A stretch of DNA of 39,968 nt from Acidobacteriota bacterium (GTDB lineage: Bacteria > Acidobacteriota > Vicinamibacteria > Vicinamibacterales > CAVVIG01), in NCBI GenBank assembly GCA_017883165.1, contig JADGOC010000017.1:1-39968 (forward strand), written 5' to 3'. A program made the position numbers and the translations under genes. Below, in pieces: positions 1 through 39,968 of the stretch. The notes under the pieces are model-generated. The model saw nothing but the letters and a program-made list of their open reading frames with translations. It had not been told where the DNA came from and made no database searches. Positions within the stretch are counted from its first letter, which is position 1. The number at the start of each line of letters is the position of its first letter.

Positions 1-3000
1 CACCGGCGATGGTCGGCGTCATCCGCACGGAGATGGCGCAGGTGGCGCCCGCCGCGAGCGAGGCGCCGCAGTTGGTCACTTCGCTGAAGTCGCCGATCAT
101 CGTCACGGCTCCAATGGCCAGCGGGTCGGCGCCGATATTGGTCAGCGAGACGACCCGCGGCACCGTCGTCGTGCCCACGGTCTGCGATCCGAGGTCGAGG
201 GCGGACGGAAAGATCGCGATGCCTGGATCCATGACTGATTCCGCGAGCGGCGCGGTGCGTGCGGGTTCACGGCCGTGCACGGCCTGTCCGGCCAGGCACG
301 CGAACGTCACGCAGGCGGCCGCGAACGCCGCCGCGCGGCGGCGGTTCGTGCGGCGGGCGGCGAGCCACAGCGCCGCCATCAGCGCGGGCCACATGAGCAT
401 GGGCGCGGTCAGAGGTGGGCGCCAGCCGCGCACCGCGGCGAACGGATGCGCCGGCGTCACGCCCACCGGCGGCGTCAGCGCGCTCGAGCTCGTGGTGATC
501 GTCAGAATCGACTGCGCCGACGCGGCGCCAGGCGTCAGCGTCGGCGGGTTGAAGCTGCAGGTGGCCTGGGGCGGTAGATTGACGCAGCTGAGCGTGATCG
601 CGCTGCGGTACGGCCCGACCTGTGGCGCCACCGTCACCGTGTACCTTGCCGTCTGGCCCGCGGACACCGTGGCGCTCGACGGCGACGCCGCCATGACGAA
701 ATCGGTGACCGTGATCTGCAAATCGGTCGACGCCGAATATCCGAATCCGTTGTTGGTCGCGGAAGCGGTCACTGCCAACGGTCCGCCGACCGGACACGTC
801 AACGTCGCTCCGGCCGACGTGCCGCAGTCTCCCTGCCAGTTCAAGGCGGTGAGCGCGCACTGATTCGGATCGGAGAAGCCCAGTTGCGCGGCTCCGATGC
901 TCGCGCCAAACGGCGTGTTGGCGTCGAAGGTGAACGTGGGCGATCCTTGCCAGGTCGGAAGCGTCGACTGGACCGCGGGCAAGGCGTCGGCGCGGCCGAC
1001 GCCGAACGTGTTGTCGGGAGCCGGACTGCTCAACGCGACCGCGTGCCCCGTGATCAGATTCCGCAGCGTCGTGCGCGCGACCGTCGGGTCGACCGTGGAC
1101 GTGGTCCGGTTCAGTAAGCATGGCGCGCTCTGCAGCAACAGCGCGGCAATCCCACCCATGTGTGGCGCAGCCGCGGACGTCCCGAAGAACGCCGTGGGAA
1201 AGCCGCCCGCCCCGAACACCGTGACGCCGTCGATGGCCGCGATGTCGGGCTTGGTGCGGCCGTCGAGCGTGGGGCCGCGGCTGCTGAAGAACTCGGCCGT
1301 CGAATTCGACGTGTCGAGACACGACTCGTCGGGCGCGCTCGGCGAAAAGCTACCCGCCGCGATTCCCGACGCCGAGCAAATCGCGCCAACCGACACGACG
1401 CTCACCGGCGAGCCGCCCGCGTCGCCTTGCGCGGAAATGCTTCGGCTGGCCGTGTTGTAGTTGTGCCGTTCGTGCCGCGGCGGCGCCAGCAGCTCCGGGC
1501 CCGCGGCCGCGCACTCCGGCTCGAACGAGAAAATATTGAGGTGCCTCGGCTGCGCCGCGTTCCCCACGTTCTGCACGACGATGCGGAAGGCGTCCGCACT
1601 GCCCTTGTTGACGAAGTCGATCGCCTCGGTGGGATCCTGCCTGCCGCTCTGCACGTCGGTACTGCTCGCCACGACCTTCCCGGTGCTCTGCTGGACCAGA
1701 TACAGATCGTAGTTGTTGCCCGACGCGCCAAAGGCATCGTCCCACGTCAGGAAGATCGCGACCTCTCCGTTCTGCGGCAACTGGATCAGATTGTAGGGCT
1801 GCGCGCCGAGGCCCAGCACGTCGGTCGTGTCGGCCGTGCGTTGAAACAGATGCAGATGTCCGGACTTCGCGATGCCGCTGACGGTCGTGCCGTCGACGCC
1901 CGAGTCGACGTAGCTGCCGAAGTAGTGTTCGTCGGCATCGTTGCCGACCGCGGTGAAGTAGCCGCGAATCGGATTCTTGGGGTTGTTGAGCGCCGCGGCG
2001 GTGTTGAGCGAGACGGCGCTCGTGCCGTCATAAGGCTCGCCGAAGAACCCGATGTCGTCCAGCACCACGTCGTTCGACCCGGCCAGGAAATTGACCGCCT
2101 GATTGAACGCGAGATCGGTGTCGCCGTTGGCGAACGACAGCTTCGCGCCCGGAGCGATATCGTGCACGATCTCGAGCAGCGCCGTGCCTTCGGCACCCGC
2201 TCCCGGGAAACTGCACGCGGGGGTCGCCGGCGGCAGACCCTCGAGATCGCCGTTGGACTGGAACGATCGGCCGACGATCCCGCCGGCCGACAGCGTGAGG
2301 ACGCCTTGTGCGTTTCTGATGCCCGATGCGGTCGGCAGATCATCCGTCGACATCGGCCCGCCCGAGGCGCCCGCGCACGTGGTACAGCCGGTCGCGAAGA
2401 CGCCCTTGAGGCCGTCGGACACGACGCCGACGCGCACGCCCGTGCCGTCGAGCGAGAACTGCGACCGCACGGCGTCGGCATGAAGAATCGCGTCCCCCTC
2501 GCTCGTCACGAGCCCGGTCCGATGCCGCGCGTAGGTCGGCAGGCGGACGGCGTCGACGATCGACAGCTGCGCGACCGCCTGAAGACTCGAGACGGGAATG
2601 CGCGCCTGCACACGCCGGCGCTCGGGATCGCGGATCTCGATCGTCACGCCGGCCGCCGTGAGCTCCGCGACGGTCGCGTCGGTCACGGCGCTCATCAGGA
2701 TGTAGACCTGCGCTTCGTTGTTCGCGTTGATCCGCAGCAGGCCGCCGCGCATCGCGTCCTGCACGGACCGCGGCGTGGCATCGGGAGACAGCGTCGCGAC
2801 GCGGCGCGCGGTCGACCGGCCCGGCTGGTCCTGCGTGACCGACTGCGACAGATCGGCCAGTACCGTCGTGAGCTTTGACGTCGCGGACGCGTCTGTCCCG
2901 TCGGGCCGTTGCGCGCTCGCCGACAACGAACACAGGGCGAAAGCGGCCGCCACGACGAGGTACCCACGCGGGATGCGGTGAGAGCGAAGTGCTATGTGCA

Positions 3001-3001
3001 T
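1..3001 (-). CDS. Secreted sedolisin-like subtilase with Ig-like and ASH-type domains (3' end outside window)
   Basis: Translating the minus strand from the ATG at 3001 gives an open frame of 1000 codons that leaves the window. Residues 1-31 form a signal peptide ending near SASAQ. The peptidase domain follows: D196 in VGVVSDG, S609 in GTSAAAPH and the SSRGP block are typical of the S8/S53 clan. The usual HGTH histidine motif is missing. In its place is E277-IVH-D281, the ExxxD arrangement of sedolisin (S53) enzymes. About residues 740-830 look like an Ig-like domain common in acidobacterial surface proteins. A hydrophobic stretch at 866-884, an Arg-rich patch and a second hydrophobic stretch follow, then an ASH/HYDIN-like domain (about 925-1000). 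The product is probably an exported protease acting at or outside the cell surface; its substrate is unknown. It is transcribed away from ubiD across a 54-base gap. Confidence 0.88.
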   Translation of the reverse strand, partial: MHIALRSHRIPRGYLVVAAAFALCSLSASAQRPDGTDASATSKLTTVLADLSQSVTQDQPGRSTARRVATLSPDATPRSVQDAMRGGLLRINANNEAQVYILMSAVTDATVAELTAAGVTIEIRDPERRRVQARIPVSSLQAVAQLSIVDAVRLPTYARHRTGLVTSEGDAILHADAVRSQFSLDGTGVRVGVVSDGLKGVFATGCTTCAGASGGPMSTDDLPTASGIRNAQGVLTLSAGGIVGRSFQSNGDLEGLPPATPACSFPGAGAEGTALLEIVHDIAPGAKLSFANGDTDLAFNQAVNFLAGSNDVVLDDIGFFGEPYDGTSAVSLNTAAALNNPKNPIRGYFTAVGNDADEHYFGSYVDSGVDGTTVSGIAKSGHLHLFQRTADTTDVLGLGAQPYNLIQLPQNGEVAIFLTWDDAFGASGNNYDLYLVQQSTGKVVASSTDVQSGRQDPTEAIDFVNKGSADAFRIVVQNVGNAAQPRHLNIFSFEPECAAAGPELLAPPRHERHNYNTASRSISAQGDAGGSPVSVVSVGAICSASGIAAGSFSPSAPDESCLDTSNSTAEFFSSRGPTLDGRTKPDIAAIDGVTVFGAGGFPTAFFGTSAAAPHMGGIAALLLQSAPCLLNRTTSTVDPTVARTTLRNLITGHAVALSSPAPDNTFGVGRADALPAVQSTLPTWQGSPTFTFDANTPFGASIGAAQLGFSDPNQCALTALNWQGDCGTSAGATLTCPVGGPLAVTASATNNGFGYSASTDLQITVTDFVMAASPSSATVSAGQTARYTVTVAPQVGPYRSAITLSCVNLPPQATCSFNPPTLTPGAASAQSILTITTSSSALTPPVGVTPAHPFAAVRGWRPPLTAPMLMWPALMAALWLAARRTNRRRAAAFAAACVTFACLAGQAVHGREPARTAPLAESVMDPGIAIFPSALDLGSQTVGTTTVPRVVSLTNIGADPLAIGAVTMIGDFSEVTNCGASLAAGATCAISVRMTPTIAG

Positions 3002-3016
3002 GATGGTTGCGGTTCA

Positions 3017-3022
3017 ATCATA
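3017..3022 (-). promoter_or_regulatory. Possible -10 element of the subtilase gene
   Basis: On the minus strand TATGAT lies about 15 bases before the ATG. A TTGTCA hexamer stands upstream, but only 14 bases away, which is too short for an ordinary sigma-70 spacer. There is no Shine-Dalgarno sequence, so a promoter here would give an almost leaderless mRNA. Weak evidence. Confidence 0.25.
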
Positions 3023-3055
3023 AGACTACAAACATGTGACAAAAGACGTCCAGGC

Positions 3056-4513
3056 TCAGCCCTTTCGCGGCTGTTGCTGGATCGTCTCCAGGATCGTGGC
3101 CGCTCGCCGGCCAGCCTGCTCGGTCGTCGCGATTCGAGTGGGCCAGCGGCGCGTATAGCCCTCCGACGCCCATTTGCGCGTCGCGTCGATGCCCATCTTC
3201 CCGCCGTACGCGGGCAGATCGGCCGCGTCGTCCAGATCGTCCACCGGGCCGCGCGTCATCTGGATGTCGCGCAGCGGATCCATGTGCGTGCCGACGATCC
3301 AGGCGACCTCGCGCACGTCGTGGACGTCGACGTTCTTGTCGACCACGATGATGGTCTTGGAGAACATCAACTGGCCGAGCCCCCAGAACGCGTGCATGAT
3401 CTTGCGCGCATGCCCCGGATAGCGCTTGTCGATCGACACGATGACGAGGTTGTGAAAGATGCCTTCGGCCGGGAAATGCATGTCGACGATCTCGGGCACC
3501 GTCTTGCGAATCATCGGCAGAAAAATGCGTTCGCTCGCCAGCCCGAGGTAGTAGTCCTCCATCGGAGGGATGCCGACGATCGTCGTCAGATACGTCGGAC
3601 GCTTCCGCGTCGTGATGCACGTCAGGTGGAACACCGGGTAGTCGTCGGGCTGCGAGTAGAAGCCGGTGTGATCGCCGAACGGCCCTTCGCGCCGGCGCTC
3701 GCCCGGCTCCACGTACCCTTCGAGCACGATGTGGGAGCTGGCCGGCACGTCGAGATCGACGGTGATGCACTTCACCAGCTCGATGCGCCGCCGCGAGAGG
3801 AAGCCGCCGAGCAGCAGCTCGTCGAGCCCCTCGGGCATCGGCGCCGTCGCGCAATAGGTCAGCACCGGCTCGGGGCCGAGCGCGACCGCCACCTCGAGGC
3901 GCTTGCCCAGCCGCTCCGCGACGCGATGGTGCTGCGCTCCGCCCTTGTGGCGCTGCCAGTGCATCCCGGTCGTGCGGCCGTCGAACACTTGCATGCGATA
4001 GGTGCCGATGTTCCGCACGCCGGTCTCGGGGTCCTTGGTGAAGACGAGCGGCAGCGTGATGAAGCGGCCGCCGTCCTCGGGCCAGCACTTCAGAATCGGG
4101 AGCTCGTCGAGGCTGCCGTCGCGCCGGACTACTTCTTGACAGGGCGCGTCCTTCACCGTCTTCGGCATCAGGTCGGACAGCCGGTTGACGAGCGGCAGCA
4201 TCTTCAGCGCGTCGAGCATGCCCTTGGGCATCGGCGGCGTCATCAGCTCGTCGATCTCCCTCGCGAGATCGTCCAGCGCGTTGACGCCGAGCGCGAGACA
4301 CATGCGCTCGGTCGACCCGAACACGTTGGTCGCGACCGGCATGTCGAATCCGGACGGCTGCGCGAACAGCAACGCCGGACCGCCGCCGGGCGACTTGCAC
4401 ACCCGATCGGTGACCGCGGCAATTTCGAGATCGGGGCTGACCGGCTCGGTGACGCGCGTCAGCAGCGTCCGGCGATCGAGATCGGCGAGGAAATCGTTGA
4501 GATCGGCGTACAC
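3056..4513 (-). CDS. ubiD: UbiD-family decarboxylase
   Basis: UbiD enzymes use prenylated FMN (made by UbiX, not seen here) to decarboxylate aromatic or alpha,beta-unsaturated acids; classically 4-hydroxy-3-polyprenylbenzoate in quinone synthesis. From the GTG at 4513 the protein has 485 residues, near the family's usual length. It begins at the conserved DLNDFLADLD block. The signature EGPFGDHTG starts at residue 276, and R173 lies in the NIGTYR block. These positions correspond to the Arg/Glu/acid cluster of the family's active site. An ATG at 4564 would add 17 residues overlapping the upstream gene, with no homology to support them, so the GTG just after that gene's TGA is preferred. It is the last gene of the long lipid A/outer-membrane train. 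The substrate cannot be told from sequence; a quinone precursor is only the default guess. Confidence 0.88.
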   Translation of the reverse strand: MYADLNDFLADLDRRTLLTRVTEPVSPDLEIAAVTDRVCKSPGGGPALLFAQPSGFDMPVATNVFGSTERMCLALGVNALDDLAREIDELMTPPMPKGMLDALKMLPLVNRLSDLMPKTVKDAPCQEVVRRDGSLDELPILKCWPEDGGRFITLPLVFTKDPETGVRNIGTYRMQVFDGRTTGMHWQRHKGGAQHHRVAERLGKRLEVAVALGPEPVLTYCATAPMPEGLDELLLGGFLSRRRIELVKCITVDLDVPASSHIVLEGYVEPGERRREGPFGDHTGFYSQPDDYPVFHLTCITTRKRPTYLTTIVGIPPMEDYYLGLASERIFLPMIRKTVPEIVDMHFPAEGIFHNLVIVSIDKRYPGHARKIMHAFWGLGQLMFSKTIIVVDKNVDVHDVREVAWIVGTHMDPLRDIQMTRGPVDDLDDAADLPAYGGKMGIDATRKWASEGYTRRWPTRIATTEQAGRRAATILETIQQQPRKG

Positions 4514-4514
4514 G

Positions 4515-5444
4515 TCAGGCCAATGCCATCTTAGCTGTAATCGCCTGGGCGAGCGCGAGTGCACGGCGTCCCTGCTCGCCCGTCACAACCGGCGCACGTC
4601 TCTCGACCACGGCCGCGACAAAGTCGGCGAGCTCGAGCTTGAGCGGCTCTTCGCCGACCACCGGCACGTCGCCGCCCTCGATCGCCGGCACCGCGCCGCC
4701 GCCCGTCACGAGCCGCCACAGCTCCACTTTCTGCGCCGCGTAGTCGATGGAGAGATACGTCATCGGCTGGAAGAACCGGATCTTGCGCACGCGGTCGCGG
4801 CTGATCCGGCTCGCCGTGAGATTGACGATGCAGCCATTGGCGAAGCGGAGTCGCGCGTTGGCGATGTCGACGCGGCCGGTCAGCACGGGCACGCCTACCG
4901 CCTCGATCGACTCGACCTCGGCGTGGACGAGCGACAGCACGACATCGAGATCGTGGATCATCAGGTCGAAGACGACGTCGATGTCGAGGCTGCGTTCCGG
5001 GAACGTGCCGAGGCGATGGACTTCGATGAAGCGCGGATCGGTCAGCAACGAACGCGCGGCGGCCACCGCAGGATTGAATCGCTCGGTCTGGCCGACCGCG
5101 AGCGTGACGCCGGCTTTCGCCGCGGCGGCAATCATCTCGTCGGCCTCGGCGATCGACCGAGCCATCGGCTTCTCGACGAGCACGGGGATGCCGGCGTTCA
5201 GACACAGCAGCGCGACGTCGCGATGGCGCTCGGTCGGCACCGCGATCGTCACAGCATCCACCTGGCCGAGGAGCTCGCGCGGGTCGAAGAGCGCGCGGGT
5301 CTGATGCGCGGCGGCGATCTCTTCCGCGCGAGCGCGGTTGATGTCAACGACAGCGGTCAGTTCGGCGCCGGCGAGCGACGAGAGAATGCGCGCATGATGC
5401 CGGCCCAGATGCCCGACGCCGATGACCGCGATTCGCAGGCTCAT
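4515..5444 (-). CDS. Gfo/Idh/MocA-family NAD(P)-dependent oxidoreductase
   Basis: The 309-residue protein starts with a Rossmann fold (GVGHLG at 9-14) and carries the family's EKP motif at 91-93, whose lysine takes part in substrate oxidation. The C-terminal half matches the usual Gfo/Idh alpha/beta sheet domain. It lies between lpxI and ubiD, 18 bases after lpxI, and its TGA is one base from the GTG of ubiD. Gfo/Idh genes often accompany lpxA. In Acidithiobacillus and Leptospira the family member GnnA oxidises UDP-GlcNAc at C3 so that GnnB can aminate it, giving amide-linked lipid A. A similar role on a UDP-sugar is plausible, but no gnnB-type aminotransferase is in the window, so the substrate stays open. 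Confidence 0.85.
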   Translation of the reverse strand: MSLRIAVIGVGHLGRHHARILSSLAGAELTAVVDINRARAEEIAAAHQTRALFDPRELLGQVDAVTIAVPTERHRDVALLCLNAGIPVLVEKPMARSIAEADEMIAAAAKAGVTLAVGQTERFNPAVAAARSLLTDPRFIEVHRLGTFPERSLDIDVVFDLMIHDLDVVLSLVHAEVESIEAVGVPVLTGRVDIANARLRFANGCIVNLTASRISRDRVRKIRFFQPMTYLSIDYAAQKVELWRLVTGGGAVPAIEGGDVPVVGEEPLKLELADFVAAVVERRAPVVTGEQGRRALALAQAITAKMALA

Positions 5445-5462
5445 GAACGCATGCTTCTGTAA

Positions 5463-6290
5463 TCAGTCATTGCTCTGCAACCGACCGACGATGGCGATGC
5501 CGGCCTCGTCGGCGGCCTTGATCACGGCGTCGCCGTCGATCATCAGCGTCTTCCCCGCGTCCACCGACAGCGCGTCGGCGCCCACCGCCTGCATCGCCTC
5601 GATCGTCGAGACGCCGACCACGGGGACGTCAAAGCGCATGTCCTGCTGCGGCTTGGCGACCTTCACGACGCGCACGCCGCGGCCCGCGAGCTGGCCGGCC
5701 CGCGCGATGACGGCGTCGGTGCCTTCCATCGCCTCCACGGCGACCACCGCCGCCGCCTTCACGGCGATCGTCTGCCCGATGTCCAATGCGGCGACCGCAT
5801 CGGCGATGCGGTAGCCGAACGCAAGGTCGGCGCACTGCTCCTCGGTGGGCGCGCGCCGGGTCAGCACGCCCTCCCGCGCGAGCAGCGGCGTGAGAAACGC
5901 GGTCGAATCGACGAGCGCGATGCCGTGGTCGCGCAGCACGTCGGCGATGCCGGAGATGAGTGCGTCGGTGTTGCGCGCCTTGAGGCGCATCAGCACGCCG
6001 ACGAGCGTCAGGTCTGGCACGATGTCGGCGAAGAGCTTGACGTGCTTCACCTGGCCCGCCATCACGGCCTGCGTGACGCCGGCCGCCTTCAGCAGGGTGA
6101 TGCACGTCCCCAGCTGGCCGAGCGACACCCAGTGCAGCGCCGCGGCCGGCGCGCGCGACGCCGCGTCGGCCAGTTCGGGCAACGCTTCTTCCTTGATGGC
6201 AATCACGGTGACGTCATGGCCGGCCCGGCGGGCCGCGTCGAGCACGAGGAAGGGGAACCGTCCGTTGCCGGCGATCAGGCCTAGACGCAT
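5463..6290 (-). CDS. lpxI: UDP-2,3-diacylglucosamine pyrophosphatase LpxI
   Basis: LpxI (formerly DUF1009) hydrolyses UDP-2,3-diacylglucosamine to lipid X and UMP, the fourth step of lipid A synthesis, replacing LpxH in many bacteria. The 275-residue protein has the family's opening [13 protein letters not shown] and the C-terminal block RFDVPVVG. D221 there corresponds to the essential aspartate (D225) known from Caulobacter LpxI. Length agrees with the family. It follows the fabZ-lpxA fusion by 18 bases on the same strand and must share its mRNA. With LpxA just upstream, two of the early lipid A steps are encoded side by side; LpxB, LpxC and LpxD are not in the window. Confidence 0.93.
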
Positions 6291-6308
6291 GGAGGATGGC
6301 TACTGGCG

Positions 6309-7559
6309 CTACTCATCCGCCAGCACCTCATCGACCCGACGCGTCGCCCGCCGCAGGATGACGCCGCGCTGCGACGTCCGGATGAAGTCCAGTAGATACT
6401 GCACGTCGGTGCAGGCGAGCGAGCGGTCTTCCCGGATCTGCTGCAGCGCGCTCGTCGTGTTCAGCTTCGACTGCAGCAGATACCGGAACGTGCGTTTCAA
6501 CTTGCTGATTACGTCGGGCGAGAAGCCGCGGCGCATCAGGCCGATGGTATTCAACCCGTAGATGCGCGCGCGATTGCCCACCGTCTTGGCGAACGGCAGC
6601 GCGTCCTTGGTGACGACCGAGTAGCCGCCGATGAACGCATGGCGGCCGACGCGGCAGTACTGATGCACGCCCGAGAAGGCGCCAATCGTCGCGTAGTCCT
6701 CGACCAGGACGTGGCCGGCGAGCGTCGCGCCGTTGGCGAAAATCGTCTCGGTCCCCACCTGGCAGTCGTGCGCGACGTGCGCATAGGCCATGAACAGGTT
6801 GTGGTCGCCGATCCGGGTGACGCCGCCGCCGCCGTGCGTGCCGCGGTGAATGGTCACGAATTCGCGGAAGATGTTGCGGCGGCCGATCACCAGACGCGTC
6901 TCTTCCCCACGAAACTTCAGATCCTGCGGGATGAGGCCGACCGACGCGAACGGAAAGATCTCGGTGCCTTCGCCGATCTCGGTCCAGCCGTCAATCACTG
7001 ATGACGCGCCGATGCGGCAATTCGGGCCGATGCGCACCCGCGGCCCGATCGTCGCGTGCGGCCCGATGACCGTGCCCTCGCCGATCTCGGCGCGCGGATG
7101 CACGATGGCGGTCGCGTCGATCTCCGTGCGGTCGGGCACGAGGCCCAGCAGGAGCTCGGCCTCCGCCACAATCTGATCGCCGACATACGCCGTCGCCTTC
7201 GTGCGCGCCAGCGACGCACGCTGCCTGCCGAGCGAGACCTCCAGCCGCAGACGGTCGCCCGGCACCACCTGCCGCCGGAACTTGGCGTCGTTGACGCCGC
7301 GCAGGTAGACGCGCGCGCGGGGCGGCGCGTTCTCACGCTGCAGCAGCAGGATCGCCGCCACCTGCGACAGCGCCTCGAGCATGAGGACGCCGGGCATCAG
7401 CGGCGTGCCGGGAAAGTGCCCCTGAAAGAACTCCTCGTTGACCGTGACGTTCTTGACGGCGACCAGCCGGCGCCCGACCTCGTGCTCGGCGATCGCGTCG
7501 ACGAGCAGCGACGGGCACCGGTAGCACAACCGGTCGAGGAGAATGGGGATGTTAATCAA
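6309..7559 (-). CDS. fabZ-lpxA: FabZ-LpxA fusion: hydroxyacyl-ACP dehydratase and UDP-GlcNAc acyltransferase
   Basis: One 416-residue frame holds two enzymes. Residues 1-140 are a hot-dog-fold FabZ, with catalytic H48 in [11 protein letters not shown] and E62 in LEAL. FabZ dehydrates 3-hydroxyacyl-ACP. Residues 146-416 are an LpxA left-handed beta-helix with many hexapeptide repeats; H264 in HVAHDC matches E. coli H125, the catalytic base. The C-terminal helical part ([18 protein letters not shown]) is complete. LpxA takes the 3-hydroxyacyl-ACP that FabZ would otherwise remove, so the fusion joins enzymes competing at one branch point. The start is TTG, directly after the TAA of the skp/ompH gene. 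The FabZ motif usually read HRFPFLLVD is YRCPSLLVD here. An lpxD gene, usual between ompH and fabZ, is missing. Confidence 0.93.
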
Positions 7560-8180
7560 TTACTGCTTGGGCGCCCCTGGTTTCGCGGCGGCGCCGTCGA
7601 GCTTCTTGATGACCTCGTTGGTGAGCTCGAGGCCCGGATCGATCCACGCGAACCCCGCCTGCTGCGCGTTGAACAGAATCTGCAGCCCTTTCTCGCTCGC
7701 CACCTGGGCGAGCACCGGCGTCACGCGCTTGATGAACTCGGCTTCGAGCTCGTTTTGCAGCTCCTGCACTTCGGCCTGCGCGTCCTGCTGGAACCGCTGC
7801 CCTTCCACCTGCTCGCGCTCGACGTCTTTCTCGAGCTGCGTGCGGGCCGCCTCGCTCATCACGCTGCCCGTCGTCTGCAGCTTCTGCTGGTCGGCCTGCA
7901 GCTTCTTCGCCTTGTCGGCGCCTTCGGTCTGCTTCTTGGCGATGAGCGCGTTGACGCGCGTGGTCGACGCCTTCCCGTCGGTCGATTCGGAGACGACGCG
8001 CTGGAAGTTGACGAACGCGATCTTGGCGCCCTGCGGGAACGGCAGAGGTGGCTGTGGCGCCGGAGCCGGCGCGATCTGCGCGGGAGGTTGGGCTGGCGGC
8101 TGCGCGGGCGGCGTTTGGGCGAACGTGGGGGCGGCGCTCAGCACGAGCGCGAGCGACGCAACAATGACGAAACCTCTCAT
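7560..8180 (-). CDS. skp: OmpH/Skp-like periplasmic chaperone
   Basis: Skp/OmpH chaperones hold unfolded outer-membrane proteins in the periplasm and deliver them to BamA. The 206-residue product has a signal peptide (MRGFVIVASLALVLSAA, cleavage near TFAQ), a Pro/Ala/Gln-rich linker (about 22-50), the conserved strand KIAFVNFQRVV, a long helical hairpin rich in Lys, Glu and Gln, and a closing domain near residues 165-190. In-frame ATGs exist at 8210 and 8198. The one at 8180 is chosen because AAAGGA stands nine bases upstream and because it gives a clean signal peptide. The gene sits between bamA and fabZ-lpxA, the classic position. The Pro-rich linker is longer than in E. coli Skp. Confidence 0.9.
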   Translation of the reverse strand: MRGFVIVASLALVLSAAPTFAQTPPAQPPAQPPAQIAPAPAPQPPLPFPQGAKIAFVNFQRVVSESTDGKASTTRVNALIAKKQTEGADKAKKLQADQQKLQTTGSVMSEAARTQLEKDVEREQVEGQRFQQDAQAEVQELQNELEAEFIKRVTPVLAQVASEKGLQILFNAQQAGFAWIDPGLELTNEVIKKLDGAAAKPGAPKQ

Positions 8181-8189
8181 TACGCGGAA

Positions 8190-8195
8190 TCCTTT
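8190..8195 (-). promoter_or_regulatory. Ribosome binding site of skp/ompH
   Basis: AAAGGA on the minus strand, nine bases before the ATG at 8180. It decides between three in-frame ATG codons. Confidence 0.55.
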
Positions 8196-8225
8196 CATGA
8201 TCAGCGACAAGCTTTCGATTTTACA

Positions 8226-10886
8226 CTAGAACGTGGACCCGACGGCAAAGCGGAACGAGAACCCCTTCTGCGGCTGCAAGCTGTTGTCGAACACGCCGGA
8301 CCGCTGGGGATCGTAGGCGAAGATCAGCCGGAACGGCACGTTCAGCACCGGCATGAAGAAGCGAATTTCGGCGCCGGTCGACGTCTTGACGTCCTGCAGG
8401 TTGAAGTTCAACCCCGGCTTGAGCGTCGTCAGCAGCGATCCGCCGTCGGGGACAAACGGCGCCGGCCCCTGCAGTTCCGGCCCCGGCTCGACCTCGCCGG
8501 CGTCGTAAAAGAGGATGAGGCGGACCGGGCCGGCGATGGAGATCATCTCCTCGACGTTGAGCAAGAGGCTCTTGTTGCCCCCCAGCACGAGGCCGGTCAC
8601 CGCATCCTGCGGTCCGACCGTCCGGACGTCGAAGCCGCGCAGGCTGTACTCGCCGCCGAGGAACAGCTTCTCGAAGATGGGCAGCTCCTTCGAGCCGCTG
8701 AACGGGTGGATGTACTGGTATTGGGCGCGCCAACCGAGCGTGAGGCGGCTGGCCTGCTTCCAGTACCACACGCCTTCCAGCATCGGCTTGTAGAAATTGG
8801 TATTGCCGCCAAGGCCCGCCAGATCGATCGACAGCGAGTAGCGCTTGCCCGTGGTCGGAAAGATCGGGTTGTCGACCGTGTTGTGCACCAAGCTCGGCAC
8901 GACCTTGCTGATGATCCGCTCGCCACCCTGTCCGATGAGCAGCGAATCGCGCAGGAAGGGATTGCGCGCCAGCACCACCGGGTCCTGATAGACGTCGGCG
9001 ATTTCGGTGACGCGCACGCGCTCGTAGCTGTAATTGATGAAGCCCCGGGTGAAGCCGCCCAGCGGGACGCCGGTCGTGACCACCGCCCCGGTCGACTGCT
9101 GCGTGAACTGGCCGATGTAGCGGATCTCGCTCTTGAACAGATTGAAGCCGCCGGTGATGTTGCGATCGAAGAGGAACGGCTCGGTGAACGCCAGCGAGTA
9201 GTTCTGCGCGCGCGATCCGGCCTGCAGCGACAGCGTGAGGTTCTCGCCGCGGCCGAGGAAGTTCGACGTCTGGAACGACATCTGCCCGAAGAAGCCCTCG
9301 AACTGCGACACGCCGGCGCCGAACGTCAGCTGATTGCGGTTCTGCTCCTCGAACTTCAGCCTGACGTCGACTTTGTTGTCGGCGCCCGGCGTCTTCTCGA
9401 CGTTGACGTCCTTGCCGCCTTCGATCGGCTTGAAGTAGCCGAGCTGATTGAGCCGCTTGATGCTGAACTTCAGCGCCTCGGTGTTGAAGACGCCGTCCTC
9501 CACCAGCCGCAGCTCGCGCCGGATCACGTTGTCGCGCGTCGTCGTATTCCCGGTGAAGATGATGCGGTTCACGAAGAACTGCTTGCCTTCCTGCATCCGC
9601 ATCACGACGTCGACGATCGGCGGCCCCGCCTGCGCGGCCTTCGGCGGTTCGGTCGCCTTCAGCGCTTCGGGCACCTCGGGCTCGACCGGGTTCGCCTGGT
9701 CGCGCGGCCTGAGATCCGGATAGCCGGTGAACTCGAAATAGCCGCCCGTGCCGTACACCTCGCGCGCTTTGTCGAGCCCCTTGCGGATCACTTTTTCGCT
9801 GTAGTATTCGCCCGTCTTCAGCTTGAAGAGCGGCTTGAGGAACTCGGACTTGACGACGATGTTGCCGTCGAAGGTGAAGTCGCCCACCGTGTAGCGGCGG
9901 CCCTCGGTGATGGGCACGCCCAGCGTGATCCAGCGCGTCTTCGTGTCTTTGGAATCCTCGATGAACTTGACGTCCGGCGCGCCGACGTGCGCGTTGATGT
10001 ATCCGTGATCGCGGTAATACGCCACGATCTTCTCCGCGTCGTCGTCGAACTTGGCTTCCTGATAGGTGCCGCGGCCGGTGAGGAAGGAAAAGAGCCACTG
10101 CCCCTTGTTGTCTTTCATCTGCCGCTTGAGCGCGCGGTCGCCGATCGCCTTGTTGCCGGTGAAATGGATCGAGCGGATCCTGACCTTCGGCCCTTCGTCC
10201 ATCTTGAACGTCAGGTGGACGAGCTTCGGCGACCCGGGCATCATCTGAATCTCGTGGGTCACCTCGGCGAACTGAAAGCCCTTCTCTTTCAACATCCCGC
10301 GCACGACACCCTCGACCTTTTTCACCAGGGCGGGATCGATGAAGGTATCGAGGCGGATCACCGCGTCTTCTTCCTTCAGCTTGTCGTCGATCTTCGACGT
10401 CTCGATGTTCTTGGACCCGATGTAGTCGACGATCTTGACCCGCTGCCGCTCCTCCATGTTGTAGACGACGATCTTGCCGACCACGCCGTTGCTGAAGGTG
10501 TAGTCGCGCACGTCGATCCACAGGTTGTCGAGGAAGTTGGTCGCCCACAGGCGCTTGAAGTCGTCGAGGATGATCTTCTCGGTCGCGTCGTCGTACGGCT
10601 TCCAGGTGCCCTCCGACGGCTTGCTGACCAGATTTTTGACCTGGATGTAATAGAGGTACGTCTGTGTTTCGATGAGCGGCACGCCGCCCTGGGCATCGAA
10701 GCAGGGGGCCACGAGCCAGAGGATCGGAGCCGAACCCACCGGCGGCAGGTTCGCGGGCTGCGGCACTTGCGTCCCGCATACGAGGGCGGGCGCTGCGGCC
10801 TGAGGCGGCGTCGCCGGCTGCTGGGCGGCGAGCGGCGCGGCCACCAACAGAGCCAAGGCGAGGAACACGACCAGACGCTTCACCAT
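8226..10886 (-). CDS. bamA: Outer membrane protein assembly factor BamA
   Basis: BamA is the central Omp85 pore that folds beta-barrel proteins into the outer membrane. The 886-residue product has a signal peptide (MVKRLVVFLALALLVAAPLAAQ), several POTRA domains, and a C-terminal 16-strand barrel starting near FGAGVSQFEG. The L6 loop motif appears as LRGF (8631-8642, minus strand), where most relatives have VRGF. The last residue is Phe, the usual barrel-end signal. An acidic Pro-rich insert of about 35 residues interrupts a late POTRA domain (around 9640-9720). A further in-frame ATG lies seven codons upstream at 10907; the one at 10886 is preferred because it starts the signal peptide. The gene follows clpC by 79 bases and precedes skp/ompH, its functional partner. 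Confidence 0.95.
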   Translation of the reverse strand: MVKRLVVFLALALLVAAPLAAQQPATPPQAAAPALVCGTQVPQPANLPPVGSAPILWLVAPCFDAQGGVPLIETQTYLYYIQVKNLVSKPSEGTWKPYDDATEKIILDDFKRLWATNFLDNLWIDVRDYTFSNGVVGKIVVYNMEERQRVKIVDYIGSKNIETSKIDDKLKEEDAVIRLDTFIDPALVKKVEGVVRGMLKEKGFQFAEVTHEIQMMPGSPKLVHLTFKMDEGPKVRIRSIHFTGNKAIGDRALKRQMKDNKGQWLFSFLTGRGTYQEAKFDDDAEKIVAYYRDHGYINAHVGAPDVKFIEDSKDTKTRWITLGVPITEGRRYTVGDFTFDGNIVVKSEFLKPLFKLKTGEYYSEKVIRKGLDKAREVYGTGGYFEFTGYPDLRPRDQANPVEPEVPEALKATEPPKAAQAGPPIVDVVMRMQEGKQFFVNRIIFTGNTTTRDNVIRRELRLVEDGVFNTEALKFSIKRLNQLGYFKPIEGGKDVNVEKTPGADNKVDVRLKFEEQNRNQLTFGAGVSQFEGFFGQMSFQTSNFLGRGENLTLSLQAGSRAQNYSLAFTEPFLFDRNITGGFNLFKSEIRYIGQFTQQSTGAVVTTGVPLGGFTRGFINYSYERVRVTEIADVYQDPVVLARNPFLRDSLLIGQGGERIISKVVPSLVHNTVDNPIFPTTGKRYSLSIDLAGLGGNTNFYKPMLEGVWYWKQASRLTLGWRAQYQYIHPFSGSKELPIFEKLFLGGEYSLRGFDVRTVGPQDAVTGLVLGGNKSLLLNVEEMISIAGPVRLILFYDAGEVEPGPELQGPAPFVPDGGSLLTTLKPGLNFNLQDVKTSTGAEIRFFMPVLNVPFRLIFAYDPQRSGVFDNSLQPQKGFSFRFAVGSTF

Positions 10887-10965
10887 GCTAAGGGATTCAT
10901 AAGGCACACGATCGCTGAACTCGTTACTTTACTGGATTTTAGACGTCTCAGGCGACCCGGCGGCT

Positions 10966-13401
10966 TTACGTGAGCTTTCGGCCGGCTGCCAGTTCGCCGG
11001 CGGGCCGGTAGGCCAGTGCACCGGCGTCGAGGTAGACCTCGATGTCGCCGCCCTGCAGATGGCCCCGGATGAGCTCTTCCGATAGGGGATCCTCGACATA
11101 GCGTTGGATGGCGCGGCGCAGCGGCCGCGCGCCGTACGAACGGTCCTTGCAGGTGACCTCGATGATCCAGTCGATGACCTCGGGCATGAGCGCGATTTTC
11201 AGCTTGCGATCCACCAGGTTCTCGTTCAGCTGGGTAACCAGCAGTCCCATAATCTTTCGCAGGTCGTCGTCGCCGAGCGCCTCGAAGACGATGATTTCGT
11301 CGATGCGGTTGATGAACTCCGGGTTGAAGGTGCGCTTCACCTCGCCGAGCACCATGTCGTTGACGTTCTTGGCGATCTCGCCCGTGTCGCTCGACTGGAA
11401 GCCCATCGAGCTCTTCTTCTGGATGAAGCGCGCGCCGATGTTCGACGTCATGATGATGATCGTGTTCTTGAAGTTCACCCGGTTGCCGAGGCCGTCGGTG
11501 AGGTGGCCGTCCTCGAACACCTGTAGCAGGATGTTGAAGATGTCGGGGTGCGCCTTCTCGATCTCGTCGAGCAGCACGACCGAGTACGGATTGCGCTTCA
11601 CCTTCTCGGTGAGCTGCCCGCCCTCTTCGTGCCCGACGTATCCGGGCGGCGAGCCGATCAGCTTCGACACCGAGTGCTTCTCCATGTACTCGGACATGTC
11701 GAAGCGGATGAGCGCGTGGTCGCTGCCGAAGAGAAAATTGGCGAGCGCGCGCGCCAGCTCGGTCTTGCCGACGCCGGTCGGACCCAGAAACACGAAGCTG
11801 CCGACCGGACGATTGGGGTTCTTCAGCCCGGCGCGCGAGCGGCGGATGGCGCGCGAGATCGCCGAGATCGCCTTCTCCTGGCTAATGACGCGCCGATGGA
11901 GCTCGGCTTCCATGCGCAGCAGCTTGTCGCCTTCGTCCTGGTTGATCGACGCCATCGGCACGCCGGTCCACTTGGACACGACCTCGTCGATCTCGGCCTT
12001 GCCGACGACGACCTTGCGCGCCGACGAGGTCACGACGAACTTCTCGCGGACAAACTGCAGGTTTTCGCGCGCGGTCACTTCCTGCTCGCGGTAGAACTGC
12101 GCCTTCTCGAAATCCTTCTGCGAGACGGCGCTCTCCATCTGCTCGACGGCGACGCGGATGGACTTGTTGATTTCGCCGAACTCCTCGCTGTAGCCCGCTT
12201 CGCGCAGCTTGGCGCGCGCGCCCGCCTCGTCGACCAGATCGATCGCCTTGTCGGGCAGGAAGCGGTCCGTGATGTAGCGGTTCGACTGGTAGACCGCCGC
12301 CTCGATCGCGTCGCGCGTGTACTCGACGTGATGGAAATTCTCGTACCGATCCTTGACGCCGAGCAGAATCTCGATCGTCTCGCTCTCGCCGGGTGGATCC
12401 ACCTTGATGGCCTGGAAGCGGCGCTCGAGTGATCGATCCTTCTCGATGTACTTGCGGTACTCGGCCGGCGTCGTAGCGCCGATGCAGCGGATCTCGCCGC
12501 GGCTGAGCGCCGGCTTCAGGATGTTCGCCGCGTCGAGCGAGCCTTCGGCCGATCCGGCGCCGACCAGCGTATGCAGCTCGTCGATGAAGACGATGATGTT
12601 CGGGTTGTCGGTCAGCTCCTTCATGATCGCCTTGAGGCGCTCTTCGAACTGGCCGCGATACTTGGTGCCGGCGACGATCAGCGAGATGTCGAGCGCGAGG
12701 ATCCGCTTGTCGGCGAGAAAGTGCGGCACGTCGCCGTAGACGATCTTCTGCGCCAGCCCTTCGACGATCGCCGTCTTGCCGACGCCGGGCTCGCCGATGA
12801 GCACGGCGTTGTTCTTCGTGCGGCGGCAGAGGACCTGCTGCACGCGCTCGAGCTCGTGCTCGCGCCCCACCAGGGGATCGAGTTGGTTCTTCATCGCCGA
12901 CTCGGTGAGGTCGCGGCTGAACTCGGCGAGCAGCGGCGTTTCCTTTACGCGCGTCAGCGTCGTCTTCTCGTTCAGAAGCTGGACGATGTCCTCGCGGACC
13001 GTGTTGAGGCGCATCCCCTTTTCCATGAGGATGGACGCCGCCACCGATCGCTCCTCGCGGAGGATGCCAAGCAAGAGATGTTCGGTACCGATGTAGTTGT
13101 GCAGCAGGCGGTCGGCCTCTTCGGCGGCAAACTGCAGCACGCGTTTGGTTTCGGCGCTGAAGGGAATCTCGACCGAGGTGGAGACCTTCTCGCGAAACAC
13201 CGTGCGGCCTTCGATTTCCTTGCGGATGTTCTCGAGCGACAGATGGGAGCGCGCGAAAATTCGGCTGGTGAGCCCTTTGCCCTCCCGTATGAGCCCAAGC
13301 AGGAGATGCTCGGTCTCGATGGAGATGCTACCAAGCTGACTGGCCTCGTAACGGGCGAAGAACAGTACTCGTCGAGCCCTTTCGGTATACCGTTCGAACA
13401 T
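10966..13401 (-). CDS. clpC: ClpC-type AAA+ unfoldase of the ClpCP protease
   Basis: ClpC unfolds proteins and feeds them to ClpP; it works in the cytoplasm and in stress responses. The 811-residue protein has a double Clp N-domain (1-145), a first AAA+ module (Walker A GEPGVGKT 203-210, Walker B VFIDE 271-275), a UVR-type coiled middle segment (about 413-448), and a second AAA+ module (GPTGVGKT 540-547, VLLDEIE 609-615). A MGF tripeptide at 666-668 occupies the place of the ClpP-docking loop. The short middle domain separates it from ClpB. Its place between lolD and bamA is unusual. A candidate promoter and a 9-base inverted repeat precede it, and the ribosome binding site AGGTAGG lies four bases before the ATG. 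Confidence 0.96.
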
Positions 13402-13404
13402 CCA

Positions 13405-13475
13405 GCCTACCTAGGTGAAAACGGATGGGGTTGGGGTCATGGCCATACTAACCACAGTATACGGCATAGGTAGGC
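13405..13475. promoter_or_regulatory. 9-base perfect inverted repeat around the clpC leader
   Basis: GCCTACCTA at 13405-13413 and its exact complement TAGGTAGGC at 13467-13475 enclose the candidate clpC start site. The proximal copy contains the clpC Shine-Dalgarno sequence. The distal copy lies in the promoter spacer. It could be a repressor dyad, or an RNA stem formed only in read-through mRNA from lolD. Confidence 0.4.
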
Positions 13476-13484
13476 CTCAACCAA
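13456..13484 (-). promoter_or_regulatory. Candidate sigma-70-type promoter of clpC
   Basis: On the minus strand TTGGTT (13479-13484) and TATACT (13456-13461) are separated by exactly 17 bases. The -10 matches the consensus in five of six positions, the -35 in three. The predicted start near 13449 would give a leader of about 48 bases. Confidence 0.45.
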
Positions 13485-13494
13485 TGGCATTCCG

Positions 13495-13513
13495 CCCCAC
13501 CTGTGGTGTGGGG
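13495..13513. other. GC-rich hairpin just after lolD
   Basis: CCCCAC and GTGGGG pair over a seven-base loop. On the plus strand a TTTT run follows, as in an intrinsic terminator, but the genes here lie on the minus strand, where no T run follows. It may slow read-through or protect the lolD end of the mRNA. Confidence 0.35.
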
Positions 13514-13516
13514 TTT

Positions 13517-14191
13517 TCAGATCGGCACCAGCCGTCCGCCCTCGAGGCGCAGGACGCGGTCGCAGGCGGCGGCCAGACGCGGGTTGTGGGTGGCGATGAT
13601 GGAGGTCAGCGCGAAATCGCGGTGCATCTCGCGCAGCAGCGCATGCAGGGAGTCCGCGGTCTGCTCGTCGAGGTCGCCAGTCGGCTCGTCGGCGAGCAGC
13701 ACCGCCGGACGCATCACCAGCGCGCGCGCCATGGCCACGCGCTGCTGCTCACCGCCCGACAGCATCCCCGGCCGGTGCACGAGCCGCTCACCCAGGCCGA
13801 CGCGGACGAGCAGCGCCTCGGCCCGCGGCCGCGCCTCGGCCATCGGCATCCGCGCGATACGCATCGGCATCTCGGCGTTCTCCAGCGCGCTGAACTCGGG
13901 CAGCAGATGATGGAACTGAAACACGAAGCCGACGTGCCGGTTGCGGAACGCGACGATGTCGGCGTCAATGAGCGTCGTCAGATCCGCCTCGCCGATCGCG
14001 ACCGTCCCCGCGTCGGCGCGATCGAGGCCGCCGAGGACGTGCAGCAGCGTGCTCTTCCCGACGCCCGAGGCGCCGACGATGGCGACCATCTCGCCGGTGT
14101 CGACGCTCAAATCGAGGTCGCGCAGCACCGTCAGCGACGTCTGCCCCACCGGATAGCGTTTGACGATGCCGTGAGCTTCAACAAACGCCAT
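13517..14191 (-). CDS. lolD: LolD-like ABC transporter ATPase (lipoprotein export)
   Basis: LolD powers the LolCDE complex, which extracts lipoproteins from the inner membrane for transfer to the outer membrane. The 224-residue protein has Walker A GASGVGKST, the Q-loop in FVFQFHHLLPEFSALEN (typical of the LolD/FtsE/MacB family), the signature LSGGEQQR, Walker B AVLLADEP, and the switch histidine in IATHN. Length is normal. It starts six bases after the permease gene ends, so the two are coupled. The genomic partner (lolC/E) and bamA downstream support lipoprotein export over other MacB-like roles. Confidence 0.92.
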   Translation of the reverse strand: MAFVEAHGIVKRYPVGQTSLTVLRDLDLSVDTGEMVAIVGASGVGKSTLLHVLGGLDRADAGTVAIGEADLTTLIDADIVAFRNRHVGFVFQFHHLLPEFSALENAEMPMRIARMPMAEARPRAEALLVRVGLGERLVHRPGMLSGGEQQRVAMARALVMRPAVLLADEPTGDLDEQTADSLHALLREMHRDFALTSIIATHNPRLAAACDRVLRLEGGRLVPI

Positions 14192-14197
14192 GGGCGA

Positions 14198-15439
14198 TTA
14201 TTCGTATCTCAGCGCCTGCGCGGGATCGAGGCGCGCGGCCTGGCGTGAGGGATAAATCGTCGCCACGAAGCACACGACCACGGCCGCTAGCACGACCAGC
14301 GCGAAATCGAGCGGCAGCACCGTGAACGGCACGTGCGATACCTGATAGACATCCACCGGCACCCTGATCAGCTTGTAGCGATCGAGCACATACGAGATGG
14401 CGAATCCGGCCGACGCCCCAACCGTCGTGCCGACCATGCCGATGATCAGCCCCTGGATCATGAAGATCGCCGTCACGCTCCGCGCGCTCGCGCCCATCGT
14501 CTTCAAAATGGCGATGTCGCGATGTTTTTCCATGACCAGCAGAATGAGCGAGGCGACGATGTTGAGCGCGGCGACCATGACGATGAGGCCGATGGTCATC
14601 GAGATGGCCATCTTCTCGAGCCAGAGCGCCGAGAAGAGCGGCTTGTTCATCGCGGCCCAGTCCTCCGTTAGGTACTCGCGCCCGAGCGCGGCGGGGATCG
14701 CCTTGGCGATGTCGCCGGCCCGGTAGATGTCGTCGACGCGGAGCTGGATGAGGTCGACCTCGTCTTTCGCGAACAGCCGCTTCGCGACGTCGAGCGAGAC
14801 GAAGCCGTAGGTCGAATCGAACTCGTACAGCCCCAGGCTGAAGGTGCCCGCGACGCGCAGCCGCCTCGGCCGCGGCAGCATGCCGAACGGCGAGACCGTG
14901 CCTTGCGTGGTGATGAGCGAGACCGCATCGCCCACGCGGACGCCGAGCTTGGCGGCGAGATCGGCGCCGAGGAGAATCCCGTCGGCTCCGCCGCCGCCGC
15001 TGCCGCCAGGGGTCGGCAGCGCCGACACGCTGCCGCTCTGGATCGCGCGCGCGATGTCGGTGACCTGCGGCTCGAGCGCGACGTCGATCCCCTTGATCTG
15101 AATCGGCACCGTGTCGCCGGCCGCCGACAGCAGGCCCATGCCCTGAATGGCGGGCGCCGCGCCGACCACGTGCGGAATCGCGAGCAGCCTGGGTATCTCG
15201 GTGCGGTAGTCGGCGATGCCGCCCGTCTTGAACACGTACACGTGCGCGTTCGATCCGAGAATCCGATCGCGCAGCTCCTGCTGGAGCCCGGTCATCAGCG
15301 CGAGCGCGATGACGAGCGCCATCACGCCGACCGTCACGCCGAGCGTCGAGATGAGCGAGATGACCGAGATGAACGCCTGCTTGCGCTTGGCGAGCAGATA
15401 GCGGAAGGCGACGTGGAGCTCGAATGGAAGATCAGTCAC
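14198..15439 (-). CDS. lolC: LolC/LolE-like lipoprotein-releasing permease
   Basis: The 413-residue protein has the LolC/E plan: one N-terminal membrane helix (within about 20-50), a large periplasmic domain (about 50-270), and three C-terminal helices of the FtsX/MacB domain. The opening ELHVAFRYLLAKRKQAFISVISLISTLG holds the family's typical first block (quoted here only in part as RYLLAKRK). A Gly-rich loop lies near residue 150. It starts with GTG at 15439, overlapping the last eight bases of lysS, a sign of translational coupling. Only one permease gene is present, so a homodimer is likely, as in species with a single LolC/E-type (LolF) subunit; a second copy elsewhere cannot be excluded. 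Confidence 0.9.
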   Translation of the reverse strand: MTDLPFELHVAFRYLLAKRKQAFISVISLISTLGVTVGVMALVIALALMTGLQQELRDRILGSNAHVYVFKTGGIADYRTEIPRLLAIPHVVGAAPAIQGMGLLSAAGDTVPIQIKGIDVALEPQVTDIARAIQSGSVSALPTPGGSGGGGADGILLGADLAAKLGVRVGDAVSLITTQGTVSPFGMLPRPRRLRVAGTFSLGLYEFDSTYGFVSLDVAKRLFAKDEVDLIQLRVDDIYRAGDIAKAIPAALGREYLTEDWAAMNKPLFSALWLEKMAISMTIGLIVMVAALNIVASLILLVMEKHRDIAILKTMGASARSVTAIFMIQGLIIGMVGTTVGASAGFAISYVLDRYKLIRVPVDVYQVSHVPFTVLPLDFALVVLAAVVVCFVATIYPSRQAARLDPAQALRYE

Positions 15440-16931
15440 GCGTTCTCATCAGCGGGAACAAAATGACGTCGCGGATCGAGGGGCGGTTGGTGAGCAGCAT
15501 CACGAGGCGATCGATGCCCACGCCCTCGCCGCCGGTCGGCGGCAGCCCGTACTCGAGGGCGCGGATGTAATCGTCGTCCATTTGATGCGCTTCGAGATCG
15601 CCGAGCGCGCGATCCTTCAGCTGCGCCTCGAAGCGCCGCCGCTGCTCGGCCGGATCGTTCAGCTCGCTGAAGGCGTTGGCCACCTCGAAGCCGCCGATGT
15701 AGAGCTCGAAGCGCTCGACCGTGTCGGGATCGTCCGGCTTCTGCTTGGAAAGCGGCGACACCTCGGTCGGAAAATCGTAGACGAAGGTCGGCTGGACGAG
15801 CCGATCCTCGCAGAGCGCCTCGAAAATATCGGTCGTGATCTTGCCCGCGCCGTGGCCGGCGGCGACGTCCAGCCCGAGCAGCCGCGCGAGATCGGCCGCC
15901 GTGTCGCGCTGTCTGAGATCGGCATCGGTCACCTCACGCGCCAGGCGCCGCGACGCCGCCTCGCGCGCCGCCGCGCGCAGCGACAGCCGCGTGAACGGCG
16001 GGGCCAGCGAGATCGCGTGATCGCCGAAGGTGATCTGGTCGGTGCCGATCGCCTGACGCGCCACCGATGAGATCAGCACCTCGGTCATCGTCATCAGCGC
16101 CTGGTAGTCGGCGTACGCTTCGTAGAACTCCATCATGGTGAACTCGGGGTTGTGTTGCGTGGAGATCCCCTCGTTCCGGAAGTTGCGGTTGATCTCGAAC
16201 ACCTTCTCCATGCCGCCGACCGTGAGCCGCTTGAGGTAGAGTTCCGGCGCGATGCGCAGGAAGAGATCCATGTCGAGCGTGTTGTGATGCGTCGTGAACG
16301 GGCGCGCGATGGCGCCGCCGGCGATCGGCTGCATCATCGGCGTCTCGACCTCGAGGTAGCCGCGCGCCGTCATGAACTCGCGAATCGCCGCCACCACTCG
16401 GCTGCGCGTCTCGAAGACCCGGCGCGAATCCGGATTCACGATGAGATCCAGATAGCGCTGGCGGTAGCGCGTTTCGACGTCGGTGAGCCCGTGCCACTTC
16501 TCAGGAAGCGGCAGCAGGCACTTGGACAGGAAGTGCAGCCGCGACGCCCAGATCGTCAGCTCGTTGGTCTTGGTCCGGAACAGCCGCCCCTCGACGCCGA
16601 CCCAGTCGCCGAAATCGAGCAGCTTGAAGATCGTGAAGTCGAGCGCCGGGATGGAGTCCTGCCGGATGTACACCTGGATCTTCGCGCGGCCATCCGACAG
16701 CACGAGGAAGTTCGCCTTGCCGAACGATCGGATGGCCAGAATCCGTCCGGCGGTGGCCGTTTCCGTGCGGTCGGCTTCGAGCTCGTCGTGCGTCCGCTCG
16801 CCATGGCGGGCGACCAGATCCGAAATCGCGTCGCGCCGGTCGAACGTCCGCGGGTAGACCTCGACGCCGAGCCTGGCGAGCTCGGCCAGGTTGGCGCGAC
16901 GTTGTTCAACTTGTTCGTCTTGAGAGGACAT
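15432..16931 (-). CDS. lysS: Lysyl-tRNA synthetase, class II
   Basis: LysS charges tRNA-Lys. The 499-residue protein has an N-terminal OB-fold anticodon-binding domain (about 55-150) and a class II catalytic core. Motif 2 is the block around FRNEGISTQHNPEFTMMEF; motif 3 is GEGVGIDRLVMLL near the C-terminus. The end LFPLMR is typical. Length equals that of bacterial LysS. It follows nusB by 29 bases and overlaps the start of the Lol permease. A lysS-lolC/E link is common in Deltaproteobacteria and here probably reflects shared transcription rather than shared function. Confidence 0.96.
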   Translation of the reverse strand: MSSQDEQVEQRRANLAELARLGVEVYPRTFDRRDAISDLVARHGERTHDELEADRTETATAGRILAIRSFGKANFLVLSDGRAKIQVYIRQDSIPALDFTIFKLLDFGDWVGVEGRLFRTKTNELTIWASRLHFLSKCLLPLPEKWHGLTDVETRYRQRYLDLIVNPDSRRVFETRSRVVAAIREFMTARGYLEVETPMMQPIAGGAIARPFTTHHNTLDMDLFLRIAPELYLKRLTVGGMEKVFEINRNFRNEGISTQHNPEFTMMEFYEAYADYQALMTMTEVLISSVARQAIGTDQITFGDHAISLAPPFTRLSLRAAAREAASRRLAREVTDADLRQRDTAADLARLLGLDVAAGHGAGKITTDIFEALCEDRLVQPTFVYDFPTEVSPLSKQKPDDPDTVERFELYIGGFEVANAFSELNDPAEQRRRFEAQLKDRALGDLEAHQMDDDYIRALEYGLPPTGGEGVGIDRLVMLLTNRPSIRDVILFPLMRTRD

Positions 16932-16960
16932 ACAAAAAAGCTACATCAGGGGTGGAGCCG

Positions 16961-17401
16961 TTATCGCGTCTCGATCTTCTTTCGTATTCCGTCCAACATC
17001 CCGTTGATGAACTTGACCGCTTCCTCGGTGCTGAACGTGCGCGCCAGCTCGAGCGCTTCATTAATCACCACGGCCGGCGGCGTCTCGGGATCGCGCAGCA
17101 GCTCGCACACGGCCATGCGGAGGATCAGCCGATCGATCACCGCCATCCGCTCGGGACGCCAGCGCTCGGCGGTCCCGGCGATGAGCGCGTCGATCTCGGC
17201 GAGCCGCGCCACGGTGTCGCGCGACAGTGCCGACGCGAAGGTCTGCAGCGGTTCGGACGGCGCCTCGGTGTCGGGCCACTGCTGCTCGAAGAACGTCCGG
17301 GCCGCACGATCGACGTCGGTGCGCCCGACCTCCCAGTGATACAGGATCTGCAGCGTCGCTTCGCGCGCGCGGTGCCGGCGGTCCTTGCGCGCACGCGGCA
17401 T
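16961..17401 (-). CDS. nusB: Transcription antitermination factor NusB
   Basis: NusB joins NusE (S10) on boxA RNA and promotes antitermination on rRNA operons. The 146-residue all-helical protein starts with the basic segment MPRARKDRRHRAREATLQIL and ends in the block PAVVINEALELARTFSTEEA, both family landmarks. The ATG at 17401 overlaps nothing but stands one base after the TGA of ribH (TGACATG), so the two are coupled. The ribH-nusB pair is conserved in very many bacteria. A longer frame opening at 17446 is rejected because it would overlap ribH. Confidence 0.93.
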   Translation of the reverse strand: MPRARKDRRHRAREATLQILYHWEVGRTDVDRAARTFFEQQWPDTEAPSEPLQTFASALSRDTVARLAEIDALIAGTAERWRPERMAVIDRLILRMAVCELLRDPETPPAVVINEALELARTFSTEEAVKFINGMLDGIRKKIETR

Positions 17402-17402
17402 G

Positions 17403-17888
17403 TCAGCTCGCCGTCGACGGCTGGCGTGCCAGTTGCGCGACGACACTCGCCATCTGGACGGCGGCGGCCGCGGCTTCGTAGCCTTTGTTCGACGGCCCCT
17501 CGCCCGCCCGGTCGATCGCTTCTTCGATCGAGTTGGTCGTCAGCACGCCGAACGTCATCGGGACGCCGGTCGCCGCTGACGCCGAGGTCAGGCCGCTCGC
17601 CACCGCCGACGCGATGTACTCGAAGTGCGGCGTCGCACCGCGGATGACGCAGCCCAGGCAGACGACCGCGTCGTACCCGCCGCTTTCGGCGGCGCGCTGC
17701 GCCGCAATCGGAATCTCGAAGGCGCCCGGTACCACCACGACCGTCACATCGTCCGGCCTGACGCCCGCCGCGGCGAGCGCCGCGAGCGCACCGGCCTGAA
17801 GCCGCTCGGTCACAAAGTCGTTGTATCGGGACACGACGATCGCGAAGCGAAAGCCCGACGCCGTCTGTGTGCCTTCGATGGTGCGCAC
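17403..17888 (-). CDS. ribH: 6,7-dimethyl-8-ribityllumazine synthase
   Basis: RibH condenses a ribityl-amino-uracil with 3,4-dihydroxybutanone phosphate to give lumazine, the penultimate step of riboflavin synthesis; subunits form pentamers or 60-mer shells. The 161-residue product has the substrate-binding blocks SRYNDF and PGAFEIP, the signature GCVIRGATPHFEYI with the catalytic histidine, and FGVLTTNSIEEA plus KGYEAA. The start is GTG at 17888, directly after the TAG of the enoyl-CoA hydratase gene. It sits before nusB as in many genomes. The other rib genes are not in the window. Confidence 0.95.
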   Translation of the reverse strand: MRTIEGTQTASGFRFAIVVSRYNDFVTERLQAGALAALAAAGVRPDDVTVVVVPGAFEIPIAAQRAAESGGYDAVVCLGCVIRGATPHFEYIASAVASGLTSASAATGVPMTFGVLTTNSIEEAIDRAGEGPSNKGYEAAAAAVQMASVVAQLARQPSTAS

Positions 17889-18671
17889 CTACTTCCCCTT
17901 GAACGCCGGCTTGCGCTTCTCGAGAAACGCTGTGGTGCCCTCGCGCATGTCGTCGGTCGAGGCCACCAGGCCGAAGAGCGTCGCCTCGAACACGCATCCT
18001 TCGGCGAAGGGCATCTCCAGGCCTTTGTTGACCGCCGTGATGATGTAGCGCATCGCGATCGGCGCGTTCTTGGCGAGATCGGCGGCCAGCGCGCGGGCGG
18101 CCGTCATCAACTCCGCCGCCGGCACGACGCGGTTGACCAGGCCGATCCGCTCCGCCTCCGCGGCGCCGATCGGCGCGCCGGTGAGAATCAGCTCCATCGC
18201 CTTCCCCTTGCCGACCAGCCGCGACATCCGCTGCGACCCGGCATATCCGGGCATGATCCCCAGATTGATCTCCGGCTGTCCCAGCTTCGCCGTGTCCGCC
18301 GCGAGCCGCAGCGTGCACGCCATCGCCAGCTCGCATCCGCCGCCGAGCGCGTAGCCGTTGATCGCGGCGATCACCGGCTTGCCGAGGTTCTCGATCAGAT
18401 CGAGGACATGCTGGCCCGTCAGCGCGTGCTCGCGGCCGCTCGTGGGCGTCTGCACGGCGAGCTCGTTGATGTCGGCGCCGGCCACGAACGCCTTCTCTCC
18501 CGCGCCGGTCAGAATCACGACGTGCACGCCGGCGTCGTGCCCGAGCTCGAGCACGACGCGGCGCAGCTCGTCGAGCGTCTGCGTGTTGAGCGCGTTCAAC
18601 ACCTTCGGACGGTTGATGGTGACGACGGCGATCGCGCCGTCGCGTTCGAGCAGCAGATTTTCGAAAGCCAT
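17889..18671 (-). CDS. Enoyl-CoA hydratase/isomerase family protein
   Basis: Crotonase-fold enzymes hydrate trans-2-enoyl-CoA in fatty acid or amino acid breakdown. The 260-residue protein has the oxyanion-hole block ALGGGCELAMAC and both catalytic glutamates of hydratases: one in GGCELA, one in GQPEINLG. The PGYAGSQR segment matches the PGxGGTQR block with a Tyr/Ala change. The presence of both glutamates favours a true hydratase over an isomerase or a thioesterase-type relative. It lies in the nusB-ribH train with no spacing to ribH, so expression is tied to housekeeping genes. The acyl chain used cannot be told. Confidence 0.88.
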   Translation of the reverse strand: MAFENLLLERDGAIAVVTINRPKVLNALNTQTLDELRRVVLELGHDAGVHVVILTGAGEKAFVAGADINELAVQTPTSGREHALTGQHVLDLIENLGKPVIAAINGYALGGGCELAMACTLRLAADTAKLGQPEINLGIMPGYAGSQRMSRLVGKGKAMELILTGAPIGAAEAERIGLVNRVVPAAELMTAARALAADLAKNAPIAMRYIITAVNKGLEMPFAEGCVFEATLFGLVASTDDMREGTTAFLEKRKPAFKGK

Positions 18672-18679
18672 AGGGATCG

Positions 18680-18853
18680 TCAGAGTGGGATGGGATACAT
18701 CAGCCAGCCGAGCACGACGGCTGAGAACACGAATCCGCCGAACAGGAGCACGCCGAACCGGATCTGCTCCCGCACATCGTCTTTCGTGAGGACGGCGAAG
18801 ACCAGGGAGACGAAGAACGAGAAGACGACGAGGAGCAGCAGATGGCTCGCCAT
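18680..18853 (-). CDS. Small membrane protein of 57 residues
   Basis: The ATG at 18853 overlaps the TGA of the upstream gene by one base (TGATG on the minus strand read as ATG/TGA overlap). The protein is almost only two membrane helices (about 4-22 and 34-53) around a charged loop TKDDVREQIR. It ends eight bases before the enoyl-CoA hydratase start. I do not recognise a family. The tight overlap with the next membrane protein and the normal codon use argue that it is real and works with that neighbour. Confidence 0.7.
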   Translation of the reverse strand: MASHLLLLVVFSFFVSLVFAVLTKDDVREQIRFGVLLFGGFVFSAVVLGWLMYPIPL

Positions 18854-19245
18854 CACTTCCGGCCCTTCGCGATGTCGCAGGCGTCGATCACGACGAGCGA
18901 ATTCAGCAGCCCGGCGACGATCAGAAACGCGTTGCCGTATTCGTAGGTGACGGCGCGGACCTGGCCGGCGCCGTAGCCGAGCGCGCCCGCGGCAAAATAG
19001 ATCAAGCCGATACCAAGGTCGGCGAGCGCCGCGAGGGCGGCGAGCGGTTCCGACAGGTCGAAGGGAAAGATCCGGCCACTGAGCGCCAGGCCGAACGCAA
19101 ACATCGCGGGCAACGCGATGAGAAACACCAGCCCTTTGGACCGGCGCCCGAGCCAGAGATGGCCCGCGCCGGGAACGGCCCACGACGCGAGCACGAGCAG
19201 CACGAGGCCGCCGGTTTGCGTCTCTTCCGCAGCAGTGGCACGCAC
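18853..19245 (-). CDS. Small multi-pass membrane protein (DUF6677-like)
   Basis: The 130-residue protein has four predicted membrane helices. The opening block SWAVPGAGHLWLGRRSKGLVFL resembles the TM2-like motif P-G-x-G-H-x-x-x-G-R-x-x-x-G seen in many small bacterial membrane proteins. The closing block NAFLIVAGLLNSLVVIDACDIAKGRK looks like a family of acidobacterial proteins known as DUF6677, by memory of the pattern only. The gene overlaps the 57-residue membrane protein and follows a DUF2085 gene by 16 bases. Function is unknown. Confidence 0.75.
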   Translation of the reverse strand: MRATAAEETQTGGLVLLVLASWAVPGAGHLWLGRRSKGLVFLIALPAMFAFGLALSGRIFPFDLSEPLAALAALADLGIGLIYFAAGALGYGAGQVRAVTYEYGNAFLIVAGLLNSLVVIDACDIAKGRK

Positions 19246-19261
19246 GACTGGTTAGTTTATA

Positions 19262-19711
19262 TTACTTAGGCTCTCGCGGGGCGCTCCTGACGGCCGCCAC
19301 GATGACGGCGATCGCGGCGCCGAGGGGCAATCCCGCCAGCGCGCGAATCCAGTTGGCTGGCATGACGCCCGTCGTCCACTCGTAGATGAGCGTCGCGAGC
19401 GTCGGAAGCGCGGCAAGCACCAGCATCCGCCTCGCCGCCGCGTCGCGCAGCGTCGGAACGACGCTCGAGGCGGCCGCCGCCAGCGCGGCGCCGACGTAGA
19501 TCCCGGTGCACCGCGCGCACACGGGCATCTGCGCGCCCCACAGAGAGAACGATCGCGCCGGGAGTTGATGGCAGACGACGCGGCCCAGTCCGTAGACGGC
19601 GAGCGCAAACGTGTACGGCACAGAGGTGGCGTGCGGCCGGCTCGCCGCATACGCGGCGAGCGGCAACGCGGAGGCCCAGCCGGCCGCGGCCGCCACAAAG
19701 GCGCGTCGCAT
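19262..19711 (-). CDS. DUF2085 family membrane protein
   Basis: The 149-residue protein has four or five predicted membrane helices. The family landmark is VCHQLPARSFSLWGAQMPVCARCTGIYVG (about residues 45-75), with the CHQ and CARCTG motifs whose cysteines and histidine suggest metal or redox binding. The function of DUF2085 is not known. The ATG at 19711 (MRRAF) is chosen over one at 19735, which would overlap the divergent start of the spermidine-synthase-like gene. The two divergent starts lie only 23 bases apart, so at least one promoter must lie inside the other gene. Confidence 0.82.
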   Translation of the reverse strand: MRRAFVAAAAGWASALPLAAYAASRPHATSVPYTFALAVYGLGRVVCHQLPARSFSLWGAQMPVCARCTGIYVGAALAAAASSVVPTLRDAAARRMLVLAALPTLATLIYEWTTGVMPANWIRALAGLPLGAAIAVIVAAVRSAPREPK

Positions 19712-19734
19712 ACCTGATGGTACACTCTGCCGCA

Positions 19735-22173
19735 ATGATCGAAGCGCGATCCTCCGTCTCGCCGCGCGAACGCTTTGCCGTTGCGCTGGTGTCGGCCACC
19801 CTGCTGATGACCGAGCTCGCGCTCACGCGCATCTTCTCGGTGATCATGTATTACCACTTCGCGTTTCTCGCCATCTCGATCGCGCTGTTCGGCTTGAGCG
19901 CGAGCGGCGTCTTCGCGTACGTGGCCCGCGCGCGCCTCGATCGGCATCCGACCGGCGCGCTCCTCGCCCGCCAGTCGGTGCTGTATGCGATCGCCACTGT
20001 CGTAGCGCTCTTCATGCTCGTGCGCATGCGCGTCGGCCTGAACTATTCGCCGCGCAACCTGGTCCTCATGCTCGCGATTTACGCGCTGGCCGCGCTGCCA
20101 TTTTTCGCCGGCGGGCTGATTCTCACGCTCGCGATCTCGCGCCTCGCCTCGCGCATCAACGCGGTCTACGCCGCGGATTTGACGGGCGCCGCGGCCGGCT
20201 GCCTCATCCTCATCCCGCTGCTCGATCGACTCGGTGCGCCCGGCGTCGTGCTGGCCGCGGCGGCGCTCGCGCTCCTCGCCGGCGTGCTCTTCGCGCCCGC
20301 TCCCTCGCGCGGAACATACGCGGCGATCGGCGCGGCGGTCCTTGCCGTGCCGCTCATCGGCCAGCTCACGGGCCTCGCCGGCTTCGACGTCACCGGCACG
20401 AAGGGACACCAGACCGATCGCGTGCTCTTCAGCAAGTGGAACTCGTTCTCGCGCGTCGCCGTCTACGAGCGCACGCACGGCGACTGGTCGTTGAGCGCCG
20501 CCTATCAGGGCCCGACGCCCGACTCGCGCTTCATGGACATCGACTCGGCGGCGTCGACCCCGATCCTCCACGCCGCCCCCGACCTCTCGAACGTGCAGTA
20601 CCTGCGCTACGAGCTCACCGCGCTCGCGTACAACTTAAAAGAACCACCAGCCACTAGCCACCAGCCTCCAGTCACCGGCCTCCAGCCACCAGCCTCCAGC
20701 CCCAAGGGCTTCACCGCCCTCGTGATCGGCCCCGGCGGCGGCCGCGACCTTCTTTCCGCGCTCGTCTTCGGCGCGCGCCACGTGGACGGCGTCGAAATCA
20801 ACCCGATCATTGCCAACGACGTGATGCGCGATCGGTTTCGCGAGTACTCCGGCGGCATCTACGCGCACCCCCGTGTCCGCATCGTCATCGACGACGGCCG
20901 CAGCTTCGTGCGACGGACGCCGGACCGCTACGATGTAATTCAGGCGTCCCTCGTCGACACGTGGGCGGCGACCGCCGCCGGCGCCTACACGCTCACCGAA
21001 AACACGCTCTACACGGTCGAGGCCTTCAGCGACTACCTCGATCATCTGAACGACGAGGGCGTGCTGACGATTACCCGGTGGGTGTTCGACGGCCTGAGAC
21101 TCGTGTCGCTCGCGCAGCAGGTGTGCGCCGACCGCGGATGGGACGCGCGGTCGCGCCTCGCGATCGTGCAGCACGAACGTGTGGCGACGTTTCTGTTGAA
21201 GAAGACGCCGTTCACGAAAGACGAGATCGCGCGTCTCAGAGACGTGGCCGGCCGGCTGCAGTTCCACGTCCTCTACGCGCCGGCGTTCGACGGCGACGCG
21301 GATACGGCCAGCGTCGCGGACGAGAACTGGGTCGACGGCACGCCGACGGCCGACTACGCGCGGTTGGTGCTCACCCCGGATCGCCAGCAGTTCTACGCGG
21401 ACTACCCGCAGGACATCCGGCCCACGACCGACGATCGGCCCTTCTTTTTTCACACGACGAAGCTCCGCGATCAGTTTCACGTCGCCTTCGGACGCTCGAT
21501 GCTCTTCGGCAACGGCTTGAGCGCGCTGCTCACGCTCATGGGGATCTCGGGGGCGCTCGTCGTGTTGTTCGTGCTCGGCCCGCTCATCGTCGTCCATGCG
21601 GGCCGCGGCGCGCCGGCGCGCGGATGGCTCGGCTGGCTGGTGTACTTCGGCGCACTCGGCGCCGGCTTCATGTTGGTCGAGGTGGCGCTGCTGCAGCGGT
21701 TCGTCCTTCTGCTCGGGCATCCGGTGTACTCGCTCACGGTGACGCTGTTCTCGCTGCTGCTCGGGACCGGCGTCGGCGCCGCCTGGAGCCGTCATTTGCG
21801 GGAGCGTACGCTGCGGCGGTCGGCGGCCGTGGCGCTGGTGGTGATCGCGACGCTTGCCGTGGCGGCCGTCAGCATGGTGACGCCCCTCGTCGCGTGGGCG
21901 ATTCCCTTCGCGCGCGAGGTACGGATGCTCATCGCGTTCGCGACGCTCGCGCCCATCGGCATGGCGCTCGGGATTCCGATGCCGGCCGGCATCCGGCTGC
22001 TGAGCCGGCGCGCGCCGGAGCTGGTGACATGGGCGTGGGGAATCAACGGGGCGTTGTCGGTGGTCGGCGCGACGCTCGCCATCTTCATCGCGATGAACTG
22101 GGGCTTCGGCGCGACCTTCCTGGCTGCAAGCGCCACGTACCTCATCGGTTTAATTGCGCTCCTGACAACCTGA
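19735..22173 (+). CDS. Large membrane protein with a spermidine-synthase-like methyltransferase-fold domain
   Basis: The 812-residue protein begins with about six membrane helices (20-215), continues with a soluble part, and ends with a further group of helices (about 595-810). The middle has a SAM-binding Rossmann fold: VIGPGGGRD (near 20727) is the glycine loop, VDGVEINP the acidic strand end, and DVIQASLVDTW the active-site strand of spermidine-synthase-like proteins. Family members of this fused type lack proven polyamine synthesis; some act in other aminopropyl or methyl transfers. A repeat-encoded Pro/Gln/Ser stretch (residues 304-322) precedes the Rossmann domain. No clear ribosome binding site precedes the ATG at 19735. 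The gene stands alone on the plus strand, and its substrate is unknown. Confidence 0.85.
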   Translation: MIEARSSVSPRERFAVALVSATLLMTELALTRIFSVIMYYHFAFLAISIALFGLSASGVFAYVARARLDRHPTGALLARQSVLYAIATVVALFMLVRMRVGLNYSPRNLVLMLAIYALAALPFFAGGLILTLAISRLASRINAVYAADLTGAAAGCLILIPLLDRLGAPGVVLAAAALALLAGVLFAPAPSRGTYAAIGAAVLAVPLIGQLTGLAGFDVTGTKGHQTDRVLFSKWNSFSRVAVYERTHGDWSLSAAYQGPTPDSRFMDIDSAASTPILHAAPDLSNVQYLRYELTALAYNLKEPPATSHQPPVTGLQPPASSPKGFTALVIGPGGGRDLLSALVFGARHVDGVEINPIIANDVMRDRFREYSGGIYAHPRVRIVIDDGRSFVRRTPDRYDVIQASLVDTWAATAAGAYTLTENTLYTVEAFSDYLDHLNDEGVLTITRWVFDGLRLVSLAQQVCADRGWDARSRLAIVQHERVATFLLKKTPFTKDEIARLRDVAGRLQFHVLYAPAFDGDADTASVADENWVDGTPTADYARLVLTPDRQQFYADYPQDIRPTTDDRPFFFHTTKLRDQFHVAFGRSMLFGNGLSALLTLMGISGALVVLFVLGPLIVVHAGRGAPARGWLGWLVYFGALGAGFMLVEVALLQRFVLLLGHPVYSLTVTLFSLLLGTGVGAAWSRHLRERTLRRSAAVALVVIATLAVAAVSMVTPLVAWAIPFAREVRMLIAFATLAPIGMALGIPMPAGIRLLSRRAPELVTWAWGINGALSVVGATLAIFIAMNWGFGATFLAASATYLIGLIALLTT
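20644..20699 (+). repeat. Heptanucleotide tandem array, 8 units, inside a coding region
   Basis: Eight consecutive 7-base units such as CCACCAG, CCACTAG, CCTCCAG and TCACCGG run without slip. Since 56 is not a multiple of 3, the array must have joined with flanking bases to stay in frame. It encodes a Pro/Gln/Ser/Thr-rich stretch. Confidence 0.85.
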
Positions 22174-22225
22174 GCCTGATGGTTCGGCTCCTGCGCGCGG
22201 CAAGACGGCGAGGGCCCCGCTCAGG
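22169..22225. other. Weak dyad between convergent genes
   Basis: CCTGAGC and GCTCAGG pair over a 43-base loop that also holds a smaller GAGCC/GGCTC stem. No T run follows on either strand. It is the only candidate terminator between the two convergent genes and is not convincing. Confidence 0.2.
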
Positions 22226-22235
22226 CGGCGGTCGC

Positions 22236-22940
22236 TCACCATCCCACGACGCGCATCAGCAGATGCCGCCAGGCGGGCGCGAGTAGCCACTTGATCGTGA
22301 CGTCGAAGAGGAGCCCCCCGAAGGCGATGAGCAGCAGGCGGCGCGCGTCTCGCCAGTCGACCCGAAATCCGCCGAGCCGCGAGAGCAGCGGCGTCGACAG
22401 CGTCACGCCGATCGCGACGAAGCTGGCGATACGGACGACCGCCCACGGATGCCATCCGAGGATCATCGTCGTGAGCGGATGCGAACTGGCGGCGGCGAGC
22501 GCGCCCACGTAGTGCCCCATGTAGTTCATGAGCACGGCGCCCATCGCCAGCGCGAGGACCCCGCCGCTTGCGAGCGCCAGCACCGCAAACGCCGCCGCGT
22601 GCAACGCGTGCTGCGGAAGAAAGCGCGAGGGATCGCTCTCCGCCCCACGGCCGGTCATCAGCCACCCGAACATCTCCGCGCGGTAGGACGCCCCGTGCAG
22701 GAACAGCGTGTCGGTGCGCCACGGCTGCGCGTACGAGAGCAGCGTCGCGCACGCCCCAAGCGTCAGCGCCCAGATGAGCATGCGTCCGACGGCGAGCCTG
22801 AGATCGCCGCGCCGAAGCGCTGCGACCATGAACGGGAATCCGGCGAGTGTGTTGAAGACGGGAACGAGCAGCGGGAGGCCGATCGCCCATCCGACGGCGT
22901 AGGACAGAAGCGTCGCGGCAACGACCGCCGTACCGATCAT
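22236..22940 (-). CDS. Multi-pass membrane protein of unknown function
   Basis: The 234-residue protein has about six hydrophobic segments, with a loop of charged and aromatic residues after the second pair (about 68-108, GASYRAEMFGWLMTGRG). A conserved-looking MNYMGHYVGALAAASSHPLTTMI segment lies in the second half. I do not recognise a family. It starts seven bases after the PfkB-type kinase gene ends and is probably cotranscribed, but there is no evidence that it is a transporter for that kinase. Confidence 0.72.
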   Translation of the reverse strand: MIGTAVVAATLLSYAVGWAIGLPLLVPVFNTLAGFPFMVAALRRGDLRLAVGRMLIWALTLGACATLLSYAQPWRTDTLFLHGASYRAEMFGWLMTGRGAESDPSRFLPQHALHAAAFAVLALASGGVLALAMGAVLMNYMGHYVGALAAASSHPLTTMILGWHPWAVVRIASFVAIGVTLSTPLLSRLGGFRVDWRDARRLLLIAFGGLLFDVTIKWLLAPAWRHLLMRVVGW

Positions 22941-22947
22941 CGGGGGC

Positions 22948-23901
22948 TCAACGCTTCGCAGCCGGAATCGTTAACCGACCGAAGTGTTCCTCGTACCGTA
23001 TTCTGAATTCGTCCCACGTGAACGCGTGGCTCTGTCCCCCGAGGTGTTCGAGGGCGTAGGTGGCGGCCACGCTGCCGAGACGGGCGCAGACGTCGTACGA
23101 CAAGCCGAGCGCCATGCCCTTGAGGAGTCCGCCTCGAAACGCGTCGCCGACGCCTGTCGGATCGACGATACGGGAAGGTCTCACGGCAGGCACGTCGACC
23201 CGCGCGCCGCCGCTCGTGTAGACCGACGACCCATGCTCGCCGCGCGTCACGAGCAGCGCCGCCGCGTGCGCCAGGATGTCGGCTTCGCGCAGGCCGGTCT
23301 TCTGTCTCAACAACTCCAACTCGTAGTCGTTGCAGATCACCATCGCCGCGCCGGCGAGGCCGTCCTTCAACTCGGCGCCCGACATGCGCGAGCACTGCTG
23401 GCCGGGATCGAAGATGAACGGAATGGCGAGAGCCCGGCACTCTTCGGCATATTGCACCATCGCCGCGGGATCGTTCGGCGAGATGATCGCCACGCCGCAG
23501 CCGGCGACGGTCCGGAACGACAGCTCGGCGGCGTTCGCCATGCTGCCGGTGTAGAAGGACGCGATCTGGTTGTTCGACTCGTCGGTGCTGCAGAAAAAAG
23601 AGGCGGTGAATTTTCCGGGAATCTGCGCCACGAGCGACGTGTCGACACCGGCCGCTTCGAGCCATTGGCGGTATTCGCCGAAGTCCTCCCCGGCGGTCGC
23701 CATCAGGAACGGCCGCTCGCCGAGCAGCGCAAGCGTGTACGCGATGTTCGGTCCGCAGCCGCCGCGGCGCTTGTCCATGGTGTCGACGAGAAAGCTGACG
23801 CTCAACCGGCTCAAGTGGTCCGGCAGGATCTGCTCGGTGAACCGTCCGGGGAACGACATCAGGTAGTCGAAGGCGATGGAGCCGGTTACGACGATCTTCA
23901 T
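22948..23901 (-). CDS. PfkB-family carbohydrate/adenosine-type kinase
   Basis: The 317-residue protein is a ribokinase-fold enzyme. It has an N-terminal strand MKIVVTGSIAFDYL, the GGCGPNIAYTLALLG block of signature 1, and signature 2 DPTGVGDAFRGG with the catalytic aspartate. The sequence RLSVSFLVD and the NIAYTLALLG spacing resemble prokaryotic adenosine kinases more than ribokinase. The neighbour is methylthioadenosine phosphorylase, so purine salvage is likely, but sugar substrates are not excluded. Upstream, a 7-base repeat array fills the whole gap to the phosphorylase gene, so no normal ribosome binding site precedes the ATG. Confidence 0.85.
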   Translation of the reverse strand: MKIVVTGSIAFDYLMSFPGRFTEQILPDHLSRLSVSFLVDTMDKRRGGCGPNIAYTLALLGERPFLMATAGEDFGEYRQWLEAAGVDTSLVAQIPGKFTASFFCSTDESNNQIASFYTGSMANAAELSFRTVAGCGVAIISPNDPAAMVQYAEECRALAIPFIFDPGQQCSRMSGAELKDGLAGAAMVICNDYELELLRQKTGLREADILAHAAALLVTRGEHGSSVYTSGGARVDVPAVRPSRIVDPTGVGDAFRGGLLKGMALGLSYDVCARLGSVAATYALEHLGGQSHAFTWDEFRIRYEEHFGRLTIPAAKR

Positions 23902-23902
23902 A

Positions 23903-23954
23903 GGTTCAACGGTTCTCGGTTCTGCGTTCTAGGTTCTACGTTCTGGGTTCTAGG
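23903..23954 (-). repeat. Heptanucleotide tandem array filling the kinase-mtnP gap
   Basis: Six exact 7-base units (plus strand GGTTCTC, GGTTCTG, CGTTCTA, GGTTCTA and variants) run from 23911 to 23952, with a degenerate unit before them. The TAG stop of mtnP lies in the last unit, and the kinase ATG is one base from the first. Confidence 0.85.
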
Positions 23955-24816
23955 ACTTCATGTACTTTCCAATGATTGGCGCGAGCTCTTTCTTCGTCTC
24001 TTCCGGCACGAACTGCGGTTGCGTGATGAGCGCGGTGGCGAGCGCCGTCGCACATTCGCAGGTGCGGGCGCCGCTCTCGATGCGGCCGACGGCCTCCGCG
24101 ATCGCGAGCTGCGCCGTCTTCGCGTTCTGCAGCAGGTTCGCGATGATGAGGTCCACCGTCACCGAATCGTGATCGGGATGCCAGCAGTCGTAGTCGGTCA
24201 CGAGCGCCAGCGTCGCGTAGCAGATTTCCGCCTCGCGGGCGAGCTTCGCTTCCTGCAGGTTCGTCATCCCGATGACGTCCAGCCCCCACGCGCGGTACAA
24301 CCGCGACTCGGCCAGTGTCGAAAACTGGGGCCCCTCCATGTTCACGTACGTACCGCCGCGATGCACGGTCGCCCCCACCGCCTGCGCCGAGTCGGCGGCA
24401 ATCTTCGACAGCGTGCCGCACAGCGGATGCGCGAACGCGATATGGGCCACCAGGCCGCGGCCGAAGAACGTGCTGATCCGCCCCTTCGTCCGATCGAAGA
24501 ACTGGTCGGGAACGAGGATATCGAGCGGCTTGTACTCGTCCTTCAGGCTGCCGACCGCGCTGGCCGACAGGATGCGCTCGACGCCGAGCAGCTTGAAGCC
24601 ATAGATGTTCGCGCGGAAATTCAGCTCCGACGGCAGGATGCGATGCCCGACGCCGTGCCGCGACAGAAAGGCCACGCGCTTGCCGCGCAGCGTGCCGAGC
24701 ACGTAGGGGCCGGACGGCTCGCCGAACGGCGTCGCGAGCGTCCGCTCTTGGCGGTCGGTCAGCTCCGCCATGTCATACAGACCGCTGCCGCCGATGATCC
24801 CGATTTGGACAGTCAT
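23950..24816 (-). CDS. mtnP: S-methyl-5'-thioadenosine phosphorylase
   Basis: The enzyme splits methylthioadenosine with phosphate into adenine and methylthioribose-1-phosphate, starting methionine salvage and removing a by-product of polyamine synthesis. The 288-residue protein has the phosphate loop GIIGGSGLYD, the SRHGVGH block, YVNMEGPQFSTLAES with the ribose/base contacts, and TDYDCWH. The two aspartates of DYD, instead of the Asn of purine nucleoside phosphorylase, indicate 6-amino (adenine-type) substrates. The start follows a 9-base repeat array. Downstream lies the adenosine-kinase-like gene, which could recycle related nucleosides. Confidence 0.93.
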   Translation of the reverse strand: MTVQIGIIGGSGLYDMAELTDRQERTLATPFGEPSGPYVLGTLRGKRVAFLSRHGVGHRILPSELNFRANIYGFKLLGVERILSASAVGSLKDEYKPLDILVPDQFFDRTKGRISTFFGRGLVAHIAFAHPLCGTLSKIAADSAQAVGATVHRGGTYVNMEGPQFSTLAESRLYRAWGLDVIGMTNLQEAKLAREAEICYATLALVTDYDCWHPDHDSVTVDLIIANLLQNAKTAQLAIAEAVGRIESGARTCECATALATALITQPQFVPEETKKELAPIIGKYMKS

Positions 24817-24840
24817 ATTTTGATTGGAGGCTGATGCCGG

Positions 24841-24867
24841 TCCTTTGTGTCCATGGTGTCCTTTGTG
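24841..24867. repeat. Nonanucleotide tandem array, 3 units
   Basis: Units TCCTTTGTG, TCCATGGTG and TCCTTTGTG follow each other exactly. The array begins two bases after the stop of the upstream hydrolase gene and lies in the short gap before mtnP. Confidence 0.75.
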
Positions 24868-24868
24868 G

Positions 24869-26155
24869 TCATGTCAGCGCTGGAACCACCCGGCGCTTGC
24901 CGTCCTGTTCCTTGACGTAGCCCGCCGCTACTGCCGGATCGTGCTCGAAAAAGACCAGCATCTCGCGCTCGATCGCGTCTTTCACGAACGCTTTCTTCGC
25001 CGCGAGGGTGTCCATCGGATACAGGTCGTACCCCATGATCCACGCTTGGCCCACATGCGCCGTCGTCGGCATCAGATCCGCCACGAAGGCGGCCGTCCGG
25101 CCGCCCGACTCGATGACGGCCATCTGGTGGTGCATCGTGTGGCCGCCGGTGCGCCGCACGCTGACCCCGGGCATGATCGTCTGATCGTCATCGACCAACT
25201 GCAGCACGCCGGCGTCGGCGAGCGGCACGTAATTATCCAGGAAGTAGCTCGCGCGGTTGCGCTCGTGCGGGTGCGTCGCATCCTCCCACTCGCCGCGGCG
25301 GACGATGTACTGCGCGCGCGGGAAGCGGGGACGAAGGCGGCCCGACGCGTCGCGCATCGTGAAGCCGCCCGCGTGATCGAAATGCAGGTGCGTGGCCAGC
25401 ACGATCTCGATGTCGTCCGGCGCGAGGCCGGCCTCGGCCAGCGCGTGATCGAGGTTGCGCGCCCGCTCGACGCCGTAGATCTCGTTGAACTTCTCGTTCT
25501 CCTTGTCGCCGAGCCCGGCGTCGATGATCATCGTGCGCGCGCCGCGCACGATGAGCGGCCGCATCGCGAGCGTGATGCGATTGCGCGCGTCGGCCGGCGT
25601 CCTTTTCTCCCAGAGCGTTTTCGGCACGGTGCCGAACATCGATCCGCCGTCGAGATGGAAAAAGCCGTCGCAGAGCGAGATCAGCTCGAGGTTCCCAACC
25701 GTATAGCGCGTGACCGCCGACTGCCGACTCTCGACTGACGACGTGGGATCGACGACTCGCGCCTGTTTAATCTCTACCAGCACACCGTGCGCGCTCGAGG
25801 GGTGGACGAAGGCAACCAGCGCCCCTTCCGCGCCCGCGCGCGGCTCGGCGTCGATCAGCCGGATACCGCGCAGCGTGAGATGCGCCAGCGTCGCGCGAAT
25901 GTCGTCGACCCTCAGGGTGATGTGGTGCAGTCCGGGCCCGCGCTTGTCGAGATACCGGGCAATCGGAGAGTCGGGCGCCGTCGCCTCGAGGAGCTCGAGG
26001 CTCGACTGGCCCACGGGCACGAAATGCGCGCGGACACGCTGCGACGCGATCTCCTCGGACGCTTCGATCTCCAGGCCGAGCGCGTCGCGATAGAACGCGA
26101 GCGCGGCCGGCAGGTCGCCGACGGCGATGCCCACGTGGTCGAGGATGGCTTTCAG
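24869..26155 (-). CDS. Methylmalonyl-CoA epimerase fused to a metallo-beta-lactamase-fold hydrolase
   Basis: Residues 1-132 form a complete glyoxalase/VOC-type epimerase: LDHVGIAVGDL with metal ligand H7, SLELLEAT, GLHHITLRVDD, and VLVEIKQ at the family's normal end. Epimerases convert (S)- to (R)-methylmalonyl-CoA. Residues 139-148 are encoded by a 7-base repeat array. From about 150 on lies a metallo-beta-lactamase-fold hydrolase with HLHFDH (256-261), the dinuclear zinc motif, and later metal ligands in GGHTMHH and ADLMPT. Its substrate is unknown; lactone hydrolases are close in plan. No ATG, GTG or TTG precedes H7 in frame after an upstream TGA. The GTG at 26134 would drop H7, so CTG at 26155, seven bases after AAGAGGG, is proposed. 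The meaB gene overlaps by four bases, matching methylmalonyl-CoA metabolism. Confidence 0.82.
   Translation of the reverse strand: MKAILDHVGIAVGDLPAALAFYRDALGLEIEASEEIASQRVRAHFVPVGQSSLELLEATAPDSPIARYLDKRGPGLHHITLRVDDIRATLAHLTLRGIRLIDAEPRAGAEGALVAFVHPSSAHGVLVEIKQARVVDPTSSVESRQSAVTRYTVGNLELISLCDGFFHLDGGSMFGTVPKTLWEKRTPADARNRITLAMRPLIVRGARTMIIDAGLGDKENEKFNEIYGVERARNLDHALAEAGLAPDDIEIVLATHLHFDHAGGFTMRDASGRLRPRFPRAQYIVRRGEWEDATHPHERNRASYFLDNYVPLADAGVLQLVDDDQTIMPGVSVRRTGGHTMHHQMAVIESGGRTAAFVADLMPTTAHVGQAWIMGYDLYPMDTLAAKKAFVKDAIEREMLVFFEHDPAVAAGYVKEQDGKRRVVPALT
25714..25741 (-). repeat. Heptanucleotide array at a domain-fusion point
   Basis: Four 7-base units on the plus strand (CCGCCGA, CTGCCGA, CTCTCGA, CTGACGA) encode the linker between the epimerase and hydrolase domains. 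Confidence 0.65.
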
Positions 26156-27099
26156 CGGAGCGCCCTCTTCAGTAGATCATTGGCGGCCGTGTACGGGTCG
26201 AGCTCGCGCGCCGCGACGCGATCGACGACCGACGCCAGTTCACCCTCTCCCAGCACCTCGCGCTCGAGATGATCCATGAAGCGCGTCGAGACCAGCTCGC
26301 GCAGCCGGTACTCGCTCCGCGTCCGTCGGCGGGCCGCCTGGGTGCGCGTGGCATGCTCCCGAAAGCGCCAGATCGCCTCGACGACTTCGGGCACGCCCTG
26401 GCCGCTCGTCGCGACCGTCTTCAGAATCGGCGGCCGCCAGTCAGCCTCGCCGTACGCCTGCAGCGACAGGTTGGACTCGATCGTCGACGCCAGCCGGTCG
26501 GCGCCCTCCCGATCCGCCTTGTTCACGATGAAGATGTCGGCGATCTCCATGATGCCGGCTTTGAGCGCCTGCACGTCGTCTCCGGTGCCGGGAACGAGCG
26601 TGACGATCGACACGTCGGCCGTGCGAATGATGTCGACCTCGTCCTGGCCGACGCCGACCGTTTCAATGATGATGATGTCCTTGCCGGCGGCGTCGAGGAC
26701 GAGCGCCGCGTCGCCGGTGGCGCGCGCGAGGCCGCCCAGATGCCCGCGCGTCGCCATGCTGCGGATGAACACGCCTTCGTCGGCCGCGTGCGCCTGCATG
26801 CGGAGCCGATCGCCCAGCACGGCGCCGCCGCTGAACGGGCTCGTGGGGTCGACGGCGATGACACCGACGGAATATGGGACGGCGCCCGTCCCGTTTCTGA
26901 TTTCTGTGATCAGCCGATCGACGAGCGTGCTCTTGCCCGCACCTGGCGGCCCGGTGACGCCCACCAGATACGCCCGGCCGGTCTTGCCGAAAATCGCGCG
27001 GACGAGCTCCGCGCCGGCCGGATCCTCGTCTTCGATCAGGGAAATCGCCCGGGCCATCGCGCGCGGGTCGCCGGCGAGCACGCCGTCGGCGAGGGTCAT
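26152..27099 (-). CDS. meaB: MeaB-type GTPase, methylmalonyl-CoA mutase chaperone
   Basis: MeaB (ArgK) is a G3E GTPase that loads adenosylcobalamin into methylmalonyl-CoA mutase and protects it. The 315-residue protein has Walker [10 protein letters not shown] (50-58), the block [21 protein letters not shown], the switch region [13 protein letters not shown], and the base-specificity motif NKAD. A helical C-terminal part (about 255-315) serves dimerisation. The ATG at 27099 overlaps the TGA of the acyl-CoA dehydrogenase gene (ATGA). A much longer open frame up to 28386 is an artefact across that gene. The mutase itself is not in the window; the fused epimerase next door completes the context. 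Confidence 0.92.
26163..26169 (-). promoter_or_regulatory. Ribosome binding site supporting a CTG start
   Basis: AAGAGGG on the minus strand stands seven bases before the CTG at 26155, inside the end of meaB. It decides the start of the epimerase-hydrolase gene. Confidence 0.5.
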
Positions 27100-28238
27100 C
27101 GCGCCAGCAGCTGCCGCGCGATGACCAGCCGCTGAATCTCGCTCGTCCCTTCGCCGATGGTCGTGAGCTTCACGTCGCGGAAGAATTTCTCGGCAGGATA
27201 GTCCTTGACGAATCCATAGCCGCCGTGGATCTGCACGCAGTCGTCCGCCGCCTTGACGGCAATCTCGCTCGCGTACAGCTTCGCCATGGACGACTCGAGC
27301 GTGGTGCGGTGGCCGCGATCCTTCAGAAAGGCCGCGCGATAGGTCAAGAGGCGCGCCGCCTCGATGCGCGTCGCGTTGTCGGCGATCTTCCACTGAATGG
27401 CCTGAAAGTGGCTGATCGCCTTGCCGAAGGCCTTTCGCTCCTGCGCGTAGTGGACCGCCGCTTCGTACGCCCCCTGCGCAAGCCCGACCGAGAGCGCCGC
27501 AATCCCGATGCGGCCGGCGTCGAGCACCTGCATGGTGTGCACGAAGCCCTGGCCTTCGGCGCCGAGCAGATGGTCGGCGGGAATCCGGCAGTTCTCGAAC
27601 AGCACCTCGCTCGTGTCGCTCGCGCGCATGCCGAGCTTGTCTTCTTTTTTTCCGGCCGACATGCCGGGCGTCCCTTTTTCGATGATGAACGCGGAGATGC
27701 CTTTGGTGCCCGCGGCGCGATCGGTCACCGCCATCGCGACCAGCACGTCGCCGACACGTCCATGCGTCGTGAACGTTTTCGCGCCGTTCAGCACCCACGA
27801 CTCCCCCACCCGCGATGCCGTCGTCCGCATGGCCGCGGCATCGCTGCCCGACGTCGACTCGGTGAGGCCCCACGCGCCAATCTTCTCGCCGCGGGCGAGC
27901 GGCACCACGTATCGCTGCTTCTGATCCTCGGTACCGGAAAGGAAGATATGCGCCGTGCACAGCCCGTTGTGCGCCGCGACTGACAACGCGACGCCCGGAT
28001 CGACGCGAGCGAGCTCCTCGATGCAGATGCAGTAGTCGACCGCCGACATGCCGGCGCCGCCGTAGGCCTCGGGAAACTGGATGCCGAGGAGCCCGAGAGC
28101 GGCGAGCTTCGGCACGAGCTCGCTCGGGAAGTGCTGCGTCTGGTCCCACTCCATCACGTGCGGGCGGATTTCGGTGTCCGCAAATTCCCGCACGCTGCGC
28201 CGGAGCAACGTCTGTTCCTCGGTGAGACGAAAATCCAT
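27096..28238 (-). CDS. Acyl-CoA dehydrogenase
   Basis: The FAD enzyme introduces the 2,3-double bond into acyl-CoA in beta-oxidation or branched-chain amino acid breakdown. The 380-residue protein has the N-terminal helical domain (DFRLTEEQ), the [11 protein letters not shown] block, [12 protein letters not shown] in the middle beta domain, and the C-terminal [20 protein letters not shown]. The catalytic base is probably E363 in [11 protein letters not shown], as in short- and medium-chain enzymes rather than isovaleryl-CoA dehydrogenase. The ATG at 28238 follows the desaturase stop by two bases (TAGCCATG). An upstream extension to 28511 overlaps the desaturase and is rejected. Neighbours point to fatty acid or propionyl-CoA metabolism. 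Confidence 0.93.
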
Positions 28239-28240
28239 GG

Positions 28241-29236
28241 CTAGGCGCTCGCGCGCTTCGGGACCGGTACGGCGGCGGGCGCGGCCGTCCAGTCGGTGTG
28301 CGGTGCCCGGTTCTCGACGAGCCATCCGTAGAGCAGCCCGGAGTAGGTCTGCCAGCGCATCCCGTGGCGCTCGTAGAACGGCGCAAGCGCCCGCTGCAGC
28401 GCCGGCAGCCGGTAGAACGGCACGCCGGCGAAGTAGTGATGCTCGAGGTGGTAGTTGGAGTTGAGAAAGACGAAGTCCCAGAACCAGTGGCCGCGGACGA
28501 GCGTGCTCCACTTGGCGGGATCGGTCGGATCGATGTCGTAATGCTGGCCGAGCCGGTTGAGCATGAAGGCGATCGGGAAGACGAAAAAGACCGGGAGGAT
28601 GTACGCGCGCAGCGCCGCGCCGCCGCCGGCGAGCGTCCAGATCAGCGTCAGCACCGTCAGGTGCGCCGCGATCGACACGCGCCGCTCGACCGCGATCCGC
28701 TGCTGCAACTCGCGCGGGTACGTCGCACTTTCCTTCCGCGCCGCCCGGAAGTAGATCGGGAAGAGCGCCGGCGAGCAGTACAGCAGCTTGTACCAGCGCG
28801 CGTTCACCTTCGGCGACAAGTGGTGCCGCTTCGGGTCATCGTCCGGCGATCCGAGCTCTGCGTGGTGATCGAGATGCCAGCGCGTGAACTGGTTCGCCGA
28901 GATGCCGCTCGGGACGGCGTAGATCCAGCCGAGCGCGCGCTCGAGCGCGGGACGCCGCCGCTCGAAGACCGTGTGATGCACGACCTCGTGCAGGAGCACC
29001 GTGAAATTGAACACCGTGAAGCCCTCGACGATGGCGAGCGGCAGCCACAGGAGCGGATTCGCGATCGTAAGGAGGCCCCAAGTGGCGAGCGCGAGGATCG
29101 CGAACTGCCGCGCGGCAATCGCGAGATGGCGCGCGGCGCTCTTTTGATGAAACGCCTGCAGCGCGCGACGCGACAACGCCACGCCCAGCTCGGTGCGCAG
29201 CCTCGCGGCGTGCTGACTGTAAAAGTGACTCTTCAC
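28241..29236 (-). CDS. Membrane fatty acid desaturase/hydroxylase family protein
   Basis: These di-iron membrane enzymes introduce double bonds or hydroxyl groups into acyl chains or carotenoids. From the GTG at 29236 the protein has 331 residues. The three histidine boxes are HEVVHH (83-88), HLDHH (121-125) and HLEHH (263-267). Hydrophobic segments at about 45-80, 190-225 and 248-258 place the boxes on the cytoplasmic face. The family is clear but not the substrate; a lipid acyl chain is likely given the acyl-CoA dehydrogenase downstream. The start is not certain: a longer frame exists, but its extra residues look unstructured. A hairpin precedes the gene. Confidence 0.85.
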
Positions 29237-29270
29237 GGGACTTACGGCGATTCTATCAGGAGTCGGCGCC

Positions 29271-29284
29271 TCGGCGAAAGCCGA
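29271..29284. other. Short hairpin with GAAA tetraloop
   Basis: TCGGC and GCCGA enclose GAAA on the plus strand in the divergent gap between the desaturase and the small barrel protein. The GNRA-type loop would be stable in plus-strand RNA. Its role is unknown. Confidence 0.35.
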
Positions 29285-29314
29285 AACGACCCCGGACTGT
29301 ACTATCATGCAGGC

Positions 29315-29319
29315 AGGAG
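29315..29319 (+). promoter_or_regulatory. Ribosome binding site of the small barrel protein
   Basis: AGGAG, seven bases before the ATG at 29327, selects this start over upstream in-frame codons that run back through the desaturase gene. Confidence 0.6.
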
Positions 29320-29326
29320 TGCATTC

Positions 29327-29809
29327 ATGACCCACGTGCGCGCCACGGCGCTCGCCACCCTGGTCTGCGGATTGATCGCAACGCCGGCCTTTGCCGACAT
29401 CACCGCGTTCATCGGCGCGAATACGACGCCGGCCAACCGGCAGGTGCGAGGCCTCGCCGCCGGCATTGGCTTCCTGGTGGTCGGCTTCGAGTTCGAGTAC
29501 GCCAACACGACCGACGACCTCACGGCGTCGGCGCCGTCGCTGACGACCGGCTCGGGCAACATCGTGTTCCAGACGCCGGTGGCGTTTTTCGGCTTTCAGC
29601 CGTACTTCACGACCGGCGCTGGTTTGTACCGCGAGACGCTCGGCACGCACCAGGATACGAGCTTCGCGCTCAACACCGGCGGCGGCGTGAAGATCGCGTT
29701 GATCGGTCCGGTGCGCCTGCGGGTCGATTACCGGGTCTTTCGATTAGGAGGCGGTGCGCTGCATTCGCCAGCGCACCGCATCTATGCCGGTCTGAATCTG
29801 AAGTTCTAA
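29327..29809 (+). CDS. Small exported beta-barrel-like protein
   Basis: The 160-residue product has a signal peptide (MTHVRATALATLVCGLIATPAFA). The mature part shows alternating hydrophobic and polar strands with Gly turns, such as GLAAGIGFLVVGFEFEYA and VKIALIGPVRLRVDYRVF. It ends with YAGLNLKF, the aromatic end typical of outer-membrane barrels such as the OmpW or opacity-type families. This suggests an eight-strand barrel. The ribosome binding site AGGAG decides the start. The stop touches the stop of the convergent gene with no space for a terminator. Function unknown. Confidence 0.8.
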   Translation: MTHVRATALATLVCGLIATPAFADITAFIGANTTPANRQVRGLAAGIGFLVVGFEFEYANTTDDLTASAPSLTTGSGNIVFQTPVAFFGFQPYFTTGAGLYRETLGTHQDTSFALNTGGGVKIALIGPVRLRVDYRVFRLGGGALHSPAHRIYAGLNLKF

Positions 29810-30337
29810 CTACTTGCCAAGATTCGCGATCAGCGTGAGGTTGATGATGTTCTGGCTCACATACGAGTCCGAATACGTCTTGTAGAGCGCCTGGACCTCG
29901 GTGGGGAACGCCTCGGACAGGATCGTCGACACCGTGTAATCCGTGCCCTTCACGACCGGATCGACGATGGAGACGTACAGGACCGAACCGTTGGCGCCCG
30001 GTTCGGAGGCCTTGAAGAATTTCCAGCTCGCCGCCTGCTGCTTGCGGTCGGGCTTGTCGCTCTTGGCGAGCGCTTCCTTCAGCTTCGCGATGACCATCTC
30101 AAAGTCGGCCGCCTTGTCCGCTTTGATGAAATTGAGCGTCATTGCTCCTTCGCCGGAAAAAATGTACGGATTCTTCGCCGGCGTCGCTTGCGCGGCGGGC
30201 GAAGGCGAGGCCGGGGGCTGCTGTGCCGGCGGCGTCTGGGAGTAGGCGGCGCCAGCCGACAGCACGCCAACGATCATTCCCAGGGCAATCCAGCCTGGCC
30301 GGCCTCCGGCTAGCCGCACGACGGACGTTCGAACCAT
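29810..30337 (-). CDS. Exported protein of unknown function
   Basis: The 175-residue product starts at the ATG at 30337, after a strong AAGGAGG six bases upstream. Residues 1-33 form a signal peptide (IALGMIVGVLSAGAAYSQ). A Pro/Ala/Gln-rich linker (34-55) resembles that of the Skp-like protein. The mature domain, starting GAMTLNFIKADKAADFEMVIAKLKEAL, is compact with two helices and several strands, reminiscent of ferredoxin-like folds. I do not recognise the family. It follows hemW on the same strand by 46 bases but has its own ribosome site. Confidence 0.78.
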   Translation of the reverse strand: MVRTSVVRLAGGRPGWIALGMIVGVLSAGAAYSQTPPAQQPPASPSPAAQATPAKNPYIFSGEGAMTLNFIKADKAADFEMVIAKLKEALAKSDKPDRKQQAASWKFFKASEPGANGSVLYVSIVDPVVKGTDYTVSTILSEAFPTEVQALYKTYSDSYVSQNIINLTLIANLGK

Positions 30338-30343
30338 CTCAAG

Positions 30344-30350
30344 CCTCCTT
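30344..30350 (-). promoter_or_regulatory. Strong Shine-Dalgarno sequence
   Basis: AAGGAGG on the minus strand, six bases before the ATG at 30337. It is the best ribosome binding site in the window and fixes the start over one at 30409 inside hemW. Confidence 0.65.
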
Positions 30351-30383
30351 AAACAAAAGAGGATTACTTTAGCGTACTCGAGG

Positions 30384-31508
30384 CTACACGAAAACCGACA
30401 TGACATCATTCGCCAGAAGCATACCCGACCGGGTCAGCCTGAGCCGCGCGCCCTCGCGCAGCAGGCACCCGGCGTCGATAAATCGTGCGAGATCGGCACC
30501 GTAGCGCTGCCAGACGTCGACGCCGTACCGCTCCCCAATCGCCGACAGGTCCACGCCGTCCGAGAGCCGCAGCCCCGTGAACAGCGCGTCGCCAAGCCGT
30601 TCGGTGGCGGGCAGGCGGCGCATGTCTAAGGCGACCGATTCGCCGGCCTGGATCCGCGCGATGTACTCCTCGGTCGCCGAGACGTTCTTCCAGCGCGCGC
30701 CGTCACGCGTCGAATGCGCGCCGCAGCCGAAGCCCAGCCACTCGCCGTCGGTCCAGTATTTCAAGTTGTGCCGCGACCGCCTGCCAGGCCGCGCGACATT
30801 CGAGATCTCGTACTGCGCCAGCCCGGCCGCGTCCAGCCGCTCCATCGCCGTCAGATACATCGCCGCCGCATCATCGTCGGGCGCCTGCGACCAGCGCGCG
30901 CGCGCCATCTCGTCTTTGAGCGGCGCGTTTGGGTAGACCTCCAGCATGTAGAGCGACAGATGCTCGGGCGCGAGCGCGAGCGCGCAGTCGATCGATTCCA
31001 GCCACTGCCCGACGCGCTGCCCCGGCAGCCACATCATCAGGTCAAGGCTGACGTTGTTGAACCCGGCGCGGCGCGCCTCGCCGTACGCGGCCCGGGCGCG
31101 ATCGGCGCTGTGCAGCCGCGACAGCCGTTTCAGCTCGTCGTCTCGAAACGACTGGACGCCAAAGCTCAGACGATTCACGCCCGCCGCGCGATATGCGGCG
31201 AGCCGGTCCTCTGTGACGCTCTCCGGATTGGCTTCGAGGGTCACCTCGCGATCGCGCGCGACGTCAAAGGCATCCTCGCACGCCGCGATGATCAATGCAA
31301 TCTCGGACGGCTCGAGCAGCGATGGCGTGCCGCCGCCGAAAAAGATCGTGTCGGCTCCCGCCCGGCCTGCCCCTCCTGCCCTTCCGATCTCGCTGAGCAG
31401 CGCCTCGACGTACCGCGCCTTCAGCGAGGCGTCGAACAGCCCGCGGTTGAAGTTGCAGTAGTTGCAGATGGCGGAACAGAACGGGACGTGGAGATACAGA
31501 CCTAACAT
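30384..31508 (-). CDS. hemW: HemW-like radical SAM heme chaperone
   Basis: HemW binds heme and helps insert it into respiratory proteins; it was long misannotated as coproporphyrinogen oxidase HemN. The 374-residue protein has the radical SAM motif C11-SAI-C15-NY-C18-NF. The fourth cysteine of true HemN is absent. GGGTPSLL, LEANPESVT and LSFGVQSF follow. RHNLKYW provides the HNxxYW motif of HemW. A short Gly/Ala/Arg insert (GRAGGAGRAGAD, about 42-53) lies before the first GGGTP strand and comes from a 9-base-like repeat in the DNA. It starts three bases from an 8-base repeat array, so no usual ribosome site is present. Confidence 0.92.
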   Translation of the reverse strand: MLGLYLHVPFCSAICNYCNFNRGLFDASLKARYVEALLSEIGRAGGAGRAGADTIFFGGGTPSLLEPSEIALIIAACEDAFDVARDREVTLEANPESVTEDRLAAYRAAGVNRLSFGVQSFRDDELKRLSRLHSADRARAAYGEARRAGFNNVSLDLMMWLPGQRVGQWLESIDCALALAPEHLSLYMLEVYPNAPLKDEMARARWSQAPDDDAAAMYLTAMERLDAAGLAQYEISNVARPGRRSRHNLKYWTDGEWLGFGCGAHSTRDGARWKNVSATEEYIARIQAGESVALDMRRLPATERLGDALFTGLRLSDGVDLSAIGERYGVDVWQRYGADLARFIDAGCLLREGARLRLTRSGMLLANDVMSVFV

Positions 31509-31510
31509 TT

Positions 31511-31618
31511 GGTGATGGGGTGATCGGGTAATGGGGTGACGTTGGAGATGTGGGGATGACAGGCAATTCCATCACTCCATCATCCCATCACCATATCACC
31601 ACATCACCACATCTCATG
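31511..31618. repeat. Inverted pair of octanucleotide arrays between hemW and the DnaC-like gene
   Basis: Six 8-base units of the type GGTGATGG (31511-31558) face six units of the type ATCACCAC (31571-31618), separated by 12 bases. The two halves are complementary in pattern and could fold into a long imperfect stem. The stop of the DnaC-like gene lies in the last unit, and the hemW ATG two bases before the first. Confidence 0.85.
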
Positions 31619-32465
31619 ATCCCGCCCGTCCGCCTGGCCATTTGAGATCGGCGCGGCCGTCGCGGACCGCCGGCTCGCGCAATTGCGCGCGCGCGGTGCG
31701 GCCGGCGCGCGAGGGCAGCGTCTTGCGGCGCATCTTCCAGAGCGCCATGAGGTCGTCGACGCCGCCATTGACGGGCATCTCTCGGTAGTCGGCGCCGTCC
31801 ATGACAATGAACTCGCACATCTCATGTAGGCGCGACCGCATCCGAAAACCGATCCGGAACAGCAGCGAGTTCGGATCGGTGTCGTCGGGAATATCCATGT
31901 AGTTGGACGTGAAGATCGTCGCCCGCCGCTCGTTGTACCGCGTGTTGACGATGAGGTTCATCGTCTCTTCGACCCATTCGGAGGTCTTTTCCGCGCCCAG
32001 ATCGTCGAGAACGAGGAGATCCGCTTTCATGACGGGCCTGAGGATCTCGAGCTCGGTGGTCCGGATTGACGGATCGTACGTGCTGCGGATGACGCGGAGC
32101 AGATCGCGCGTGTCGTAGTAGAGGCCGCGCGCTCGAGAAGACTGCATGACCTGCTTGAGGACGGCGACCGCGAGATGCGTCTTGCCGACGCCCGGCTGCC
32201 CTTCCAGAAACAGTCCCTGCCCCACCACCGGAAAAGCCTCGGCGAGTCGGCGCGCTTTCGTGACCGCCTTTTCGAGCGACTCGTTGTAGGCGGTGAAATT
32301 CTCGAGCGTACAGTGCTGGTAGCGCTTCGGGATGTTGGCGTCCGACAGATGTTGGCGCCCGACGTTCTCGCGCCAGCAGTCGCAACGGACGACGCGGCGG
32401 ATGCCGTTTGCTTCGTTCTCGCCAACGGGCTTCCAGCCCGTGTCGTCGCAGAGGGGACACGACAT
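31614..32465 (-). CDS. DnaC/IstB-like AAA+ ATPase, putative helicase loader
   Basis: The 283-residue protein has an N-terminal zinc-binding motif (C3, C6, C28, C30), then a DnaC/DnaI-like ATPase core: Walker A GQPGVGKTH (89-97), Walker B LLVLDDLGAEKTSEW (D154, D155), sensor 1 TSNY, and an arginine-finger region FRMRSRLHEMC. DnaC-type proteins load the replicative helicase DnaB; IstB relatives serve transposases. No istA or other transposase is nearby, so a helicase loader is more likely. The basic C-terminal tail (about 245-283) is not conserved in the family. The gene follows hspR by 42 bases and ends inside a repeat array. Confidence 0.82.
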   Translation of the reverse strand: MSCPLCDDTGWKPVGENEANGIRRVVRCDCWRENVGRQHLSDANIPKRYQHCTLENFTAYNESLEKAVTKARRLAEAFPVVGQGLFLEGQPGVGKTHLAVAVLKQVMQSSRARGLYYDTRDLLRVIRSTYDPSIRTTELEILRPVMKADLLVLDDLGAEKTSEWVEETMNLIVNTRYNERRATIFTSNYMDIPDDTDPNSLLFRIGFRMRSRLHEMCEFIVMDGADYREMPVNGGVDDLMALWKMRRKTLPSRAGRTARAQLREPAVRDGRADLKWPGGRAGS

Positions 32466-32507
32466 CGCGGTGATTGTATCAGGGTCTGCCGGACATTTTT
32501 CTGCGGC

Positions 32508-32933
32508 TCAGGAAGTTTTCTTGCGCGCGGGCTCGGCGGCGTCGCGCGCGGGCGGCGGCGCGCGGACGAGATCGGTCGGCGACGACTTGACGAGCGCGGT
32601 CGAGAGGCGCTGCTCCCAGTCGTCGATCCCGCGCGCCATCTCGCCTTTGACGTACTCCATGAACTCGTTGACCTCGTGCTGCATTAGCTCGATCTTCCTG
32701 CGCATGTTGAGGATGATTTCGACGCCGGCAAGATTCACGCCGAGATCTCGGGTCAATGACAGAATCGTCTCGAGCTGTTCGAGGTCCTCTTCCGAGTACA
32801 GGCGCGTGTTGCCGTCGGTGCGCGACGGTTTCAGGAGGCCTTCGCGCTCGTACAGCCGCAGCGTCTGCGGGTGGATGTTGTACTTCTGCGCCACCGCGCT
32901 GATCATGTAATACGCTTTGCCGGGTTTCTTCAT
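32508..32933 (-). CDS. hspR: HspR-like MerR-family heat-shock repressor
   Basis: HspR represses the dnaK operon by binding HAIR sites, with DnaK as co-repressor in Streptomyces. The 141-residue protein has a MerR-type winged helix: MISAVAQKYNIHPQTLRLYE (about 10-29), REGLLKPSRT, NTRLYSEEDLEQL. A helical segment follows (about 55-110), and a basic Pro/Ala-rich tail (PARKKTS). MerR metal-binding cysteines are absent, as expected for HspR. The order dnaK-dnaJ-hspR repeats the Streptomyces operon without grpE. A HAIR-like sequence before dnaK supports autoregulation. Confidence 0.88.
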   Translation of the reverse strand: MKKPGKAYYMISAVAQKYNIHPQTLRLYEREGLLKPSRTDGNTRLYSEEDLEQLETILSLTRDLGVNLAGVEIILNMRRKIELMQHEVNEFMEYVKGEMARGIDDWEQRLSTALVKSSPTDLVRAPPPARDAAEPARKKTS

Positions 32934-32953
32934 GGTGCTCTAAGAACGTTCGC

Positions 32954-33027
32954 CACAAAGGGCACAACGGACACAAAGGGAGAGACCCTATGTTGTTCTT
33001 CCTTGGTGTCCTTGATGTCCCTGGTGG
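32954..33027. repeat. Inverted pair of nonanucleotide arrays at the dnaJ end
   Basis: Three 9-base units of type CACAAAGGG (32954-32980) and three of type CCTTGGTGT (33001-33027) face each other over 20 bases. The second set is read as the C-terminal codons of dnaJ, whose TAG lies in the loop. Confidence 0.8.
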
Positions 33028-34115
33028 TGAATCAGCTCCCGTCGTACATCTTCGCTGTTAATCTTCCCGAACTCCCGCAGCAGCTCTTTCGACCGTTCAT
33101 CGAGGAGCTTCGGCAGCACGAGGCGCACCTCGACGACCAGGTCCCCGCGGCGTCCATCGCGCGGTGACGGCACCCCGCGCTCACGCAGCCTGAAGCGCTG
33201 GCCCGACTGCGTGCCGGGCGGCACGCGCAACCGCGCGGGACCATCGAGCGAGGGGACGTCGACCTTCGCACCGAGCGCCGCTTCGTGAACCGCCACCGGC
33301 ACGACGAGATGAAGGTCGTCGCCGTCCCGCCGGAAGAGCGGATGCGGCTCCACGTGCACGCTGATGAACAGATCGCCCGTCTCCCCGCCGTTCGGCCCGA
33401 CGTGACCCATGCCCGCTACCCGGACGCGCGCAAGGTCGGCCAGCCCGGGCGGCACCTGAATCGTCAGCGGCTCGCTGCGTACCTCGAACTGTTGACCGCC
33501 ACAGGTCGGGCACATGATCTGCTGCTGGCGTCCCGACCCGCCGCAGTGCGCGCACGGCTTCGAGAACACCATGTGTCCCCTCGCCGACTTCACGGCGCCC
33601 GTCCCATGGCAGTGCGTGCAGCGACTCTCGTTGGTGTGCAGCCGGCCCGCGCCCTGGCACGTGTGGCAGCGCTCCTGCCGCGTGACGGTGATCGGGCGCT
33701 GCCCGCCGCGCATCGCTTCCTCGAAGCTGAGCGTGATCGCCTGATGCAGATCCGCACCGCGCTCCGCTTCGCCGTGCGCCCGACGCGCCTCGCGTTGCTG
33801 CAGCACATCGGCAAACAGATCGCCGAAGGTGGACGCCGACGCCCCGCCCACCTTGACCGAGAAATCGAACCCCTCGAAGCCGAACGCCGACTCTTCGATC
33901 GTCGCGCCGCTCGGCGCCCCGGCGTCGTACCGGCGGCGCCGCTCCGGATCGATCAACGTCTCGTACGCGTCCGCGATCTGTCGGAACTGCGCCGCCGCCA
34001 TCTTATCCCCCGGGTTGATGTCCGGGTGATGGCGGCGCGCGAGCCGCTTGTACGCCCGCTTGACGTCGCCAAACGAGGCGTCGCGATCGAGGCCCAGAAC
34101 GATGTAGAAGTCCAT
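32988..34115 (-). CDS. dnaJ: DnaJ co-chaperone
   Basis: DnaJ delivers unfolded clients to DnaK and stimulates its ATPase. The 375-residue protein has a J-domain with HPD at 30-32, a Phe/Gly-rich linker (about 75-100), the zinc domain with four CxxC pairs (C150/C153, C166/C169, C188/C191, C202/C205), and two beta-sandwich client domains to about residue 350. The fourth zinc motif is CPTCGGQQ and lacks the usual final GxG. The last 13 or so residues, HHQGHQGHQGRTT, come from a 9-base repeat and are not part of the fold. It starts nine bases after dnaK and is cotranscribed with it. Confidence 0.94.
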   Translation of the reverse strand: MDFYIVLGLDRDASFGDVKRAYKRLARRHHPDINPGDKMAAAQFRQIADAYETLIDPERRRRYDAGAPSGATIEESAFGFEGFDFSVKVGGASASTFGDLFADVLQQREARRAHGEAERGADLHQAITLSFEEAMRGGQRPITVTRQERCHTCQGAGRLHTNESRCTHCHGTGAVKSARGHMVFSKPCAHCGGSGRQQQIMCPTCGGQQFEVRSEPLTIQVPPGLADLARVRVAGMGHVGPNGGETGDLFISVHVEPHPLFRRDGDDLHLVVPVAVHEAALGAKVDVPSLDGPARLRVPPGTQSGQRFRLRERGVPSPRDGRRGDLVVEVRLVLPKLLDERSKELLREFGKINSEDVRRELIHHQGHQGHQGRTT

Positions 34116-34124
34116 GCGCCCCGG

Positions 34125-36047
<1,923 letters not shown>

Positions 36048-36090
36048 TGAATACCTCGTCGTCGTTGATTCGCAGGCTGATACTGGTTTA

Positions 36091-36119
36091 AGTATGAAAC
36101 CTGAGTGAAACGCTGTCAA
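36091..36119 (-). promoter_or_regulatory. Promoter of dnaK-dnaJ-hspR
   Basis: On the minus strand a perfect -35 TTGACA (36114-36119) and a -10 CATACT (36091-36096) are spaced by exactly 17 bases. The start near 36084 would give a leader of about 37 bases. Confidence 0.65.
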
Positions 36120-36120
36120 C
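36100..36120 (-). promoter_or_regulatory. HAIR-like operator for HspR
   Basis: GTTGACA-N7-ACTCAGG matches the HAIR consensus CTTGAGT-N7-ACTCAAG in 10 of 14 positions with exact spacing. The left half overlaps the -35 hexamer, so bound repressor would block RNA polymerase. The hspR gene lies downstream in the same operon. Confidence 0.5.
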
Positions 36121-36151
36121 CTGTGGCGTTCTGGTTGCCAAATTCAGGTGT

Positions 36152-36157
36152 TATACT
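36152..36157 (+). promoter_or_regulatory. Candidate -10 element of the FecR-domain gene
   Basis: TATACT, five of six consensus matches, 43 bases before the ATG at 36200. No good -35 stands 16-18 bases upstream. It faces away from the dnaK promoter. Confidence 0.3.
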
Positions 36158-36199
36158 GCTTCCGCCAGCTACTCCTGCCTTCCCTCGACGAGGCGGCCT

Positions 36200-37519
36200 A
36201 TGCCCCGGGTCCGGTTCATCGCCTCCGCCTTCTCCATCCTGTTGATGACATGTGCGCTCTTGCTGGCGCCCGCTTCCGGCGCGCGCGCCCGAGAGAGGCA
36301 TGACCCCCAGGAGCCGACAGCGCCGCCCGCGCACATCGCCCTCGTCGACGGCGCGGCCACCATCGATCGAGACGGACACTCCGCGCCGGCGGCGTCGAAT
36401 GTGCCGTTCGTCCCGGGTGATCACCTTCGGACAACGACCGGCCGCGTCGACGTGCTCTTCCCGGACGGCACGGCGCTCGACGTCGACGAGCACTCCGCAG
36501 TCGATCTGCAATCGCCGACGCTCATCCGGCTCACCGCGGGCCGCGTCATCCTCACGGTGTGGGGCGCGAGCGATCCGGCGTCGGCCGTGCGGTATCAGAT
36601 CGACACGCCGGCCGCCTCGGCGTGGACGGGCGGCGCCGGGGAATATCGCGTGTCGGTCCTCGCTGGTCGGACGGAAACCGAGCTCGTGGTGCTGCGAGGC
36701 GCGGCGGTGCTCGACACCGAACGTGGATCGATGCCAGTGCACGCCGGCGAACGCGCGTTCGTGCGCAACAACGACGCGCCGTCCTTTCCGCTGCCGTTCA
36801 ATTCGGCGCGCCTCGATGCCTTCGACCAGTGGACGATGGAGCTGGCGGCTGCGCGCACCAGCACCGCCTCGGCCGACTATCTGCCGCCGGATCTTCAGAT
36901 GTACGGTGGCACGCTGGCTCGGTACGGCGAATGGGCGTACACCGCACCGTACGGCTACGTCTGGTATCCCACGGTCGAGTCCGATGCCTGGCTGTGGCCG
37001 ACGCATCACTACGGGCGCTGGGAATACGCGCGCAACCGGCAATACTGGGTGCCCCGGCAGCCCCGGGAGCCCGAGAGGCCAAGCCGCACGTGGACGCCCA
37101 CCGGATCCATCACCCACCGCACGGCGCCCATCCAGGCGCCGCCCCCCGCACACACTGTCCACAATGTCGTCGTCGCGCACGCGGCGGGCGCAAGCGTGGC
37201 GGTTTCCCGCGCGCCGGATGCCGCGGTTCCTTCTCCGCCGCTGGCGGTGCCGCGCCTTGTTCCCTCGTACTCCGGTCCGCCTCGCGTGATGCCGGTGCCG
37301 ACGCCCACTCCGCCGCCACCGCCACACGCCGCGCCACAAGCACCGCCACCGCAGGCCACGCGATCGGCGCAGCCGCCTCCTCCCGCGCAGCCTCGCCCAC
37401 AGCAGCAGCCGTCGCCCGCGGCGCCAACGACCGCCGTACCACGCAACGGCGTTTCGCCGCCGGCGCGTGCGGGCGTGCCTTCACACTCGAGCGCGACCCT
37501 TGGCGGCAGAGGCAGGTAG
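36200..37519 (+). CDS. Exported FecR-domain protein with DUF6600-like and Pro-rich regions
   Basis: The 439-residue product has a signal peptide (FSILLMTCALLLAPASGARA), a FecR-type domain (about 45-180; DHLRTTTGRVDVLFPDGTALDVDE), and a Tyr/Trp-rich segment (about 230-290; YGEWAYTAPYGYVWYP, HHYGRWEYA) that resembles DUF6600. A disordered Pro/Ala/Gln-rich tail (about 300-420) ends it. FecR domains often bind surface ligands or carry signals from the outer membrane, but no sigma factor gene is nearby, so it is unlikely to be an iron-signalling FecR. Proteins of this plan are frequent in Acidobacteriota. It lies 14 bases before the penicillin-binding protein gene, suggesting an envelope role. Confidence 0.85.
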   Translation: MPRVRFIASAFSILLMTCALLLAPASGARARERHDPQEPTAPPAHIALVDGAATIDRDGHSAPAASNVPFVPGDHLRTTTGRVDVLFPDGTALDVDEHSAVDLQSPTLIRLTAGRVILTVWGASDPASAVRYQIDTPAASAWTGGAGEYRVSVLAGRTETELVVLRGAAVLDTERGSMPVHAGERAFVRNNDAPSFPLPFNSARLDAFDQWTMELAAARTSTASADYLPPDLQMYGGTLARYGEWAYTAPYGYVWYPTVESDAWLWPTHHYGRWEYARNRQYWVPRQPREPERPSRTWTPTGSITHRTAPIQAPPPAHTVHNVVVAHAAGASVAVSRAPDAAVPSPPLAVPRLVPSYSGPPRVMPVPTPTPPPPPHAAPQAPPPQATRSAQPPPPAQPRPQQQPSPAAPTTAVPRNGVSPPARAGVPSHSSATLGGRGR

Positions 37520-37533
37520 AATGGCTCTGAGCC

Positions 37534-39816
37534 ATGCCACACGTCGTCGTTAAGGTCGCGCGCCAGGCCGGCATCGCGGCGTTGTTCATCGTCGTGGCGA
37601 CGCTCGGCATCCTCAGCGGCGTCCTCTTTGCCTACGCCGGCGATCTGCCGCAAGTCTCCGCGCTCGATGACTATTCTCCGAGCACGATTACGCGCGTGTA
37701 CGCGGCCAACGGCCAGGTCATCGGCGAATTCGCCACCCAGCGCCGCATCGTCGTCGGCTATGACGACATCAATCCTCTGCTGCGCCAGGCGATCATCGCG
37801 ACCGAAGACGCGGAGTTCGATCGGCATTTCGGCGTCAACTTCTGGCGCATCGTCGTGGCCGCGTTCACCGACATCGTCGAACGCCGGCGCGCGCAGGGCG
37901 CCAGCACGCTGACGCAGCAGCTGGCCAGAAACCTCAAGGACCAGTTCGGCCTCACCAACGAGAAGTCCTTCGAACGCAAGATGAAAGAAGCGATTCTCGC
38001 CGTGCAGATCGAGAAGCGCTACACGAAGAAAGAGATCTTCACGATCTACTGCAATCAGATGTATCTCGGCCACGGCGCGTACGGCGTCGAGGCGGCGTCG
38101 CGGCTCTACTTCCAGAAGTCGAACAAACAGCTGTCGCTCGAGGAAGCGGCGCTCATCGCCGGCATCTTCCAGACGCCCGAGCGCCAGAGCCCCTTCGTCG
38201 ACATGCGGCGCGCCACCAACCGCCGCAACGTCGTGCTGCAGCGCATGGCGGACGAGCACTACATCACGCCGGCGCAGGCGGACGCCGCCAAGCAGCGGCC
38301 GATCGTCACGCGAGGCCAGCCGACGCAGCCGCCCGGCATCGCGCCGTTCTTCGTCGAGGAGGTGCGCAAGCATCTCGAGCATCAGTACGGCGCGAAGGTG
38401 CTGTACGAAAACGGCCTGTCGGTGATGACAACGCTCGATACGACGCTGCAGGAAGTGGCGAACCGCGCCCTCGAGCACGGCTTGCGACAGCTCGACAAAC
38501 GCCACGGCTTCCGCCGCGTCAAACGCAACGAGATCGTCGAGGGGCGGACCATCGAGGCCTTCCGCGACGATCGCTGGGCGCGTCCGATCGCGGCCGGCGA
38601 CATCGTGCCGGCGGTGGTCGTGTCGGTCGCGAAGCCGGCGGCGCGTCTTCGTATTGGGCGCTACCACGCCGACCTCGCGCACGACGGATTCGCCTGGACC
38701 CGCCGCACGTCCGCCATCGAACTCTTCAAGCCGGGCGACGTGATTGAGGTGGCGGTCACCAAGATCGATGAGGCGACAGGCGCCGCCTCCGTCTCGCTCG
38801 AGCAGACGCCGCTCGTCGAGGGCGCCATCGTCGCGATCGACAACCGCACGGGTCAGATCAAGGCGATGGTGGGCGGCTGGAACTTCAATCGCAGCAAGTT
38901 CAACCGCGCCGTGCAGGCGTATCGCCAGATGGGATCGACCTTCAAGCCGATCGTGTACACGACGGCCATCGATCGGGGCTTCACGCCGGCGTCGATTCTG
39001 ATCGACGCGCCGATCACGTATCCGGCCGGCAACGGACAGCTCTACAGCCCGCACAACTACGACCACAAGTTCGAAGGCGCCATGACGCTGCGCCATGCGC
39101 TCGAGGAATCGCGCAACATTCCCGCCATCAAGATGATGGATACGCTCGGCCCGAAGAACGTCCTCGACTACGCCAAGCGGTTCGGCTTCGAGGAGGACTT
39201 TCCGCCGTATCTGCCGATCGCGCTCGGGGCCGGCGACGCGACGCTCCTCGAAACAACCAGCGCCTACTCGGTGTTTCCGAACCAGGGCGTGCGGATGAAA
39301 CCGTTCGCGGTGCTGAAGGTGCAGGATCGCGATCGGAATCTGCTCGAGGAGAACCGCGGCGAGCCGGTGGACGTCATCCGAGCGGACACGGCATTCGTCA
39401 TGACGAACCTCCTGCGCGGCGTCGTACTGCGCGGCACGGGCGCCGCCGCGGCGAGCCTCAATTGGCCGCTCGCCGGCAAGACCGGCACCGTCGACGACAA
39501 CACCGACGCATGGTTTGTCGGCTTCGATCCGGACATCACGGTCGGCGTGTGGGTCGGGTACGACGAGAAGAAATCGCTCGGCAGCCTCGAGCAGGGCGCC
39601 GTCGCCGCGCTGCCGATCTGGATGGAATTCGTCAAAGCCTACATCGATGGACGGCCCGACAAGCTGCACCCGCCGCAGTTCGAAGCCCCCGGCAACATCG
39701 TCTTTCTCACGGTCGACAAGACGACGGGCGCGGTGCTCTCGCCGGACACGCCGGGGGCGATCGTCGAAGCGTTCATCTCCGGCACGCAGCCCGGCGCGGC
39801 GAGTTTCAGCCGCTAG
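37534..39816 (+). CDS. Class A penicillin-binding protein (bifunctional peptidoglycan synthase)
   Basis: The enzyme polymerises lipid II and crosslinks peptide stems in the periplasm. The 760-residue protein has an N-terminal membrane anchor (about 11-34), a GT51 glycosyltransferase domain with E91 in ATEDAEFDRHFGVN and GASTLTQQLARNL (122-134), an OB-like insert (about 320-425), and a transpeptidase with S468-TFK (SxxK), SRN (526-528) and KTG (649-651). All catalytic motifs are intact. The plan is that of PBP1a, so mrcA would be a fitting symbol. The stop TAG overlaps the stop of the minus-strand gene in a CTAG palindrome. It shares a transcript with the FecR-domain gene. Confidence 0.94.
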   Translation: MPHVVVKVARQAGIAALFIVVATLGILSGVLFAYAGDLPQVSALDDYSPSTITRVYAANGQVIGEFATQRRIVVGYDDINPLLRQAIIATEDAEFDRHFGVNFWRIVVAAFTDIVERRRAQGASTLTQQLARNLKDQFGLTNEKSFERKMKEAILAVQIEKRYTKKEIFTIYCNQMYLGHGAYGVEAASRLYFQKSNKQLSLEEAALIAGIFQTPERQSPFVDMRRATNRRNVVLQRMADEHYITPAQADAAKQRPIVTRGQPTQPPGIAPFFVEEVRKHLEHQYGAKVLYENGLSVMTTLDTTLQEVANRALEHGLRQLDKRHGFRRVKRNEIVEGRTIEAFRDDRWARPIAAGDIVPAVVVSVAKPAARLRIGRYHADLAHDGFAWTRRTSAIELFKPGDVIEVAVTKIDEATGAASVSLEQTPLVEGAIVAIDNRTGQIKAMVGGWNFNRSKFNRAVQAYRQMGSTFKPIVYTTAIDRGFTPASILIDAPITYPAGNGQLYSPHNYDHKFEGAMTLRHALEESRNIPAIKMMDTLGPKNVLDYAKRFGFEEDFPPYLPIALGAGDATLLETTSAYSVFPNQGVRMKPFAVLKVQDRDRNLLEENRGEPVDVIRADTAFVMTNLLRGVVLRGTGAAAASLNWPLAGKTGTVDDNTDAWFVGFDPDITVGVWVGYDEKKSLGSLEQGAVAALPIWMEFVKAYIDGRPDKLHPPQFEAPGNIVFLTVDKTTGAVLSPDTPGAIVEAFISGTQPGAASFSR

Positions 39817-39968
39817 GCGCTCTCCTTCGACCCCCGCTCTCGCGCGTACTTCGTGATCAGGACCAGGCCGAGCACCTGCGTCCACTCCGACACGATATTG
39901 CCGATCACCTGGCCAGCCTTGCCGTTGGCGTCGGTGCGCGCGTAGACGACCGCCCACGCCGCGCCGGT
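39813..39968 (-). CDS. 3' end of an unknown minus-strand gene
   Basis: The last 51 codons of a frame that enters from the right edge. GC-rich third positions and a clean stop show that it is coding. The visible C-terminus is WAVVYARTDANGKAGQ..., then a moderately hydrophobic stretch (about 23-40) and a basic end KYARERGSKESA. A small membrane protein is possible. No family can be named from this fragment. Confidence 0.6.
   Translation of the reverse strand, partial: TGAAWAVVYARTDANGKAGQVIGNIVSEWTQVLGLVLITKYARERGSKESA

Follow-up and report, generated by a model that had tools for sequence, protein, structure and literature searches.

The dnaK promoter of this acidobacterial genome carries a HAIR-like dyad that, judging from comparative sequence analysis, very probably serves as operator for a self-regulating HspR switch. 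The span concerned, positions 36091-36120 of the window (the whole 39,968-nucleotide stretch of DNA that was analyzed), runs from the -10 to the -35 of dnaK. This operator varies a known theme; the new part, and the one worth testing, is a second cluster in the same genome, hspR2-dnaJ-clpB, with an operator of its own.

The dnaK gene lies on the minus strand at 34125-36047 (641 codons including the stop; NF001413, 1031.7 bits). Its real start is the ATG at 36047, which has a GAGG upstream; the mechanical open reading frame (ORF) starts at a TTG at 36119 that falls in the -35 box, and gene callers could misplace the dnaK start there. On the same strand, dnaJ (32988-34115) follows 9 bp 3' of dnaK, and a gene for a MerR-type regulator, hspR1 (32508-32933), follows 54 bp 3' of dnaJ. 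The first-pass annotation placed hspR in the dnaK operon, and the gene indeed stands third in the order dnaK-dnaJ-hspR, linked to chaperone genes as expected of an HspR. HspR1 passes the NCBIfam HspR equivalog model NF047375 narrowly (105.7 bits, or 106.4 in the genome search; cut-off 105), and the 25 matches among solved structures are all MerR-family proteins, none of them named HspR. A DnaC/IstB-like ATPase gene (31614-32465, minus strand) comes next after a gap of 42 bp; based on this gap and the common strand, it is possibly co-transcribed with the operon. Rfam gave no match at the gathering threshold anywhere in the window.

A close copy of HspR1 is present in 26 of the 27 family genomes, and an HspR 83-97% identical to it is encoded in 24 of the 80 named loci, which by eye overlap with the family genomes. 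Other families of the phylum provide further examples of the order dnaK-dnaJ-hspR (e.g., L236, L237, L238, L247 and L252). Across the phylum, an HspR match at E ≤0.001 was obtained in 118 of 119 genomes, many of these matches being weak, with 30 of the 119 above the cut-off. An HspR 77-85% identical to HspR1 is also found in public records under the titles Bifidobacterium breve (L163), Cyanobacteria (L135), Acidimicrobiia (L133) and Woeseiaceae (L188); these labels look wrong.

Upstream of dnaK, on the minus strand, a -35 hexamer TTGACA (36114-36119) is separated by 17 bases from a sigma-70-like -10 hexamer CATACT (36091-36096), which ends 43 bp 5' of the ATG and is also seen in the family alignment. 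The pair scores 10 of 12 promoter matches, and one such site was found in 501 bases versus 0.1 expected from shuffles. TT[GT]ACA is exact in 17 of the 24 aligned family orthologues, and the other seven have a TTGACA-like hexamer. The dyad, here O1 (36100-36120, minus strand), consists of GTTGACA, a spacer GCGTTTC and ACTCAGG; compared with the HAIR consensus CTTGAGT-N7-ACTCAAG, it matches 4/7 positions on the left and 6/7 on the right, with the N7 spacing exact. The annotated HAIR-like sequence, with 10 of 14 consensus positions over a perfect TTGACA, is thus present; as a HAIR operator, however, it keeps the right half-site ACTCA (36102-36106, minus strand, within the -35/-10 spacer) and not the left arm, which is TTGACA rather than CTTGAGT. 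We therefore term it HAIR-like, not HAIR. Because the left arm of O1 coincides with the -35, its conservation is not independent, and the independent evidence comes from the right half-site and from a second half-site, O2. A TATAAC-like element at 36130-36170 of the window has counterparts 5' of some dnaK orthologues (e.g., in L046 and L047) and may be the -10 box belonging to the divergent gene.

Taken alone, the dnaK dyad is hardly more than chance would give: sequences with 10 of 14 HAIR positions occur at seven places in the window, and among 5000 simulated regions of 152 bases, 4.9% score 10 or more. HAIR is not enriched genome-wide (39 places at ≤3 mismatches versus 107 for a reversed control pattern), so a consensus scan would have missed the dnaK site. 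As a method control, the HAIR scan finds two 12/14 sites before dnaK of the actinobacterium Nonomuraea, and an 11/14 and a 10/14 site in Nocardia. A 20-position pattern combining promoter and half-site (≤3 mismatches) has a single match in 4.24 Mb, the dnaK1 site, with none for the control; built from the dnaK1 promoter and its orthologues, this pattern demonstrates uniqueness and is not independent support. It revealed no further HspR1 target of this exact layout in the genome.

Loss of the dyad before dnaK in relatives had been named as evidence against HspR control; instead, the right half-site is kept, with its 7-base spacing, across the family, the further named loci and other families of the phylum. 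Within the family, ACTCA-N2-TTT[TC]AT keeps a constant distance to a TTGACA-like hexamer in 24 of 25 dnaK1 upstreams, while most bases between vary. This set derives from 26 upstreams, one of which (L075) was read as dnaK2 and excluded; the sole upstream without the motif (L079, G022) comes from a contig carrying a broken dnaK. Because the 24 remaining rows were aligned on the half-site, their logo displays conservation around an anchor. We also anchored 65 promoters, the 24 family rows and 41 further named loci, on the -35 and -10 only, which keeps the motif out of the alignment. The 41 are named loci lacking a by-eye match to the 27 family genomes, and some may still be family members; 23 of the 80 named loci had no usable dnaK start and were left out. 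A 17-base spacer was found in 57 of the 65 anchored promoters, and in 49 of these ACTCA stands precisely 13 bases downstream of the first -35 base. The exact pentamer is absent from 14 of the 65, eight of which have GCTCA, GCTAA or ACTAA. The 57 promoters contain 53 distinct N6 strings, so close relatedness does not explain the conservation of ACTCA. Among other families of the phylum, 12 of 14 dnaK promoters contain TTGACA-N7-[AG]CT[AC]A (20 stretches around HspR were fetched, and six without a dnaK start were left out), with the half-site contributing to the anchor score in one of the two scans. The arrangement thus looks old in the phylum.

In ten of the 41 further named loci (L133, L135, L141, L143, L145, L146, L157, L162, L166 and L168), the -10 ends just 6 bases before the dnaK ATG. 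At those loci this placement would give a dnaK mRNA without a leader, controlled by the same operator.

The second half-site, O2, is TATCA at 36078-36082 on the minus strand, 24 bp downstream of ACTCA and near the expected transcription start. At offset 24, a pentamer [AG]CT[AC]A or [CGT]AT[AC]A was found in 21 of 24 promoters of the family set and in 9 of 13 of the phylum set, but in 11 of 38 further named loci, where O2 is thus weaker. Other offsets from 11 to 39 score at most two rows each in the family and phylum sets, whereas offset 13 scores nine in the named set. Of the 79 promoters, four had weak anchors (L150, L151, L169 and L253) and do not enter these counts, and the half-site formed part of the anchor score in the scan at 24 bp; the scans free of half-site or motif anchoring are the -35/-10-anchored promoters and the two scans with the HspR2 pattern described below, in this genome and in the phylum.

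The same 24-bp period appears at dnaK2 (G000:C224:72237-72279; L080, L293), which is 74% identical to dnaK and has HAIR-like half-sites flanking its -35. Relative to the -35, these half-sites lie at -15 and +9, versus +13 and +37 at dnaK1. In 20 dnaK2 rows, aligned on the downstream half-site and hence displaying conservation around an anchor, AC[TG][AC]A occurs 24 bp upstream in 14, TGAGT as its left arm in 12, and both in seven. Within this genome the tandem pattern matches dnaK2 only, with two mismatches. Based on these sequence features, dnaK2 is likely another HspR1 target. By-eye inspection of the upstream region of a third dnaK-like gene (C321) showed no similar half-sites.

These data bear on two readings of the dyad that involve no repressor. 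A chance match would agree with the simulations, about 5% of which reach 10/14, but the dyad is conserved at a fixed position across genera and families and is thus more than chance; we find a chance origin scarcely credible. Very improbable, in our judgment, is the reading in which a sigma factor recognizes ACTCA as part of the promoter. It would fit the conservation of TTGACA and the -10 and their overlap with the left arm, but O2 is located beyond the -10, and the half-sites shift relative to the -35 between dnaK1 and dnaK2 with their 24-bp period kept, which is unexpected for a sigma element and possible for an independently binding protein.

Under the HspR1 reading, dnaK, dnaJ and hspR1 would be transcribed together by housekeeping-sigma RNA polymerase, which would read TTGACA-N17-CATACT. 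An HspR1 dimer is predicted to bind O1, across the -35 and the spacer, and a second HspR unit would probably bind O2, 24 bp on and near +1; occupancy of O1 and O2 together would exclude polymerase. Because hspR1 belongs to the operon, it would repress itself. Work on Streptomyces describes DnaK as a co-repressor of HspR. DnaK is likely the co-repressor here as well, and heat would lift repression, probably as misfolded protein draws off DnaK. The proposal that HspR controls the heat-shock response of dnaK, made in the first-pass annotation, thus gains support from the conservation of the half-site together with the gene order.

A CIRCE element at dnaK, in place of an HspR operator, would have pointed to HrcA, which is present in the genome (283.9 bits). 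CIRCE (TTAGCACTC-N9-GAGTGCTAA) is, however, absent at dnaK: at ≤3 mismatches it occurs at two places genome-wide, neither on the contig of the window. One is directly 5' of hrcA and the other at the start of groES-groEL, and on this basis CIRCE was rejected as the dnaK operator. It appears that dnaK is under HspR, and groES-groEL and hrcA are under HrcA.

The second protein above the HspR cut-off in this genome, HspR2 (G000:C334; 105.3 bits), is encoded by the first gene of a cluster; dnaJ comes next, followed by a gene for a protein with a Clp N-terminal domain, which is cut by the edge of the fetched stretch. The cluster is divergent from a TerC-family gene. In another family of the order (L267), the third gene of the cluster encodes a full ClpB-type protein, and a ClpB signature is present in six of the seven hspR2 loci of the order; in the remaining one (L259), the gene was not called by the ORF picker. 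The scan near clpB that had been suggested gave a different picture: clpB is preceded by the gene for a second HspR, and that gene has an operator of its own. In the family, the hspR2 promoter reads TTGAYACG-N3-CGTATCAA or near, with GTATCAA in 17 of 17 rows and TTGA in 16 of 17, the rows being aligned on the motif and so displaying conservation around an anchor; L257 was outside this set, and its site was found in the phylum scan. The hspR2 promoters (L083 and 16 others) are also strongly conserved outside the dyad, from the -10 onwards (TATACTTGGATCGGCGCAA), and this stretch is probably a second HspR2 contact.

The HspR2 site (≤1 mismatch) was found in nine of the ten genomes of the order, each time directly upstream of hspR2; in the remaining genome (G002), only HspR1 was found. 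Further HspR2-type places with one mismatch, besides those at hspR2, occur in G000:C271 and G095:C197. Outside the order, the site occurs at six places in 5 of 109 genomes, all inside mechanical ORFs of at least 120 aa; we take these as chance matches, a weak argument since such ORFs are common in GC-rich DNA. A reversed control pattern gave one match in 119 genomes. In this genome alone, the HspR2 pattern has 11 forward and 13 reverse places, versus 1 and 2 for the control: the place with one mismatch lies inside a long ORF that is peptidase-like by eye, the place with two mismatches lies near the start of another gene, and those with three mismatches were partly inspected (L196, L199 and L206).

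A tree of 90 rows places HspR1 and the other acidobacterial HspRs in one clade and HspR2 in another, each with 98/98 support, although the columns are few and long branches call for caution. The protein set omitted L087, L091, L093, L095 and L097 (too short) and L244, and L273 was added later. Both proteins score above the NF047375 cut-off (106.4 and 105.3 bits), yet they fall in these separate clades. Directly after HPQTLR, 63 of 65 HspR1-clade rows have L and all 19 HspR2 rows have K; the wing reads GNTR in 64 of the 65 former rows and GSMR in 18 of the 19 latter. These differences may be tied to the difference between the operators. An origin of HspR2 by duplication of HspR1 within the order is not favored, as HspR2 forms a separate clade that lies nearer to three actinobacterial HspRs, a weak placement (95/76, midpoint root) subject to the same long-branch warning.

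With HspR2 encoded in the same genome, ACTCA might be bound by HspR2, or by an unknown factor, while HspR1 acts elsewhere. We regard this as improbable: HspR2 has its own, different conserved operator, the dnaK half-site occurs in phylum genomes with one HspR match above 90 bits among the matches listed, and the HspRs extracted from 19 of the 20 phylum stretches (not L244) all belong to the HspR1 clade. It is less unlikely, though still doubtful, that HspR1 and HspR2 share both operators, such that two operator forms would not amount to two separate circuits. The two operators do have a frame in common, TTGA-N11-TCA(A), and HspR of Helicobacter tolerates poor HAIR matches. Against sharing, the inner bases are conserved within each operator set and differ between the sets (TTGA-N11-TCAA encloses GT/AC in HAIR and YACG/CGTA in the HspR2 site), and the HspR2 site is nearly confined to the order, its few places elsewhere lying inside ORFs. 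On balance we lean toward two insulated HspR switches in the order. HspR1 would act on dnaK-dnaJ-hspR1 and probably dnaK2, through ACTCA half-sites in a 24-bp phase, and HspR2 would act on hspR2-dnaJ-clpB through its own site; the common frame with other inner bases would then represent two operator codes of one regulator family in one cell, splitting folding (DnaK) from disaggregation (ClpB).

The dnaK switch would extend repressor-based heat-shock control to a large, little-cultivated phylum. HspR1 and HspR2 are a natural paralogous pair whose operator forms differ at few bases. This pair allows direct tests of the DNA code of HspR and of how one heat-shock regulon splits into two. A search by title and abstract found no literature on HspR in Acidobacteriota among the matches listed, and none on HspR2 or a two-HspR arrangement; in both cases coverage was mostly of journals other than subscription journals.

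Actinobacteria have grpE between dnaK and dnaJ in the Streptomyces-type order dnaK-grpE-dnaJ-hspR. Here, the gap between these two genes is just 9 bp, with no grpE in it. The likeness to Streptomyces and other Actinobacteria consists of a MerR-type HspR in the dnaK operon and a HAIR-like N7 dyad at the dnaK promoter. Here, in contrast, the left HAIR arm is replaced by the -35 box, and the half-sites follow a 24-bp phase, whereas the spacing between the best two HAIRs upstream of dnaK is 51 bp in Nonomuraea (L272) and 54 bp in Nocardia (L273). More generally, two studies describe HspR as binding imperfect HAIR dyads at promoters and recruiting further units beside a central site (PMC6102357, PMC7464140), and in Helicobacter and Campylobacter these units are described as spreading cooperatively from the central dyad. 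Helicobacter pylori and Campylobacter jejuni further resemble this genome in having HspR and HrcA together, in HAIR sites that match the consensus poorly and in the binding of several HspR units at one promoter; here, however, CIRCE is at groES-groEL and hrcA rather than at dnaK, so HspR and HrcA appear on separate promoters. An HspR outside Actinobacteria, which the first-pass annotation had emphasized, does occur in this acidobacterium, but the literature already reports HspR control of heat-shock genes in Helicobacter, Campylobacter and Deinococcus as well as in Actinobacteria. Deinococcus radiodurans offers a further likeness in its HspR control of dnaK, clpB and other genes. One HspR (dr_0934) is named there for all of them, whereas in the present genome clpB comes after the gene for a second HspR, whose operator is different.
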